Below are positions 1-64,000 of a stretch of DNA of 64,000 nt, piece by piece. Each line of letters begins with the position of its first letter. The first letter of the stretch is position 1. Location of the stretch: assembly GCA_003224085.1 (NCBI GenBank), contig QHYK01000046.1, positions 1 to 64,000 on the forward strand, given 5' to 3'. Position numbers and translations under genes: made by a program. The stretch comes from Acidobacteriota bacterium (GTDB taxonomy: Bacteria; Acidobacteriota; Terriglobia; Acidiferrales; UBA7541). Below the pieces are notes generated by a model that was given only the letters and a program-made list of their open reading frames with translations, was not told the DNA's origin and made no database searches.

Positions 1-1328
1 TTCGCCAATTCGCGCTCACCTTGGAGAACGTGAATGTCGATGCCTGTCTGGTTGTCCACGCCCGTGGTGTAAAGCTCCTGCGCGCTCGCTGGAATCGTCG
101 AATTGCGCGGAATGATTTTCGCCACGGCGCCGCCGTAGGTCTCGATCCCGAGCGAAAGCGGCGTCACGTCGAGCAGCAGCATGTTTTTCACGCCGCGATC
201 CAAAATATTCGCTTGCACTGCCGCGCCCAGCGCCACCACTTCATCGGGATTCAGTTCCGTGTGCGGCTTGCGGTCGAAATATTCCTGAACCATGCGCCGA
301 ATCAGCGGCGTGCGTGTGGCTCCGCCGACGAGAACCACTTCGTCCATGTCGCTGGGCTTGAGTTGTGCGTCGGCTAGCGCCTCTTTCACCGGGCCCATCG
401 TTCGGTCGACTACGGGACGAATCAACGCTTCCAGCGCGCCTCGCGTGAATTCGTGCGTGAAGACTGTGCCGTTGGGCAACGGGAAGCGCAGCATCGCCGT
501 CTCCGCTTCCGACAACTGATGCTTCATGTTGATAAGCGCTTTGCGCAGTTCCTGTGCCAGCTCTCCATGCGGCGAAAAATCGATCTCATCATGCTGAAGA
601 ATTTTCTCGTGAACAAAAGCTTGCAGCAGGTTGTCAATATCGTCTCCGCCTAGATGCGTGTCGCCGTTGGTCGAAAGCACTTGGTAAATGTCGCCTTCGC
701 TGGTGGAGATGAGCTTCAGCAGGGAAATGTCAAACGTACCGCCGCCTAGGTCGTAAACGGCCACGCGCCCGCGCTGCTTTTCATGCAGGCCATAAGCCAG
801 CGCCGCGGCCGTGGGCTCGTTCACAAGGCGCAGTACTTCAAGGCCAGCGATTTTGCCGGCATCTTTCGTGGCCTGTCGCTGCGCATCGTTGAAATACGCC
901 GGCACCGTAATGACCGCGCGGTCCACGGTTCCGCCAAAATAGGCTTCGGCCCAATTCTTCAACTCGCGCAGGATAAACGCGGAAATTTCCGGCGGCGTGA
1001 GAATCTTTTCTCCAAGCTTCACTCGAATCACGTTCCTGCTTGCCGGATCGATGCGGAACGGAAAGAGTTTGAGCTCGTCCTGAACGTCCGCTGGTCCGCG
1101 GCCCATCAACCGCTTCACCGAATAAATCGTGCGCTCGGGCTGCGTCAGCAACCGTCGCTTCGCCGGCTCGCCCACAATGAAGCTGCCATCGGCATCCATG
1201 CTTACGACCGAAGGGCACAGCGTCGATCCATAAGGACCCGGGATACACTTCGGCTGACCCGTCTGCGCGTCCGTGTACGCAACCAGGCTGTTCGTCGTCC
1301 CAAGGTCGATTCCTACAATCCTTCCCAT
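1..1328 (-). CDS. hscA: Hsp70-family chaperone HscA (3' part outside window)
   Basis: Reverse-strand reading frame that starts at ATG 1328 and is still open at base 1, so only about the first 442 residues are present. The start is a canonical Hsp70 ATPase domain: phosphate-loop motif GIDLGTTNS at residues 5-13, a [13 protein letters not shown] segment, [11 protein letters not shown], and [10 protein letters not shown]. The cut falls within the beginning of the substrate-binding domain, just after [11 protein letters not shown]. It lies 8 bp behind hscB, and the nearby IscU carries an LPPVK motif. This makes it the dedicated iron-sulfur chaperone HscA rather than DnaK. HscA uses ATP to drive cluster release from IscU. 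The symbol rests on context; the ATPase sequence alone would also fit DnaK. Confidence 0.9.
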
Positions 1329-1336
1329 GCTTTCGA

Positions 1337-2023
1337 TCAAACCTCCGCCAATTCCTTGGCCACATTCGTGACCAGATTCCGAATGTACGAGCGGCGATTC
1401 AGCAGTTCATTGAGCTTCGCCATAATTTTCTTCCGCGTCGCAGCGTCGCCAGTGAGAGCAGCATCCCACTGGCGCGCCGCCGATTGCAATTCGCCATCGA
1501 CTTCGTGAAGCTTCTCTTGAAAATTCTTCTCGGCAGCTTCGAGCCGCGCTTTCAATCCCGCCAAATCCTCCCCCGACGCTTTCGCTTCCCGCAATTCAAC
1601 CAGCGATTCGTTCAACTCGAAGACTTCTTCGAGCAATTCCGGCGGTGCCTGCTGTTTCTTCTCGCCCTCCTTGCGTTCGCCCTCGATGGCCAGCAAGTAC
1701 TCGACGCGCGCGAGGGGATCCCGCAACGTGCGATACGCGTCGTTCAACTCCGAGCTGCGCTTCAGCGAAAGCTCGCGCTCTTGTTCCGTCGCGTTCACAA
1801 AATTGTCCGGATGCAGCTTCCAGCTGAGCTGCAGGAACTTCTGCTCCAGCGCGCTCATTTCGATCCACAGCTGTCGCGGCATCTCAAACAAAGCGAAGTA
1901 GTCGATTCCTTTCGGCAATTGCAGCAGCTTCCCGCAACTCGAGCAGAAGTGCGTGCCGAGCGTGCGCTCGTGGCAATTCCAGCAGACCAGAGGCGCTTGT
2001 GCGGATGTCGGGACCGTGCTCAT
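1337..2023 (-). CDS. hscB: Fe-S co-chaperone HscB with N-terminal zinc-knuckle
   Basis: 228-residue J-protein partner of HscA. The J-domain HPD tripeptide is at residues 71-73 and the C-terminal helical IscU-binding region follows ([13 protein letters not shown]). Unusually for a bacterial HscB, the protein begins with two CxxC pairs (C14/C17 and C27/C30; CWNC then CSSC) before the J-domain. This matches the tetracysteine extension of human/mitochondrial HSC20, whereas E. coli HscB lacks it. The gene is separated from iscA by 135 bp containing a terminator-like hairpin, and from hscA by 8 bp. The function call is strong; metal binding by the knuckle is inferred from the cysteines. Confidence 0.93.
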
Positions 2024-2063
2024 AAATTTTTCAGGAACTCCTCATGATGCACAAATGAGGCAC

Positions 2064-2100
2064 AAAAAAAGTGGCTGGCGAGCGCGGCTGCCAACCACTT
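2064..2100 (-). terminator. Intrinsic terminator between iscA and hscB
   Basis: Read on the minus strand, an 11-bp stem (2090-2100 pairing with 2069-2079, one G-U-type mismatch) with a 10-nt loop is followed directly by a run of seven T (2064-2070). It lies after iscA and before hscB, so it could end most iscRSUA transcripts or lower hscBA expression. Confidence 0.7.
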
Positions 2101-2134
2101 GTCTGTATCAGCCTGCGTCGCGCTTGGACCGCTT

Positions 2135-2152
2135 GACAGGCTGACGCCTGTC
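2135..2152. repeat. Short inverted repeat (REP-like hairpin)
   Basis: GACAGGC and GCCTGTC arms (7 bp, perfect) around a TGAC loop, just downstream of iscA. With the terminator next to it, this gives two consecutive hairpins in the iscA-hscB gap. It may be a dispersed REP-type element or an mRNA 3' stabiliser; nothing decides between them. Confidence 0.5.
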
Positions 2153-2158
2153 CAACTC

Positions 2159-2533
2159 CTACGCTGTAAAAGAGCTGCCGCAGCCGCAACTCCGCGCCGA
2201 GTTGGGATTCTGGAAAACAAATCCCTGGCGCATGAGCGTCTCTTCGTACTCCAGCGTCGTGCCGTTCAGATACAAAAAACTCTTCGCGTCCACGAAAATG
2301 CGTGCGCCAAATTCTTCGAAGATTTTGTCGCGGTCGCGCGGCTGGGTATCCAGGCGCATCGCGTAAGACAAACCGGAGCAGCCGCCGCCCTGCACGCCGA
2401 CGCGCAGCCCGCCAACTTCCGGCGACACACCTTCTTTTTCTAGCAGCGCCCGAATCATTTTCGCGGCGCGCTCAGTGAGGTGAATCGCGGCGACATTGGG
2501 GATCCCCCCATCTATTTTTGTGTAAGTGTTCAT
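2159..2533 (-). CDS. iscA: A-type iron-sulfur carrier IscA
   Basis: 124-residue A-type carrier (HesB/IscA/ErpA family) that accepts Fe-S clusters from IscU and passes them to apo-proteins. The three conserved ligands are present: C52 in GGGCSGLSY, and C116 and C118 in the C-terminal SCGCGSSF. Family proteins are normally 105-125 residues, so this is full length. It is the fifth gene of the isc cluster, 208 bp after iscU. ErpA is similar in sequence; the name IscA is chosen from operon position. Confidence 0.93.
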   Translation of the reverse strand: MNTYTKIDGGIPNVAAIHLTERAAKMIRALLEKEGVSPEVGGLRVGVQGGGCSGLSYAMRLDTQPRDRDKIFEEFGARIFVDAKSFLYLNGTTLEYEETLMRQGFVFQNPNSARSCGCGSSFTA

Positions 2534-2741
2534 TCTAAAGCACTTAGGCTTTCCTCTAAGCCGTTTAGGATCAACACTTACGCGGTCGCCTGCAAGCGTT
2601 CGCTCTCAAAGCAGTTATCACCTGTTCCGTCATGGCCCTCTACCCCAGGTCAGCTGGGGCGCCGCATGCTGGGATCCCACAAGGAGGGGCGCAGGCGTGG
2701 CGCCACCGGCGGGGACAGGCTACTTTAGTGCGAGCCCTTCC
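2534..2741 (-). other. iscU-iscA intergenic region with hairpins
   Basis: 208 bp without a credible gene. It holds a perfect 6-bp inverted repeat (CCCCAG/CTGGGG, 2643-2659, 5-nt loop) and a perfect 10-bp palindrome GTGGCGCCAC (2697-2706). The rest of the operon is packed to within 20 bp, so this looks like an inserted dispersed element or an RNA-processing or stabilising region. No T-run follows the hairpins on the minus strand, so a terminator is not supported. Confidence 0.5.
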
Positions 2742-3143
2742 CTACGGCCGGCACTTTTCGGCGCCGTGCTTCTTCTTCCAGTCGCCGATGGCGGCCTTGA
2801 TGGCGTCTTCCGCAAGCACGGAACAGTGGATTTTCACCGGCGGAAGGGACAGTTCGCGCACGATGTCCGTGTTCTTGATGGCCATGGCTTCATCTACGGT
2901 CTTGCCCTTCACCCATTCCGTGGCCAGCGAGGAGCTGGCGATGGCCGACCCGCAGCCGAAGGTCTTGAACTTGGCTTCTTCAATGACCTGCGTCTCCGGA
3001 TTGATTTTCATCTGCAGCTTCATCACGTCACCGCACTCGGGCGCCCCGACGAGGCCGGTCCCCACGTTGGGATCGTCCTTGGGGAGGCTGCCCACGTTGC
3101 GGGGATTGTTGTAGTGATCCACTACTTTGTCGCTGTATGCCAT
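2742..3143 (-). CDS. iscU: Iron-sulfur cluster scaffold IscU
   Basis: 133-residue U-type scaffold on which [2Fe-2S] and [4Fe-4S] clusters are built from IscS sulfur. The three ligand cysteines are present: C37 (APECGDV), C64 (FGCGSAI) and C107 (KIHCSVL). The HscA recognition motif LPPVK is at residues 100-104. The ATG shares one base with the stop codon of the upstream small gene (TAATG), implying translational coupling. Length and motifs match the Isc type, not SufU (no zinc-site insertion). Confidence 0.97.
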   Translation of the reverse strand: MAYSDKVVDHYNNPRNVGSLPKDDPNVGTGLVGAPECGDVMKLQMKINPETQVIEEAKFKTFGCGSAIASSSLATEWVKGKTVDEAMAIKNTDIVRELSLPPVKIHCSVLAEDAIKAAIGDWKKKHGAEKCRP

Positions 3144-3445
3144 TACCCGTTGCTCCTTGCGAGATTTGCGAGATTCACGAAACCCGCGCTCTTCACAGCC
3201 TTTTCCGAGAGCGTAACGTTCGGCACGGAAGCCGAGCGGCCCGCGGTCAGCTGGCGAAGAGCATCCTTAATATACTCCGCTCCGAGCCCGAGCATCTTCA
3301 GGAAAGCGCGCACTTGCTGGAGTTCGCGGAATGAGCGCTCACCCCCACTTTCCTCCTCTGCATCGTAGGGCACAAAAGCGACGCGGAAAGCGGCGCCGGT
3401 ACCTGCGATGGAGCGATGGATCCTAATTGTTCCCTCATTTGCCAT
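3143..3445 (-). CDS. Small conserved-looking protein between iscS and iscU, function unknown
   Basis: 100-residue ORF in the operon, 19 bp after iscS and overlapping the iscU start by one base (TAATG). No family was recognised. It has no signal peptide, no transmembrane segment and no cysteine, so it is not itself a cluster ligand protein. An N-terminal beta-rich stretch (TIRIHRSIAGTGAAFRVAFV) is followed by an acidic patch and a helical middle (RELQQVRAFLKMLGLGAEYIKDALRQL). The strict spacing argues that it is translated and made in proportion with IscU. A role as an Isc accessory protein is inference from position only. Confidence 0.75.
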   Translation of the reverse strand: MANEGTIRIHRSIAGTGAAFRVAFVPYDAEEESGGERSFRELQQVRAFLKMLGLGAEYIKDALRQLTAGRSASVPNVTLSEKAVKSAGFVNLANLARSNG

Positions 3446-3464
3446 TGTTTATTTCACAGCCCTT

Positions 3465-4685
3465 CTAGGCGGTTTGCCATTTCATTTTTGAGATGTCGAT
3501 TCCCTCTTTGGCCATTTCGTAGAGCGGCGAAAGTTCGCGGAGTTTGGTGACGACCTGCACCATCTTGTTGATGACATAGTCGACTTCCTCCTGCGTATTG
3601 AAACGGCCCAGTCCGAATCGAATCGAGGTGTGGGCGAGGTCTTCGCCTACACCTAAAGCTTTGAGCACGTAGCTGGGTTCGAGGGTTGCCGATGTACAGG
3701 CGGAACCGCTCGAGACGGCCACATCGTTGATGCCCATGAGCAGCGACTCACCTTCCACGTAGGCGAAGCTCATGTTCAAGTTGTTGGGCAGGCGATGTTC
3801 CATCGAACCGTTGACGTAAACTTCGTCCAGCTTCGCTTCCAGTCCGGCTTTCAGCCGGTCGCGCAGCGCCCGAAGCCGCGCGCTTTCCTCGGGCATCTCT
3901 TTCTGCGCGATTTCGCAGGCTTTGCCCAAACCCACGATGCCAGGCACGTTCAGAGTGCCGGAACGCATGCCGCGCTCGTGACCACCGCCGTCAATAATGG
4001 CCGAGAGTTGCACCCGCGGATTGCGGCGGCGCACGTACAGCGCACCGACGCCCTTGGGTCCATAAATCTTGTGGGCGCTGATGGCCAGCAGGTCGATGTT
4101 GTCCTTCTGGACGTCGACCGGAATCTTGCCCACGGCTTGCACGCCGTCCACAGCCAAGAAAATCCCGCGCTCCTTGGCAATCTTGCCGATTTCCGCGATG
4201 GGGTTAATCACGCCGATTTCATTGTTGGCGTACATAATGGTAATCAAAATCGTCGTCGGCTTGATGGCTGCTTTCAAATCGTCCAGGCTGACGCGCCCAT
4301 CGCGCTGCACGGGCAGGTAAGTCACCTCAAAGTCGTGCTTCTCAAGATTCTTGCAGGTATCGAGCACCGCCTTGTGCTCGATGGACTGCGTGATGATGTG
4401 ATTGCCCTTCTCGCGGTACATTTCCGCGACGCCCTTGATCATCAGGTTGTCGGATTCTGTGGCGCCGCTCGTGAAGACAATCTCCTTCGACGTGGCGTTA
4501 ATCAGCGAAGCCACCTGCTGCCGGGCGTTCTCCACCGCCTCTTCGGCGGTCCAGCCGAAGGAGTGGTTGCGGCTGGCAGCATTGCCGAACTTCCCGGTGA
4601 AATACGGCAGCATTGCTTCCAGCACCCGTGGATCGACTGGGGTGGTCGCGTGATTATCCAGATAAATCGGCAGTGTGACGGCCAT
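3465..4685 (-). CDS. iscS: Cysteine desulfurase IscS
   Basis: 406-residue PLP enzyme that converts cysteine to alanine and supplies persulfide sulfur for Fe-S assembly, tRNA thiolation and other pathways. It has the N-terminal [14 protein letters not shown] motif, the PLP-lysine motif [15 protein letters not shown] near residue 207, and the mobile catalytic cysteine in [18 protein letters not shown]. coli IscS has 404 residues and the same class I loop, so this is full length. The ATG is 14 bp after the iscR stop. Cofactor binding and activity should be normal. Confidence 0.97.
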
Positions 4686-4699
4686 GTTCCCTTTTCTCC

Positions 4700-5140
4700 C
4701 TAAGTTCTTAGTGCCACGAGCGAAGGCTCGTGCGGATCTTCACTACTCATCTGCGCAATGGTGACCGAACTCAACACATTTAGGATGCTTTCATTCACCC
4801 GGCGTAACGGTTCTTTTACCGAACAACGCTCGGTTGCGTCGCAATTCCCGTGGTTCGTCACACAGGAAGTAATCAAGACCGGCCCATCGATGGCGGAAAT
4901 AACCTCCAGCGCGCTGATCTGCGAGGGGTCTTTCGACAATTGGTAGCCCCCGCTCGAACCGTGTTTGGCCGCCACAATGGACTTGTGAGCCAGCTTCTGG
5001 AGCACCTTGGCCATCAGCGTTGCCGAGATGCCGTATTCTTCGGCAATCTCGTTGGCGCTAAAGGCATGGTCGCCACGATGCAGAGCCAGGTGTTTGACGG
5101 CAATCAACCCGTAATCGGCCTTCTTGGAAAGCTTGAACAT
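4700..5140 (-). CDS. iscR: Rrf2-family Fe-S sensing repressor IscR
   Basis: 146-residue Rrf2-family regulator with an N-terminal winged helix-turn-helix ([23 protein letters not shown]-contact region [18 protein letters not shown]; wing [10 protein letters not shown]). The cluster-binding cysteines are C93, C100 and C106 (CX6CX5C), close to the CX5CX5C of E. coli IscR. It is the first gene of the isc operon, as in proteobacteria, so it should repress its own operon when loaded with [2Fe-2S]. Two candidate operator sites and a promoter lie upstream (5171-5295), which supports autoregulation. Rrf2 relatives such as NsrR are alternatives, but the operon settles the call. Confidence 0.93.
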
Positions 5141-5170
5141 CGCGCCAAGACTCTCTCAGTGCCCCCACAT

Positions 5171-5187
5171 ATACGACCGTTCTAGTC
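5171..5187 (-). promoter_or_regulatory. Candidate IscR operator 2 (start-proximal)
   Basis: Plus-strand ATACGACCGTTCTAGTC shares the frame ATACGAC(T/C)...TAGTC with the better site at 5279-5295. It lies immediately downstream of the -10 element of the iscR promoter, where bound repressor would block transcription. Confidence 0.55.
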
Positions 5188-5195
5188 GCAGTTAT

Positions 5196-5225
5196 AATAT
5201 ACTCCGCGGCGCATGCTGAAGTCAA
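5196..5225 (-). promoter_or_regulatory. Sigma70-type promoter of the isc operon
   Basis: Minus strand: -35 TTGACT (5225-5220), 18-bp spacer, -10 TATATT (5201-5196). The predicted transcription start falls near 5189, about 50 bp before the iscR ATG at 5140 and on the edge of operator 2. Confidence 0.7.
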
Positions 5226-5278
5226 CCTCAAGCGGCGAAGATTGTGGCAGCTAAATATCTTGTTTCCATTAGGTTACA

Positions 5279-5295
5279 ATACGACTAAAATAGTC
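5279..5295. promoter_or_regulatory. Candidate IscR operator 1
   Basis: ATACGACTAAAATAGTC. The 13-bp core GACTAAAATAGTC is palindromic and fits the core of the E. coli type 1 IscR consensus (GACTRWWWYAGTC) at every position, although the outer flanks do not match. It is 54 bp upstream of the isc -35 element and could also affect the divergent phosphoesterase gene. Confidence 0.65.
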
Positions 5296-5416
5296 TTAGT
5301 TTGTGATGGTCTTTCCAAACTAACCGTGTGCTCCAAATGGGAATAACTAATTGAAGGAAAGCTTGAAGAGACCTTTACCGGGGCGCGATAATCTCAAGGA
5401 AACGGAAAAGCAGAAA

Positions 5417-6391
5417 ATGCCCAGTTTGTTTGTTTGTAAGAAGTGCCGCAAATTCCTGCAAGCAGCCCGACTCTGCACACTGCCAGCTCTCTTTGTTTGC
5501 GCATCACTGACGGTTCACGCACAAGCCGGCGCCGCCCCGGCGGGAAATCCCCATCAAACGGTTACTCTGGTTGGCGCCGGCGACATCGCTACCTGCAAGC
5601 ACATCGAAAGCGCCAAGGCCACGGCCAAGCTGATCGAAGGGATCCCGGGCACGGTATTCGCTGCCGGCGACTTGGCCTACGAAAAGGGGAGTTCCGAAGA
5701 ATTCAAGGATTGCTATGACCCGGCCTGGGGCGCATTCAAGGACCGCACCAAGCCAGCTTTGGGCAATCATGAATATGGCGACCACCGCGCCGCCGGCTAT
5801 TTCCAATATTGGGGTGCACAGGCCGGACCAGAGGACAAGGGTTATTACAGCTACGATTTGGGGAACTGGCACGTCATCGTGCTAAACACCAACTGCAACA
5901 TCAAAGCGATGGGCGGCTGCGGCCAAGGGTCCCCGCAGGAGACCTGGCTGCGAGAGGACCTGGCGAAGCATCCGACCTCTTGCATTCTCGCCTATGGTCA
6001 CCACCCACTTTTTAGCAGCGGTCTTTTCAAAAAGCACGCTCTACATCCGGAATTGCGGCCTTTCTGGGAGGACCTCTACGCCGCGCATGCGGACCTGTTT
6101 CTCGCAGGCCACGAACACTCTTACGAACGGTTTGCTCCTCAGGATCTGGATGGGAAGCGGGATCCGGCACATGGCATTCGCGAAATCGTGGTGGGCACGG
6201 GAGGAAAGAGTCATGACCCGCTCGGGATGCCCACTCCCAACAGCGAAGTGCGGGAATGGAAGACCTACGGCGTATTGAAACTCACGCTATCGCCCGGGGA
6301 ATATCACTGGGAATTCATTCCGGTCGAAGGCTCGCAGTTCCAAGATTCTGGCGACGGGGTCTGCCACAACGCTCCATCAAGTACAGACTGA
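5417..6391 (+). CDS. Secreted calcineurin-like metallophosphoesterase
   Basis: About 324 residues from ATG 5417. This start is chosen because it gives a clean signal peptide (KKCRKFLQAARLCTLPALFVCASLTVHAQA); an upstream in-frame TTG at 5351 would add 22 residues. The metal-binding signature of the family is complete: GAGDIA, AAGDLAY, LGNHEYG, YGHHPLF and AGHEHSYERF. This resembles purple-acid-phosphatase/alkaline-phosphatase-like enzymes of about 300 residues. It is probably periplasmic or exported and hydrolyses phosphate esters; the substrate is unknown. It is divergent from iscR, so both promoters share the 5141-5416 region with the IscR-like boxes. Confidence 0.85.
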   Translation: MPSLFVCKKCRKFLQAARLCTLPALFVCASLTVHAQAGAAPAGNPHQTVTLVGAGDIATCKHIESAKATAKLIEGIPGTVFAAGDLAYEKGSSEEFKDCYDPAWGAFKDRTKPALGNHEYGDHRAAGYFQYWGAQAGPEDKGYYSYDLGNWHVIVLNTNCNIKAMGGCGQGSPQETWLREDLAKHPTSCILAYGHHPLFSSGLFKKHALHPELRPFWEDLYAAHADLFLAGHEHSYERFAPQDLDGKRDPAHGIREIVVGTGGKSHDPLGMPTPNSEVREWKTYGVLKLTLSPGEYHWEFIPVEGSQFQDSGDGVCHNAPSSTD

Positions 6392-6422
6392 ATCTCGGTG
6401 TTGGTGGCTGCTACCCGCAGCT

Positions 6423-6571
6423 TTACAACATCTTGCGGAACTCCTCGACGCTGATCTTCAAGTCCTTTCGATTGTTTCGCTTTGCGCAGGACACCCCGGG
6501 AGAGTGGGGCAGAAAACGTGGTAGCCGCCTTCTTCTTCTTTCTCGAAGCTCACCTTGAACCTATGTGTCAT
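6423..6571 (-). pseudogene. Broken HicB-like antitoxin remnant
   Basis: From ATG 6571 the frame reads MTHRFKVSFEKEEEGGYHVFCPTLPGCPAQSETIER, typical of the HicB/UPF0150 fold (E-EEGGYHVFCPTLPGC). It then hits TGA. A second frame continues with LKISVEEFRKML and stops at 6423, as expected of a family C-terminus. A frameshift, probably with loss of some codons in the middle, is the simplest reading. No HicA toxin gene is seen on either side, so this is a relic and not a working toxin-antitoxin pair. Confidence 0.6.
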
Positions 6572-6621
6572 CGCCCGACTCCGTTTCCTGAGTATCCTAA
6601 TGCCGATCGAATGAGTCAACC

Positions 6622-8736
6622 TCACGGCTTGGCGCCGAAGCAAGCTCCGCCGGCGGCCGCTTCGACCAATTTCTGAACGGCTGGCACCGGCATGAGAAGC
6701 AGCTGAGCCTTCTGCGTTTTTAGTTTGTCGAGAGCAGAGAGCTGCCGAGTCTTCCAGGAGTCCGGGGCGGGTTGATGCTTAGCGATGGCGTCGAGAGCGG
6801 CAAGACCTATCGTTGCGAGCGTGGATAGGTCTTGGGATCTCGCTGCCACTTCGCGGACCAGGAAAGAGCGCTGCGCAAGCGGCTGGAGCTTGGCATCATT
6901 ATCGCGCCAGGTGGTGAACTGCGCGCGGAGGAGTTCCGCTGCGTCGCCGTCCAAGCAGGAAGTCGCAATGAATCTGTTTACCAGTTCGCTGAAGCGCCTG
7001 GCCGCATCGCTCTCCAAGGGGATGGCATCCACGACGCGGTTCATGGGCGTGAGGCTGGTTGGCTCGGCGGGAGCGGTCTGTTCGCGCGTGTAATCCTTCA
7101 CCGGCTCGAGTTGATCCGTGAGCGTTTGCAGAGCGGCAAATTCCTCGGTTGTAGCCGTGGCACCCGCAATGCGGTGGAGCATCCGGCCATGGTGTGTCCG
7201 GTGCGTTAAACCGAGCAATTCCAGCCGCGTACTGATGAAATCTAGGCGGGCATACATCGAAGCAGGGTCGCGAACTTCCGCCGGAGACCACAAACGCTCC
7301 GCGATGGCGGCATTTCTCGGCCAGATGCGCGAATCGATATTCTCGGCATTAACGTACTCCGCCCACATGCAGGATTCGCCGCCGAGAATGCGCTGTTTTT
7401 CTTCGGGTGAAAGATTCGCCGCGTCGCCGCTCACGGGATCCACGGCGTAGTGCCGAGCAGCGGGCCAGCCGAGGTCCAGGTAATAGCCGTTTGAAAGGAG
7501 TCCGCGGTAGCCTTGCTTTGCGGCGGTGGCCAGTGAAGCCTGGCCGCGCCAGGAATGAATCGTGATGTCTTTTGGCAAACTCGGATCGAAAATTTCGTCC
7601 CAACCGATCATGCTCTTGCTGTGCTTTCCAACGATTGCCTGGAGCCGCTTATTGAAATAGGCCTGCAAAGCCTGATTGTTCTTAAGGCCGTGGGCGCGCA
7701 TGAACTCCTGAATCTGGTTGTTCGCGTTCCACTGCTTGCCGTTCACTTCGTCCCCGCCGACGTGGAAAAACTCGTCGGGAAAAAGCTTGGCCATCTCACC
7801 GATAAATTCGTCCAGGAATTTGTAGGTAGTTTCTTTTGTGGGATCCATGGCCGGATCGAAAACGCCCCAGCGGCGCTCGATTTCGTAAGGGCCGGGGCCG
7901 CTCGCGAGTTCCGGGTGAGCCACGAACCAGGCGGTGCTGTGGCCGGGCACATCGAATTCGGGCACCATGCGGATGCCGCGGTCGCGTGCGTAGGCAATCA
8001 CGTCGCGAATTTCTTCCTGCGTGTAAAACAGGCCATCGGAGCCCATTTCGTGCAGTTTCGGGAGCCGCTTACTTTCGATCCGGAAGCCCTGATTGTCGGA
8101 AAGGTGCCAGTGAAAGACATTCATCTTCACGGCTTCCATGGCGTCGAGATTGCGGCGGATTACCTCCAGTGGAATGAAGTGCCGGGCGGAATCGATCATC
8201 AAGCCGCGCCAGGGAAAGCGCGGCTTGTCTTGAATCATAACGGCGGGCGCCGCGAGCCCGTCACTCGAAACGTCCACGAGTTGCAGAAAAGTTTGCAGCC
8301 CATGCAATATGCCGAGAGGGTTTGGCGCCGCGAGTTTGGCTCCGCCGCCGGTGATTTCGAGAACATAAGATTCGTCTTCGCCTACTTCCTGAATTTCTTT
8401 GCTGGGGTGGTCGGTGTGAATGACCAGCGTGGCTTGGGCCAACCTGGCAGCTTTGCGGCCAATAGGAAGCGCCGTCTGCCGCGCCAACTGTTGGAGGAAG
8501 CGTTCTGCGGCGCGTTCGAGGCGCGGCTCGGTGTAGCCAGTCAGCGCTGCGGAAAAGGAAGAGTCGATGCGCAAGCTTCCAGCGCCAGGCTGGATATTGG
8601 CAGGTATGGGCAGGAGATTCAGCGCCGGCTGTTGCGCGCTGATGGATTTCAGGATAAGAAGCGCAAAAAGAAAAAGCAACAGGAAGCCTCGCCAACCGAA
8701 ATTGTGAACAAAATTCTGCTGGAAGTCCTGTACCAT
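6622..8736 (-). CDS. Secreted beta-N-acetylhexosaminidase (GH20)
   Basis: About 704 residues from ATG 8736, chosen over the upstream GTG at 8793 because it leaves a proper signal peptide (GWRGFLLLFLFALLILKSISA). A GH20b-like N-terminal domain is followed by the catalytic barrel: RGLMIDSARHFIP, NVFHWHLSDNQGFRIES, VPEFDVPGHSTAW, and the catalytic Asp-Glu pair in FHVGGDEVNGKQW. WDEIF and MWAEYV are further substrate-pocket motifs. It removes terminal GlcNAc/GalNAc from chitin oligomers, glycoproteins or peptidoglycan fragments in the periplasm or outside. It is a single gene, divergent from coaD. Confidence 0.93.
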   Translation of the reverse strand: MVQDFQQNFVHNFGWRGFLLLFLFALLILKSISAQQPALNLLPIPANIQPGAGSLRIDSSFSAALTGYTEPRLERAAERFLQQLARQTALPIGRKAARLAQATLVIHTDHPSKEIQEVGEDESYVLEITGGGAKLAAPNPLGILHGLQTFLQLVDVSSDGLAAPAVMIQDKPRFPWRGLMIDSARHFIPLEVIRRNLDAMEAVKMNVFHWHLSDNQGFRIESKRLPKLHEMGSDGLFYTQEEIRDVIAYARDRGIRMVPEFDVPGHSTAWFVAHPELASGPGPYEIERRWGVFDPAMDPTKETTYKFLDEFIGEMAKLFPDEFFHVGGDEVNGKQWNANNQIQEFMRAHGLKNNQALQAYFNKRLQAIVGKHSKSMIGWDEIFDPSLPKDITIHSWRGQASLATAAKQGYRGLLSNGYYLDLGWPAARHYAVDPVSGDAANLSPEEKQRILGGESCMWAEYVNAENIDSRIWPRNAAIAERLWSPAEVRDPASMYARLDFISTRLELLGLTHRTHHGRMLHRIAGATATTEEFAALQTLTDQLEPVKDYTREQTAPAEPTSLTPMNRVVDAIPLESDAARRFSELVNRFIATSCLDGDAAELLRAQFTTWRDNDAKLQPLAQRSFLVREVAARSQDLSTLATIGLAALDAIAKHQPAPDSWKTRQLSALDKLKTQKAQLLLMPVPAVQKLVEAAAGGACFGAKP

Positions 8737-8943
8737 GTTCCGCTGAGTCCCTTCCAATCGAGATGCAAACGCGAAATTTCCGCTAGGTAGCACGGAGTAG
8801 GCATACTGTCATAACTCCGACCTTGCGCGAAGAGGATTTGCAAAGGAGCCGACGGCAGGCAGGCTTAGGCCAGAAACTTTGCCGGCCGCGCTTTTCGCGC
8901 CTGAGTTAGAATAACCGCCGGGTTACGCCACCGCGAAATTGCG

Positions 8944-9426
8944 ATGAAAACATCGATTGCCATTTACCCGGGCTCCTTTGATCCCGTCACGAACGGGCAC
9001 CTCGACTTGATCGAGCGGGGCGAGAAAATGTTCGATCTGCTGATCGTGGCGGTGTTGCGCAACACGGAAAAACAGCCGCTGTTCAGCGTTCCCGAGCGCG
9101 TCGAGATGCTGCGCGAAGTCACGAACAAGTGGGCCGACGTCGAAGTGGATGTTTTCGAAGGACTGCTCATTGACTACGCGCGCAAACGCGGCGCCGGCGT
9201 GATTCTCCGCGGCATCCGCGCGGTTTCGGATTACGAATACGAATTACAGATGGCGCTGATGAACCGGAAACTCGAGCCGCGCCTGGAGACCGTGTTCATG
9301 CTGCCCGGGGAACCCTACAGCTATTTGAGCTCGAAGCTGGTGCGCGAAATCGCCCGGCACGGCGGGCCGCTGAATGGCCTGGTTCCGCCGATTGTCGAGC
9401 AGCGCCTGCGGGCCAAGGTGTCGTAA
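8944..9426 (+). CDS. coaD: Phosphopantetheine adenylyltransferase
   Basis: 160-residue nucleotidyltransferase for the penultimate step of coenzyme A synthesis (4'-phosphopantetheine + ATP to dephospho-CoA). It has the GSFDPVTNGHLDLIERG motif with the (T/H)xGH ATP site at the N-terminus, RGIRAVSDYEYELQMALMNR in the middle, and SYLSSKLVREIA at the C-terminus. Length is exactly that of the family. It is transcribed alone, divergent from the hexosaminidase gene. Confidence 0.97.
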   Translation: MKTSIAIYPGSFDPVTNGHLDLIERGEKMFDLLIVAVLRNTEKQPLFSVPERVEMLREVTNKWADVEVDVFEGLLIDYARKRGAGVILRGIRAVSDYEYELQMALMNRKLEPRLETVFMLPGEPYSYLSSKLVREIARHGGPLNGLVPPIVEQRLRAKVS

Positions 9427-9561
9427 CGCTGCGCCTATTGGCAAGCCCCTTCTCGCCCAGACAACCGACTGCCAAGGATTTACCTTGCCGGAATGACTTT
9501 GCTCGGCAAGCTAGTTTGCAGCGGACTTGCGTAGGCTTTTTGACGCAAAGTACATGGCACG

Positions 9562-9575
9562 GCCATCTAGATGGC
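9562..9575. repeat. 14-bp perfect palindrome
   Basis: GCCATCTAGATGGC, self-complementary with no loop, about 100 bp upstream of the aminotransferase GTG. It could be a dimeric-regulator site; it lacks the T-run of a terminator. The rest of the 9427-9675 gap shows nothing else convincing. Confidence 0.35.
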
Positions 9576-9675
9576 GCCACAATCTCCATGGCGACCAGGC
9601 CAATTCGGTGTTGGCCTCCTCCGGTCCTGCCTGTAAACTAGTGACCTAGACGCCCATCACCCGAAGGAGTCAGAA

Positions 9676-10878
9676 GTGCATCTCACCGACCGCATCAACC
9701 GTATCCAAATCTCGCCCACCGCAACCGTCCTTGCCGAAGCAGAAAAGATGAAGGCCAAAGGCATCGACGTCGCCGACTTTGGCCCCGGCGAGCCGGACTT
9801 CCCAACACCCGATCACATCAAGAAAGCCGCCATCCGCGCCATCCACGAAGACAAGTCGAAGTACACACCCGCGGGCGGCATTGCTCCCTTGCGCGAAGCC
9901 ATCTGCGCGTGGCACAAACGCGAACTTCATTCGTCATTCGAACCGAAGGAGTGCGTGGTCAGTGTCGGCGGCAAGCACTCCATTTTTAACGTGGTTAGCG
10001 TGCTCGTCCAGCATGGCGACGAGGTCATCATTCCTGCTCCTTGCTGGGTCAGTTTTCCGGACATTGTGAAGTATGCGGGCGGAACGCCGGTGTTTGTCGA
10101 AACGCATCCACAAGATGGCTTCACTTTGCGGGCTTCGGCGATTGACAAAGCGATTACGCCGAAGACAAAACTTCTGATTGTGAATTCGCCGTGCAATCCG
10201 ACGGGCGGTGTCGTTCCTCCGGACGAGTACGAGCGCATTCATGCCCTCTGCAAGAAGCATAACGTGTGGCTGATGGGCGACGAGTGTTACTCCCACTTTG
10301 TGTATGCGCCCAACAAGCCGTACTCCATCGCCAGCGCGCACGGTGCGAAGGACAAAGTCATCATCATCGGTTCGATGTCGAAAACTTTTGCCATGACCGG
10401 CTGGCGCATCGGCTACACGTTGGGGCCAGAGGCGCTGATCCAGGCGCTGATTAAATTGCAGAGCCAGTCCACCTCCAATCCCACTTCGATCGCGCAGTAC
10501 GCGGCGCTCGAAGCGATGACCGGTTCGATGGATACCGTGCCGGTGATGCTTGCGGAATATGCGAAACGGCGTAAACGCATTGTCGAAGGATTGCGCGCGA
10601 TTTCGGGCGTCACTTGCGAGTGGCCAGGAGGCGCGTTCTACGCGTTCCCGAACATTTCCGAGCACTTGGCGAATGGTGGGGGGCGGTCGGCGCTGGCGAA
10701 ATCGTGCACGGAGATTTCCAAGATGCTTCTTGACCGGGCGCACGTTGCGGTTGTTCCCGGCGAAGCTTTTGCGGCACCTGGGTATTTGCGCTTGTCCTAC
10801 GCGACGTCCATTGAACGCATCGAGGAGGGTCTGCGGCGCCTGGAGAGGTTTTTTGCGCGCGCGGAAGCCGCCGCCTAG
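9676..10878 (+). CDS. aspC: Class I/II aminotransferase (aspartate aminotransferase type)
   Basis: 400 residues, fold type I PLP enzyme. It has FGPGEPDFPTPDHIK near the N-terminus, NSPCNPTGGV for the phosphate/cofactor contact, DECYSHFVY, and the Schiff-base lysine in GSMSKTFAMTGWRIGY. This pattern fits the Thermus-like aspartate (or aspartate/prephenate) aminotransferases. The start is a GTG preceded by GAAGGAG, a strong ribosome site. The downstream manA begins 3 bp after the stop, so it may be co-transcribed with the mannose genes. Exact amino-donor specificity cannot be read from sequence. Confidence 0.9.
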   Translation: MHLTDRINRIQISPTATVLAEAEKMKAKGIDVADFGPGEPDFPTPDHIKKAAIRAIHEDKSKYTPAGGIAPLREAICAWHKRELHSSFEPKECVVSVGGKHSIFNVVSVLVQHGDEVIIPAPCWVSFPDIVKYAGGTPVFVETHPQDGFTLRASAIDKAITPKTKLLIVNSPCNPTGGVVPPDEYERIHALCKKHNVWLMGDECYSHFVYAPNKPYSIASAHGAKDKVIIIGSMSKTFAMTGWRIGYTLGPEALIQALIKLQSQSTSNPTSIAQYAALEAMTGSMDTVPVMLAEYAKRRKRIVEGLRAISGVTCEWPGGAFYAFPNISEHLANGGGRSALAKSCTEISKMLLDRAHVAVVPGEAFAAPGYLRLSYATSIERIEEGLRRLERFFARAEAAA

Positions 10879-10881
10879 ACT

Positions 10882-11931
10882 GTGAAGCCCGAACCGTTTC
10901 GAATCGAGCCCATTTTCAGTCCACGCATCTGGGGCGCGAGGTCCCTGGCACCGCTTTTCCCGGAAAAAACCAATTTGAAGGTGCCGGTCGGCGAAGCCTG
11001 GCTCACCGCAGTGGATTGCCGCGTTGCCTCCGGGCCATTTGGCGGGAAGAGCCTCGGAGCAGCATGGGATGAGATGCCTGCGGATTGGCGCGGCGAAAGA
11101 TTTCCAGCCGGAGCACCATTTCCTCTGTTGTTGAAATTCCTTTTTCCGACGGAGAAGCTCTCGATCCAGGTGCATCCGAATGATGCCTACGCGCAAGCGC
11201 ACGAACAAGCCGCCGGTGGCCGAGGAAAGACAGAGATGTGGCATGTTGTTTCCGCGCAGAAAGGAGCGCAAGCACTTGTCGGGCTGAAACCCGGTGTGAA
11301 CCGCGACAAATTTCTCGAGGGCTTAGACCAAAACAAGTTGGAAGAACTTTTCAAAGCGCACCCAGTTCATGCGGGCGACACCCTGTTCGTGCCGGCAGGC
11401 ACGCCTCACACCATCGGTCCGGGGATGGTGATTTGTGAAATACAGGAATACTCGGACTTAACCTACCGCGTGTACGATTACGGACGCGTGGATGCCCAGG
11501 GCAAGCCGCGCGAGTTGCACATCCAAAAGGCTTTGGAAGTGACGCACTTCAGAAAATCCTTGGGCGGAAAAGTGAGCCCACTGCAACTGGAAAAGAACGG
11601 CGCAACGAAACTCCTGTTAGCTGCGTGCCGCTTTTTTGCGACGGAGCGCTGGGAGTGTTCCGCAAAATGTGAAATATGCGCCGATCCGGCACGGTTCGAG
11701 CTGCTCGTGATTCTGAATGGCTCCGGGGCGCTTTCCTGGCAAGGAGAAAGCGCGCGTTTTCAACCGGGCGAGTGCTGGATCGTGCCTGCGTCTCAGAAAA
11801 ATCTGGAATTGCTTTCCGAACGATCCGTGACCCTGGTGCGGTCCTATGTTCCAGACGTTGCGGTGCTTCGCGCGGAATTGCATCGCGTGGGCATTTCTGC
11901 CGCCGCGCTTTCGCAAGTGATCTTTGATTAG
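10882..11931 (+). CDS. manA: Mannose-6-phosphate isomerase (type I)
   Basis: 349-residue zinc cupin enzyme interconverting fructose-6-P and mannose-6-P. Metal and substrate motifs of the type I family are present: LKFLFPTEKLSIQVHPND, WHVVSA, LFVPAGTPHTIG and CEIQEYSDLTYRVYDYGR. It starts with GTG 3 bp after the aminotransferase gene and is followed 12 bp later by manC. It provides the first step of GDP-mannose synthesis for surface glycans. Confidence 0.93.
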   Translation: MKPEPFRIEPIFSPRIWGARSLAPLFPEKTNLKVPVGEAWLTAVDCRVASGPFGGKSLGAAWDEMPADWRGERFPAGAPFPLLLKFLFPTEKLSIQVHPNDAYAQAHEQAAGGRGKTEMWHVVSAQKGAQALVGLKPGVNRDKFLEGLDQNKLEELFKAHPVHAGDTLFVPAGTPHTIGPGMVICEIQEYSDLTYRVYDYGRVDAQGKPRELHIQKALEVTHFRKSLGGKVSPLQLEKNGATKLLLAACRFFATERWECSAKCEICADPARFELLVILNGSGALSWQGESARFQPGECWIVPASQKNLELLSERSVTLVRSYVPDVAVLRAELHRVGISAAALSQVIFD

Positions 11932-11943
11932 GAAAGCTTTTCG

Positions 11944-13056
11944 ATGCCCAGCCAAAAGTTGGTCACGCATGCGGTGATTCTGGCCGGGGGACGTGGGACG
12001 CGGTTTTGGCCGCGGAGCCGGACGCGCACGCCGAAGCAACTGCTGAACATCGTTGGCGAACAGACCATGCTGGAGCAGACCGTCGCGCGGCTGCGGCCGT
12101 TGATTCCGGCGGAACACATTTGGACAGTAACGAACGCCGAGCAAGCGACCGTGGTTCGAAAGCAGGTTCCTGCGGCCGCGCGCAAGGGGGTGCTGATTGA
12201 ACCAAAAGGATTGAACACCGCGGTGGCCATTGGCCTTGCCGCAATTCACGCGCGACATGTTGCGCGCGGTGATGCCTTGCTCGCGGTGCTGCCCGCGGAT
12301 CATTACATCGCCCAGCCACAAAAATATCGCGAAATCCTCACCGCGGCTTTAGAAGTCGCACGCGAGCCAGGTCGCATGGTGGTCCTCGGTATTCCTCCGA
12401 CACGGCCGGAAACGGGATTCGGTTACGTCGAACGTATAGGCGAGCCGATTTCCGCCAAAGGCTTCCCGGTTTTTTCGGTGAAGCGCTTTACCGAAAAACC
12501 CGCGCTGCCTGTTGCCAGCGAATACTTGGCTTCCGGCAAGTATCACTGGAACGCGGGGATGTTTTTCTGGCGCGTTTCGACGTTCCTCGAAAACCTAAAA
12601 AGCTTTGTTCCGAAGACGCATGCCGCTCTTAAAGATCTCGCGGGGTTCATCGGGATGCACAGCTACGAGCGCCGACTTCAGGCTATGTATCAAGAGTTGG
12701 AAAGCATTTCGGTGGACTATGCCGTGCTCGAACCTGCAACTCGAACCGATGGTCCGCCGCGCGTGTTTGTCATTCCCGCCGAAATCGGCTGGAGCGACAT
12801 TGGCTCCTGGGCGGCCGTCTACGAACTGCTTGCCAAGAAAAATGGCGAAAACGTGCTTGCTGGGGAAGGTCACACTCTTGACGCCGAGGGAAATTTCTTG
12901 TGGGCTCCTTCGAAATTTGTCGCAGCCATTGGCGTCCGCGATCTCGTCGTGGTGGAGACGCCCGACGCGCTGCTCATTTGCACCCGAGATCGCGCCCAGG
13001 ATGTCGCTAAAATGGTGAAACAGCTCGAAGAACAAAAACGAAAAGAGCTACTGTAG
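11944..13056 (+). CDS. manC: Mannose-1-phosphate guanylyltransferase
   Basis: 370 residues; the nucleotidyltransferase domain alone, without the C-terminal isomerase fused in E. coli-type ManC. The GTP-binding signature AVILAGGRGTRFWPRSR is at residues 10-26, followed by PKQLLN, ADHYI, GYVERIG, FTEKP and WNAGMFFW. It makes GDP-mannose from mannose-1-P and GTP. The separate isomerase is encoded just upstream by manA and the mutase just downstream by manB, so the three steps are clustered. Two-domain ManC is ruled out by length. Confidence 0.94.
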   Translation: MPSQKLVTHAVILAGGRGTRFWPRSRTRTPKQLLNIVGEQTMLEQTVARLRPLIPAEHIWTVTNAEQATVVRKQVPAAARKGVLIEPKGLNTAVAIGLAAIHARHVARGDALLAVLPADHYIAQPQKYREILTAALEVAREPGRMVVLGIPPTRPETGFGYVERIGEPISAKGFPVFSVKRFTEKPALPVASEYLASGKYHWNAGMFFWRVSTFLENLKSFVPKTHAALKDLAGFIGMHSYERRLQAMYQELESISVDYAVLEPATRTDGPPRVFVIPAEIGWSDIGSWAAVYELLAKKNGENVLAGEGHTLDAEGNFLWAPSKFVAAIGVRDLVVVETPDALLICTRDRAQDVAKMVKQLEEQKRKELL

Positions 13057-13112
13057 AACAGGCCAATCCGGCTGTTGGCAAGCACTGGAGCTCGCTATAC
13101 TTTGTCCCTTTC

Positions 13113-14525
13113 ATGGTTCCCACAATCAAATTTGGCACCGACGGCTGGCGCGGCGTCATCGCGGAAGATTTTACGTTTGCGAACGCTCGCATCGTGGCGC
13201 ATGCCATTGGGCGCTATGTGGTTCGCGGCGAAGATGCACGCAAGGGTGTAATCATCGGCTACGACCACCGTTATGCCTCGGACCGCGTCGCTGCTGCCGT
13301 CGCTGAAGTCCTAAGCACGTCGGGAACCCCGGTTTCGCTCGCCGACAAGCCCTGCCCGACGCCCACGATTTCTTTCTTGGTGCGGCACCAGAAAGCCGCG
13401 GGCGGCATCGTTATCACCGCGAGTCACAATCCCTACCTCTGGAACGGAATCAAATACAAAGCAAGCTACGGCAGCAGCGCGCTGCCCTCGATCGTCGCGC
13501 AAATTGAAAAGGAACTTGCTGGCGTCCTGGAAAAAGGCGTGCCGCCGCTTCCACCACGCAAGGATCTCATCCATTCGCTCGAACCGCGCGCGCCGTATCT
13601 CGATGCGCTGGAAAAACTGGTGGATTGGAAACGGCTGCGGGCCGCGAAATTGCGCTTCGTTTTCGACCCCATGCACGGAGCCGCGGCCGGCTTGCTGCCA
13701 GAGCTCTTCCGGCGCAACGGCATTCCTTGCGACGAGATCCGCGGGACGCGCGACCCGCGCTTCGGCGGGGTGCATCCTGAGCCGATCGAACCGCACATTG
13801 AGGCATTACGCCAAACCGTGCTCGCCGGCAACTGCGATGCGGGCTTCTGCGCCGACGGGGATGGCGACCGGATTGGCGCGATCGACCGTACCGGGGCTTT
13901 CATCAACCCGCATCAGATTCTCGCGCTGCTCGTTTGGCATCTCGCCGGGACTCGCAACCTTCCCGGTGACATCGCAAAGACTTTCTCGGTGACGAAGCTC
14001 ATCGACAAGCTGGCTGCGAAATTCGGGCGCAAGCTTCACGAAGTTCCCATCGGCTTCAAATACATTTGCGAGTTGATGCTGGAGCAAAACATTTTGATCG
14101 GCGGCGAAGAAAGCGGCGGCATCGGCACGAGCCTGTACCTTCCCGAGCGCGACGCCACCGTTTCCGCTCTTTTCCTCGCGGAATTGATGGCCTGGCACGG
14201 CAAGTCGCTCGGCGAGTTGCTTGCTGCGCTGCACGCGGAGTTTGGCGAGTATCACTACGGGCGCGTGGACCTGGAGCTGAAGCCAGGCCAGAAGGAAAAA
14301 GCCATAGAGCATTTTTCCGATGGCCAGGTCAGTCGGGTGCTCGATTTTCCAGTCGTGCAACGCGAGAATATGGATGGCATCAAACTTTATCTCGGCGAAG
14401 TGGGCTGGGTGATGGTGCGGGCGTCAGGGACGGAAAACGTCCTGCGCATTTATTCCGAAACCGATAGACCAGAAATAACGCGGCGCGTTCTCGACTCCGT
14501 AACACAAACCGTTCACAATCTTTAG
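13113..14525 (+). CDS. manB: Phosphomannomutase/phosphoglucomutase
   Basis: 470-residue alpha-D-phosphohexomutase. It has N-terminal IKFGTDGWRG, the phosphoserine loop ITASHNPYLWNGIKYK, the metal loop DGDGDRIGAID, the sugar-binding loop GGEESGGIG, and the C-terminal phosphate-binding RASGTENVLRIYSE. All four domains are intact. It converts mannose-6-P to mannose-1-P (and probably the glucose pair), feeding manC. The gene follows manC by 56 bp. Confidence 0.92.
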   Translation: MVPTIKFGTDGWRGVIAEDFTFANARIVAHAIGRYVVRGEDARKGVIIGYDHRYASDRVAAAVAEVLSTSGTPVSLADKPCPTPTISFLVRHQKAAGGIVITASHNPYLWNGIKYKASYGSSALPSIVAQIEKELAGVLEKGVPPLPPRKDLIHSLEPRAPYLDALEKLVDWKRLRAAKLRFVFDPMHGAAAGLLPELFRRNGIPCDEIRGTRDPRFGGVHPEPIEPHIEALRQTVLAGNCDAGFCADGDGDRIGAIDRTGAFINPHQILALLVWHLAGTRNLPGDIAKTFSVTKLIDKLAAKFGRKLHEVPIGFKYICELMLEQNILIGGEESGGIGTSLYLPERDATVSALFLAELMAWHGKSLGELLAALHAEFGEYHYGRVDLELKPGQKEKAIEHFSDGQVSRVLDFPVVQRENMDGIKLYLGEVGWVMVRASGTENVLRIYSETDRPEITRRVLDSVTQTVHNL

Positions 14526-14548
14526 CAGCCAACGCATGGGGTGAGGTC

Positions 14549-14907
14549 ATGAACACCATCAATCTCGCGGACAAGTTCAGCAGCTTCTCCGACCGCTGGA
14601 GCCCCAAATCATCGGGGAGCTCAACGACTTCTATGTGAAGACGGCGAAGCTCAAGGGCGAATTCGTCTGGCACCACCATGAAAACGAAGACGAAATGTTT
14701 CTGGTGGTCAAAGGCACGCTGAGGATGAAGTTTCGGGATCACCAAGCGGTTATCCGGGAAGGCGAGTTCATCATCGTGCCGCACGGCGTCGAGCACTGCC
14801 CTGCCGCTGATGAAGAAGTGCAAGTCGTGCTGATCGAACCAAAAACGACTTTGAATACCGGGAACCTTATCAACGAAAGGACGGTCGCACAGCTTCAGCG
14901 CATCTGA
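14549..14907 (+). pseudogene. Cupin-domain protein disrupted by a 1-base deletion
   Basis: ATG 14549, behind GTGAGGTC, opens MNTINLADKFSSFSDRWSPK and then goes out of frame near 14606-14608 (an AAA that would need one more A). The frame is restored as IIGELNDFYVKTAKLKG and runs through a normal cupin barrel: WHHHENEDEMFLVVKG with His/Glu metal ligands, then EGEFIIVPHGVEHCP. The joined protein would be about 119 residues, the usual size for this family. An internal ATG (14635) leaves a 90-residue ORF that still holds the barrel. It could be a real frameshift, a homopolymer sequencing error, or a shortened functional protein. Confidence 0.7.
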
Positions 14908-14941
14908 ACGCGGCGGCTGAACGCACGGGGGAATCCCAGCC

Positions 14942-15823
14942 ATGGAACATCGCTACTACACGCTCGACGTTTTCACGACTACCCGCTTTGCGGGCAATCC
15001 GCTGGCCGTGTTTACCGACGGCGACGGGCTTTCCGATGAAGAGATGCTCGCCATTGCGCGCGAGATGAATCTTTCCGAAACGGTCTTCGTGCAAAAACCG
15101 ACGGATGAGGAAGCGCTCGCTCGCCTGCGCATCTTTACCACAAAAGAAGAGCTGAAGCTGGCCGGGCATCCGGTCATCGGAACCTGGTTCCTACTCGCGG
15201 AACTAGGTGTCGTCCCTGCGCAGGAAGGCGGCGTGCACGTCCTTCAGGAAACGGGCGCCGGAGTTCTTCCCGTCGAGATTCGGTTCAAGGATGGCCGCCC
15301 CCACCGCGTCACGATGACGCAGAAGGAAGCCATGTTTAAGCCCGCGAAGCTCGACAAGAAGAAACTTGCTTCGGCGCTCGGGCTTTCGCCAAAGGATTTC
15401 GATTCGACGCTCGAGCCGGAATTTGTTTCCACGGGCATCTTCAACTTGATGGTGCCGCTGCGGAATCGCGCCGCGCTGGGCAAAATCGCCATGAACATGG
15501 TCGAGCTGGGAAAGCTGCAAGGCAAAAACGCGACGATGGCCTATTGCTTCGCTTTGAACGGAAACGGCAAAGTGTGTTCGCGCGGAATGCTGCCGTGGGA
15601 GCTTTACGAAGATGCGGCTACCGGTTCAGCAGCAGGCTCGCTGGGTGCTTATCTCGTGCGTCACGGAAAGTTGTCCCCGGGCCACACGTTGAGCATCTTA
15701 CAAGGAGCGGAGATGGGCCGGCCGAGCCACATTGAGGTTGAGGTCGCGCAGTCGGGCAAGAAACTTGTTCCACGAGTGAGCGGCGCCGCCGTCAAGGTTC
15801 TCGAAGGCACGATTCGAATGTGA
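14942..15823 (+). CDS. PhzF-family isomerase-like protein
   Basis: 293 residues, diaminopimelate-epimerase fold. PhzF signatures are present: YYTLDVFTTTRFAGNPLAVF at the N-terminus, LSETVFV carrying the conserved glutamate, ELKLAGHPVIGTWFLL, and near the C-terminus YEDAATGSAAGSLGAYLV. Such proteins catalyse isomerisation on small aromatic or enol substrates in phenazine and unknown pathways. No phenazine genes are nearby, so the substrate is unknown and a phenazine role is not implied. It lies 34 bp after the broken cupin gene. Confidence 0.9.
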   Translation: MEHRYYTLDVFTTTRFAGNPLAVFTDGDGLSDEEMLAIAREMNLSETVFVQKPTDEEALARLRIFTTKEELKLAGHPVIGTWFLLAELGVVPAQEGGVHVLQETGAGVLPVEIRFKDGRPHRVTMTQKEAMFKPAKLDKKKLASALGLSPKDFDSTLEPEFVSTGIFNLMVPLRNRAALGKIAMNMVELGKLQGKNATMAYCFALNGNGKVCSRGMLPWELYEDAATGSAAGSLGAYLVRHGKLSPGHTLSILQGAEMGRPSHIEVEVAQSGKKLVPRVSGAAVKVLEGTIRM

Positions 15824-15840
15824 GAAGAAGCACTTTCCGC

Positions 15841-15872
15841 AAAAAAGAAGGCCGCCCAAATCGCGGCGGCCT
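15841..15872 (-). terminator. Intrinsic terminator of the charged-repeat gene
   Basis: Minus strand: an 8-bp GC-rich stem AGGCCGCC/GGCGGCCT (15872-15865 with 15856-15849), 8-nt loop, then TTCTTTTTT. It is placed 26 bp beyond the stop at 15898. On the plus strand the same stem may also help end the convergent phzF-like transcript, but no T-run follows it there. Confidence 0.8.
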
Positions 15873-15897
15873 CCCTGTGCTCCAGCAGAGACTGTCT

Positions 15898-16281
15898 CTA
15901 ACGCCCCTTGCGCTCTTTCCGAAGATTTTTGCGGTCCTTGCGCAGATCGCGCTTGTCCTTGTTGATGTCGCGCTGATCCGCGTTGCGGTCCGCGCGGTCG
16001 GCGCGGAGGTCTTTGCGGTGGGCCTTGGCTGGGGCGCTGTTGGCGCCGTATTTGGCGTCCTCGCGGGCAAGCTGGCGCTTGTCGCGATTGATGTCGCGCT
16101 GGTCGGCGTTACGGTCGGCGCGGTCTTTGGCCAGGTTTTTCTTGTCCTGATGAATGTCTTTCTTGTCGTTCTGAATGTCCTGCTGCTGCGGGGTCGGATC
16201 CTGGGCGCACACTCCGGCGGCCAACAAACCGGCAAAGGCCATTGCGAGCACACCTCGACGAACCAAGAGTTCTGCTTTCAT
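15898..16281 (-). CDS. Secreted highly charged Asp/Lys/Arg repeat protein
   Basis: 127 residues from ATG 16281, preceded by AGGAGATAACT; this start exposes a signal peptide (VRRGVLAMAFAGLLAAGVCAQ). After cleavage nearly all residues are D, K, R, Q, N or A. Two near-identical units, DRADRNADQRDINRDKR and DRADRNADQRDINKDKR, are separated by about 27 residues, with shorter DKKD/KDRK units around them. There are no cysteines and no hydrophobic core, so a single charged helix or disordered chain is likely. The family is not known to me with certainty; function is unknown. The gene has its own terminator, suggesting a separate transcript. Confidence 0.75.
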   Translation of the reverse strand: MKAELLVRRGVLAMAFAGLLAAGVCAQDPTPQQQDIQNDKKDIHQDKKNLAKDRADRNADQRDINRDKRQLAREDAKYGANSAPAKAHRKDLRADRADRNADQRDINKDKRDLRKDRKNLRKERKGR

Positions 16282-16409
16282 AGTTATCTCCTGTAAATCC
16301 TCCTGGGTTACCACCACACTTACAGCATCAAACACCGACGGGCTAGCGAAGTTTCACAGCCCTGATGCGCAGTTGCTATTGATGGATAAGTGGAATCCGC
16401 TCCGCGCAA

Positions 16410-16817
16410 CTACTTTACTGTCAACGACTTATGGACAGAGTCCAGCACTCCGTTCACGAACGCCCCGGACTGTTCCGAGGAAAACTTTTTCGCCAGTTCG
16501 ACCGCTTCGTTCAAAACAACTTTGGGAGGAGTATCGGCGGAACTCATCTCGTGAATGGCCAGGCGCAGAATCGCGCGGTCAATGGCGGCGAGCCGTTCGA
16601 AACGCCAGTTTTCGCAATGCTTTCCGATGATTTCATCGAGCGACGCAACGTCTTTGGCGGCGCCTTCGAAGAGCTGGTTCGCGAACTCCCTGGTTTTGTC
16701 TGCGGCCTTGGCGCTGTTCCAGAACTTCGCTTCCAGTTTGGCGGGATCCTGCTGGCTCATGTCCCACTGGAAGAGCATCTGCATCGCAAATTCGCGCGAT
16801 TTGGTGCGGAGGGACAC
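16410..16817 (-). CDS. nusB: Transcription antitermination factor NusB
   Basis: 135 residues from GTG 16817, one base after the ribH stop. This start gives the typical N-terminus SLRTKSREFAMQMLFQWD; an ATG inside ribH at 16868 would add 17 non-conserved residues. The conserved helices include RFERLAAIDRAILRLAIHEM and PPKVVLNEAVELAKKFSSEQSGAFVNGVLD. NusB binds boxA RNA with NusE/S10 to promote rRNA antitermination. The ribH-nusB pairing is common across bacteria and supports both calls. Confidence 0.95.
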   Translation of the reverse strand: MSLRTKSREFAMQMLFQWDMSQQDPAKLEAKFWNSAKAADKTREFANQLFEGAAKDVASLDEIIGKHCENWRFERLAAIDRAILRLAIHEMSSADTPPKVVLNEAVELAKKFSSEQSGAFVNGVLDSVHKSLTVK

Positions 16818-16818
16818 G

Positions 16819-17346
16819 TTACTTGCGCCGCCGCAGTTCGACGGGAGCTTGCTTGACTTCGGCGGCACGCAGCTTGCGCGAAAGCTGTGCCATTTCGATC
16901 GCCGCCAAGCCGGACTCGAATCCTTTGTTCCCGCCCTTCAGCCCGGCGCGATTGACGGCTTGCTCGAGCGTGTCGCAAGTCAGCACGCAAAAGATGATAG
17001 GCAGGCCACTGTCCATCTGTGCGAGTTGCAAACCGCGCGCGGTTTCCGAGCAAACATAATCGTAATGGGAGGTTTCACCGCGCAAAATGCATCCAATCGC
17101 GATTAACGCGTCGTACGTACCCGTTGCCGCAAGTTTTTTTGCTGCCAGAGGTAATTCAAACGAGCCGGGAACGTGCACGACGTCTACATCGTTGCTCTGC
17201 ACGCCTGAGCGACCTAGCGCATCGACCGCTGCGGCTAGCAATCGGTCGGTGATGAAACTGTTGAAGCGGCTCACGACAATGCCAAAACGGAAACCTTCGG
17301 CGCTCAGGCTGCCGTCAATTTTGTTGAACTGGGGTTTCTCTGACAT
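16819..17346 (-). CDS. ribH: 6,7-dimethyl-8-ribityllumazine synthase
   Basis: About 175 residues from ATG 17346 (a GTG five codons earlier is possible). It condenses the pyrimidine and dihydroxybutanone phosphate precursors into lumazine, the step before riboflavin. Family motifs: FGIVVSRFN, VHVPGSFELPLAAKKLA, ALIAIGCILRGETSHYDYVC and the catalytic-loop region PIIFCVLTCDTLEQAVNRAG, followed by NKGFESGLAAIEM. It is followed immediately by nusB and is 33 bp after the enoyl-CoA hydratase gene. Confidence 0.96.
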   Translation of the reverse strand: MSEKPQFNKIDGSLSAEGFRFGIVVSRFNSFITDRLLAAAVDALGRSGVQSNDVDVVHVPGSFELPLAAKKLAATGTYDALIAIGCILRGETSHYDYVCSETARGLQLAQMDSGLPIIFCVLTCDTLEQAVNRAGLKGGNKGFESGLAAIEMAQLSRKLRAAEVKQAPVELRRRK

Positions 17347-17379
17347 CGGCGAATTTCGCACTCTATTTCTGCGCTTCCT

Positions 17380-18162
17380 TTACTTCCCTCGAAATTGCGG
17401 CGGCCGCTTTTCCAGAAACGCTTTTGTTCCCTCGCGCATGTCTTCTGTCGCACACGCAAGGCCAAAGAGCGTGGATTCCAGAAACAGCCCTTCCTCCTGC
17501 GGCATTTCCACGCCGCGCTCGATGGCTTCCATCGCGTACTTTACCGCGATAGGCGCGTTGGCGATGATTTTCTTGGCCATCGCTTCCGCGGCGGGAAGTA
17601 GTTCCGCCGGTTCGTGAATGTGATTGACCAAGCCGAGGCGCAGCGCTTCCTCGGCGGTGATCATCTCTCCAGTCAAGCAAAGCTCGTTCGCCACGCCCTT
17701 TCCGCAGAGCCGTGCCAGTCGCTGCGTTCCGCCATAACCGGGGAGAATCCCCAGCTTCACTTCTGGCTGGCCGAGCTTGGCGGTCTTGCTGGCGATTCGA
17801 ATGGTGCAAGACAGCGCCAGCTCGCAGCCGCCGCCCAGCGCGAATCCATTAATGGCGCAAATCGACGGCTTGCCCATCGTTTCGAGCAAATGGAAAACGC
17901 TCTGGCCATATAGCGAGAACTCTTTGCCGTTTACCGGCGTCTGCTGTGCGAGTTCATTGATGTCGGCGCCCGCCACGAATGATTTTTCACCAGCGCCCGT
18001 CAGAATCAGCACGCGCACGCCCGCGTCATCGCGCACAGCCAGCAAAGCTTGGTGTAGCTCTTCCACCGTCTTACGATTCAGCGCGTTCAACACCTTCGGC
18101 CGGTTGAAGGTGATGTACGCGATTCCGTCTTTTTTCTGGTAGAGAATATTTTCGCAAGCCAT
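17380..18162 (-). CDS. crt: Enoyl-CoA hydratase / 3-hydroxybutyryl-CoA dehydratase
   Basis: 260 residues from ATG 18162; a longer in-frame version starting at 18246 adds a non-family N-terminus. Crotonase fold with oxyanion-hole motifs KSFVAGADINEL and INGFALGGGCELALSC. Both catalytic glutamates are present (GGCELA and GQPEVKLGI), followed by GYGGTQRL. With the upstream hbd and thiolase genes it forms a set that interconverts acetyl-CoA, acetoacetyl-CoA, 3-hydroxybutyryl-CoA and crotonyl-CoA. The direction (beta-oxidation or synthesis) cannot be told from the sequence. Confidence 0.9.
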   Translation of the reverse strand: MACENILYQKKDGIAYITFNRPKVLNALNRKTVEELHQALLAVRDDAGVRVLILTGAGEKSFVAGADINELAQQTPVNGKEFSLYGQSVFHLLETMGKPSICAINGFALGGGCELALSCTIRIASKTAKLGQPEVKLGILPGYGGTQRLARLCGKGVANELCLTGEMITAEEALRLGLVNHIHEPAELLPAAEAMAKKIIANAPIAVKYAMEAIERGVEMPQEEGLFLESTLFGLACATEDMREGTKAFLEKRPPQFRGK

Positions 18163-18246
18163 CGATTCTTTTCTCAAATCCTCTTTACGCAGCCGCAAAC
18201 CAGGGCACTTCCAGGGCGCAGCACGCTGCGCGCTTTTCGCCGGCAC

Positions 18247-19128
18247 TCAGAATTTCAAAGCCCTCGGCTTCTGCGGGTCCGCGTAATCGTAAAATCCGCG
18301 GCCTGATTTCCGCCCGTTCCATCCCGCCAGCACCATGCGCTTGAGCAGCGGCGGCGCGGCGAACCGCTTTTCTTTGAACTCGTCAAACATGATCTGGGAA
18401 ATGTAATACGTCGTGTCCAGCCCGACAAAGTCGAGCAGCGTCAGCGGTCCCATGGGATGGCCGCAGCCGAGCCTCATGGAATTGTCGATATCTTCAATCG
18501 AACCTGCCCCTTCTTCCAGCGCGCGAATTGCATCGAGGAGATACGGCACCAGCAGCCGATTCACAATGAAGCCCGTGCTGTCTTTTGCCCGGACGGCGGT
18601 TTTGCCGAGTTTCGCGCCAAAGGCAACAATCTCTTCATAAACTGCCTCGTCGGTCGCGATCGTTCGCACCACTTCAACGAGCTTCATCACGGGCACTGGG
18701 TTGAAAAAATGCAATCCTACAAAGCGCTGCGGACGTTTGGTGGCCGTCGCCATTTCGGTGATGGTCAGGGAGGACGTGTTGCTGGCAAAAATCGTGGACG
18801 GCGGGCAGATCTTATCCAGCGCAGAAAACAGTTCGCGCTTCGCCGGCAGTTGCTCGATGATGGCTTCGATAATCAGGTCGGAATTTCTCACATCTTCCAG
18901 GGAAGTGGTTCCCTTCAGTCGCCCGCGAATTTCCTCTTTCACTGCTTCTGTAATCGTTCCCTTCTCCGCCAGCCGGTTCAGGTTTTTCTCGATGCCCTTC
19001 CGTCCCTTGTCCACAAGCTCTGCGCTTACTTCGCGCACTACCGTGGGGAATCCTGCCGCCGCGCACACTTGCGCGATGCCTGAGCCCATCAGGCCGCACC
19101 CTACGACTCCCACTTTTTGAATTGCCAT
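18247..19128 (-). CDS. hbd: 3-hydroxybutyryl-CoA dehydrogenase
   Basis: 293 residues from ATG 19128, preceded by GAGGAAAGC. Rossmann NAD site VGVVGCGLMGSGIAQ near the N-terminus, catalytic HFFNPVPVMKLVEVV, and C-terminal domain signatures GFIVNRLLVPYLLDAI and DFVGLDTTYYI. This single-domain type of about 285 residues is the short-chain enzyme, not the fused FadB. The stop is about 85 bp before crt and the start about 125 bp after the thiolase gene, all on the same strand. Confidence 0.93.
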   Translation of the reverse strand: MAIQKVGVVGCGLMGSGIAQVCAAAGFPTVVREVSAELVDKGRKGIEKNLNRLAEKGTITEAVKEEIRGRLKGTTSLEDVRNSDLIIEAIIEQLPAKRELFSALDKICPPSTIFASNTSSLTITEMATATKRPQRFVGLHFFNPVPVMKLVEVVRTIATDEAVYEEIVAFGAKLGKTAVRAKDSTGFIVNRLLVPYLLDAIRALEEGAGSIEDIDNSMRLGCGHPMGPLTLLDFVGLDTTYYISQIMFDEFKEKRFAAPPLLKRMVLAGWNGRKSGRGFYDYADPQKPRALKF

Positions 19129-19254
19129 GCTTTCCTCGCTGAGACCGCGGCGACCACAGTCATCCGGGAACGGAAAGTCTATCAGAAAGGGCGTTTGGTG
19201 CATGTGTCAGCACATTGGCTGCGATTCGCGGTAACGCCTCCCAATTCGCTGGCA

Positions 19255-20445
19255 TTAGTTCTTCATGGCTTCCACAATCATGGCAATGCCCTGCCCGCCG
19301 CCGATGCATGCCGTCGCCAGTCCGTAACGCAGGCCATTACGCCGCAGCTCGTTCAAAATTGTGATCACCAGGCGCGTTCCGCTGGCCCCCAGCGGATGCC
19401 CGAGCGCAATCGCTCCTCCATTCACGTTGGTCTTGTCCCGCTTCAGTCCCAGCACTTTTTCGACTGCCAAATATTGCGCGGCGAACGCTTCGTTCACTTC
19501 CACGCGGTCCATCTGCTCAAGCGTTAATCCCGCGAGCTTCAGCGCCTTTTGCGAAGAAGGTACCGGGCCGATTCCCATGGTGCTCGGTTCCACACCCGCG
19601 ACGGTCCAAGACACGATGCGCCCGACGGGCTTCAATCCGCGATCCTTGGCCGTTTTCTCGCGCGCCACGACTACTGCCGCAGCGCCGTCCACAATACCGC
19701 TCGCGTTTCCGGCGGTCACAATGCCGTCTTTCTTGAACGACGGCGGCAATTTTTCGAGAATTTCCATCGTCGTATCGGGACGCCGATGATCGTCTTCACC
19801 GACAACGATGGTCTTCTTTCCCTGCTTGACTTCGACCGGCACCAGCTCTTCTTTGATGCGGCAGGCTTTGTACGCTGCGTCGGCAGCATGTTGGCTACGC
19901 AGCGCGTAAGCATCGGCCTCCTTTCGCATGATGCCGTGCTGCTCCGCCAGTTTTTCCGCCGTCAACGCCATCGGTAATCCGCAATAGGTGTCGGTCAGGC
20001 CCGCCATCAACGAGTCTTCCAGCGCGCCTCCGCCAAGCTTCAATCCGTTGCGCAAGCCGCGAATCACAAATGGCGCTTGCGTCATGTTTTCCATGCCCCC
20101 CGCCAGCACCATCGTTGCTTCACCAAGCAGCAGCCGCTGCGCCGCCTGCGCGATCGCTTCAATGCCTGAGCCGCACAGCCGGTTTACCGTCACCGCGGGT
20201 GTTTCGATTTTCAGCCCTGCTTTCAATCCCACATGCCGAGCGCCATAAATCGCATCCGCGCTGGTCTGCATCACGTTGCCTATAATCACGTGATCGAATT
20301 CGGCCGGGTCAACCCCCGAACGCCGAATCGCCTCCTTCGAAGCGTGCACCGCCAGATCAATCGCGCTCACGTCGGAAAACGCGCCCGTGTAGCGCGCCAT
20401 CGGCGTCCGCGCCCCCGCCACAATCACCACATCTGTCGGAAACAT
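19255..20445 (-). CDS. Acetyl-CoA C-acetyltransferase (thiolase)
   Basis: 396-residue thiolase. It has N-terminal VVIVAGARTPMARYTGAF, the nucleophilic cysteine in VNRLCGSGIEAI, the histidine motif NGGAIALGHPLGASGTRL, and the second cysteine in TACIGGGQGIAMI. Length and motifs match biosynthetic/degradative acetoacetyl-CoA thiolases (AtoB/PhbA/ThlA). It is first in the minus-strand order thiolase-hbd-crt-ribH-nusB. No polyhydroxyalkanoate synthase lies nearby, so storage-polymer synthesis is not supported. Confidence 0.93.
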   Translation of the reverse strand: MFPTDVVIVAGARTPMARYTGAFSDVSAIDLAVHASKEAIRRSGVDPAEFDHVIIGNVMQTSADAIYGARHVGLKAGLKIETPAVTVNRLCGSGIEAIAQAAQRLLLGEATMVLAGGMENMTQAPFVIRGLRNGLKLGGGALEDSLMAGLTDTYCGLPMALTAEKLAEQHGIMRKEADAYALRSQHAADAAYKACRIKEELVPVEVKQGKKTIVVGEDDHRRPDTTMEILEKLPPSFKKDGIVTAGNASGIVDGAAAVVVAREKTAKDRGLKPVGRIVSWTVAGVEPSTMGIGPVPSSQKALKLAGLTLEQMDRVEVNEAFAAQYLAVEKVLGLKRDKTNVNGGAIALGHPLGASGTRLVITILNELRRNGLRYGLATACIGGGQGIAMIVEAMKN

Positions 20446-20773
20446 TTTGTTCCTCGCTTTGCTTCACACAACTAGGCCGGTACCCATTTTACCGTTGAAT
20501 TCCAAATGAGAGCACTCGGAACTCAGGGGTGAGATTATTCGGGGCCGGCGGGGGGCACACTGGGCGTCGGTGCCACACTCTCCAAGACATCTTTGAAAGC
20601 CGCATCATGCATTTGTCGTAGTGCGGCAGAAATCTTTCAAATAGGAAGCGATAAAAGCCAAATTCGTTGAGTCGGGTGTTCCTTCATCGGCTGGGTCCGA
20701 GATCTGGAAGGCAAAAACTGTTATTGCCACATCTGACTTGCTGGAGATCACTCTCCAATTTCCCGTAACCGAT
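20446..20773. other. Intergenic region, nothing recognised
   Basis: 328 bp between the stop of the TPR-GAF gene and the thiolase start. It should contain the thiolase-operon promoter, but no convincing -35/-10 pair, tRNA-like fold or small ORF was found. Confidence 0.5.
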
Positions 20774-23371
20774 TCAAACTTTTGGCGTTTCTACCGCGAC
20801 GATGCTGTCGCCGCCCTTTTTCCGCGCTTCTTCGATGGAAAATTCCGCGCGATTGATCAAATCGGTCACGATGTCTTCGCTGTCGTAATCCGCTTTCGGC
20901 ACCGCTTCGACAATCCCCGCGCTCAATGTAATCTGCGTCGAATCCCACGGCGGGCGCAATCCCGACGCGGCGCGGCGCAATTTATCGGCGAGATGTTGGG
21001 CCCCCGTCAAAGTCGTATCCGGCAAAATAAACGCCAGCGACCACGCGGTGTATTTCACGGCCACATCGTTCTGCCGCACAATCGGCTGCAGCGCTCGCGC
21101 AAGTTGCTCGAGGAAGCGCTCTAGCGGCGGCTCGCCCTGCTGCCGCAAAATTTCGCCGCCGCGGTCGATTTGCAGAACGGCCAGCGCCAACGGCGTCCCT
21201 TGCGATTTTGCGCGATCCGCTTCCGTGAGCAGGCAACTCACGTAAGAGCTGCGGCTCAGCAGCCCCGAGCGCTCGTCGGACACACCCATGCGCCGCACCA
21301 GCGAACGCAGCCGCGTGTGGCTCACGCTCATCAGCATCTGGTCGCCGATGGCCTGCAAGAAATAAACTTCATTGGGCTTCCACTTGTGACGCTCGGCCTG
21401 CGCGGCAATCAACATGCCCGCCGGCGCCTGCGTCTCTTTGTCCAAAATCGTCACGGCCAGCGCCGTCTCCACTCCTAGGTCGCCCAGAATCGACCCCTCC
21501 GACGCCTTTACCACTAAGCCTCCAAGCTCGTCCGGCTGGGCCTTCTCCATTTGCGCCAGCAACAGCACCACCTGTGCTCCCGGTGCGGGCTTTACGCCGG
21601 TGCCGCAATATTCCGCTGCCATTTCCGGCGGCCTTCCCGGAGCGCCCACCACCGCCAGCGCGCGCGTCACGCGCATGTACGTTCCCACTTCATTGACCGC
21701 GGTGTTGAGCATCGCGCGCGGCGTCTGCTGACGAAAAATTTTCTGATTAATCTCCGAGATTTTCGAAAGGTCGCGCAGCGTCTCTGCGGAATACACCCCC
21801 GTCTTGCTGGCCATCGCACCCGACTGCGGTTCCGCCCCCGACGACCCCGGAACGGCCGGTGCATTCTTCGCCACCTCCGCTTGTGTCTTCTCTGCTCCCG
21901 GCGGCAGCCAATTCGCCGTTTGATACAGGCTCGAAAGCCGAGCGTTGCGCTTTTCTTCTCCCGGAAACATCGCCGCAATCTTTTGCAGGCGCTCCAGCGC
22001 TTTGCTCTGTAACGAATATTGCAGAAATATTTCCGTCTGCACGATCAAATCTTCCAGCGCTTGCATCTGCCGTCCCGCCTCGGGGTTGGCAAGCGGCCCT
22101 GCAGCCCCCGGCAGCGTACCCGATCGCGGCGCATGTCCACCTGTAGCTTGCCCGGCCTTCATCATGCGGCTCGAAAGGCGGTTCACGTAAGCGTCGTCAA
22201 CGCGCCCGCGCAACATTTCCAGCCGCTCCTGGTTTCGAAAATCGTAAGGATCGATCTCCACGAGCCGTTCCAGCGACTCCGCCGCTTTCTTGACGTTTCC
22301 CGAAGTCAGGTATACGTCGAACAGCTTGATCAGCACCTCGAAGTATTGCGATTCGCGGTTCAGTTGGTTGTGAATGCCTGCCCAGAATTCCAGAATCGCG
22401 TGGGAATGTGGAAATTTCGCGCCCAGCCCGTCCATCATGGTCACGAAATCGTTTTCCCGCTTCTCGCCTAACATCCGCCGCTTCAGCATCTCGAGGATTG
22501 CCGTCGCTCTCTGGTCCTGTCCGGCCGCGGCGTGGCGCTCGGCAAGGTCGAATAGTTGCGTGAACCCTTCGTTCTTTTCGCGCAGCACCTTCTGCAACAC
22601 TTCGCTCGCGCGATCCAACTGTCCAGCACCCATCAGCGCCTCGGAAAAGGTCGTAAGAAAGGGCGCATCATTCTCGGTGGCTGCAAACGGCTCCAGAATC
22701 GAAACCGCCCGGACCGCATTCCCCGCTTGCAGGTTCGCCTGCGCATAGAGAAGCGCCACGCTGCGTTCCTGCGGTGCCAACTTTTGCGCGCGGCCCAAGA
22801 GATTCAGCGCATCGGACGAAGAGCCCTTGGTTGTTGCCAATTGCCCTCCGCGCAAGAACGCGCGCGCCGCCAGCGCATTCTTTCCCAGGCGCTCCGCACC
22901 TTCCGCCAGCTTCATTTGCCGCGCCAGGTTGTCGGGTTCGAGCTGCGCGATTCTCTCCCAGCAAAAAAGCGCGTCCTCGTCGCGCCCCGCCGCTACGAAA
23001 AGCTCCCCGGCCTTGTTGTATTGTTCGATTGCCTCATCCGCGCGATTCTGGCGCTGCAGCAGGAAGGCGTAGCGCGCAACACGCTCGGGAGCCTGTTGCG
23101 CAGGAATGGAACGGAGGAACCGGTTGTAGATGGCCAGCGCCTTGGTTTCATCCTTCGGGTCTACCAGCAAGTCAAAAAGCATGCCGTAGTAGACCGCGGC
23201 GCGGTCGGCCTGGTCGATGCGCGCATACAAATCACCCAGCGCCTGCGTCGCTTCCTGGTGCTGCGGCGCTTCCTCCAACACAGCGAGATACGCCTGAATG
23301 GCGTCTTCGACACGATTCTTCTCAAGGAAGCGCTTGGCGCGTTCCAAATGCTTGTTGACGTCTCCGGCCAT
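20774..23371 (-). CDS. TPR-GAF protein with degenerate GGDEF domain
   Basis: 865-residue cytoplasmic protein (no signal peptide or transmembrane segment). Residues 1 to about 400 are tandem TPR-like repeats (LERAKRFLEKNRVEDAIQAYLAVLEEAPQH and following). A Pro/Gly/Ala linker follows, then a GAF-like domain (LRDLSKISEINQKIF through MLMSVSHTRLRSLV). The last ~165 residues look like a diguanylate-cyclase fold starting DERSGLLSRSSYVSCL. The catalytic GGDEF is replaced by TAWSL (around 775-779, in KYTAWSLAFILPDT), so synthesis of c-di-GMP is not expected. It may be a signal-sensing scaffold. It is the only gene on this stretch; partners are not apparent. Confidence 0.8.
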   Translation of the reverse strand: MAGDVNKHLERAKRFLEKNRVEDAIQAYLAVLEEAPQHQEATQALGDLYARIDQADRAAVYYGMLFDLLVDPKDETKALAIYNRFLRSIPAQQAPERVARYAFLLQRQNRADEAIEQYNKAGELFVAAGRDEDALFCWERIAQLEPDNLARQMKLAEGAERLGKNALAARAFLRGGQLATTKGSSSDALNLLGRAQKLAPQERSVALLYAQANLQAGNAVRAVSILEPFAATENDAPFLTTFSEALMGAGQLDRASEVLQKVLREKNEGFTQLFDLAERHAAAGQDQRATAILEMLKRRMLGEKRENDFVTMMDGLGAKFPHSHAILEFWAGIHNQLNRESQYFEVLIKLFDVYLTSGNVKKAAESLERLVEIDPYDFRNQERLEMLRGRVDDAYVNRLSSRMMKAGQATGGHAPRSGTLPGAAGPLANPEAGRQMQALEDLIVQTEIFLQYSLQSKALERLQKIAAMFPGEEKRNARLSSLYQTANWLPPGAEKTQAEVAKNAPAVPGSSGAEPQSGAMASKTGVYSAETLRDLSKISEINQKIFRQQTPRAMLNTAVNEVGTYMRVTRALAVVGAPGRPPEMAAEYCGTGVKPAPGAQVVLLLAQMEKAQPDELGGLVVKASEGSILGDLGVETALAVTILDKETQAPAGMLIAAQAERHKWKPNEVYFLQAIGDQMLMSVSHTRLRSLVRRMGVSDERSGLLSRSSYVSCLLTEADRAKSQGTPLALAVLQIDRGGEILRQQGEPPLERFLEQLARALQPIVRQNDVAVKYTAWSLAFILPDTTLTGAQHLADKLRRAASGLRPPWDSTQITLSAGIVEAVPKADYDSEDIVTDLINRAEFSIEEARKKGGDSIVAVETPKV

Positions 23372-23782
23372 TCCTTCGAATTGCCTTTGCGGTTTCTGAA
23401 AAAACTGCCGAACTGGCGTGGACCGAGCGTCCCTAGGCGCCCATCGCGCGCCTCTGGAGGACCATGGCGCCCTTCAGCCCCACCGCCATGAATGAAAGGT
23501 GCCGGGCCGCGCACGCGTGGTGTGAACCGCCCTCCGTACACTATATACCGCTCGCCAAAGGCGCACAAAACCCATCGCCAGCCGCGTTGCGGTATCCATC
23601 AAGGGGAATTTCGGCACACACCTTTTTCTGACTATTCATGTCTGTAGAAACAGACGGAAACAAATCCAGCCTAACTTCCATGTGCTTGGCCAGCCACGTC
23701 GAAGAAACCGTCGGTTGTTTCGCAACGGTGATCGCCAGAAAGCCGATTGTCCAACAGCTGATATAAGACTGAGGAGGGAACC
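23372..23782. other. Divergent intergenic region, no gene seen
   Basis: 411 bp between the divergent TPR-GAF and phosphoesterase genes, so both promoters should lie here. The only clear element is the strong ribosome site GAGGAGGGAACC just before ATG 23783. No RNA gene was recognised. Confidence 0.5.
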
Positions 23783-26752
23783 ATGAAAGGGAAAGGCCTG
23801 ATCCGAAGGTCTTGGGTCCGGGTGTCCACACTCGGGCTCTTGGCATTCGCGATCGTTGTAATTTTTTGCACGAACCGAATGCCAACCATTAAGGCGGACG
23901 GCGGAACTTTTATTCCCACAGGAGTGCGCATTACGCCCCAAGCAGCGCCTGGTTCGCTCTTTCAGCCGCTGAACCCAGGTTTGGCTTCGGATCCGACCTT
24001 CACCGTGGGGCAAGCAGTCACCACCACGGTAAGTCCTGACGGGAAGACCTTGTTGATTCTGACCAGCGGCTACAACAGCCAAAATTTCACCTCAGGACCG
24101 AACATGGGAACGACAAACCCCGCGGAGTCAAACGAGTATGTTTTCGTCTTTGACATCGGCAGTGGAAAGCCCTTGAAAACGCAGGTGCTTCAGGTCCCGA
24201 ACGCTTTTGATGGCTTGGCGTTCAATCCCAGCGGCAAAGAGTTTTACGTGACCGGAGGTCCGGACGACAACGTTCATTTCTTTGATTGGAACGGGTCGAG
24301 CTGGGCGGAGACTGGAACGCCAGTGACTCTGGGCCACGCTGCGGCCCTGGCATTGGGCCATATCACTCCCGGGGCGCTGGGCATGGCAGTAACGGCGGAT
24401 GGCAAGCGGCTTGTTGTTGCCAACTACGAGAATGACTCAATCAGCCTTGTCGACGTGGCGGGAAGAGCCGTTCTTAGAGAATTGGACTTGCGGCCAGGCA
24501 ATGGAACCGCCGGAGGCGAGTATCCCGAGTGGGTAGCCATCCAAGGCAACAGCACAGCGTTCGTATCCAGCGCACGCGACCGCGAGATTGTGGTTGTCGA
24601 TATTTCCACGAACCAGCCCGTGGTGACCGGACGAGTCGCCTTGAAGGGCCAGCCCACGCGAATTGCTCTGAACCCCAAGCAGACTAGGCTTTACGTAGCG
24701 GAATCGAGCAGTGATGCTGTTGCCGTGATCGGCACCAGCACGCTCCAAGTGCTCGAGGAAGTTGGGACGACAGCTCCCGTGTGGGCGTTTGCGAACGCGA
24801 AAGGCTTCAAGGGAAGCAGCCCCAACAGCGTGACCGTATCTCCCGATGGCCAATATCTCTATGTGACCAATGGCGGAGCCAACTCGGTAGCTGTCATTCA
24901 GCTCGCGCAAACCAACACGGCACGGAGCCAACTCCTCGGCTTGATTCCCACCGGGTGGTACCCCAACTCCGCGAGTGTCAGCGCCGATGGCTCCATGCTG
25001 TACGTCGTCAATGGCAAGGGCAATGCCGGGCCAAATCCGCAGAATTGCCGCGATGCCGCATCTTTGCAACCGGGCGGGACGGAAGCCGGTTGCGCCGCAA
25101 GCAACTCCTACGTCTGGCAACTAACCAAGGCGGGCTTCCTGACCCTGTCCGTGCCGAGCGGCGAGACCCTGGAAGACCTTACCGTGCAAGTCGCAACGAA
25201 TAACCACTACAACGCCCAGCAAACTGCCGCCGACGCCGCCATGATGCAGTTTCTGCGCGGCAGGATTCAGCACATCATCTACATCGTCAAGGAAAACCGC
25301 ACTTATGACCAGATTCTGGGCGATCTTGGCAAAGGCAATGGCGATCCTTCCATCGTGGTCTACCCAAACGCCATCACGCCCAATTTGCACGCGCTGGCCA
25401 ACAATTTCGTGGATCTCGACAACTTCTACGACAGCGGGGAAGTCAGCGGCGACGGCTGGAACTGGTCCACCTCGGCGCGCGCGGCAGACACCATTGAGAA
25501 GACCGAGCCCATCAACTACGCTGGCCGCGGGCTCAATTATGACTACGAGGGCACGAACCGCAACGTCAACGTGGGCTATGCCACACCAGATGAACGCGGG
25601 GCCGCCTTCCCCGCGTACAATTCGCTCCCAGCAAACGTCAGGAACAGTCTCCTGCTAGGCACCAACGACGTCTCTGCGCCAGACAGCCCCGAGGGAGAAC
25701 CAGGGGCTGGCTACTTGTGGAACTCTGCCTTGCGCGCCGGATTGAACGTGCGCAACTACGGCTTCTTCATCGACCTCGGCCCCTACAGCGTTCCGCCATC
25801 CGCGGGTGGCATTCCCCTATTGCGCCATCCTGCGGATTCGGGCACACCCGTTGCCTTTTCCACGAAGGGGGCACTGCAACCGATCACGGATCCGTTTTTC
25901 CGTGGCTATGACAACCACTTCCCGGATTTCTACCGCGTGGAGGAATGGGCCCGCGAATTTGACCAGTTCGAACAGAACGGAAATCTTCCGAACCTCGAGT
26001 TGCTGCGTGTAATGCACGACCATACCGGAAGTTTCTCTACCGCGATTGATGGCGTGAACACTCCGGAAATCCAGACGGCTGACAATGATTACGCAGTCGG
26101 CCGAATCGTGGAAAAAGTGGCCAAGAGCCCGCATTATCACGGCAACACGTTGGTGTTTGTCATCGAAGATGACGCCCAGGACGGCCCCGATCATGTCGAC
26201 GCGCACCGCAGCATCGCGTTTGTCGCCGGCCCCTACGTAAAGCAGGGTGCGGTCGTCTCGACGCAGTACAGCACGGTCAGCATGATCGCCACGATCGTGA
26301 ACATTCTGGGGATCGAACATCTCGGAACATTCGATGCGCTCGACAGCCCCATGACCCATGTGTTCGCCGTCAGCGGTGGCAAGTGGGACTTCAACGCCAT
26401 CGTCCCGGACATCCTTCGCACGACTCAACTTCCCTTGCCCCCGCAAACGGCCAAGAACTCCTTGAAGCAGGATGCTCTCTCCGCCTTTTATGCCAAACCG
26501 AGGCATGACACCTCTTACTGGGCAGAGAAAACCGCGGGCTTCAACTTCGATCGGGCCGATCAGGTGGATGCCGCGAAATACAACCTCATCCAGTGGCAAG
26601 GCCTTGTTGGAGAAGACGTTCCTTATCCAGCGGTGCGAGACGGTCGAGATCTCAGCAAACATCGCAAGGCTTTGCTCAAGCAATGGCGCGAATCGCGTCT
26701 GGCAGCCTTCACAAAACAACAAGCTACTTCGCATGCAGGCAGCGGGAAATAG
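23783..26752 (+). CDS. Exported YVTN beta-propeller / phosphoesterase fusion
   Basis: 989 residues. An N-terminal signal or anchor (VRVSTLGLLAFAIVVIFC) is followed by a beta-propeller of roughly 450 residues with repeated blades (TTVSPDGKTLLILT, AVTADGKRLVVANYENDSISLVD, TVSPDGQYLYVTNGGANSVAV). From about residue 495 an alkaline-phosphatase-superfamily phosphoesterase domain (PF04185-like, as in phospholipase C/AcpA) begins with IIYIVKENRTYDQILGD. Metal-site motifs follow: DLDNFYDSGEVSGDGW and VIEDDAQDGPDHVDAHR. It is probably a periplasmic or surface phosphatase or phospholipase; the propeller may bind ligand. The substrate is unknown. Confidence 0.85.
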   Translation: MKGKGLIRRSWVRVSTLGLLAFAIVVIFCTNRMPTIKADGGTFIPTGVRITPQAAPGSLFQPLNPGLASDPTFTVGQAVTTTVSPDGKTLLILTSGYNSQNFTSGPNMGTTNPAESNEYVFVFDIGSGKPLKTQVLQVPNAFDGLAFNPSGKEFYVTGGPDDNVHFFDWNGSSWAETGTPVTLGHAAALALGHITPGALGMAVTADGKRLVVANYENDSISLVDVAGRAVLRELDLRPGNGTAGGEYPEWVAIQGNSTAFVSSARDREIVVVDISTNQPVVTGRVALKGQPTRIALNPKQTRLYVAESSSDAVAVIGTSTLQVLEEVGTTAPVWAFANAKGFKGSSPNSVTVSPDGQYLYVTNGGANSVAVIQLAQTNTARSQLLGLIPTGWYPNSASVSADGSMLYVVNGKGNAGPNPQNCRDAASLQPGGTEAGCAASNSYVWQLTKAGFLTLSVPSGETLEDLTVQVATNNHYNAQQTAADAAMMQFLRGRIQHIIYIVKENRTYDQILGDLGKGNGDPSIVVYPNAITPNLHALANNFVDLDNFYDSGEVSGDGWNWSTSARAADTIEKTEPINYAGRGLNYDYEGTNRNVNVGYATPDERGAAFPAYNSLPANVRNSLLLGTNDVSAPDSPEGEPGAGYLWNSALRAGLNVRNYGFFIDLGPYSVPPSAGGIPLLRHPADSGTPVAFSTKGALQPITDPFFRGYDNHFPDFYRVEEWAREFDQFEQNGNLPNLELLRVMHDHTGSFSTAIDGVNTPEIQTADNDYAVGRIVEKVAKSPHYHGNTLVFVIEDDAQDGPDHVDAHRSIAFVAGPYVKQGAVVSTQYSTVSMIATIVNILGIEHLGTFDALDSPMTHVFAVSGGKWDFNAIVPDILRTTQLPLPPQTAKNSLKQDALSAFYAKPRHDTSYWAEKTAGFNFDRADQVDAAKYNLIQWQGLVGEDVPYPAVRDGRDLSKHRKALLKQWRESRLAAFTKQQATSHAGSGK

Positions 26753-26847
26753 CTTATTCGCCTTTCGAACAAAACAAAACTCGAACGGCATGCCAACCGC
26801 AGGTGCTGTCTCTCACATCTGTGGTTGGCAGCCCCACGGAGAAGCGT

Positions 26848-27766
26848 ATGACTAAGCATCGAGTCCGCCTGCGACGTATGGTACTGATATCTTTGGTCTC
26901 GATCAGCGTGATGGCGTTGAGAAGTTCAGGGGCCATCGCCCAGGAACTCACTCCCAACCCCGCTCCTGTTTCAGAAACCGCACCGCGCAAAGAAATTTTG
27001 TCGTTGCCGCCTGGCACACTGATTTCGGTGGACCTAGACATCAAGAATTGGAACCGGGTTCATAATGGCGACACCGTGGAAGGTCATTTGGCTATATCCC
27101 TGAAGGTGCCGCGGCCCGAGTCCCGATCCAGACGATTGAACGAGTGCATGATAAAAAGGGGAACGTGGAAGACCTGTTGAAGGGGAAGTCGAACAAGAGA
27201 GGCCTCGACATGGCAGGGGCCGAGCCTTCTTGCTGGACTCCCTAACTAAACGCCGCGCAAAATCACGAAGGCGATCGTTTCGAGCGGTGCTCGCTGAACC
27301 GGTTCGCGTGGGCGCGGTCCCCTTTGACACCGGAAGCACTGTTGAGGGCACAGTGGTTCGCCGCAAGCCACTTCGCATTTTAAGCCGCGACGGATCCTTG
27401 TACGTGCGCGTGGAACGGATCGTATCGCCGAAACAAACTGTTACTGTAGCGGGCTTTTTGGCCGCAACCGAGACCGGGGCGTTCACACCGCCGGTTTTGG
27501 AGCAGGAAGGAATTCTTCGCGGGCGAAAACCCGGTCTGAAAAACGCCGTGGTTGACCTGTGCATCGCTTACGCCTTGGGAAAAGGCCTAGATGATGCCGC
27601 TGAGACGCCCATTCGCTCTGTCGCCTCATCCATGGGTCATGCCGCCGTGGCGAATGCCGCACGCTACTTTGGAATGGGCGCTTCGGCAACATTCCTTGTG
27701 TCTGGTCACGGTCGCGATGTACGCCTCCGAAATAGGCTGAACTCGAGATTGAGTTCGGACGCGTAA
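26848..27766 (+). pseudogene. Frameshifted secreted protein
   Basis: From ATG 26848, a signal peptide (MVLISLVSISVMALRSSGAIAQ) leads into LPPGTLISVDLDIKNWNRVHNGDTVEGHL. Near 27090 the sensible frame changes: YIPEGAAARVPIQTIERVHDKKGNVEDLL runs from 27093. It then changes again near 27230 to an open frame ending at 27766 (VRVGAVPFDTGSTVEGTVVRRKP...GILRGRKPG). All three pieces repeat the same theme (G-T-x-V-E-G), so they belong to one gene of about 300 codons with at least two frameshifts. The family was not identified. It starts about 96 bp after the phosphoesterase stop. Confidence 0.6.
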
Positions 27767-27860
27767 GCCAAACAAAGGCCGCTCTCCGCTAGCAGCGGAT
27801 GCTGGCTCCAGTTCAAAGACTTGTTTGTGCTAGCTTTAGCTAGAACTGCAGCTTGTGCGC

Positions 27861-28394
27861 TTATCGCACGCCCATGTTGGGGTCCCAGGAGCCTTGTTCC
27901 CGGCGAACATAAATGATCTGCCCGACGTGATACGCGTTGTGCGTGCTGATGTGCGTAAAGACGGCCGCTGACTCCTTCAATTTCGCTTCATCGGCCGTTT
28001 CCACCCATTTCTCCAGCTCGTTCATGACGTCGTCAAGCTGCCGGACGATTTCATTCCAGCTCTTGGCGTCGAACCGGTCGAACGTCTCCTCATTGTTGCC
28101 GCTGAATTTCTCCTGCTTCTCCCCTTTCAGGTTGGCCAGGTTTCGCCGGTTCCAATACACCAGGTGATACGCCAGCTGGCCGACAGAGTGATTCCCCTTG
28201 CCGTCGGTCCAGCTCGCCTGCTCGGCGGTCAAGCCTTTTACCGCAACATTCGCGGGGACAAACCAGTCCTCGACACCGTGCGTGGACTTGAGTTCCGCTA
28301 GCAAAACTTCCCGCAGCGTCGTCGGTTTCTTGTCCTGCGCAAAAATGGGAACTGCCAACAGCCAAAGCAGAAACAACGATGTTCGCTTGATCAT
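27861..28394 (-). CDS. Secreted DinB-like metalloprotein
   Basis: 177 residues from ATG 28394, preceded by GGAGGGTTCCTCGA. The signal peptide is FLLWLLAVPIFAQ. The four-helix DinB/YfiT-like fold is suggested by VGQLAYHLVYWNRRNLANL and by the C-terminal THISTHNAYHVGQIIYVRR; these give the three histidines typical of the metal site. Family members are usually cytoplasmic (150-180 residues) and bind a divalent metal; some are thiol transferases. The signal peptide suggests a periplasmic variant. A longer in-frame reading to 29159 is only the antisense frame of the transporter gene. Confidence 0.8.
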   Translation of the reverse strand: MIKRTSLFLLWLLAVPIFAQDKKPTTLREVLLAELKSTHGVEDWFVPANVAVKGLTAEQASWTDGKGNHSVGQLAYHLVYWNRRNLANLKGEKQEKFSGNNEETFDRFDAKSWNEIVRQLDDVMNELEKWVETADEAKLKESAAVFTHISTHNAYHVGQIIYVRREQGSWDPNMGVR

Positions 28395-28483
28395 TCGAGG
28401 AACCCTCCAGCGCTTAGACGCACGAATCAGCCGTTCAGCTATGCTACTGCAGGCCGCAAGGGCTGTTTGTCCCAGTGCCGGGC

Positions 28484-29857
28484 TCAACACCATTCTCGTA
28501 CTTGACCTGCTTCCTGAACCGCCCGCCCCGCCGCGATTTTTGGCAGGAGCAGCACAAGCGTTGCCGCCACCAGCATCGAAATCCCTGCAAAGGCCAGGCC
28601 GCCATACAGCGTGCCCGTCTTTTGCGTGATGAACCCGACCACCGAAGGCCCCAAGAATCCTCCGAGATTCCCAAACGAATTGATGAGCGCGATTCCGCTG
28701 GCGGCAGACAGTCCCGTCAAGAATTCGCCGGGCAAGGCCCAGAAGGGGCTGAGCGAGCTGCAATAGCCGATCGCCAGCAGCGTCAAGAGCGCGACCGTAA
28801 CGAAGGGCGAATGAATCTTTGTCAACGACAAAAAACCGATTCCTCCCACCAGCAGACAAGCTGCTGCGTGATACCGCCGCTCCATCCGCCGGTCCGAGCT
28901 TCGCCCTACGAGAATCATCCCTGCAAGCGCCACCAGGTACGGAATCATCACCAGGTAGCCAACCAAACTGTAAGAATATTCGCTCGACAATGACTCGACG
29001 ATTTTCGGCGCATAGAAACTCAGCGTGTAGCTCCCGATCATCATCCCAAAATAGATAGCGGCAAGACGCCATACGCGAAAATCCGTCATTCCTTCGGTCG
29101 CCGAGTGCCGCCCCTGCGGTTTCCCTTTCTCCTCTCGCTCTAACTCCGCTTGCAGCCACTCCTTCTCATCGCCGCTCAGGAATTTCGCTGCACTCGGACG
29201 ATTGGGTAGCACGAGATAAGTCACGAATCCCAGAGCGATAGCTGGCAAGCCCTCGAGTAGGAAAAGCCACCGCCAGCTTGCCGCCCCCAGCCAATGCACG
29301 TGTTGCAGAATGAGGCCTGAGATTGGCGCGCCGACAATGCTGTTCACGGCAAAACCCGTGAGGAACATGGAGAGTGCTCGCGCTTGTTCCCGCTGCCGGA
29401 ACCAGTAAGTCAAGTACAGAACTATTCCGGGATAATACCCCGCCTCCGCAAACCCCAGCAGCACCCGTGCGGCGTACAATTGATGCGCGCTCCGCACCAA
29501 CCCCGTCAGGGACGCCACCAGTCCCCAACTCAGCAGGATGCGCCCAATCCACACGCGCGCCCCGATCTTGTGAAGAATTAAATTGCTCGGTACCTCGAAG
29601 AGGAAGTAGCCGATGAAGAAAATTCCTGCCGCGGTAGAAAATTGCTGGCTCGTAAGTCCCAAATCCTTGTTCATCGTCAGCCCGGCAAACCCGATATTGA
29701 TGCGGTCCATCATCGCGACAACGTAGAGCAGGAACAGGTAAGGAATCAGCCGAATCTGCACTTTCTGAATGGTTCTGGTTTCGATGGATTTCCCGCCGCC
29801 CGCCAGGTGGCCTGCGATCGCTTCTGTGTGCTCTCTGCTCGCCAAGGCTCTATCCAT
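28484..29857 (-). CDS. MFS transporter, anion:cation symporter type
   Basis: 457 residues with about 12 transmembrane segments. The N-terminal region IQIRLIPYLFLLYVVAMMDRINIGFA with the MDRINIG motif is characteristic of the ACS family (hexuronate, glucarate, 4-hydroxyphenylacetate and related acids). GYFLFEVPSNLILHKIGAR and GFAEAGYYPGIVLYLTYWF are further family signatures. A charged cytoplasmic loop (LEREEKGKPQGRHSA) sits between the two halves. The substrate cannot be fixed; there are no adjacent sugar-acid catabolic genes. Confidence 0.88.
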   Translation of the reverse strand: MDRALASREHTEAIAGHLAGGGKSIETRTIQKVQIRLIPYLFLLYVVAMMDRINIGFAGLTMNKDLGLTSQQFSTAAGIFFIGYFLFEVPSNLILHKIGARVWIGRILLSWGLVASLTGLVRSAHQLYAARVLLGFAEAGYYPGIVLYLTYWFRQREQARALSMFLTGFAVNSIVGAPISGLILQHVHWLGAASWRWLFLLEGLPAIALGFVTYLVLPNRPSAAKFLSGDEKEWLQAELEREEKGKPQGRHSATEGMTDFRVWRLAAIYFGMMIGSYTLSFYAPKIVESLSSEYSYSLVGYLVMIPYLVALAGMILVGRSSDRRMERRYHAAACLLVGGIGFLSLTKIHSPFVTVALLTLLAIGYCSSLSPFWALPGEFLTGLSAASGIALINSFGNLGGFLGPSVVGFITQKTGTLYGGLAFAGISMLVAATLVLLLPKIAAGRAVQEAGQVREWC

Positions 29858-30106
29858 GGTGCTTCAGCGCACCGGTCGGGCTAAGTTTGCAAAAACTCTA
29901 TGCCCTGACAGTGCTCCGGTCAAGACACTAGCGCCGCGGCCCTTCAATTCACTCGTTCCTGCTTTTTGCAGGCAGGCCCCTCCCGCTAGAGGGCTTCTGC
30001 CAGCCTCAGCTAATAAAATCTTTAGGAAACTATTTTCTCTTTTTCTCGTTTTAATGAATGGGCGCCGTCTTTGCCGCCGGTCTAGCCACCACGGGAGTTC
30101 ATGTAT

Positions 30107-32554
30107 ATGAGAAACCTTTCCGACTTGCGTTTTTCCTTGCGCACCCTGCGCCGCAACCCGGCGTTCTCTGCCGCGGCCATCGTGGTGCTGGCATTGGGCA
30201 TCGGCGCCAACACCGCTATCTTCTCCGTCGTCAACGCCGTGCTCCTTCGTCCCCTGCCCTTCGAGGATCCTTCCCGAATCATGCAGGTCTGGCACGTTCC
30301 TCCACCCAAGAGCTTTCCCGGCCTGACTAGGTTTGCGGTCTCTCCCGCCAATTACCTGGACTGGCATAGCCAAAGCTCCTCGTTCGAGCAAATGGCCGCT
30401 TACGGCTTCCGCGCCTTTACCGTTGGCGGGACAGAACGTCCTGAAGCTGTTCAGGCCGGTGCGGTCGCGTCTGACTTTTTCCCATTGCTCCGCGTCCAGC
30501 CGCTGTTAGGCCGCACCTTCACGCCCGACGAAGACCGCCCTGGCCAAGGTCATGTCGTTTTGCTGGGCCACAATTTCTGGCGCGATCATTTTGCTTCTGA
30601 TCCCAACACCGTCGGCCGCAGCATGGTCATTGACGGCGAAACCTATTCCGTCGTCGGCGTCATGCCACCAACGTTTCAATTCCCAAACTGGGCCAAAATC
30701 TGGGTCCCTCTCGCTTGGAGCAACGAGATTCGTGCCGTTCGTGGAAACCACAACTACGGCGTCATCGCCCGGCTGAAGAAAGGCGTGGACATCCACCAAG
30801 CGCAGGCGGAACTCAGTGCTATCTCCACGCGTCTCGAGCAGCTTTATCCTGAAGACGACAAGGGTTGGGGCGCGGTCATACTTCCTTTGCGGGAAGAACT
30901 TGTCGGCGACGTGCGTCCGGCGCTGCTTGTTCTACTTGGAGCGGTCGCCTTTGTTCTGCTCATCGCCTGCGCCAACGTCGCAAATCTCGTCCTTGCCAAG
31001 ACGCTCATGCGGCGCAAGGAAATTGCCATTCGGACGGCGCTGGGCGCCAGTCGCCTCATCGTCCTGCGTCAAATTCTCGCTGAAACCGTTCTTCTCTCCG
31101 TTGTAGGCGGAGTGCTCGGCCTATTTCTTGCTCGCTTTGGTATCACCCTGATCGTGAAAGTTCTTGGCGACCGCATTCCCCCGTTCATGCAAATCACGCT
31201 GGATGTCCCGGTGCTCGCCTTCGCGCTTTCGCTCTCTGTTGTCGCCGGTGTCCTGACAGGTCTCATTCCTTCAGTTCGCTTTACGAAGGCGGACGTCAAC
31301 GAAGCGCTCAAACAAGGGCAAAGCCGCGGCGCTTCCGACGCCCGCGGTGGCGGAACGCGCCGTCTTCTTGTCGTTTCTGAAGTCGCGCTTTCGCTCGTAC
31401 TTTTGATCGGCGCCGGCCTCATGATTCGCAGCCTTTGGGAGCTTCGCAAAGTCCAGCCCGGTTTCGATCCGCACAATTTGCTCACCATGACAGTTCCGCT
31501 CCCTGCAAACCGGTTCCCTTCTCCCGCAGGAGAGATTCATTTCTTTGAGGATGCCCTGAACCGCATCCGCGCCCTTCCCGGAATTGATTCCGCGGGCGTG
31601 ATCGATACCCTGCCGCTAAACGGCGAGGGCGGGTCGAATCAGCCGTTTACCATTGAGGGCCGCCCTGCGCCGCCCATGTCCGAGCAGCCTGAGGTGGACG
31701 TTCGCGTGATTAGTCCCGGCTACCTCCGTGCGATGCACATTCCTATTCTTCGCGGCCGTGACCTCACCGACTCCGACATCGCCGGCAAACCCGGCGCAGT
31801 TCTCATCAGCGACTCTTTGGCTCGCCGCTTCTGGCACAACGAGGACCCCATTGGTAAACACCTGACGCTGACTTTTTTACCGAGCATCTCTCGCGAGGTC
31901 GTTGGCATTGTCGGGGACACGAAACTGGAGTCTCTCGACCAGACCCGCCCTGTCGCGGTGATTTACCACCCCTTGGCGCAGCTCACTGCTCCACCCAGCG
32001 AACCCTGGCGCTCCTTCCCAATGAGCTTCACCGTGCGTACAAACTCCGATCCGATGAATTCCGTATCAGCAGTGACCGGCACCATCCAACAAGTCGCTCC
32101 GGATCTTCCCGTCGTCGATGTCATGAGCATGAAAGAAGTGATTGCGCAATCGGTCTCCCCTCAACGGTTTAATATGCTTCTGCTCGCAAGCTTTGCGGGG
32201 CTCGCTTTGATTCTTGCCGCCGTTGGCATCTACAGCGTGCTCTCCTACACGGTTCGCCGCCGCGTCCGCGAAATCGGCATTCGCATGGCCCTTGGCGCCT
32301 CCGACAGCGATGTCGTCCGGATGGTTCTCACTGACGGACTAAAACCGATCCTTCTTGGCCTTGCCCTGGGTCTCGCTGCCGGGCTGGCGTTAAGTCGCGT
32401 CGTTTCTTCGCTCATCTTTGGCGTGCGCGCCACAGACCCGCTCACGTTTGCCGCCGTCGCTCTTCTTCTCTTGCTCGTCGGGATCATCGCTACCATCGTT
32501 CCGGCGTATCGCGCCACTCGGATCGAGCCCGTTCGCATCCTCCGCGAAGAGTGA
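30107..32554 (+). CDS. ADOP-type MacB/FtsX-like permease
   Basis: About 815 residues. ATG 30107 is preferred over 30101 because the GGGAG at 30093-30097 then sits 9 bases away. Layout: an N-terminal juxtamembrane segment (LRFSLRTLRRNPAFSAAAIVVLALGIGANTAIFSVVNAVLLRPLP), a periplasmic MacB-like domain, three FtsX transmembrane helices (from VLLIACANVANLVLAKT), then a duplicated set ending in RVREIGIRMALGA and PAYRATRIEPVRILREE. This duplicated single-chain form is the 'acidobacterial duplicated orphan permease'. No ATPase gene is adjacent. It probably acts in export or signalling with an ATPase encoded elsewhere. Confidence 0.9.
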   Translation: MRNLSDLRFSLRTLRRNPAFSAAAIVVLALGIGANTAIFSVVNAVLLRPLPFEDPSRIMQVWHVPPPKSFPGLTRFAVSPANYLDWHSQSSSFEQMAAYGFRAFTVGGTERPEAVQAGAVASDFFPLLRVQPLLGRTFTPDEDRPGQGHVVLLGHNFWRDHFASDPNTVGRSMVIDGETYSVVGVMPPTFQFPNWAKIWVPLAWSNEIRAVRGNHNYGVIARLKKGVDIHQAQAELSAISTRLEQLYPEDDKGWGAVILPLREELVGDVRPALLVLLGAVAFVLLIACANVANLVLAKTLMRRKEIAIRTALGASRLIVLRQILAETVLLSVVGGVLGLFLARFGITLIVKVLGDRIPPFMQITLDVPVLAFALSLSVVAGVLTGLIPSVRFTKADVNEALKQGQSRGASDARGGGTRRLLVVSEVALSLVLLIGAGLMIRSLWELRKVQPGFDPHNLLTMTVPLPANRFPSPAGEIHFFEDALNRIRALPGIDSAGVIDTLPLNGEGGSNQPFTIEGRPAPPMSEQPEVDVRVISPGYLRAMHIPILRGRDLTDSDIAGKPGAVLISDSLARRFWHNEDPIGKHLTLTFLPSISREVVGIVGDTKLESLDQTRPVAVIYHPLAQLTAPPSEPWRSFPMSFTVRTNSDPMNSVSAVTGTIQQVAPDLPVVDVMSMKEVIAQSVSPQRFNMLLLASFAGLALILAAVGIYSVLSYTVRRRVREIGIRMALGASDSDVVRMVLTDGLKPILLGLALGLAAGLALSRVVSSLIFGVRATDPLTFAAVALLLLLVGIIATIVPAYRATRIEPVRILREE

Positions 32555-33126
32555 CGAGTGCGATTCCATAGAAACAGCGAAAGAAACGAAAGAAAGAACC
32601 TTTTTAGTGACCCAAATCCAAAACCAACCACGCTTCCGCTTTGTTCACTGTCAGCTGTAAGCTGTCGGCTGTCAGCTTTCCCCACGGCAACGTTGCGAAC
32701 GTCGCGTAGTGTGCCAGTTTGCATTGGGTCTTGGTGCGCTAGAGCGGAACAGCCAATGTAAGGCGCACCGGCAAGTAGCCATTGCGGCGGCGACAGCCAC
32801 ATAAAATGACCGACTACCGAACGTCGCCCCAGGCTGACGCAGCGTTCGAATTGTGGCAAACTGAACGTTACTCGGCACGGTTTCTGCGCCTGCCCTGCTT
32901 CGAGCGAGTAAGCGGCGACGGTCAGGCTGCATGCATTGGCGGATCGTCCTCAAAAGAAGCGGCTCCTGCCGGTGATTGAAAAAGGCAAAAGCAATCGCAA
33001 AGCTGGTACCGGTCCAACTAGCTTCGGTTCCGTGGCAGATTTAAACAGCCGAAATGGTTGGCGCGAAAAAACCACCAATGATTTAGTCCAACAAGTTGGA
33101 ACGGCACTGGGCGATAATCGGGTTAC
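32555..33126. other. Intergenic region upstream of lepA, no gene recognised
   Basis: 572 bp after the permease stop. Short ORFs on both strands are neither conserved-looking nor led by ribosome sites. It contains the simple repeat at 32648-32677. No tRNA or structured-RNA signature was found. The lepA promoter should lie in the last 150 bp. Confidence 0.5.
32648..32677. repeat. CTGTCAGCTGT simple repeat
   Basis: Three imperfect tandem copies of a ~10-base unit (CTGTCAG, CTGTAAG, CTGTCGG, CTGTCAG). Such AGCTG/CTGTC arrays are often dispersed in intergenic DNA. No function is inferred. Confidence 0.5.
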
Positions 33127-34935
<1,809 letters not shown>

Positions 34936-35046
34936 TTTTCGTTCTGCGAGACCAGAAAACAGAGATCTGAGATCCGCTAAGCCACCTTCTTTTTATAGAC
35001 AATTTCCATACTGGAGCAAAAGCGAGCGAACGCGCGAGAAAAAACC

Positions 35047-35068
35047 GGCCTGCTCCGCTCGGAATGAC
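35047..35068. repeat. Dispersed 22-bp repeat, copy 1
   Basis: GGCCTGCTCCGCTCGGAATG followed by AC. It recurs with one change (GGAATG to GAAATG) at 36952-36973, on the other side of xseA. It is part of the 34936-35133 gap, where no gene was found. Confidence 0.6.
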
Positions 35069-35133
35069 CGCTTTTGCGTCGCGCCCGCCTAACGATGAGC
35101 ATAAGCTGTCGCGAAAAAATCAACACAGTTGGC

Positions 35134-36489
35134 TCATTCTTTCTTCTTCACCTCCGTGGTCAACTTTCCTCTATGGAGCTGAAGCGAGACGGAGTCGCCG
35201 ATTTGGACCTGGGCGGCGTCGCGGAGGACGGCGCCCGAAGCGTCAGTGGCGATGGCGTAGCCGCGTTCGAGAACTTTCAGGGGACTGCGCTCTTCGAGCT
35301 GCAAGGCGAGGCGAGCGAGGCGCTCGCGGTTGGCGCGGAGCAGGCGCTCGGCGCGGACGCCGAGATCGGCGGCGCGTTTTTCGAGGAGCAGGCGAAACGC
35401 GGCAATTTTCATACGAAAATCAAAAGAGACAATGCGCAGATGCGCGACGGTGAAGCGCTTGCGCGACTGTTCGAGGCGCGCGCGAAGGCCGAGAGCGAGG
35501 CGCGCGGTCATTTCATCGGCGCGCTGGCGTTGCTGGCGAAGCAACTCAAGCGGACGGCGGAAGCCCGGTCGCGCCGCGAGTTCGTGAATCCGGCGGCTGA
35601 CTACCAGGATGCGGTAGCGCATTTGTTCCGCGAGAGCGCCGCGCAGCTCAGCAATGTGCTTGTCGAATTCGCGCCGAGTTTGCACCACGAGTTCGGCAGC
35701 GGCGGAAGGTGTGGAAGCGCGCACATCGGAGACGAAGTCGGCGATGGTGAAATCGGTTTCGTGGCCGATGCCAGAGATAACCGGAATTTGCGAATCGAAG
35801 ATGGCTCGGGCGACGATTTCTTCATTAAAGACCCACAAATCTTCGAGCGAGCCGCCGCCGCGAACGAGCATCAACACGTCGACGAACTTTTTGGCATTGA
35901 AGAACTTCAGCGCCTTGACGATTTCCTGGGCGGCGCCTTCGCCCTGCACGCGCACGGGAAAAACGGTGAGATGGACATTGGGAAAGCGTCGCGTGAGGAT
36001 GCGCACGACGTCGCGCACGGCGGCTCCGCGCGGAGAAGTGATGAGGCCGATGCGGCTGGGGAGAAGCGGCAGGGGCTTCTTGCGCGCGGGATCGAAGAGG
36101 CCTTCGTTTTCGAGGCGCTTTTTCAATTGATCAAACGCTAGCTGCAAGGCGCCGAGTCCGACGGGCTCGATTTTCTCGGCGTATATCTGATACTCACCGC
36201 GCTGTTCGTAAACACTGATGGTGCCGCGCACGGTGACTTGCAGGCCGTCTGCGGGGCGGAACTTGATGCCGCGCTGCTGCTGCTTGAAGAACACGCAGCG
36301 GACCTGGGCGCGGTCGTCTTTCAAGGTGAAGTAGATGTGGCCGGACTGGGCTTCGCGGCAGTTGGAGATTTCGCCTTGGACGAAAATGTCGGTGAAATTT
36401 CGCGCGAGCAGGTCGCGGATGCGGGCGGTGAGCTCGCTGACGGTGAGGACTTGGCGAGTGGGCTGGAGGTTGAAGGTGAGTTGGCTCAT
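35134..36489 (-). CDS. xseA: Exodeoxyribonuclease VII large subunit
   Basis: 451 residues from ATG 36489; an upstream in-frame start at 36549 lacks family similarity. It has an N-terminal OB-fold (LTVSELTARIRDLLARNFTDIFVQGEISNCREAQSGHIYFTLKDD). The catalytic core follows (RIGLITSPRGAAVRDVVRIL, MLVRGGGSLEDLWVFNEE, PVISGIGHETDFTIADFVSD), then the long coiled coil that holds XseB. It degrades single-stranded DNA from both ends in recombination and repair. xseB is not adjacent, which is unusual because the two genes often sit together. Confidence 0.96.
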   Translation of the reverse strand: MSQLTFNLQPTRQVLTVSELTARIRDLLARNFTDIFVQGEISNCREAQSGHIYFTLKDDRAQVRCVFFKQQQRGIKFRPADGLQVTVRGTISVYEQRGEYQIYAEKIEPVGLGALQLAFDQLKKRLENEGLFDPARKKPLPLLPSRIGLITSPRGAAVRDVVRILTRRFPNVHLTVFPVRVQGEGAAQEIVKALKFFNAKKFVDVLMLVRGGGSLEDLWVFNEEIVARAIFDSQIPVISGIGHETDFTIADFVSDVRASTPSAAAELVVQTRREFDKHIAELRGALAEQMRYRILVVSRRIHELAARPGFRRPLELLRQQRQRADEMTARLALGLRARLEQSRKRFTVAHLRIVSFDFRMKIAAFRLLLEKRAADLGVRAERLLRANRERLARLALQLEERSPLKVLERGYAIATDASGAVLRDAAQVQIGDSVSLQLHRGKLTTEVKKKE

Positions 36490-36686
36490 TGGGCGTCGAC
36501 TTGTGACTAATCGTGACTCGCGGCGCGCATACCTAGCTGCTAGAAGCATATCCGGGGATTGCTGTGCGATTCAAATTGGGAATCGAAGGCGCCCCCGATC
36601 AAGGGAATGTACCCCTGCCCTCCGGTGTTTTTCCGTAACGATGTGATTTTATTGGAGTTAAGGTATAGGGCCTGCTAAGAGTATCA

Positions 36687-36859
36687 TTATTCAAGGCTAA
36701 GGAGGAGTTTGATTTCGGGGAGGGAGGAGCTCATTTCGCCAGCGAAGCGCATGAGAAGGACCCGGTCGAGAGCGTCGGGGGAGTAGCGGCGCTGGCCGCC
36801 GACGCGGTGATGGCGGAAGCGCGGAGGCCTGCGCGATGGGCGAGTTCGCCGATTTTCAT
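36687..36859 (-). pseudogene. MerR-family regulator remnant
   Basis: From ATG 36859 the frame reads MKIGELAHRAGLRASAI, the first helices of a MerR winged HTH, and then becomes meaningless. A second frame resumes with RVGGQRRYSPDALDRVLLMRFAGEMSSSLPEIKLLLSLE and stops at 36687. The missing middle (the RYYExxGLL region of the wing) and the absent effector domain show an internal deletion plus truncation. A MerR-type promoter survives 190 bp away (37046-37076). Confidence 0.75.
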
Positions 36860-36951
36860 TTTTCCCTCTACCCTGCCAGGCCATCACAAACGAAGAGAGA
36901 TTTCTCGACTGCGCGGGCCCACCTTCGCTGCGCGAAGGCAAGAAAGCATCG

Positions 36952-36973
36952 GCCTGCTCCGCTCGAAATGACA
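36952..36973. repeat. Dispersed 22-bp repeat, copy 2
   Basis: GGCCTGCTCCGCTCGAAATG followed by AC; 21 of 22 bases match the copy at 35047-35068. It lies between the MerR remnant and the MerR-type promoter. Confidence 0.6.
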
Positions 36974-37045
36974 GCCGCCTGAACCCACGAAGCAAGGCGG
37001 CCCGGCTGGGCCCTCAACAAGTAAAGCGGGTGTCTCGAAATGCGC

Positions 37046-37076
37046 TTGACTTAAAGCCGACTTTAACTTTTAGCAT
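37046..37076 (+). promoter_or_regulatory. MerR-type promoter with 19-bp spacer and dyad
   Basis: -35 TTGACT (37046-37051), 19-bp spacer, -10 TAGCAT (37071-37076). The over-long spacer is the hallmark of MerR-controlled promoters. A perfect dyad, TTAAAG-CCGA-CTTTAA (37051-37066), is located in the spacer where the dimer would bind. It points toward the gene at 37186. Confidence 0.7.
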
Positions 37077-37185
37077 GGGCGGCGTGGCGGGGCAAGAACT
37101 GCGCGTTCCAGTGACGAAAGGAAAGGAACGAGTCTGAAGACCCGCTACTACAAAGCGAGTCGCAAATCTTATTTGGAGGAAAGTC

Positions 37186-37650
37186 ATGAAACAGAAGAAA
37201 GAGCGGTTAGCGGGAATGCATGCGAAAAAAACGGCGGCTGCGGCAGCGATGACGTTGTTGGTGGCGGCAGGCGCTGCGGCGCTTCCAGGAAAGGGCACGA
37301 CGCCGGAGCGGGAAAACAAGGAGAAGCAGATGACCACGACGCAAAGCAAATTTTATTGCAACATCAAGGCGCTAACGCCGGAAGAGCGGTCGCATCACAA
37401 TCGACTGAGCGACAAGTTGATGACGGCACGAAGTGAAACCATTGAGATGGAGAAGGGATACGAGTTTCAATTCAGCCCGCAGAACGTCACGCTGGCGGAG
37501 TTGGCGGATTGGGTCGCGGGGGAAAGCAAGTGCTGCCCATTTTTTGATTTTCACATTGACCTGGAGAACGAAGGCAAACTGCTATGCCTGCGATTGACGG
37601 GGGAAGAGGGCATCAAGCAGTTCATTCGAGCGGAATTCCCCATCCAGTGA
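37186..37650 (+). CDS. CCPFFDF-motif protein downstream of MerR-type promoter, function unknown
   Basis: 154 residues from ATG 37186 (ribosome site GGAGGAAAGTC), or 106 from ATG 37330 (ribosome site AAGGAG). The longer form adds a signal-peptide-like N-terminus (KKTAAAAAMTLLVAAGAAALPG). The core has C58 in KFYCN, a central LADWVAGESKCCPFFDFHIDLE with a vicinal Cys pair, and LCLRLTGEEGIKQFIRAEF. The Cys-Cys pair and MerR-type promoter suggest a link to soft-metal or redox stress; this is inference. The adjacent MerR gene is broken, so any regulator must be encoded elsewhere. Confidence 0.75.
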   Translation: MKQKKERLAGMHAKKTAAAAAMTLLVAAGAAALPGKGTTPERENKEKQMTTTQSKFYCNIKALTPEERSHHNRLSDKLMTARSETIEMEKGYEFQFSPQNVTLAELADWVAGESKCCPFFDFHIDLENEGKLLCLRLTGEEGIKQFIRAEFPIQ

Positions 37651-37680
37651 GGACGCCGCGACGAGAAATTAAAATCACTG

Positions 37681-37893
37681 CTAATCCCAAATGCGGCGAA
37701 GTTTGTATTCGTCGAAGACGGGATCGGCGCCAACGACGGGAAGGTTTTCCGCCTGGGACTGCACGATCAGCATGCGATCGAACGGATCGCCATGAGGCCC
37801 GGGAAGAAGACCTGCGCGAGCGGCGTGGGCGGAGGTGATGGGCAAAGATTCGACCCCAAGTCGCCCCTCCGGATTCGTCCAGGAGATCGGATG
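37681..37893 (-). pseudogene. C-terminal fragment of a VapC-like PIN toxin
   Basis: The reverse frame reads GRLGVESLPITSAHA, then GPHGDPFDRMLIVQSQ and VVGADPVFDEYKLRRIW before TAG (37683-37681). DPFDRMLIxQ and xxADPxF are the third and fourth conserved blocks of VapC/PIN ribonucleases. The N-terminal half, with the first catalytic aspartate, is gone; the frame meets a stop near 37897. No VapB antitoxin gene is seen. Confidence 0.7.
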
Positions 37894-37910
37894 AGTTTGT
37901 CATTCCCGAG

Positions 37911-38459
37911 CTATTTCGGGCCGCCAGGGGATTGGGCGGCGAATTCCTTGGGAAGTGGATTGTCGGAGCGCTCCTGGTCCCACAGGATGCTGACGACCCA
38001 CCAGCGGCTGCCATCGTTCAGCAACTGAATACTGTTGATGCCGCGGGCGAAAGGCGCTTCGCCGGGGGCGTGGCGGGATTCGTAGCTGCTGAAGACCTGG
38101 GAAACGTTTCCAAAGGTCTGGACGCGATTCACGATGGGGCTTTCGAAGAAAGCGTGCTGTGCGAAGTAGCTGCCCGCCCCCTTGGCGTAATCTTCGACGC
38201 TCATGGCGTGGACTCGCGTGGAGCCATTCGTGTTCTTAACGGCGGCGGTGAGGCGTCCCTGAGGCAAAAACAAAGAACGGAAGCGATCCCAGTCGCGTTC
38301 CCCGGCCGGGCCAGAAATTACGCCGTAAAGCGCCGTCAGAATGCTGTCGATGGACTTGACGTCCTCGGGCCGGGTGGCTGGCGATTTTTCAGGAGATTGA
38401 GCAAAGCAAGAAAAAGAAAGTACAAAGATTGCGGGTAACGCCAAAAGGACACGCTTCAT
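37911..38459 (-). CDS. Secreted SnoaL/NTF2-like protein
   Basis: 182 residues from ATG 38459, preceded by GGAGAACCAC. The signal peptide is VLLALPAIFVLSFSCFA. The mature part resembles the cone-shaped NTF2/SnoaL fold: SIDSILTALYGVISGPAGERDWDRFRSLFLPQGRL, then SVEDYAKGAG, an IVNRVQTFGNVSQVFSSYESR strand pair, and INSIQLLNDGSRWWVVSILWDQE at the end. Acidobacteria carry many such exported proteins of unknown role. No catalytic residues can be assigned. Confidence 0.7.
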   Translation of the reverse strand: MKRVLLALPAIFVLSFSCFAQSPEKSPATRPEDVKSIDSILTALYGVISGPAGERDWDRFRSLFLPQGRLTAAVKNTNGSTRVHAMSVEDYAKGAGSYFAQHAFFESPIVNRVQTFGNVSQVFSSYESRHAPGEAPFARGINSIQLLNDGSRWWVVSILWDQERSDNPLPKEFAAQSPGGPK

Positions 38460-38586
38460 GTGGTTCTCCATTGCAGTAGGCGAATCCCCGATCATTCGGC
38501 ATCGGGACTATACATCATCGACGAGGCAAAAGCTCGCCAGCCAAGAAAAGCGGCAGCAGGGCTTCCGCACTCCCGATACGCGACGT

Positions 38587-38820
38587 TTAGCGGCGGAATT
38601 GGGAGATAAGCCAAAAAAGAAGAGAAAGCACGACGCTGATCACGAGACAGGTGACGATGGGAAAGTAGAAAGTCGTGTGTTCGCCGCGATGGACGATGTC
38701 GCCGGGCAATTTTCCGAGGCGGAAGGGAAGCTTGTTGCCGAAATAAAGAAGGGCACCGAGGAGAACGAGAAGTCCTCCGAAGAAAACCAGAGAACGGCCG
38801 AGATCGCGAAGGGGCTCCAT
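38587..38820 (-). CDS. DUF2905-type small membrane protein
   Basis: 77 residues with two hydrophobic helices (SLVFFGGLLVLLGALLYFG and YFPIVTCLVISVVLSLLFWLI) around the conserved loop KLPFRLGKLPGDIV. This loop and FYFPIVTCL are diagnostic of the DUF2905 family, which has no known function. The length is normal. It faces the DNA upstream of the SnoaL-like gene on the same strand; no further partner is visible. Confidence 0.85.
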   Translation of the reverse strand: MEPLRDLGRSLVFFGGLLVLLGALLYFGNKLPFRLGKLPGDIVHRGEHTTFYFPIVTCLVISVVLSLLFWLISQFRR

Positions 38821-39012
38821 AGGGGCATTCTACCTTAAGCGAGCTACAGGCCTTGCGGCCCCCGCAGAAGGTTATCCTGCAATGTATGCGGCCTATCCAT
38901 TCAACGAGGCCCACACCGAATTCGACGACCGCGAGTAGAGCGTCCCGCCTGGAGGGATAGCCTCGAATTGGCCGCTCTTTTTGCGTGGAACTCCACTCCA
39001 GCACGGCCGACG

Positions 39013-39261
39013 ATGCTCGGCGTGGTGGTGGAAGCCGATCGCGTGCACCTTAACACCGGCACTGTTTCGGCGGGAGCGACGGCCGATGACGGCGATCGAT
39101 TCTTGACGGAATAAGGAGGAGTGCTGCTCTTGCGCAGCGACGGGACCATGCTGGAACTGGCGGAGGAGAGTGCGTTGAGCGTGCGAAGCAGGGCGGAGCG
39201 CGCGCCAGGGACCAAAACAGAACTTAGCGAGGGAAGTGTGGTCTTCCGAGATGCACCGGGC
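39013..39261 (+). pseudogene. FecR-like domain remnant with in-frame stop
   Basis: The frame from ATG 39013 reads VVVEADRVHLNTGTVSAGATADDGDRFLTE, meets TAA at 39112, and continues GGVLLLRSDGTMLELAEESAL and SEGSVVFRDAP. This is the pattern of a FecR/FecR-like beta domain (G-D-x-x-x-T-E-x-G-G-x-x-x-L...G-x-x-x-x-L). It ends abruptly where the transposase fragment begins. The 5' part upstream of 39013 is not readable. A transposon insertion and a point mutation probably ended the gene. Confidence 0.55.
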
Positions 39262-39425
39262 GCACCAAACAACATGGTATTTGCTGCTGTATACGACGTT
39301 GTGATTGGACTTGTATCCTAGCATCATAAGGGCCTTATAGCCATTCGCTTTTCTTTCGTCAACAGTTTTCTAGAAGCCTTATATTCCCATGCCTGAAGGC
39401 AAGGGGCTTTACGGCTCCCCTCGGT
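39262..39425 (-). mobile_element. IS200/IS605 element fragment (tnpA start and end hairpin)
   Basis: Reverse strand, ATG 39327: GYKSNHNVVYSSKYHVVWC, the N-terminus of a TnpA HUH transposase, then out of homology after 22 codons. In front of it (39384-39425) lies a hairpin-rich stretch with CCATGCC/GGCAAGG arms and an AGGGG...CCCCT pair, like the imperfect palindromes at the ends of this family. The catalytic HUH and tyrosine are absent, so the element is dead. It abuts the FecR-like remnant. Confidence 0.65.
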
Positions 39426-39464
39426 AACGCATGACGGTAACGCATGTGGGACGGTAACACTTGA
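39422..39464. repeat. Three copies of CGGTAACGCATGA-like 13-mer
   Basis: CGGTAACGCATGA (39422-39434), CGGTAACGCATGT (39435-39447) and CGGTAACACTTGA (39452-39464). They border the IS fragment and could be part of its end or a separate binding array. Confidence 0.6.
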
Positions 39465-39540
39465 CAGACGTCCATGCCGAGTTATAGGTTTGCGCAACTC
39501 TCTCATCGGATGAATTCGTGTCGCCGCGAAGGTGTGCCTT

Positions 39541-40272
39541 ATGGAAACCGAATGGCAGGGAATGAAAAAAGGGCTTTGGAAAAGATTGCTGCGGACGGGA
39601 ACGATGCTGATGGGTCTGTGCATGTGGCATTGCTCGGCAGCAGGGATTCCTGCGCTAGCACAAGGCAGTGCGGGCGCTCCGGCAGGAAGTCCGACGCAGG
39701 CCCCCGGGAATTACATAATGGGCCAGTGGTGGGCGTTTGGGATCGCGATGGGAATCCTGGTAGTGGTGCTGATTCTAACCGTGGTCGTGGGAAGGAAAGA
39801 CGGGATGAATTTCTTTCAGTCCCCAGATGGGGCGGTAAGCGTGTCGAAGGTGCAGGTGTGGATGTGGACGATGGCGATCATTTTCGCCTACGTGTATTTG
39901 TTCCTGTGGCACGGTCCGCCGGACAGATTTCCGGACAGCTTATGGGAGCTGATGGGAATCAGCGCGCTCTCGACAGGCGTGGCGAAGTATATCGCGGTAG
40001 TGAGCGGAAAGCCGGATCAGCCGCCCTCACCGGACCTGAAGGTAAGGATTCAAAAGCAAAGCTGGTGGGTGAGCATGCTGTCCGACGATGGACAACCGAG
40101 CATGATGAGACTGCAAATGTTTGGGTGGACGGTCGTTACGATTTTCTTGTTCCTCATGTATGTGCACAGAAGCCAAGCGTTATGGGATGTGCCGACGACG
40201 CTGGTCATCCTGATGGGAATCAGCCACGTCGGGTATCTGGGAGATAAAGGCGCGGCCGCGTCGAAAGCCTAG
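39541..40272 (+). CDS. Four-helix membrane protein of unknown function
   Basis: 243 residues from ATG 39541 (AAGGTG lies 7 bases upstream; ATG 39562 is an alternative). A signal-like first helix (TGTMLMGLCMWHCSAAGIPA) is followed by transmembrane segments at WWAFGIAMGILVVVLILTVVVG, VWMWTMAIIFAYVYLFLW and MFGWTVVTIFLFLMYVH, plus short hydrophobic ALSTGVAKYIAVV and LVILMGISHVGYLG. The two 'W-T...P...L..LMGIS' blocks repeat, suggesting internal duplication (SVSKVQVWMWT / SMMRLQMFGWT). No family name can be given. It is convergent with ndk. Confidence 0.75.
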   Translation: METEWQGMKKGLWKRLLRTGTMLMGLCMWHCSAAGIPALAQGSAGAPAGSPTQAPGNYIMGQWWAFGIAMGILVVVLILTVVVGRKDGMNFFQSPDGAVSVSKVQVWMWTMAIIFAYVYLFLWHGPPDRFPDSLWELMGISALSTGVAKYIAVVSGKPDQPPSPDLKVRIQKQSWWVSMLSDDGQPSMMRLQMFGWTVVTIFLFLMYVHRSQALWDVPTTLVILMGISHVGYLGDKGAAASKA

Positions 40273-40321
40273 CTGCTAAGGGTTCCGATTGCGGCGTTCG
40301 GCTCAAATCAGCGGTGGTGAA

Positions 40322-40756
40322 TCAGATCAGTTCGAGGCCAGAGAAGAAATAGCTCATTTCGAAGGCGGCGGTTTCCGGAGCGTCGGAACCGTGTGTGCAG
40401 TTCATCTGAATACTGCTGCCAAGGTCGCGGCGGATGGTGCCGGGAGAAGCTCTCTTAGGGTCCGTGGCGCCCATGGTTTCACGCCACTTGGAGATGGCGC
40501 CATCGGCTTCGAGGACCATGGCGAAGATTTTGCCGGAGCTCATGAAATCGGTGAGTTCGCCAAAGAAAGGACGGTCGCGATGGACGGCGTAGAAGCCGCT
40601 GGCTTCTTCTTTGGTAAGGCGCATGGATTTGATGGCGATGATTTTGAAGCCCGCTTTAATAATTCTCGCCAGGATTTCACCCTGCAGATTGCGGCCGACG
40701 GCATCCGGCTTGATGATCGCAAACGTACGTTCGGTTGCCACGAAAGAATCCTCCAC
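40322..40756 (-). CDS. ndk: Nucleoside diphosphate kinase
   Basis: 144 residues. It balances NTP pools by moving phosphate through a histidine. Motifs: [13 protein letters not shown] near the N-terminus, the catalytic histidine in [20 protein letters not shown], and [17 protein letters not shown]. Length is standard. It is 31 bp after sucD on the same strand, and the products are functionally linked because succinyl-CoA synthetase makes NTP. Confidence 0.97.
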
Positions 40757-40787
40757 GACTGCCTAAGGGTCCGCGATACAAATAACT

Positions 40788-41657
40788 TCATTTCAAAGCG
40801 GCGGCCACGGTGGAGCCGATGTCCGCGGGACTTTCAACGCAGCGGATCCCTGCCGCGCTCATGGCCGCATATTTGTCTTTAGCCGTACCCTGACCACCGC
40901 TGATGATTGCGCCGGCGTGGCCCATGCGGCGGCCCGGGGGGGCGGTTTGTCCAGCAATGAAACCGATGACGGGAATCTTCACGTTGGCTTTGATCCATGC
41001 GGCAGCTTGTTCTTCGGCGTTGCCGCCGATTTCGCCAATCAAAATGATGGCGTGCGTGTCGGGATCCTCGCTGAAAACTTTGATGGCTTCGAGAAAGGGC
41101 GTGCCGATGATGGGATCGCCGCCGATGCCGATGCAGGTGGACTGACCGATGCCGAGAAGCGTTAATTGATGGACTGCCTCGTAGGTGAGTGTGCCGCTGC
41201 GGCTGACGACGCCGACGTTTCCCTGCTTGTGAATGCGGCCGGGCATGATGCCGATTTTGCATTTACCTGGAGAAATGATGCCCGGGCAGTTGGGACCGAT
41301 GAGGCGGGTTTTCCTGAAGTTCACGACCGAGGCTACGCGAACCATATCCATCACCGGAATACCTTCGGTGATGCACACGACAAGGGGAAGGCCAGCGTCG
41401 GCAGCTTCCAGAATGGCGTCGGCAGCGTACGCGGGAGGCACGAAAATAACGGAAGCGTTTGCGCCGGCGGCTTTGGCGGCTTCGGCAACGGTGTTGAAGA
41501 CGGGGCGCTCTAAATGCTTTGTGCCACCTTTGCCCGGCGTAACTCCACCGACTACATTGGTCCCGTATTCGATCATCTGCTGCGCGTGAAACGTTCCTTC
41601 GCGGCCGGTGAAGCCTTGGACGAGTAATCTGGTCTTTTCGTTGACCAAGATGCTCAT
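40788..41657 (-). CDS. sucD: Succinyl-CoA synthetase alpha subunit
   Basis: 289 residues. N-terminal CoA-binding fold ([33 protein letters not shown]), central [23 protein letters not shown], and the active-site phosphohistidine in [17 protein letters not shown]. With SucC it makes succinate, CoA and ATP from succinyl-CoA in the TCA cycle. Its ATG overlaps the sucC stop by four bases (ATGA), so the subunits are translationally coupled. Confidence 0.97.
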
Positions 41658-42823
41658 CGGCCACCTCCGGCTAACTTGACGACTTTTTGGGCGCCCTCTT
41701 TCATGTCGTTCGCGATGGTGAAGTTCAAGCCGCTGTCGCGGAGAATCTGCTGCCCCATTTCGACGTTGGTGCCTTCCATCCGGACGACAATGGGCACTTT
41801 CACCTGCAAGTCTTTGGAAGCAGCGACGACACCCGTGGCGAGAACATCGCAGCGCAGGATGCCGCCAAAAATATTGATGAACACAGCTTTAACGGCGGGA
41901 TCGTTCATCAAGATGCGAAAAGCATTCTTGACTTGATCGGCAGAAGCGCCGCCGCCGACGTCCAGAAAGTTGGCGGGAGAGCCGCCGGCGTATTTGATGA
42001 TGTCCATAGTGGCCATGGCGAGTCCCGCGCCATTCACCATGCAGGCGACGCTGCCGTCGAGCTTGATGTAGTTGAGGCCGTACTTGGACGCTTCGACTTC
42101 CAGAGGATCTTCCTCATCGAGGTCGCGCACCTCGCGAAGTTCTTTGTGGCGGAATAAAGCGTTGTCGTCGAAGGTCATCTTGGCGTCGAGGGCAACGAGC
42201 TTGCCGTCGCCGGTCAAGACGCAGGGATTGATTTCAAGGAGCGAGGCATCTGTGTCGGTAAAAGCGCGGTACAGAGCTTGTAGAAAGGGCGTGGCGTAGT
42301 TAACGACTTCGAGCGGCAAGCCAAGGCCGAAGGCAATCTTGCGCGCTTGGTAGGGCTGCAAGCCGACGGAGGGATGGATGGTTTCGCGCAAAATCGCGGA
42401 CGGATCCTTTTTTGCGACTTCTTCGATTTCCATGCCGCCAGCGGCACTGGCCATGAAAACGACGCGTCCCGAGGAGCGGTCCACGAGAAGGCCAAGATAG
42501 AGTTCACGCTTGATGTCCAGCCCTTCCTCGATCAGCAAGCGCTTGACGATGCGGCCCGCGGGGCCGGTCTGTGGAGTCACCAGCTTCATGCCGAGAATGT
42601 GGCCGGCGACGTCCGCCGCCTCTTCGGCGGAGCGCGCGAGCTTGACACCTCCGCCCTTGCCGCGGCCGCCGGCATGGATTTGCGCTTTGACCACGCAAAT
42701 ATTGGATTTCAGGCGCTGCGCTGCTTGGAGAGCTTCCTCCTTGGTGAAAGCGACTTCGCCTCGAGGGGTAGTGACGCCATAACGCGCGAGTATCGCTTTG
42801 GCCTGGTACTCGTGGATTTTCAT
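41654..42823 (-). CDS. sucC: Succinyl-CoA synthetase beta subunit
   Basis: 389-residue ATP-grasp subunit. N-terminal [22 protein letters not shown], nucleotide site [21 protein letters not shown], metal-site [21 protein letters not shown], and C-terminal [20 protein letters not shown] and [12 protein letters not shown]. It is the first gene of sucC-sucD-ndk. The 245-bp space to the divergent trpD should carry both promoters. Confidence 0.97.
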
Positions 42824-43068
42824 GAAGGTTCTTGTGCTTCCGTTCAGGCTTGAAACCGTCAGCCAGTGTTAGAATTTTGAGGCTAGTCGAAACATAAAAG
42901 TGTACTCGCAACAGGAAAAGGGAGCAAGGACACGCCAACGGTCTAGCATGCCAATGGGGTGTTCGCAAAGCGGCCATTCTGCGAAACTTTTGAACCAAAC
43001 GTTATGAAAACGGAACGCAAATACAATTCGCTTGGACGTTCTGACATCGGTGACCGGGGCGAGGCGCG

Positions 43069-44094
43069 ATGAGTTTGTCTCTGATCGAGCGCGTGGAAGC
43101 TGGCTGTGCTCTGACGCGCGCTGAAGCCGAAGCATTAATGGAAGAGCTGCTCTCGGGACGCATGGGCACGCCGGAGATTGTGCGGCTCTTGATGGCGCTG
43201 AACCGGCGGTCGCTGGAGGTGCAAGAACTTGCAGGCTTTGCGCAGATAATGCGGAAGCATGCGACGCCAGTGTTTTTGGACGGCCAGCCTCGGCCCCCCA
43301 ATATGGTGGATACGTGTGGGACAGGCGGCGACGGTTCCAAGACTTTTAATATTTCGACGGCGGCGGCGATCGCGGCGGCGGCGGCCGGTGCACGCGTGGC
43401 GAAGCACGGGAACCGCGCGGCGAGCTCGCCGAGCGGGTCGGCCGATGTTTTGGAAGCGTTGGGCGTGAGGATCGATCTGCCATGCGAACGGTATGGACAC
43501 GCAATTCGCGAGATTGGGATTGGATTCTTGTTTGCGCAAGCGGCACACAAAGCAACGCGGCACGCGACTCCTGCACGGAAGCAGATTGGCGTCCGTACGA
43601 TTTTCAATTTGCTCGGCCCGCTAACGAATCCAGCGGGGGCTCAGGCACAGGTGCTTGGAGTTTTCACATTGGATGTGATGAACCTGGTTGCGGCAACGCT
43701 GGCGGAGCTGGGCACGGAACATGCTTTCGTGGTGCATGGCGCGGGCGGATTGGATGAGATTTCGCTCTCCGGACAAACGATCGTCGCGGAGGTGCGCGAT
43801 GGAACCGTGCGCCAATTCAGCGTGACGCCGGAAGAGTTTGGAGTAGAACCGGCGCCGCTCGAGGCAATTCGGGGAGGAACGGCAGCAGAAAACGCGGCGC
43901 TCATCCGGAGAATCCTGGAAGGCGAGGCGGGGCCACCGCGGGACATTGTGGTGATCAATGCTGCTGCGGCACTGGTAGCAGCGGGCGTGTCAGAAAATTT
44001 CCGCGATGCGGCGGACAAGGCGCGCTCAGTCATTGAATCTGGAGCGGCCTGCAGGACGCTGGAAAATCTCAAAGCGTTCACCAACCAACCGTAG
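43069..44094 (+). CDS. trpD: Anthranilate phosphoribosyltransferase
   Basis: 341 residues; joins anthranilate to PRPP in tryptophan synthesis. It has the PRPP-binding glycine loop DTCGTGGDGSKTFNISTAAA, anthranilate contacts AKHGNRAASSPSGSADVLEALG, and RTIFNLLGPLTNPAG. The ATG follows GGGGCGAGGCGCG. It is apart from and convergent with trpE-trpG 1.7 kb away, so the tryptophan genes are split between strands here. Confidence 0.96.
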   Translation: MSLSLIERVEAGCALTRAEAEALMEELLSGRMGTPEIVRLLMALNRRSLEVQELAGFAQIMRKHATPVFLDGQPRPPNMVDTCGTGGDGSKTFNISTAAAIAAAAAGARVAKHGNRAASSPSGSADVLEALGVRIDLPCERYGHAIREIGIGFLFAQAAHKATRHATPARKQIGVRTIFNLLGPLTNPAGAQAQVLGVFTLDVMNLVAATLAELGTEHAFVVHGAGGLDEISLSGQTIVAEVRDGTVRQFSVTPEEFGVEPAPLEAIRGGTAAENAALIRRILEGEAGPPRDIVVINAAAALVAAGVSENFRDAADKARSVIESGAACRTLENLKAFTNQP

Positions 44095-44105
44095 TCCGGA
44101 GCGGA

Positions 44106-45683
44106 ATGACGGGGAGAAACAGCTTGAGGAAGATCGTGGCCACGGTGGCGGTTTTCTTGCTTTTGCCATCGCAGATGGGGGGGCAGAAAACTACGCCGCC
44201 GACGCCGGCGCAGGTCGCGCAGGCTGTGCGCGAGTACCGGATGGAGAATGAGGACCGCATTGTGCGTGAGTTGTGCGAATTCCTGGCGATTCCAAACATT
44301 GCGAGTGACACGCCGAATATTCAGAAAAACGCCGCTCATCTGGTGGAGATGCTAGAAGCGCGCGGAATCGAAACGCATTTGCTGCCGATTACCGGACGCG
44401 GGCCGGTGGTGTTCGGAAAACTGATTTCGGCGGAAGTAAAGCGAACAGTGATTTTTTATGCGCACTACGACGGGCAGCCCGTCGATCCCGCGGCGTGGAC
44501 GGACGGGGCTCCGTTCGAACCTGTGCTCAGAAGCGGAGCGATTGAGGCCGGCGGAAAGCGCATCCCCTTCCCGGCAAACCGCACAAGGATACGCGGCGCG
44601 TATAACGACGACTGGCGGATTTACGCGCGGTCGTCTTCCGATGACAAGTCGCCGATTGTGGCGTTGCTCGCCGCATTGGATGCGCTGCGGGCAAAAAGAA
44701 TTCCGCTGGCGGTGAATCTCAAGGTGATTTTCGAGGGTGAAGAAGAAGCAGGCTCGCCAAACCTGCAAAAAACTCTGGAGCTGCACAAAAACTTGCTGGG
44801 CGCAGACCTGCTTATCACGGCGGATGGGCCGGTGCATCAGAGCGGAGGGCCGTTGGTTTTCTTTGGCAACCGCGGAGATATCGGAATCGACTTGACGGTT
44901 TACGGGCCGGTGCGCGCGTTGCATAGCGGGCATTACGGAAACTGGGCGCCGAACCCGGCCATGGAATTGTCGCGGCTGCTGGCGTCGATGAAAGACGAGG
45001 ATGGGCGCGTGCTGATTGATGGCTACTACGACGACGTCACGCCGTTGGGCAAGGTGGAGAAAGAGGCGCTCGCGGAAATGCCTGACAATGATGCGGAACT
45101 GGAACGCGAACTCGGCATCGCCAAGCCGGAAGGCGGAGGAAGAAAGCTCGTGGATTTGATCATGGAGCCTTCGCTGAACGTCCGGGGATTGCGCAGCGCT
45201 TACGTCGGCGCGCAGGCGCAGAATGTTGTGCCGGACAAGGCCGAAGCTTCGCTCGAGGCGCGTCTGGTGAAGGGCGAGGAACCCAAGAAGAAGTTCGAAC
45301 AGATCGCGGCGTTCATCGGCAGACGAGGATTTTTTGTTGTCGATCACGAGCCGACCATGGAGGAGCGCCGGGCGCATGAGCGGATTGCGAAGGTAATTTA
45401 CGAGGGTGGGTATCGCGCGTCGCGAACGCCGATGGATTTGCCGATGTCGAAGGCAGTTGTGGACGTGGTGAAGGCGGCCGCGGGCAAAGACACCGTAGTC
45501 ATGCCGTCGAGCGGAGGCAGTGTGCCGATGTACATTTTCGACGACTTAGGCATGCAGTGGGTGGGCGTGCCGATCGTGAATTATGACAATCACCAGCACA
45601 GCTCGGATGAGAATTTGCGTCTGGGGCATTTTTGGAGAGGGATGGAAACTTACGGGGCGATTTTGGCGGACTTGAATTGGTGA
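44106..45683 (+). CDS. Secreted M20-family zinc peptidase
   Basis: 525 residues with a signal peptide (LRKIVATVAVFLLLPSQMGG). Di-zinc site: YAHYDGQPVDP, SSDDKSPIVALLAALDAL, the general-base pair in IFEGEEEAGSPN, TADGPV and the C-terminal NYDNHQHSSDENLRLGHF. This resembles the carboxypeptidase/dipeptidase (CNDP-like) branch, with a lid domain between. It probably cleaves peptides in the periplasm. It begins 11 bp after trpD, likely on the same transcript, although no functional link to tryptophan is evident. Confidence 0.9.
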   Translation: MTGRNSLRKIVATVAVFLLLPSQMGGQKTTPPTPAQVAQAVREYRMENEDRIVRELCEFLAIPNIASDTPNIQKNAAHLVEMLEARGIETHLLPITGRGPVVFGKLISAEVKRTVIFYAHYDGQPVDPAAWTDGAPFEPVLRSGAIEAGGKRIPFPANRTRIRGAYNDDWRIYARSSSDDKSPIVALLAALDALRAKRIPLAVNLKVIFEGEEEAGSPNLQKTLELHKNLLGADLLITADGPVHQSGGPLVFFGNRGDIGIDLTVYGPVRALHSGHYGNWAPNPAMELSRLLASMKDEDGRVLIDGYYDDVTPLGKVEKEALAEMPDNDAELERELGIAKPEGGGRKLVDLIMEPSLNVRGLRSAYVGAQAQNVVPDKAEASLEARLVKGEEPKKKFEQIAAFIGRRGFFVVDHEPTMEERRAHERIAKVIYEGGYRASRTPMDLPMSKAVVDVVKAAAGKDTVVMPSSGGSVPMYIFDDLGMQWVGVPIVNYDNHQHSSDENLRLGHFWRGMETYGAILADLNW

Positions 45684-45697
45684 AAAGAAAAAAGATA

Positions 45698-45735
45698 ACG
45701 CAGAGACGCGGAGTACACAGAGAAACGCAGAGAGG
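45698..45735. repeat. ACGCAGAGA-type simple repeat
   Basis: Imperfect tandem units (ACGCAGAGACGCGGAGTACA, CAGAGAAACGCAGAGAGG) in the convergent gap between the peptidase and trpG. It resembles the dispersed CAGAGA arrays seen in intergenic DNA of many genomes. No function is inferred. Confidence 0.6.
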
Positions 45736-45771
45736 ACAACATTTCAACAGTGACGCAGAAGATGCAATCGG

Positions 45772-46335
45772 TCAAAGAGAAAGAAAATTCTGGAGGAGTT
45801 GTTTGCCCGAGTCGGTGAGGACGGATTCGGGGTGGAACTGCACGCCTTCGATTTTGTGGCGGCGGTGACGGAGGCCCATGATGATGCCATCGTCGGTTTC
45901 AGCGGTGACGGCGAGCTCGCGGGGCAGCGATTTTCTTTCGACGATGAGCGAGTGGTAGCGCGTCGCGGTGAGAGGGTCGGGCAGCTGGCGGTAAATATTC
46001 TTGCCGTCGTGATGGATTTTGCTGGTTTTGCCGTGGAAGAGCTTTGGGGCGCGAATGATTTTCCCTCCAAACGCGGCGCCAATAGCCTGATGGCCCAAGC
46101 AAACGCCGAGAATGGGAAATTTCCCGGCGAGTCGTTCGATCAACTCGACCGAGATACCGGCTTCTTGCGGCGTGCAAGGGCCGGGCGAAATCACGATGCG
46201 TTCCGGCTTGCGGCGGGCAATTTCCTCAACGGTGATTTTATCGTTGCGATGGACTTCGACAATGCAACCGAGTTCGCCGAGATACTGTGCGAGGTTGTAG
46301 GTAAACGAGTCGTAGTTGTCCAGCAGCAGAATCAT
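45772..46335 (-). CDS. trpG: Anthranilate synthase glutamine amidotransferase subunit
   Basis: 187 residues, class I glutaminase. Catalytic triad in [18 protein letters not shown] (Cys) and [11 protein letters not shown] (His and Glu); oxyanion strand [14 protein letters not shown]. It gives ammonia to TrpE. Its ATG overlaps the trpE stop by four bases. The same protein may serve p-aminobenzoate synthase (as PabA), since no separate copy is visible in this window. Confidence 0.95.
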
Positions 46336-47837
46336 CGCGACTTCCCAGCTCGATTTCCTTGAGCCGCCGCTTCCAACGCGGTCAGCAATGCTTTCGACTT
46401 ATTGATGCTCTCTTGATATTCGCCCTCCGGCGTGGAATCCGCAACTATGCCGCCGCCGGCCTGCACGTAGGCAACTCCGTTTTTCACGATCATCGTGCGC
46501 AGAGCGATGCAGGAGTCGAGGTTGCCCGCGAAATCGAGGTAGAGAATGCCACCGGCGTAAATGCCGCGGCGCGTGCGCTCGAGTTGCTCGATGATTTCCA
46601 TGGCGCGCACTTTGGGGGCGCCGGAAACGGTTCCCGCCGGGAAACAAGCCATCAGCGCATCAAAGCAATCCACGTCTTCACGGAGGCGCCCGCGAAGGCT
46701 CGAAACGATGTGCATGACGTGCGAATAACGCTCGACGGTCAGCAGTTTTTCGACTTTCACCGTGCCGTATTCGCAGACGCGGCCAAGATCGTTGCGGCCG
46801 AGGTCGACGAGCATGATGTGCTCGGCACGCTCCTTTTCGCTCGCCAGCATTTCGCGCTCGAGGCGTTGGTCTTCCGCTTCGTCTTTGCCGCGGCGACGCG
46901 TGCCAGCGATGGGCCGATAAAAGACGTCGCGTCCCTGAACCTTGACGAGCATTTCCGGGGAGCTGCCGACCACGGCAACGTCGTTGAGCTGAAGATAGAA
47001 AAGATAGGGCGAGGGATTCAGAGCGCGCAACTGGCGATAGATTTCAAACGGACTGGCCTGCGCTTTCACCGAGAAGCGCTGGCTCAGCACGACCTGGAAA
47101 ATATCGCCGGCCCGGATGTACTGCTTGGCCTTTCGAACGATGTCCAAGTATTCCGGTCGGCGGAAATTCGAAGATTCATTCATAGCTGCCCGCTTGGGAG
47201 ATTGCCAGGAAGTTTTCGGGCGTTCCGCGGCGACCGGTTCTTCGAGAAGCTGGTGCGTTTGCCTGATCTCGCGCACCGCAGCGTCGTAGTTCGCCCGCAA
47301 GCGGCCATGGCCTTCGGTGAAAACATTGCGGACAATCCACAAACGGTGCTGGACGTGATCGAAGGCGATGAGCCCGTGGTAGAACATGAGCACAGCATCG
47401 TAAAGGCCGATTTCATCCTGCAGGCGCTTGGGAAGGCGCTCGATGAGGCGAACCATGTCGTAGCTGAAGTAGCCGATCGCTCCCGCAATCAGCGGAGGCA
47501 AGCCCGGCAGCCGAACGGGGCGGAAGCGCTCGATGCGCTCGCGCAAGAAAGAGATGGGATCGCGCTCTTCCCAAATGAGTCGCTCGCGATTTTCCAGGAC
47601 GCAAGCGCCATTGCCATAGCGAAAAACTTCCTCTGGATGAGCGCCAGCGAACGTATAGCGCGCGATTTTCTCGCCGCCTTCTACGCTTTCCAGGAGAAAC
47701 GAGTACCGCGCGCCTTGCGCGATGCGGAGATAGGCGCTCACCGGGGTCAAAAGGTCGGCGGAAAATACATCGTAAACAGGGATGAGGTTTCCCTGCTTCG
47801 CGAGACGCTGGAATTCGCGGAAGTCGGGCTGAATCAT
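46332..47837 (-). CDS. trpE: Anthranilate synthase component I
   Basis: 501 residues; converts chorismate to anthranilate. It has the N-terminal regulatory half with [18 protein letters not shown], carrying the LLES element of the tryptophan pocket, which suggests feedback inhibition. The catalytic half has [53 protein letters not shown], and [20 protein letters not shown]. The ATG has no ribosome site of its own but overlaps the stop of a nine-codon leader ORF that has one. It follows aroDE and a terminator-like hairpin. Confidence 0.96.
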
Positions 47838-47863
47838 GGGCGCACGAGTTTACGGTCGGACAT
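47834..47863 (-). CDS. Nine-residue leader ORF coupled to trpE
   Basis: ATG 47863, preceded at 5 bases by GGAG (47872-47869), reads MSDRKLVRP and stops with TGA, which overlaps the trpE ATG (ATGA at 47837-47834). It contains no tryptophan codon, so it is not a classic attenuator peptide. Its likely job is to deliver ribosomes to trpE by termination-reinitiation. Confidence 0.5.
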   Translation of the reverse strand: MSDRKLVRP

Positions 47864-47872
47864 GGAAACTCC

Positions 47873-47900
47873 AAAATAAAAAGCGTTCATTCAATGAGCG
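47873..47900 (-). terminator. Weak terminator between aroDE and trpE
   Basis: Minus strand: CGCTCAT-TGA-ATGAACG hairpin (one mismatch) followed by CTTTTTATTTT. It lies 36 bp after the aroDE stop. It may end aroDE messages or act as an attenuator for trpEG. Confidence 0.55.
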
Positions 47901-47936
47901 TGATTGTCGGTTCTTTGCGGCGCGTTGGGAGAGAGA

Positions 47937-49439
47937 CTAAGGACGCCATCGCAGGGCGGAAAGGACGGCACGGCGCATGGCCGCTTCAGGGGCGTGCTTC
48001 CCGATCCACACTTCCCATTGCGCGAAACCTTGCGCGAGAAACATTTCCACTCCGGACACCGTGGCCATCCCCTTTTGCGCCGCAATCTCCAAGAGTTTGG
48101 TTCTCTTGGGGCGGTAGATAAGATCCATGACGATGCGACATTGTAACTCACCAGCCGACAAAGGGGAAATGGCTTCGTACGGGTGCATGCCAACGGGCGT
48201 GGCATGGAGGATGGCGTCAAAGGTCTCTTTGCGCAGAGCGCGGCGAGGAACCGCTTCCCCGCCCACGGCGCGGGCCAACTCTTTCGCGGCCACTTCACGC
48301 CGCGCGCAGATGAAAACTTGAGCTCCCGCACGCGCCAGGGCAAACGCCGCGGCACGTGCCGAACCGCCTGCGCCGAAAATCAACACGCGGCTGCCCCGAA
48401 TGCGAAGCTTCTTTTGCAGTGCGCGAAGCACGCCGGCGTAATCCGTATTGCAGCCATAGAGTGAGCCATCGCGCCGGACCACCACCGTGTTGACTGCGCC
48501 AATCTCGGCGGCCAAGGGTTCGCATTCATCCAAATGTCTTAGGATGGACTGCTTGTGGGGGATGGTGACGCTGAAGCCGCGAATACCAAATTCAGGGATA
48601 GCTTTCAGAAAATCGCCGAGACGATGCACCAGAAACGGAAGGTAGACAGCGTTGATGCGGCGTGCCGCGAATCCCGTGTTGTGGAGCAAGGGCGAGAGCG
48701 AATGGCCGATGGGATCGCCAATCACACCATAAACTCGCGTGGCACGGTTGAACAAGTGGGCGCGGTAAAGTTTGAGCATTTCGTCCAAAGAAACCTGGCC
48801 CGGCGCGGTGGCTTCCGCCACTGGGGCGTAGGCGAGCGCGCTTCCTTCGCGCAGGGCAAGAAGGCGCGCAGGCAGCCCAACGTCACCCATAGGCACGGCC
48901 ACAAAGTTTCGAGAGTGCCTCGCAACTTTCAGGAGGCGAACGCTGTCGGCGATGGTTTTGGCTTGGGCGGCGATTTTCACGGCGTCCACCTGACCGTGCC
49001 GCGCAACAACAATTTCCCGAGGCAGTTTTGGCGTGCGCTCGAAGTCGTGAATGGAGAGCAGGATACGCCTAGGCGCCGGAAAGGCGCGCAGGAAGCCTTC
49101 CGGCAGTTCGCGGAAGGTTTCCATTTCGATGTCGCACCATTGGCAACCTGCGTCGCGAGCCTGGGTGAGCCAATAGACCTGGCAGCCAATGTCTCCGGTA
49201 AACTTTCCCCCACTTTCCTCGCGACGGCAAGTGGCGAGAAAAGTCACGCTCGAGGGGCGATACTTCCGCAGCCAGCGCAGGAACCGCGAGCGCTCGGTAT
49301 CGCTTTTCAGCCAATCGAGGCGCAGCTCAACGGTTCGCGCGCTGCGCAACGCCCCACGCACCTGACGGGTCATCTCCGCAGCCGTGGAGGCTGCCGCGAC
49401 AGCACAAATCCGCCGGACTCCAGCGCCAAACAGAGCCAT
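47937..49439 (-). CDS. aroDE: Bifunctional 3-dehydroquinate dehydratase / shikimate dehydrogenase
   Basis: 500 residues from ATG 49439. The frame stays open upstream to 50174, but that part is only the antisense of the next gene. Residues ~1-225 are a type I dehydroquinase: VELRLDWL, catalytic His in LLSIHDFERTP and Schiff-base Lys in VDAVKIAAQA. Residues ~230-500 are shikimate dehydrogenase: VYGVIGDPIGHSLSPLLHN, catalytic Lys in SVTIPHKQSI, GAVNTVV, NTDYAGVL and NADP loop IFGAGGSARAAAFAL. The fusion catalyses two successive steps (dehydroquinate to dehydroshikimate to shikimate). Such fusions are typical of plants and chlamydiae and occur in some other bacteria. Confidence 0.94.
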   Translation of the reverse strand: MALFGAGVRRICAVAAASTAAEMTRQVRGALRSARTVELRLDWLKSDTERSRFLRWLRKYRPSSVTFLATCRREESGGKFTGDIGCQVYWLTQARDAGCQWCDIEMETFRELPEGFLRAFPAPRRILLSIHDFERTPKLPREIVVARHGQVDAVKIAAQAKTIADSVRLLKVARHSRNFVAVPMGDVGLPARLLALREGSALAYAPVAEATAPGQVSLDEMLKLYRAHLFNRATRVYGVIGDPIGHSLSPLLHNTGFAARRINAVYLPFLVHRLGDFLKAIPEFGIRGFSVTIPHKQSILRHLDECEPLAAEIGAVNTVVVRRDGSLYGCNTDYAGVLRALQKKLRIRGSRVLIFGAGGSARAAAFALARAGAQVFICARREVAAKELARAVGGEAVPRRALRKETFDAILHATPVGMHPYEAISPLSAGELQCRIVMDLIYRPKRTKLLEIAAQKGMATVSGVEMFLAQGFAQWEVWIGKHAPEAAMRRAVLSALRWRP

Positions 49440-49607
49440 CCCCCGCCCGAGTATTGCCAAAGCATTGAAAATACGGCTCCTAGTATGCCGTATCAAATGT
49501 GTAAAGCAACGTCGGTCTGCGGGTTGACGCGAGGGACCCGCCTTGATAGTTTCGCTTAGAAAAGTGCTCGCACGGCCGGTTCGGCGTGTCTTCGAAGGAG
49601 TCGTGGA

Positions 49608-50483
49608 ATGCGCGCTAAAATAGCTGGATTGTCTTTGGCGGTAATGCTGAGTGCGACCGCGGGCTGGGCGCAAGAGATCCGCACAGCTCCGAAGGTAATA
49701 ACCGCGCCCGACTACAACATGATCAATTGCTCGGGTTTTGTGACGGACCAGAAAGTGCCGGATGAATTCCGGCTCGTCTCCGGAGAGCAGTCGAACTACA
49801 AACTCACCTGGACTAGCGGCGACTACGTCTATATTAACCGCGGGCAAGACAAGGGCATTCGTGCGGGCGACCGGTTCCTCGTGGTGCGGCCCGATGATTA
49901 TGTCGGCGACGTGCCATGGTTCAAGTGGCAGGAAAAGCTGATGAAGGCCATGGGGACGAGGTATGTCGATGCCGGACAATTGCGCGTGGTTAACGTTCAA
50001 CCAAAGGTTTCTGTAGCCCAAATCATCTTCTCCTGCAACTATATGCAGCGCGGAGACTACGTCCTGCCGTACCAGGAGCGGACGACCCCGCCCTTCAAGG
50101 AAGCTGCTGCATTCGATCATTTTGCGCCGGTGAGCGGAAAGCCCGTGGCGATGGTGGTGAACGGGAAGGATCACATGGCGTCGTACGGGATGAACAGCGC
50201 GGTGTACATAAACCTAGGAACCAACCAAGGCGTTAAGATTGGCGATTACTTCCGGATCTTCCGGTATCAGGGCACGGCTGCCGAAACGGTGCCGCAGACG
50301 AAAGATTATCAATTCATGATGTATGGGTTCGGAAGCGCGCCACAGCGGTATTCCTGGAACGACCTGCCTCGCGAGGTTCTGGGCGAGGGCATCGTCATCA
50401 ATGTGAGCCGCAATTCATCCACGGTAATGATCACACTGAGCTCCTCTGCGATCTACGCAGGCGACTATACCGAACTCGAATAG
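49608..50483 (+). CDS. Secreted protein with duplicated FlgT-C-like motif, function unknown
   Basis: 291 residues; strong ribosome site GAAGGAG 8 bases before the ATG; signal peptide GLSLAVMLSATAGWA. Two copies of one motif stand out: DYVYINRGQDKGIRAGDRFLVVR and SAVYINLGTNQGVKIGDYFRIFR. Each precedes a strand-rich segment ending in a Val/Ile-rich strand (VSVAQIIFSC; NSSTVMITLSS). The Y-[IL]-N-x-G-x-x-x-G-[IV]-x-x-G-D pattern is like the C-terminal domain of flagellar assembly protein FlgT, but no flagellar genes are near. It is probably a periplasmic or surface beta-domain protein. Confidence 0.75.
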   Translation: MRAKIAGLSLAVMLSATAGWAQEIRTAPKVITAPDYNMINCSGFVTDQKVPDEFRLVSGEQSNYKLTWTSGDYVYINRGQDKGIRAGDRFLVVRPDDYVGDVPWFKWQEKLMKAMGTRYVDAGQLRVVNVQPKVSVAQIIFSCNYMQRGDYVLPYQERTTPPFKEAAAFDHFAPVSGKPVAMVVNGKDHMASYGMNSAVYINLGTNQGVKIGDYFRIFRYQGTAAETVPQTKDYQFMMYGFGSAPQRYSWNDLPREVLGEGIVINVSRNSSTVMITLSSSAIYAGDYTELE

Positions 50484-50509
50484 CGCACTGAAGCTGACCC
50501 TGCCATCTG

Positions 50510-50546
50510 CTCGGCCCGCGCGCATTCCCGGCGCGAGTCGTTTTTT
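50510..50546 (+). terminator. Probable terminator of the FlgT-like gene
   Basis: CGCGC/GCGCG stem, extended by CTC/GAG with a bulge, then AGTCG and TTTTTT. It starts about 26 bp after the stop codon. Confidence 0.5.
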
Positions 50547-50576
50547 CTGTGGCTCGCCAAGTCTCAACCATTCGCG

Positions 50577-51155
50577 TCAGGGAGAAGCGATTATGTTTTT
50601 CCCGGATGGCGTACTATCCGAGAAAACCTCGCACGTAAACCCAAAAAGGCGGGTTTCCGCCTGTTTCCACGCGTCACGCCGTAGACCGGCTTTCCGGCAG
50701 GTTTCTTCGAGAAACTGCTCGCGAGTGAGCTGATGTTCGATGGCGACCTTAGGCAGAAGAAGCCCGCGTTGCGAACTGTTGACGATCAAGATGCCATGTC
50801 GCCCAATTTCAATGGCCTCGGGAAGAATCGGCTCCAAAGCAGAAAGCAAGGAAATCTCAATGCTCATCTCCTCAAGTTGAGGTTCCTGCAAGGGAGTAAA
50901 ACGAGGGTCCTCCAGCGCGGCGCTGACCGCACAGCGTACAATAGCCTCTCCCAAGGACTCGCTAGGTTCAGTCACTCCGATGCATCCCTGCAGGCGCCCG
51001 GAAACAGACAGAGTGACGAAAACACCGCGTCGTTCGGAGAAGATTCCTTCCTGAGGGATGACTTCGGGTAATTTGCGGCCGAGGACCGCCTCGCGGATAG
51101 CCTGACGGGCCAGTTCCAGGGCCGCACGCTGGTCGCTTTCAGAGAGGTACGGCAT
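50577..51155 (-). CDS. AMMECR1-domain protein
   Basis: 192 residues from ATG 51155, which overlaps the end of pgsA by 17 bp; a longer in-frame start at 51221 lies wholly inside pgsA and is not favoured. The AMMECR1 signature is seen in FSERRGVFVTLSVSGRLQGCIGV (the RGCIG-like motif), AVSAALEDPRFTPL, EISLLSALEPI, and GLLLPKVAIEHQLTREQFLEETCRKAGL. The domain is widespread in archaea, eukaryotes and some bacteria. Its biochemical role is unknown; a nucleic-acid or catalytic function has been suggested. Confidence 0.88.
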   Translation of the reverse strand: MPYLSESDQRAALELARQAIREAVLGRKLPEVIPQEGIFSERRGVFVTLSVSGRLQGCIGVTEPSESLGEAIVRCAVSAALEDPRFTPLQEPQLEEMSIEISLLSALEPILPEAIEIGRHGILIVNSSQRGLLLPKVAIEHQLTREQFLEETCRKAGLRRDAWKQAETRLFGFTCEVFSDSTPSGKNIIASP

Positions 51156-51765
51156 CCTGCGACTTCTTGCGTGCTTCAAGCATGCGCAATTTGCGGCGTT
51201 GCTTGATGCTGTCGTCCACATGGCTCCAGAAGCGAAGGAAATACTGCGCGGCAGATATCAAAGCGCTAACGACCACAAGCCACATCAGAGCGAGGCCCAA
51301 GAGGTTCATCGAAGGATGTCTTGCAGCCACGATCACAATCGCCACGGCACAGACCTGCAAGACCATTTTTGTCTTTCCGAGGGTGGACGCTTGGATGGTA
51401 AATCCTTCCGCGGAGGCGATGTTTCGCAGCCCCAGTACGGTGAATTCTCGTCCAATGATGATTACGACCATCCAGGCCTTGACGAGATGCATGTCCACCA
51501 GAGCGATGAACGCCGCGGAAATCAGCAGCTTATCGGCAATGGGGTCGAGAAGAATGCCCAGCGTGGTCACTTGTAGGCGCCTGCGCGCAAAATAGCCATC
51601 CGCCCAGTCCGTGGCCGCCGCCAGTAGCAGGATCAGCACGCCCCAAACTTCAAAGTGGACGGAAAATCCAAACATGTCCACCGTAGGGCTGCGAGTAAGG
51701 AGAATCACAATGAGCACGGGAACGAAGAATATCCGCAGTAACGTCAGTGAGTTCGGAAGGTTCAT
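51139..51765 (-). CDS. pgsA: CDP-diacylglycerol-glycerol-3-phosphate 3-phosphatidyltransferase
   Basis: 208 residues with about five membrane helices. It has the CDP-alcohol phosphotransferase motif DGxxAR-x8-GxxxDxxxD, in DWADGYFARRRLQVTTLGILLDPIADK. N-terminal MNLPNSLTLLRIFFVP and GREFTVLGLRNIA are further PgsA marks. It forms phosphatidylglycerol phosphate in the inner membrane. It is followed by the overlapping AMMECR1-domain gene. Confidence 0.95.
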   Translation of the reverse strand: MNLPNSLTLLRIFFVPVLIVILLTRSPTVDMFGFSVHFEVWGVLILLLAAATDWADGYFARRRLQVTTLGILLDPIADKLLISAAFIALVDMHLVKAWMVVIIIGREFTVLGLRNIASAEGFTIQASTLGKTKMVLQVCAVAIVIVAARHPSMNLLGLALMWLVVVSALISAAQYFLRFWSHVDDSIKQRRKLRMLEARKKSQDAVPL

Positions 51766-52299
51766 AAGCGAATGACGGCAAGGTGCCGCCTTGTGGCTTC
51801 AGCCACTGGAGTTTCACTATAGACTTCGGAAAAAGAGGCGTCAACACGTCGCAGGGTCGGTCGGAACCGGGCCAAAGCTAGAAAACGATGCGCTTTACCG
51901 CGGCTTTTGCAGTTTTTTTAGATACCCTGTGGTTAACAGGTCGCGCCTGTTGCGCCGGGAGGCACTTACTCGCGCAGCTTAAGGAGATTGCTGCAAGACT
52001 GTGCAAATGTGCTCGAGCCCACACAACCTAAAGAAGCCAGAGATTAGCACTGTTAACCGACGATGAATAACAATAACTATTGCCTTATCAACACGTTATG
52101 GATGGCCTCGCAGAAATGGTTTCCCCTAACTCAAAAAAACGCCCATGCCTGCCGAGAAGTGGGGTTCTCAGTTTCCACAGCGTTTTCCACAGGCAGTGAG
52201 AGGTCAAAGAACCAGGTTTTCCCCGATCCCAAGTGGCGCAGAATGAAGGACTAACGAGATTTCCGACTGTTTACCTATCCGTAATAAGCCACAAGGCCG
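51766..52299. other. AT-rich intergenic region with DnaA-box-like cluster
   Basis: 534 bp without a credible gene, richer in A/T than its surroundings (especially 52050-52140). It contains four DnaA-box-like 9-mers: TTAACCACA (minus, 51936-51928), TTATCAACA (52085-52093), GTTTCCACA (52171-52179) and TTTTCCACA (52183-52191). The last fits the TTWTNCACA consensus fully and the others miss by one base. A perfect AACAGG/CCTGTT hairpin lies at 51935-51951. It could be a replication-related DnaA site or a regulatory leader for pgsA. No dnaA or dnaN is nearby. Confidence 0.45.
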
Positions 52300-52500
52300 T
52301 CAGCTAGCGCGCGGTCCGCGAAGCAGCCGCACCGGCAAGAAGAAAAACGCGCTGATGAGACCTAATACTCCGTGGACCGCGATACCGAAAATGCGGAAAG
52401 GCAGAGTGACGAGCCAGACGAACGGGTAAATCACCAGTGCCAGCAGCGCGATGGGCCAGCACAGGACGAACAAAATGCACCATAGGAAGAAAGCAGCCAT
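52300..52500 (-). CDS. Small hydrophobic membrane protein
   Basis: 66 residues from ATG 52500 (ACGAGGTTGCC precedes it). Two long hydrophobic helices (AAFFLWCILFVLCWPIALLALVIYPFVWLV and FGIAVHGVLGLISAFFFLPVRL) make it an integral membrane protein. No family was recognised. The overlapping ORF at 52304-52528 on the same strand is Arg/His-rich with no sense. It lies just upstream of the AT-rich gap, 57 bp after hflX in the same direction. Confidence 0.7.
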   Translation of the reverse strand: MAAFFLWCILFVLCWPIALLALVIYPFVWLVTLPFRIFGIAVHGVLGLISAFFFLPVRLLRGPRAS

Positions 52501-52557
52501 GGCAACCTCGTCTGGAAACCACACACACTCAAAGCAGTTCCCACCGCTCCTCCATTA

Positions 52558-53943
52558 CTACGAAAGAGAAGACGGAAAAGTTCCTTCCACGCGATAGTCG
52601 TTCAACCGCAAACGTTTAGCCACCGAGGACGGAATCTCCGCATCAAGCCGCATATGCGAATCCTCGATTTCCGAGTGCAGAACGCGCCCCAGTGCGTGAA
52701 TCATGGCCAGGGTGCGGCCTTCGGCCAGTGGCAGCCGAATGGAAAGTGTGAGAAGCGGATCCACCGGCATCGCGGCATCCATGCGGCGCAGCAATTCGGC
52801 GATGCCCTCGGCCGTCAACGCGGAAGCCAGCACGGGCCCGTGGTCCCCAGCCCTTGCTGTAGAGGCCTCCAGAGCCTTTCGCTCCTCGGGGCTGAGGCGG
52901 TCCACCTTGTTCAGCACGTGCAACCGAGGGCGGTCCGCAACGTCGAGTTCGCGAAGAATTTTTTCGACATCCTCATCGAGCTCCTCGTGGTGGGGATTCG
53001 AGACATCGCTGACGTGCACAATGAGTGCTGCCTCCTGAACTTCCTCCAACGTGCCGCGGAACGCGGTCAGCAATCCTTTGGGCAAATCGCGAATAAAACC
53101 CACTGTATCCGACACCAGCACGCGGCGATTCGACATCAGACGGATCGCCCGGATGGTAGGATCGAGCGTGGCAAACATTTTTGAGGAGACCAGCACTTCG
53201 GCACGGCTCAGCACGTTGAACAACGTGGATTTGCCGGCGTTCGTGTAGCCCACCAGGGCAATGGTGCCCAAGGGAACCGCGTTGCGGGCCTCGCGGCGCA
53301 GCGCTCGCTGCTTGCGCACCTCGTCAATATTGGCCTGAATCTTGCGCACGCGCTCGCGAATCCGGCGCCGGTCGGTTTCCAGTTTTTTCTCGCCAGGCCC
53401 GCGTACGCCGATGCGTCCCGTGCCGCCTCCCGCCCCGCCGGCACCACCACCGCCGCTCTTGCCGCCGAGACGCGACATCGCCTTTCCTTTCCCGGTGAGC
53501 CGGGGAAGCAGGTAATTCAATTGCGCCAACTCCACCTGCAACTGGCCTTCGCGGCTGCGCGCATGGCGCGCGAAAATGTCCAGAATGAGCTGTGTGCGGT
53601 CAATGACGCGGCGGTCCGTGGCCGTTTCGATGTTCCGCTGCTGAACCGGAGAGAGGTTGCTGTCAAAAATAATGAGGGGCGCTTTAAGCGCCGCGGCTTC
53701 TGCGCGAATTTCGTCTAGTTTTCCCCGCCCGACCAGCGTGGCGGGATCGGCGGCTTCACGCAATTGGAAAACTGTGCCTGCAACTTCTGCCCCCGCGCTG
53801 CGCGCTAGCTCGACCAATTCCGAAAGCGACTCGCGGCCCTGCTCGCCCGCGGGCATCCCAGGAAAACGAGGCGCACGCCTCCACCCCACGCCAACCAGCA
53901 AGGCGCGCTCCGCGGTCGAGACTTGATGCTGAGTTTTCGTCAC
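52558..53943 (-). CDS. hflX: Ribosome-associated GTPase HflX
   Basis: 461 residues. An N-terminal HflX domain (GTVFQLREAADPATLVGRGKLDEI, LIIFDSNLSPVQQRNIE, DRTQLILDIFARHARSREGQLQVELAQL, the glycine-rich loop and RGPGEKKLETDRRRIRERV) precedes the G domain (VGYTNAGKSTLFNVLS, DTVGFIRDLP, NKVDRL). It splits stalled ribosomes under stress. In E. coli hflX is near miaA/hfq; here it is directly after miaA, a partly conserved neighbourhood. Confidence 0.96.
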   Translation of the reverse strand: MTKTQHQVSTAERALLVGVGWRRAPRFPGMPAGEQGRESLSELVELARSAGAEVAGTVFQLREAADPATLVGRGKLDEIRAEAAALKAPLIIFDSNLSPVQQRNIETATDRRVIDRTQLILDIFARHARSREGQLQVELAQLNYLLPRLTGKGKAMSRLGGKSGGGGAGGAGGGTGRIGVRGPGEKKLETDRRRIRERVRKIQANIDEVRKQRALRREARNAVPLGTIALVGYTNAGKSTLFNVLSRAEVLVSSKMFATLDPTIRAIRLMSNRRVLVSDTVGFIRDLPKGLLTAFRGTLEEVQEAALIVHVSDVSNPHHEELDEDVEKILRELDVADRPRLHVLNKVDRLSPEERKALEASTARAGDHGPVLASALTAEGIAELLRRMDAAMPVDPLLTLSIRLPLAEGRTLAMIHALGRVLHSEIEDSHMRLDAEIPSSVAKRLRLNDYRVEGTFPSSLS

Positions 53944-54005
53944 CGAAGCAGGTCAGGAGTCACAATACGATCTTGCGCTTTCTTGGAGGAGCGTCCGAAG
54001 CAGGA

Positions 54006-54983
54006 TTATACACCCGTCTCGCGGACCCCGCGACCTTCTTCGATTCCTTGAGATTTCAGAAACTTTAGGATCTCGGCTTGTGACTCTGAATCATCGCCAA
54101 AACCGGAAAACCACTGCACGCCAGATTCTTTTCGAAACCAGGTGACCTGGCGCTTGGCGTACCGCCGCGTGGCCTGTTGGATGGCTTCCCGGGCTTGTTC
54201 TATTGACAACTCGTTTCGCAGGACGGCGCGCAATTCGCGGTAACCGATAAAGTCAAACGGCTTGGCGTTCTCGTCCAATCCCTTATCGATCAGCTCTTGC
54301 ACTTCCCGCATCCATCCCTGCTCAAGCATAGACGAAGTCCGCGCGTCGATTCGCTCATAGAGCTCTTCGCGTGGGGGCATCAAGCCAATCTTCACGGCTC
54401 GCCAGCCTTCCAGAGGTTTTCTCCCCAGGCGATGCACTTCAGAGATTGGTTTGCGCGCCAACAAACAGACTTCGATGGCGCGAATCAGCTTTTGTCCATC
54501 GGCAGGGGAAATTTTCTGCGCGGCTTGAAGATCAAGCTTTCTGAGGATACGGTGCAAATGACCGGTTGGGTGCTCTTCCGTGCTGGCGCGCAACCTTGCG
54601 CGCAACTCTTCTGAGCGCTGCGGGATTTCCGCAAGGCCCTCGAGCAAGGCGCGCAAATACAATCCCGTGCCAACCGTGAGAACGGGCATCCGTTTTCTGT
54701 GCCGTAGATCCTCTAGGACTGCTAAGGCCCTTTCACGATATCCGCCGGCAGTCGCAGCTTCCTGCGGGTCGAGGACATCGATTAACTGGTGCGGCACACC
54801 GCGGCGCTCGGCCACAGGCGGCTTGGCCGTGCCAATATCGAATCCGCGATAAAGCTGCGTAGAATCGCAAGCGACGACCTCACCGCCAAGGCGCTCCGCA
54901 AGCCATACTCCCAGCGCGGATTTGCCCGATGCCGTCGGTCCGGCGATGGCAACGAGAAATGGCGGCGAGTTTTTGGGATTCAT
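54006..54983 (-). CDS. miaA: tRNA dimethylallyltransferase
   Basis: 325 residues. P-loop AIAGPTASGKSALGVWLAERLGGEVVACDSTQLYRGFDIGTAKP, then GVPHQLIDVLDP, GTGLYLRALLEGL, and the tRNA-binding FDFIGYRELRAVLRNELSIEQAREAIQQATRRYAKRQVTWFRKE. It adds a prenyl group to A37 of tRNAs reading U-initial codons. Its ATG overlaps the stop of a 32-residue membrane ORF (ATGA). Confidence 0.97.
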   Translation of the reverse strand: MNPKNSPPFLVAIAGPTASGKSALGVWLAERLGGEVVACDSTQLYRGFDIGTAKPPVAERRGVPHQLIDVLDPQEAATAGGYRERALAVLEDLRHRKRMPVLTVGTGLYLRALLEGLAEIPQRSEELRARLRASTEEHPTGHLHRILRKLDLQAAQKISPADGQKLIRAIEVCLLARKPISEVHRLGRKPLEGWRAVKIGLMPPREELYERIDARTSSMLEQGWMREVQELIDKGLDENAKPFDFIGYRELRAVLRNELSIEQAREAIQQATRRYAKRQVTWFRKESGVQWFSGFGDDSESQAEILKFLKSQGIEEGRGVRETGV

Positions 54984-55078
54984 CGAAACAGGAGATGCCG
55001 CGGGCGAACGAAGATAAAAATGAGCCCGAATAACGCGAGAAGAAGACTGCCAACAATCTGCTGGCGCCGGAGCTTCAT
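54980..55078 (-). CDS. 32-residue single-helix membrane microprotein
   Basis: ATG 55078 overlaps the tonB-like stop (ATGA) and its TGA overlaps the miaA ATG (ATGA). This double coupling argues that it is translated. The sequence begins MKLRRQQIVG, has a hydrophobic helix of about 16 residues (SLLLALFGLIFIFV), and ends RPRHLLFR. Positive charges sit on both sides of the helix. No homologue family is known to me. It could be a regulator of the membrane neighbour or only a ribosome-delivering spacer. Confidence 0.6.
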   Translation of the reverse strand: MKLRRQQIVGSLLLALFGLIFIFVRPRHLLFR

Positions 55079-56451
55079 TGGTAAGCGGCTTCGATCGGGA
55101 GATTGTACAGGAAAATAAATCGAAGCTCGATGTAAGGTCCGCTGAACGCAGGAGGCAGCGGTTCGAAGGGATTCGACGAACGGATCGCCGACACGGCCGC
55201 TCGGTCCAAAGGCTCTTTCCCCGAACTCATGACTCTCACGGGTTCGCCGCCCGGAACGGAGCCATTCTTCATGATGCGGAATTGCAGAGCCACGCGGCCG
55301 CGATCACCAAGCATCGCCGATTCGGGCATGACCGCGTACCAATTGCGCCGCACCTCCGCCACCACGCGGCTCATGTAATCGCTGAAGTCCACACCCTCGG
55401 TTGGGGTCAGGATCTGGTAGCCATTTCCAAACGCACCGCCGGAACCTTGCGAGCTATCTGCACCGCCGCTGAGTCCGCCGCCGGCTTTCGGCATGGGACC
55501 GCTGTACAGCCCGGACCGGCCGCCCGATGCATTGGGATTATTCTTGGCAGCGTCCCGGATAGTGTCCTGAAGTGAGCGGTTGAGCGAGGTCTTCGGCAGA
55601 ATCAAACCATGTTGCGGCTGGGGAGCATCCGGCGCTTCCAGTTTCAGAGCGGGCTTGGGCGCATCCGTTCTTGGCGGAGGCGCGACCGGCTGGGGATCAG
55701 GGGCCGGAGTCTCGGCCTTTGGCACCGGCGCGCTGGGCAGGTCTTTCAAAGGCTTCTCTGGTTGGGGGGCGGGCGCCGGTGCGGGCTCCGGCGCAACGTC
55801 TCGCAGTACTCGCGGGTCCACGTGTACTCTCGGCGGAGGAGGCAAGGGGCGCGAGGGAGGCTTCGACAGCTCGAAAGCTCCAGGGGGGAGCAGCACCCTC
55901 AATTGATTGCGGGCCATCTCGATTTCCGCCTGCGTTGGGTCGTGCGGCGGATACCATTTCGATTGCAGCAAAATCAGAGAAATCAATAGGATGTGAAAAA
56001 CGACCGAGGACGCCCGAGTCACGATCTGCCACTTGGCGGTTTCTTCCTTCTTCTCCGGAATCGCCAGTTGAACTTCGCCGGTCAGGAAGATGTCGGGCTC
56101 AACCAGGTCCGCGGGCGGTGGGAGAGTCAGCGGCTCAATGACCTCAGGAGGGGCGGCGCCAGCGGGCACAGTGATGCGCTCGTCAAGTTCGGTCGGCTGG
56201 AGCGGCACGGAAAAGTCTTCCCGAACACCATAGGCTTCGTGGCTCACATCGCGTGGCACGACTACACGCGCGGCAATGGACTCGAGCGGCAAATTCGATG
56301 GGATGGTGGATTCCCCGTTCAACGGAACAATGGGCAGCATCGCCGGCACGAGCGTGCGCTCATCCATGGTCGTGGGACGGCGCCGCTGGGTCGCCGAATC
56401 GGCTTTTGCCGGTGGACGAGCCCCCACCGGAACTAGGAAACGGGAGATCAT
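55075..56451 (-). CDS. TonB-family energy-transducing protein with long N-terminal extension
   Basis: 458 residues. Residues 1 to ~147 are a polar, Pro-rich region predicted cytoplasmic; a membrane helix follows at ~148-163 (ASSVVFHILLISLILLQ). A proline-rich periplasmic linker of about 150 residues comes next, then a C-terminal TonB fold (DYMSRVVAEVRRNWYAVMPESA...VALQFRIMKNGSV). A typical TonB starts directly with its membrane helix, so the N-terminal part is unusual. The ATG overlaps the stop of the Gfo/Idh gene. ExbB/ExbD genes are not nearby. Confidence 0.82.
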   Translation of the reverse strand: MISRFLVPVGARPPAKADSATQRRRPTTMDERTLVPAMLPIVPLNGESTIPSNLPLESIAARVVVPRDVSHEAYGVREDFSVPLQPTELDERITVPAGAAPPEVIEPLTLPPPADLVEPDIFLTGEVQLAIPEKKEETAKWQIVTRASSVVFHILLISLILLQSKWYPPHDPTQAEIEMARNQLRVLLPPGAFELSKPPSRPLPPPPRVHVDPRVLRDVAPEPAPAPAPQPEKPLKDLPSAPVPKAETPAPDPQPVAPPPRTDAPKPALKLEAPDAPQPQHGLILPKTSLNRSLQDTIRDAAKNNPNASGGRSGLYSGPMPKAGGGLSGGADSSQGSGGAFGNGYQILTPTEGVDFSDYMSRVVAEVRRNWYAVMPESAMLGDRGRVALQFRIMKNGSVPGGEPVRVMSSGKEPLDRAAVSAIRSSNPFEPLPPAFSGPYIELRFIFLYNLPIEAAYQ

Positions 56452-57449
56452 CTTGTCGTGTTTTCTCGCGCGGCAAATGCTGCTTCTGGTTGGACGCGCG
56501 CCGCGTGCTCCTGGATGCTTGCCATTACGCGGGAGGCCAGCGCCAGCGCCGCGCGTCCGGCGGCGCCGTTCGTCGGCGGCTCTTTGCGTGTGCGCACCGC
56601 GTCGACAAATGCCTCCAGCTCCGCGCGCAACGGTTCCACGGCAGGGGCATTCAGCTTTTCAAAGCCAAATTCCGGTTGTGGACCGGCTTTTTTTACGCCA
56701 ATGCGCAGGGCGTCGCGCCGCGTATAGTCTAGCGAAATGTACTCATGCTGCTGGAAGAAACGCATTTTGCGCACGCGTTCGGTGGAAACCCGGCTCGCCG
56801 TGACATTGGCTACCGCCCCGCCTGCAAATTCCAGCCGCGCATGGGCAATGTCCACTTTGTCCGTCAACACAGGGATTCCTACTGCCTTTACTTCGGTGAC
56901 GGGTTCCTTGACCAGCGCCAGCAGAATGTCGAGGTCGTGGATCATCAAGTCATAGATTACGTCCACGTCGAGACTCCGTGGAGTAAACACACCCAATCGG
57001 TGAACTTCAAAAAACAGCGGGCGGTTGAGAATCGGTTCCACGGCTCGCACTGCAGGATTGAAGCGCTCGGCATGGCCCACTTGCAGGATACGCTTGTTCT
57101 TCTTTGCCGATGAGAGGAGCGCGTCAGCCTCCGCCAAATCCATCGCCATGGGCTTCTCAACCAGGACGTCCAAGCCCATTTCCATCAGCCGGCAACCCAC
57201 TTGCGCATGCACGACGGTCGGCACCGCAACACTTACAGCATCCGCGCGGCCCTGCAAATCTTCAAGGTCTTGCAAAACCGGCGTATCAAACTCCGCTCGA
57301 ACCGCGGCGGCGCGTTGCGGGTTCTTATCGTAGACGCCAACAAGGTCCACACCTTCCAGTTCGCGGTACACGCGCGCGTGATTGCGCCCAAATTCGCCGA
57401 TACCTACGACGGCGACACGGATCCTCTTTGTTTCTGCCGCCGCGCTCAT
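56448..57449 (-). CDS. Gfo/Idh/MocA-family oxidoreductase in lipid A cluster
   Basis: 333 residues. Rossmann NAD(P) site RVAVVGIGEFGRNHARVY at the N-terminus, the EKP motif in DVLVEKPMAMDLAEAD, AERFNPAV, and the second-domain DVIYDLMIHDLDILLAL. It overlaps lpxI (ATGA upstream) and the TonB-like gene (ATGA downstream), so the three are made together. Members of this family include GnnA, which oxidises UDP-GlcNAc at C3 for 3-amino lipid A. No GnnB aminotransferase is present here, so that role is only a possibility. Confidence 0.88.
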   Translation of the reverse strand: MSAAAETKRIRVAVVGIGEFGRNHARVYRELEGVDLVGVYDKNPQRAAAVRAEFDTPVLQDLEDLQGRADAVSVAVPTVVHAQVGCRLMEMGLDVLVEKPMAMDLAEADALLSSAKKNKRILQVGHAERFNPAVRAVEPILNRPLFFEVHRLGVFTPRSLDVDVIYDLMIHDLDILLALVKEPVTEVKAVGIPVLTDKVDIAHARLEFAGGAVANVTASRVSTERVRKMRFFQQHEYISLDYTRRDALRIGVKKAGPQPEFGFEKLNAPAVEPLRAELEAFVDAVRTRKEPPTNGAAGRAALALASRVMASIQEHAARVQPEAAFAARENTTR

Positions 57450-58324
57450 TCCTTGTTGATTCCCCTGGTGACGCCTTTTGGTTCCGCAACTACGGCAGGA
57501 GGAAACGCCTGAATCGCAATTCCCGCGGCATTGGCCAACTCGATCAGCTTTGCTCTGTCGAAAAACAGCGTTCGTCCCGCATCCACGGCCAGGGCGGTGG
57601 CCCCGGCGCCTCTCATCAGTTCGACGGTGGCCAATCCAATCACAGGTACATCGAAGCGCATATCTTGCTGCGGCTTGCTCACTTTTACGACCACGAGCGG
57701 CTTGCCCGAGGCAATTCGCGCGGCCCGCGCGATGACTTCATCAGTGCCTTCCATGGCTTCGACAGCCACGCACGCACAGTCAGAGATAACCACGGTTTGC
57801 CCAATGTCCATCCCCGCGATTTGCTGCGCAAGGCTGTGGCCGTACGCGATATCTTCGGCTTCATGCTCATTTGGGGCGCGTCGCGTAAGCACACCAACAT
57901 CCGGCAACAACGGCTTTAAGAAAAGTGTCGAATCCACCAGCCGGATGCCTTCTTCTTCGAGCACGCGAGCCACGGCACCTATCAGGGCGTCCGTATTTTT
58001 TCGGGGAAGCGAAAACAGCAGCTTCGCCAGTTTCCAGTCCGGCCGGATGGCACTGAAAATCCTGTTGTGCTTCACTTGCCCAGCCATCACCGCCTGCGTT
58101 ACGCCCTCCTGGTGCATCAAGTCAATGGTCTTGCTCAACTCGCCCAGGCTTACCCAGTTCACGCGTTTAGCGGCTTTCTCAAGTTCGGGCGAAGCTTCTT
58201 CTTTTAGCGCGATGACCGCCATTTCAATCCCTTGGCTGCGCGCCCCTTCCAACACGAGAAACGGGAATCGCCCATTTCCGGCGATGAGCCCCCAACCTGT
58301 CGTGTTGGCGTTCGTTTCCGGCAT
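57446..58324 (-). CDS. lpxI: UDP-2,3-diacylglucosamine pyrophosphatase LpxI
   Basis: 292 residues, DUF1009/LpxI family. Motifs: N-terminal GLIAGNGRFPFLVLEGARSQGIEM, GELSKTIDLMHQEGVTQAVMAGQVKHNRIF, AYGHSLAQQIAGMDIGQTVVI and AVEAMEGTDEVIARAA, then VPVIGLATVELMRGAGATALAVDAGRTLFFD. It cleaves UDP-diacyl-GlcN to lipid X, replacing LpxH in many bacteria. It lies 16 bp after lpxA; its stop overlaps the next gene. Confidence 0.93.
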   Translation of the reverse strand: MPETNANTTGWGLIAGNGRFPFLVLEGARSQGIEMAVIALKEEASPELEKAAKRVNWVSLGELSKTIDLMHQEGVTQAVMAGQVKHNRIFSAIRPDWKLAKLLFSLPRKNTDALIGAVARVLEEEGIRLVDSTLFLKPLLPDVGVLTRRAPNEHEAEDIAYGHSLAQQIAGMDIGQTVVISDCACVAVEAMEGTDEVIARAARIASGKPLVVVKVSKPQQDMRFDVPVIGLATVELMRGAGATALAVDAGRTLFFDRAKLIELANAAGIAIQAFPPAVVAEPKGVTRGINKE

Positions 58325-58340
58325 GAAATGAGCAGCCCGC

Positions 58341-59126
58341 CTACTTCACGATGCCGCGCTCGGCAGTTTCAATAAACTGAATCAATTCCTGCACGTCCGC
58401 CGAATCGCCCAGTGTCTTTTTCATCTCTGCCAAAGCCTGCGAGGTGTTCAACTTCGACCGTATCAGCAGCCGGTAGGCGCGCTTAAGCGTCTGCAGGCGC
58501 TCGGGCGAGAATCCTTTACGCTCCAGGCCGATCGTGTTGATGCCAAAACTTCTAGTCTCGCGCTCGGTAACGATTTTCGAGAACGGCGGGACGTCTTGCG
58601 TAATCACTGTTGATGCACCGATGTAAGCGTAGCGCCCGATGCGGCAAAACTGGTGCACCGGGCAAAACGCGCCGATGGTCACATAATCTTCAATGGTCAC
58701 GTGCCCTGCCAGCGTGGCTCCGTTCACCAAGAGCGTATGGCTGCCAACCTGGCAATCGTGCCCAACATGGGAATACGCGAGAAATAAGTTATCGTCCCCC
58801 AAACAAGTCTTGCCGCCGCCCTTTTGCGTGCCGCGGTTCACGGTTACGTATTCGCGAAAAATATTTCCTTCGCCGGCAATCAGCTCGACGCGCTGGCCTC
58901 GAAACGTGTAGTCCTGCGGGTCACCGCCAATCACGCAAAAAGCATGAAAGACACTGTTCTTGCCGAATCGCGATGGTCCCTCGACCACCGCATGGGCGCG
59001 CACCACGCAGCCTTCGCCGAGCTCTACGTTTTCGCCCACCACCGCGTACGCGCCAACCCGAACACCTTTCCCTAGCTTTGCGCTCTCCGCTACCGTCGCT
59101 TGCGGATGAATTTCCGGCTTGGTCAT
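58341..59126 (-). CDS. lpxA: UDP-N-acetylglucosamine acyltransferase LpxA
   Basis: 261 residues of left-handed beta-helix hexapeptide repeats (IHPQATVAESAKLGKGVRVGAYAVVGENVELGEGCVV). Catalytic region NRGTQKGGGKTCLGDDNLFLAYSHVGHDCQVG includes the histidine of AYSHVGHD. The C-terminal helices follow (GFSPERLQTLKRAYRLLIRS). It transfers a 3-hydroxyacyl chain to UDP-GlcNAc, the first step of lipid A synthesis, implying an outer membrane. The ATG overlaps the fabZ stop (ATGA). Confidence 0.96.
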   Translation of the reverse strand: MTKPEIHPQATVAESAKLGKGVRVGAYAVVGENVELGEGCVVRAHAVVEGPSRFGKNSVFHAFCVIGGDPQDYTFRGQRVELIAGEGNIFREYVTVNRGTQKGGGKTCLGDDNLFLAYSHVGHDCQVGSHTLLVNGATLAGHVTIEDYVTIGAFCPVHQFCRIGRYAYIGASTVITQDVPPFSKIVTERETRSFGINTIGLERKGFSPERLQTLKRAYRLLIRSKLNTSQALAEMKKTLGDSADVQELIQFIETAERGIVK

Positions 59127-59590
59127 TTTGCGGATTTTTCCGCCTGCGCGGCCGATGGCCGGTCAATCATCTTGCACATCAACGTCGCCTCGGCGGCAAG
59201 CTGCCCGTTGACTGTCGCTCTCCCCGCCAGCTTGCAGAAGTCGCCGCGCCAGTTAAGCACCTTCATTTCGACACGCAATTGATCTCCCGGGACGACCGGC
59301 CGGCGAAACCGCGCGCCATCCACGGCCGCAAAATAAAGTAGTTTCTTCTCGCGGTCGGGAACTTCTTGCAACAGAAGTAGCCCCCCGGTCTGCGCCATGG
59401 ACTCGATAATCAGTACGCCAGGCATGACTGGTGCGCCCGGAAAGTGTCCCTGGAAGTATGTTTCGTTAATCGTTACGTTTTTCACGCCCACGATGCTCTT
59501 CAAGCGCTCCATTTCTACGACGGCATCGACAAACAGAAACGGGTAGCGGTGCGGCAGAATCTTTTGTATTTCTACGACGTCCATGATCAT
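59123..59590 (-). CDS. fabZ: 3-hydroxyacyl-[ACP] dehydratase FabZ
   Basis: 155 residues from ATG 59590 (CGGAGACCGCGA precedes it; ATG 59584 is also possible; the in-frame extension to 59653 does not look conserved). Hotdog fold with catalytic HRYPFLFVD and GHFPGAPVMPGVLIIESMAQTGG, the latter containing the conserved glutamate. It supplies acyl chains for phospholipids and competes with LpxA for 3-hydroxyacyl-ACP. It is the first gene of the train fabZ-lpxA-lpxI-Gfo/Idh-tonB-microORF-miaA. Confidence 0.95.
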   Translation of the reverse strand: MIMDVVEIQKILPHRYPFLFVDAVVEMERLKSIVGVKNVTINETYFQGHFPGAPVMPGVLIIESMAQTGGLLLLQEVPDREKKLLYFAAVDGARFRRPVVPGDQLRVEMKVLNWRGDFCKLAGRATVNGQLAAEATLMCKMIDRPSAAQAEKSAK

Positions 59591-59801
59591 TCGCGGTCTC
59601 CGCAGCCGCACACCCGCTCGGCGGCGCCTGGCACCTTCCCGGGAAAACTCCAATTATAAGCGAACCGCAGCCTCCGCGATACGCGCTCTTCCCGTGAGGC
59701 AACCTCACCGCTTTGGCGGCGCTGTATGTCGGCTCTCCCTTCGGGCCATTTCTGGAGCGAAAGTTGCCCTGCCTTCCAAGCGCTGCTAGCATGTCGGCGC
59801 C

Positions 59802-60959
59802 ATGGCGGACTCCTCCTTGCCCTTGGAATTGCTTAGCGCTCTGAGGCCACGCCTGCCGGAAATGCTCCGCGTCTTACGGCGCTTCGTGACCAGCGAATCG
59901 CCCAGCCTGGAAAAGGCTGCTGCGGACCGTTGTTGCGGCGTCATCAGAAGAGAGTGGCGGACGCGTGGCGCGCGCGCCAGCCGCATTCCCCAAAAACACC
60001 GCGGGGACCATTTGCGCATGACTTACGGTGAGAATCTGTCTCAGCTCTCCGGTCAGATTCTCGTGCTCGGCCATTACGATACGGTCTATCGAACAGGTAC
60101 TTTGGCGAAAATGCCCTTCCGCGTCTCCGGCGGCAGAGCCTACGGCCCCGGGATCTTCGACATGAAGGCAGGCATTGTTCAGGCGCTTTTTGCGCTCGAG
60201 GCGGTCCAAAATGCCAAGCTCCGTTTGCGAAAGAAGCTGGTCTTCCTCTGGACCTCTGACGAGGAAATCGGCAGCCAATCTTCGCGCAAACTGATCGAAA
60301 CCGAGGCGCGCCGCAGCGATGCGGTTTTCGTCCTTGAGCCTTCTTTCGGCCCGCGCGGCCTCCTAAAAACAGCGCGCAAAGGTGTTGGTCAAGCTGAATT
60401 GTCGGTGCATGGCCGCGCTTCTCACGCCGGCCTCGCCCCGGAGGAAGGCATCAACGCCGTCCACGAACTGGCTGCGCAAGTCACCCGATTCGAAAAATGG
60501 AACGACCCTCGCCGTGGAGTAAGTATCAACGCCGACGTAATCGAGGGCGGTTCCCGCACCAATGTGATTGCGGAACAGGCTCGTGCCCTTCTCGACCTGC
60601 GAGCCCTCCGGCTTTCCGATGTGCGGCGCATCGAGAGGCAACTGCACGCGCTGCGCCCCATCCTCAAAGGCGCACAACTGAAAATCACCGGTGGCTTCGA
60701 CCGCCCTCCGCTCGAACACAAGATGTGCGCCGTGCTGTTCAGGCGCGCGAAGTTTCTGGCAAAGCAAATGAATCTTGCGCTTGGCGAATGTACCGTCGGC
60801 GGCGGTTCCGACGGAAACTTCACAGGCGCGCTTGGCATTCCCACGCTGGACGGGCTGGGCGCCGTCGGCGATGGCGCGCACTCAGACCACGAATACATCT
60901 TTATAAACAGCATGCCCGCCCGCGCCGCGCTTCTTGCTGCACTCCTGGCCAGCAGCTAG
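59802..60959 (+). CDS. M20-family zinc peptidase, cytoplasmic
   Basis: 385 residues without a signal peptide. Metal and catalytic motifs: ILVLGHYDTVY (His and Asp), RAYGPGIFDMKAGIVQAL (bridging Asp), LWTSDEEIGSQSS (Glu pair), and C-terminal GAHSDHEYIFINS (His). The lid domain begins GVGQAELSVHGRASHAG. This is the carboxypeptidase-G2/ArgE-like branch; the substrate may be an N-acyl amino acid or folate-type conjugate. It is divergent from fabZ. Confidence 0.88.
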   Translation: MADSSLPLELLSALRPRLPEMLRVLRRFVTSESPSLEKAAADRCCGVIRREWRTRGARASRIPQKHRGDHLRMTYGENLSQLSGQILVLGHYDTVYRTGTLAKMPFRVSGGRAYGPGIFDMKAGIVQALFALEAVQNAKLRLRKKLVFLWTSDEEIGSQSSRKLIETEARRSDAVFVLEPSFGPRGLLKTARKGVGQAELSVHGRASHAGLAPEEGINAVHELAAQVTRFEKWNDPRRGVSINADVIEGGSRTNVIAEQARALLDLRALRLSDVRRIERQLHALRPILKGAQLKITGGFDRPPLEHKMCAVLFRRAKFLAKQMNLALGECTVGGGSDGNFTGALGIPTLDGLGAVGDGAHSDHEYIFINSMPARAALLAALLASS

Positions 60960-61021
60960 GACAAACCAAGGTTTGAACGGAGCTCGAATTGAAGATTTGG
61001 ATCTGGTCTTGGAAACACCCA

Positions 61022-62488
61022 TCAGTGTGCGTAGTTCTTCCGCAGGTACGCCGCCGTTGATTCCATCAAATCGTTGTAATCCCTGTGCAGCACTTCCCGC
61101 AGCGCCTGCTCGGTGGCCATGCCTGCACTAATGCGGTCCAGGATTCGCTCAATATCTCCCATTCCATCGGTTTGAATGATGTATTCCACATTGGCGAGGG
61201 CCCACGCATATGCATAGTGCGCCGTCTCGCGATCAAAGCGCGTCCAGCCGCCTTCCAGTTGGCCTAGCGAGATAGAAAGCTTTTTGTCGTAAACCTGCAC
61301 CAGTACAGCGGCGTTTTCTTCGCTCCGAGACCCTTCCATCCATTGCGCCAGCCCTTCGTGAACCCAGGTCGGCACGCGGCCCGTGCAACTACCCTTCAAT
61401 CCCATGCAAGCACTTTGCGTTTTTTGAGCGATGAAGCTGTGCGTCAGCTCGTGTTTCAGCGAGCGCGACAGTTCTGCATTAACCGACGTTAGGCCCTGCA
61501 CCGGCACCCGGATACGGCCGTCGTACAGTGCACCCGCCCAAGCGGGCGCCCTCGTAATATCCATAAACGCTTGTTCGGTGTACAGGACCACCCCGATCGC
61601 TTCCGGCGGCGTATAGTTCAGCTCGGATTCAATCGCGGAAAAGTGCATTTCCAGGGCGCGCAGCACGTCGTGCGCCAGTGCCGGCTCGGCAGAGCCGTTA
61701 TATTTCAACTTGAAGTGGCTGCTTTCGTTTTCCTTGTAGCTTTCTTCTTCCTTCTTGTCGCGTAACGCGGCTTCCAGCGCTGCCTGCAATTCTTTCTCAG
61801 GATGCAGTGCCAAAGCGCGCTTCCATTCGGCAACCGCCTGATCGAGCTTGTTCAAGCCGTAGTAAGCCCAGCCTGCGAGCTTCGCCACGTCCGGCTCCTC
61901 CGGCTCAAGGCGCTTAGCCCGCTCCAAATAATCCAAAGATTGTTTGTATTCATTTCGCCGCAGGTAAATGTAAGCCACGTTCATGAGTAGCGCCGGCTCA
62001 TCCGGGGCGTAAGTGACCGCGGTGCGCTCGTCGGAAAGCGCGTGCTCTAGGTCGCCACGCGACAATTCGAACATGGAGGCCGCATGATGTCCCACGGCGG
62101 CATTGAAGGTCGCCTCCGCATTACCCGACCGCGCCTTACTCTCCAGTTTTCCTATGTACTGGCGGTCGATGGAACCGCCGTGGACCGCCGCCTGCTCTAT
62201 TCCTTCGATTCCTCCGCGTGAAGGTCGCATGTCGGGGGGAGTGATGGTCAGATTTGCCGTAGCGTCTCCCGGCGGTCCCGAAGCGGCAACGAATCCGCCT
62301 TTTTCGATGTGATCCACGATGGATTTCGGCAGGCTGAGCTCACCTGCAGAGGTCATGTACTTGACCTTATCTCCCTCTTCGACAGGGTTCAGTGCGGAAA
62401 TGCGGCGGCCATTTTTGAGCACAATCGTATCCGCCGGCGCCTGCGCGCTTAGCAAAAGCAGCGCCGCACCACAGAGAAGAAACCGCAT
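61022..62488 (-). CDS. Exported TPR protein with peptidase MA-like domain
   Basis: About 488 residues from ATG 62488, which gives the signal peptide FLLCGAALLLLSAQAPA; an ATG at 62515 is possible. An N-terminal small beta-domain (TIVLKNGRRISALNPVEEGDKVKYMTSAGELSLPKSIVDHIE) is followed by TPR repeats, then a gluzincin-type peptidase. It has HELTHSFIAQ (HExxH around residue 350) and WVHEGLAQWMEG, supplying the third ligand glutamate. Such proteins are common exported hydrolases of unknown substrate in acidobacteria. It is convergent with the M20 gene. Confidence 0.85.
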   Translation of the reverse strand: MRFLLCGAALLLLSAQAPADTIVLKNGRRISALNPVEEGDKVKYMTSAGELSLPKSIVDHIEKGGFVAASGPPGDATANLTITPPDMRPSRGGIEGIEQAAVHGGSIDRQYIGKLESKARSGNAEATFNAAVGHHAASMFELSRGDLEHALSDERTAVTYAPDEPALLMNVAYIYLRRNEYKQSLDYLERAKRLEPEEPDVAKLAGWAYYGLNKLDQAVAEWKRALALHPEKELQAALEAALRDKKEEESYKENESSHFKLKYNGSAEPALAHDVLRALEMHFSAIESELNYTPPEAIGVVLYTEQAFMDITRAPAWAGALYDGRIRVPVQGLTSVNAELSRSLKHELTHSFIAQKTQSACMGLKGSCTGRVPTWVHEGLAQWMEGSRSEENAAVLVQVYDKKLSISLGQLEGGWTRFDRETAHYAYAWALANVEYIIQTDGMGDIERILDRISAGMATEQALREVLHRDYNDLMESTAAYLRKNYAH

Positions 62489-62596
62489 TCTGCAAGGAAC
62501 GCCCGTTAGAACCATATCCTTTCTATTTTAATTCTTCGTGGCTTCTCCGGCGGCTCCGCCTTGTCCCCTCATGCCGAATCTGACTACACTGCTGGT

Positions 62597-64000
62597 ATGT
62601 GGGCGGGGGCCAGAGTCTTCGGGCTGTGGATTTTGCTGTTGCCGGCGGCTGCTCTAGCGACCGAGCAATCACCTCACGAATTGTATGACGCGATCAACGC
62701 GTTGACCATCGATTCTTCGCAGGTCTATCGCCTGGTTCCCGAAAATCGCATTGAACTCCGCCGTGGCGATGCCCTCATTTCCCTGGAAGAGGGAACCCTC
62801 GCCTTCTTCTCTCCGCTCAATGGAAAGGTGACGGGAGCTGTTTTCTCGGGCCGCGGCCACGCGCTTGCCGCGCCTCGCGATCCGATCGAGAAACAGCAGC
62901 TGGGGCGCTTCCTGGGCGCGCCCGTTCTTGATGAAACATTCGCCAGTGCCTATTTCCGTTTCACCGACGGAACGGCGGATGAACTGCTCTCGCAATTTCG
63001 CAAAGCCCATCTCACGCCGCAAACGGACACGCCTTTGGTATCCCAATGGGAACCCACACTTGCCCGCCTCAATCCCATTTACATACTGCGCGTTATGATC
63101 GACTTTCTTTCACCTGACCTTCGGCCCGCTTTCTACGCGGGCCTCGACGGCGCATCCACTGGTCCTTTCGACATCGTCGTGGATGGGCGGCGCGACGAAC
63201 AATTTCTGCTTGGCCAAACTGTAAAAACCGCTGCCGGGACTTTTTACGATGCCTGGACCTCGCGCCGCATGGCTGAACTTCCAGCCTACGTCATTCCCTT
63301 CCAAGCCCTTCATTACTCCTTGGAATCCTCGATTCTCCCCAACAATTCCCTGGAGGCGACGGCCGCCGTTCGCATTCGCGCGCAAACCGGCAAAGCACGC
63401 GTCATGGCATTCGAGCTTTCCCGCGCTTTGACCGTCGACCGCGTGACGGGAGAGCACGGCGAACCCCTGGCGTTTTTCCAAAATGAGGGAATGAACCTCC
63501 AAGAGATCAACGCCCACGGAAATGACTCATTATACGTAATTCTCCCCGCCGCTCCCCTGCAAAACCAGGAGTTCACGCTGCAGTTTCACTATCGCGGCAA
63601 GGTGATCGAAGACGCGGGAAATGGTGTCCTTTTCGTTGGCGCCCGGGAAAGCTGGTATCCGCACCTAGGCGATCCCGCGGAATTCGCAACGTATGACCTA
63701 ATGTTCCGCTGGCCGCGCAGGCTTCGTCTGGTCGCCACGGGGTCCAAACTGGACGAGCGCGAGGACGGCGAATTGCGGGTTGGCCATTGGAAAACGGAAA
63801 AACCCATTGCCGTTGCCGGATTCAACCTGGGCGAATACGCCTCTTCCTCCGTAACTTCCAGCGGTCATTCCATTGATGTCTACGCGAATCGCGAACTGGA
63901 ACAAAGCCTGCAAAATCGTCTCACCCCTTCGCCGGCAGAAGGGATCGCTGTTCCTTCCACTATCTTCGGCGCCCCTTCCACAAGACTTGCGATTACGCCT
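62597..64000 (+). CDS. Secreted M1-like metallopeptidase, N-terminal part (runs off window)
   Basis: An open frame of 468 codons from ATG 62597 to the last base. Signal peptide VFGLWILLLPAAALA. The first ~200 residues are beta-rich without a known name (VYRLVPENRIELRRGDALISLEEGTLAFF). From about residue 235 the text looks like the N-terminal saddle domain of M1 aminopeptidases (HYSLESSILPNNSLEATAAVRI; FTLQFHYRGKVI; RESWYPHLGDPAEFATYDLMFRWPRRLRLVATGS; VAGFNLGEY). The HExxH catalytic domain would lie beyond the window, so the peptidase call is an extrapolation. Confidence 0.75.
   Translation, partial: MWAGARVFGLWILLLPAAALATEQSPHELYDAINALTIDSSQVYRLVPENRIELRRGDALISLEEGTLAFFSPLNGKVTGAVFSGRGHALAAPRDPIEKQQLGRFLGAPVLDETFASAYFRFTDGTADELLSQFRKAHLTPQTDTPLVSQWEPTLARLNPIYILRVMIDFLSPDLRPAFYAGLDGASTGPFDIVVDGRRDEQFLLGQTVKTAAGTFYDAWTSRRMAELPAYVIPFQALHYSLESSILPNNSLEATAAVRIRAQTGKARVMAFELSRALTVDRVTGEHGEPLAFFQNEGMNLQEINAHGNDSLYVILPAAPLQNQEFTLQFHYRGKVIEDAGNGVLFVGARESWYPHLGDPAEFATYDLMFRWPRRLRLVATGSKLDEREDGELRVGHWKTEKPIAVAGFNLGEYASSSVTSSGHSIDVYANRELEQSLQNRLTPSPAEGIAVPSTIFGAPSTRLAITP

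Follow-up and report, generated by a model that had tools for sequence, protein, structure and literature searches.

A gene encoding a protein of 100 residues, hereafter X, lies between iscS and iscU in the isc operon of an Acidobacteriota genome and of most genomes of its genus, and it is a genuine gene under purifying selection. Profile comparisons show that the domain of X is related to those of two other kinds of acidobacterial proteins, Y, whose gene follows a ribonucleotide reductase (RNR) gene, and Z, whose gene overlaps a HEPN-type gene. Our leading reading, to which we give somewhat less than even confidence, is that X, found in one family of soil Acidobacteria, serves the isc operon as a co-translated, single-domain accessory protein without catalytic activity, that it is related to a HEPN-partner domain and that it probably acts on IscS/IscU.

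The gene X and its operon

In the window (the whole stretch of 64,000 nucleotides that was analysed), the operon runs in the order rrf2-iscS-X-iscU-iscA-hscB-hscA on the minus strand, with the following features:

4700..5140, minus strand: Rrf2/IscR-type regulator (PF02082, 116.8 bits; TIGR02944, 116.4 bits, cut-off 110.65)
3465..4685, minus strand: iscS (NCBIfam PRK14012, 671.7 bits, cut-off 548)
3446..3464, minus strand: iscS-X spacer of 19 nt, from the ORF ends (15-61 nt among 31 loci of the genus)
3143..3445, minus strand: X, the 100-residue gene, from the ORF and its translation (ATG 3445-3443, TAA 3145-3143)
3141..3145, minus strand: TAATG, one-base overlap of the X stop and the iscU start, from the sequence
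2742..3143, minus strand: iscU (NCBIfam TIGR01999, 216.9 bits, cut-off 192.4)
2159..2533, minus strand: iscA-type A-type carrier (TIGR00049, 116.9 bits, cut-off 58.8)
1337..2023, minus strand: hscB with a Cys4 zinc-ribbon-like N-terminus (TIGR00714, 67.7 bits, cut-off 46.75; Cys pattern from the sequence)
3..1340, minus strand: hscA, incomplete, its ORF open at the window edge

The initial annotation had placed X and its two flanking genes correctly, as the sequence and the NCBIfam names of iscS and iscU confirm. Its tight spacing after iscS and its one-base overlap with iscU can both be read directly, as 19 nt and as a TAATG in which base 3143 is common to the TAA of X and the ATG of iscU (3143-3141). 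Its description of a small, cysteine-free and unnamed gene also holds: the window translation has 100 aa and zero cysteine, and X has no match in Pfam or NCBIfam at E<=1. Among the papers listed in searches of the open literature, none dealt with a gene between iscS and iscU or with PDC-M28, the PADLOC family name met below. By these searches, the isc operon is known, while the extra gene X and its domain family are unnamed.

Few bacterial operons have been studied as well as isc, and protein parts new to it are, to our knowledge, rare. The gene order in the window is that of the canonical operon (iscR-iscS-iscU-iscA-hscB-hscA-fdx), from which it differs by the one extra gene between iscS and iscU and by an Rrf2 regulator that scores best with TIGR02944 and not with IscR (76.4 bits with the IscR model TIGR02010, under its cut-off). 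Since the first base of the window is also base 1 of contig C126, hscA is cut off; what is left of it reaches 539 bits against a DnaK model and 529 against HscA. In a related locus, L034, a complete hscA homologue matches the HscA model best (699.8 bits, cut-off 620) and is followed by a ferredoxin gene whose best match, fdx_isc, scores 90.8 bits, below the cut-off of 132.1.

Two side observations concern the downstream part of the operon. The N-terminal Cys4 pattern of HscB (window 1337-2023, minus strand), which resembles a zinc ribbon, is not known from E. coli HscB. The iscU-iscA spacer (window 2534-2741) is long, and its length differs among relatives.

The reading frame of X is constrained. 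Among ten ortholog pairs of equal length, the X genes differ at 25, 14 and 251 sites in codon positions 1, 2 and 3, respectively, and the dN/dS of X is 0.000-0.148 (13 pairs), compared with 0.010-0.096 for IscU and 0.021-0.078 for IscS (14 pairs each; 15 pairs were listed, one of which was dropped by the filter, and in one the dS of X was undefined). The constraint on X is thus strong, though in most pairs somewhat looser than that on IscS and IscU. The initial annotation had raised the prospect of a random codon pattern that would mark X as a spurious ORF; what is found instead is the codon pattern of a selected gene. The coupling to iscU is also widely kept: 21 of the 31 genus loci have the TAATG overlap, and the remaining 10 have 16-142 nt between X and iscU, although for L003, which belongs to these 10, the iscU start is ambiguous.

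Distribution of X in isc operons

X is found in 32 of the 36 genomes of the window's genus, the window's own genome counted and one copy being cut by a contig end. It is present in all 24 genus genomes that are >=90% complete with <=5% contamination; the four in which it was not found (G002, G015, G025 and G028) are 63-85% complete. In each of the 31 genus loci read, X is placed between iscS and iscU, with iscS cut by a contig end in two. Among the named relatives, 16 of 17 are Acidobacteria, many of them of group 2 (gp2), and the same X-bearing operon is found in L038, which is named as a betaproteobacterium.

A diverged X (~32%, ~99 residues), which has one cysteine in this form, occupies the same slot in six of the seven isc operons of g26, another genus of the same family, with stop/start overlap in 5/5 measured loci; the isc operon L114 of this genus has no X. 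Across the class, 46 further loci were inspected, of which 45 were measurable (L131 has no iscS in range): five, all of g26, contain the diverged X, and the other 40 have no X-type match and go from iscS to iscU directly across 9-282 nt. Among four additional loci in the set used for the IscS+IscU tree, L192 (g26) is X-bearing and three are without X. The statement that most isc operons pass straight from iscS to iscU is therefore true in this class (40 of the 45 measurable loci and three of these four), and the possibility, also raised at the outset, that other isc operons hold no homologues of X is contradicted by the 31 loci of the genus and the six of g26. Because the 43 other iscS-iscU junctions of the class are without X, ISC can do without it.

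In the tree of IscS+IscU, the presence of X requires at least two changes, while the domain tree groups the isc-type X of both genera as one clade (97/93). Two independent gains in the isc slot are less favoured, as the domain tree unites both isc forms; a single origin followed by losses or transfer would fit these trees best.

Traces of X in its neighbours were sought by comparing proteins from genomes with and without X. With the criteria used, no IscU column tracks the presence of X. One IscS column does: in the tail, the conserved Trp is followed by a Gln in 33 of 33 family members with X and in 0 of 23 without, and the same Gln is also present in one X-less genome of another family. We take the IscS tail to be the end that reaches to IscU, and the Gln is a weak lead that represents two lineages at most. 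As a separate observation, IscS (window 3465-4685, minus strand) has A178 in place of H, A201 in place of S and four substitutions in the C-terminal stretch 374-381, all conserved in 90% or more of 28 genus rows and seen in none of the remaining rows of the family; A178 and A201 presumably lie near the PLP site.

Relatives of X and the HEPN-type genes

A first profile, A1, finds two proteins of ~195 residues, L065 (9.8e-14) and L067 (3.6e-6), which are matched via their C-terminal halves, and gives weak matches in G087 and G091 (E 0.004-0.005). A second profile, A2, which includes L065 and L067, finds Y in the window's own genome (7.3e-6); over 396 genomes of the phylum, the A2 search has matches in three, the window's own among them.

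G000:C109:37673-38005 (L143, 4671-5006), minus strand: Y, the own genome's other copy of the domain besides X, from the A2 profile search

A direct hhalign comparison of X with Y gives a probability of 89.9 and an E of 1.7e-6, the latter valid for this single comparison. Y is present in 8 of 121 class genomes, which are all eight of the window's genus sampled and no other, and in all eight genus loci read it is immediately downstream of, and on the same strand as, the RNR gene, which in the own genome matches the NCBIfam vitamin B12-dependent ribonucleotide reductase (1429 bits). Y has the same domain as X and differs from it by a longer N-terminus, its operon and its separate clade in the domain tree (100/99), where the Y branch measures 3 changes per column. 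A weak relative (E 2.6e-5) was also noticed in a distant acidobacterial family (L141 of G420), with a second similar-looking ORF close by.

The combined profile, A5, has members in 44 of 299 class genomes: 30 of the window's genus, 8 of g26 and 6 elsewhere. In the window's genus, 28 of the 30, all but G003 and G007, are matched at a place other than the isc locus. The g26 members comprise six of isc type and two lone genes, in G202 and G236, neither of which has a strong IscU match, and five of the six members elsewhere are Z proteins (L144, L145, L146, L181 and L200). Profile homology among X, Y and Z extends over ~93 positions of a ~95-residue domain. X aligns solely to the C-terminal half of Z, and the N-terminal domain of Z is absent from X. 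The question of whether the family always sits next to iscU has accordingly a divided answer: isc-type X does so in all 31 loci of the genus, and the same domain is found beside the B12-dependent RNR gene and in HEPN-linked proteins.

In those five Z loci, which belong to five families of the class, the Z gene and the HEPN-type gene upstream of it overlap. Six HEPN-type proteins were scanned, one from Deinococcus and the others acidobacterial, and each matches the PADLOC family PDC-M28A (E 5.1e-11 to 1.9e-6), and two Z proteins scanned with PADLOC have no match. With the Pfam HEPN models, one of four proteins is above the cut-off (4.6e-5), two are below it (0.0055 and 0.012) and one is unmatched. 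HEPN proteins are treated as toxins in at least part of the HEPN literature (PMC3710099), and by analogy the HEPN-type proteins found here may be toxins.

The N-terminal part of Z has relatives on plasmids. In the plasmid relatives L197 and L202, a HEPN-type gene overlaps a gene for a protein with the Z N-terminal domain, which occurs alone in an Acinetobacter johnsonii plasmid and fused to DUF3800 in Deinococcus, both times behind a HEPN-type gene. As judged from these sequences, the N-terminal domain of Z is the constant part across the plasmid relatives, and the X-type domain fills the variable C-terminal place in Acidobacteriota. Beyond Acidobacteriota, the searches comprised a seed-based scan as well as plasmid and viral records: no X match was found in plasmid records at E<=0.01, and the seed search found relatives of neither Z nor X in viral contigs.

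In the acidobacterial two-gene modules of a PDC-M28A protein and Z, the C-terminal ~95 residues of Z are the homologue of X. X differs from such a module by having no Z N-terminal domain and no adjacent HEPN gene and by its place inside an isc operon, where it adjoins iscS and iscU. Within the window's genus, decayed-looking HEPN-Z pieces are present in G023 and G022. In G153, the sixth of the A5 members outside the two genera, a decayed-looking pair (L201; G153:C477:9000-13500), possibly an assembly error, separates atpG from atpD in the ATP synthase operon and offers a precedent for HEPN-Z pairs within housekeeping operons. The likeliest history would lead from a HEPN-Z pair to X. This direction, capture of X from Z and not fusion of a lone domain into Z, is tentative, since the domain tree is unrooted, the Y branch is long and the tree program warns of long branches meeting.

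Searches for known families and folds gave no assignment. Among 15 A1 members compared with Pfam (E<=10), the best match is DUF1932 (0.054, in two), with no frataxin or IscX; among 17 members compared with NCBIfam, it is QhpG (0.0081, in one). Both sub-threshold matches are taken as chance. PDB sequence profiles gave no match with A1 and, with A5, matches at E>=0.54. The AlphaFold2 model of X, built from 12 close sequences, is predicted to be arranged as strand-strand-strand-helix-helix-strand-helix (pLDDT 76.3, pTM 0.71; the five models span pLDDT 76.3 to 48.8). A Foldseek search of PDB and BFVD with this model of pLDDT 76.3 returned nothing at E<=0.001, and VIA gave a best Z score of 4.9, to ribosomal proteins, and no convincing fold relative. 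Aligned with one another, X, Y and Z share just two glycines and a leucine as invariant columns; three further columns are nearly so, and no cysteine, acid/base or metal set is conserved. As no acid-base or metal set is conserved, the domain is probably a non-catalytic binding domain.

Possible roles of X

From its place in the operon, its overlap with iscU and the selection on it, we conclude that X is made together with IscS and IscU and that it matters. We propose that a HEPN-Z pair had come to lie in housekeeping operons, and that its partner- or target-binding domain was released there and retained as a co-translated subunit. The 19-nt gap and the stop/start overlap would keep the synthesis of X in step with that of IscS and IscU; X may then bind IscS, IscU or their complex, and the bound X may adjust cluster assembly or protect the IscS/IscU pair. 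Tuning of sulfur transfer, which the initial annotation had suggested along with iron entry, is one possible form of such an effect. Against the proposal, the pI of X is 9.7 in the window's genus and 4.8 in g26, a flip that shows its overall charge not to be conserved, and the two genera with X in their isc operons share no charge pattern that would hint at sulfur transfer or iron entry.

The main rival reading, possible if on balance unlikely, is that X is a domesticated remnant of a HEPN pair that still does the pair's job, for example by binding or neutralising HEPN proteins or by sensing an invader's product, and that the isc slot, like that of Y behind the RNR gene, only secures steady expression with an essential gene. 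The origin of the domain speaks for it, as X corresponds to the C-terminal half of Z, which in five loci is encoded by a gene overlapping a HEPN-type one, and all six HEPN-type proteins scanned match PDC-M28A, and so do the decayed-looking HEPN-Z pieces that the genus still holds, the unrelatedness of the RNR gene beside Y to isc, and the lone domain copies in the two g26 genomes without a strong IscU match. However, the part common to Z and the plasmid relatives is the N-terminal half, which X does not have, and X is selected for in a genome whose profile matches are X and Y, with no Z-type copy. In addition, two genera share both the slot of X and its stop/start overlap, which suggests that convenience of expression is not the whole reason, and the HEPN assignment is weak by Pfam, with one of four scanned proteins passing the cut-off.

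A more elaborate version, which we regard as improbable, is that a sensor or partner domain of a HEPN conflict module was domesticated as both X and Y. The two might then act as guards or regulators that link two essential metallo-systems to a defence-type circuit, in which HEPN-linked proteins with the same domain would sense when IscS/IscU or the reductase fails or is attacked.

Slightly less probable still is that X mainly serves as a translational coupling spacer, which sets the IscS:IscU ratio by stop/start reinitiation and in which the peptide is of little importance. The 19-nt gap, the TAATG and the retention of the overlap in 26 of 36 measured loci speak for such a device, but the protein sequence itself is constrained, as codon positions and dN/dS both show, the protein is kept in the 10 of 31 genus loci without the overlap, and relatives of the domain are found where it would have no such function.

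CyaY and IscX bind IscS, and X resembles these small accessory factors in its size and operon place: like them, it is small, non-catalytic and tied to IscS/IscU, in the case of X by gene order. That X replaces or imitates one of these regulators is nevertheless very unlikely, because the Pfam matches of X and of the 15 A1 members include neither family and because X is basic in the window's genus. Membership in either family is disfavoured: X has no PF01491 match and no Pfam match to IscX, and a separate CyaY is encoded away from the isc operon in the own genome (G000:C132:5240-5557) and is found in 27 of the 28 genus genomes examined, a co-existence that also disfavours frataxin mimicry. In g26, all seven genomes with a strong IscU match have CyaY, and the other 13 listed have neither. 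Finally, that X is a spurious ORF has a negligible probability, as the absence of a named family is the sole point in its favour and the orthologues with their constrained reading frame and codon pattern refute it.

With an extra protein fixed in its isc operon and a sister protein behind the RNR gene, this lineage lends itself to studying how essential machinery acquires accessory factors. The kinship with HEPN-linked proteins suggests a concrete route for such entry, the capture of a domain from a conflict module, which is testable by binding and growth assays. In these Acidobacteria, part of a defence-like gene pair may now belong to essential machinery.
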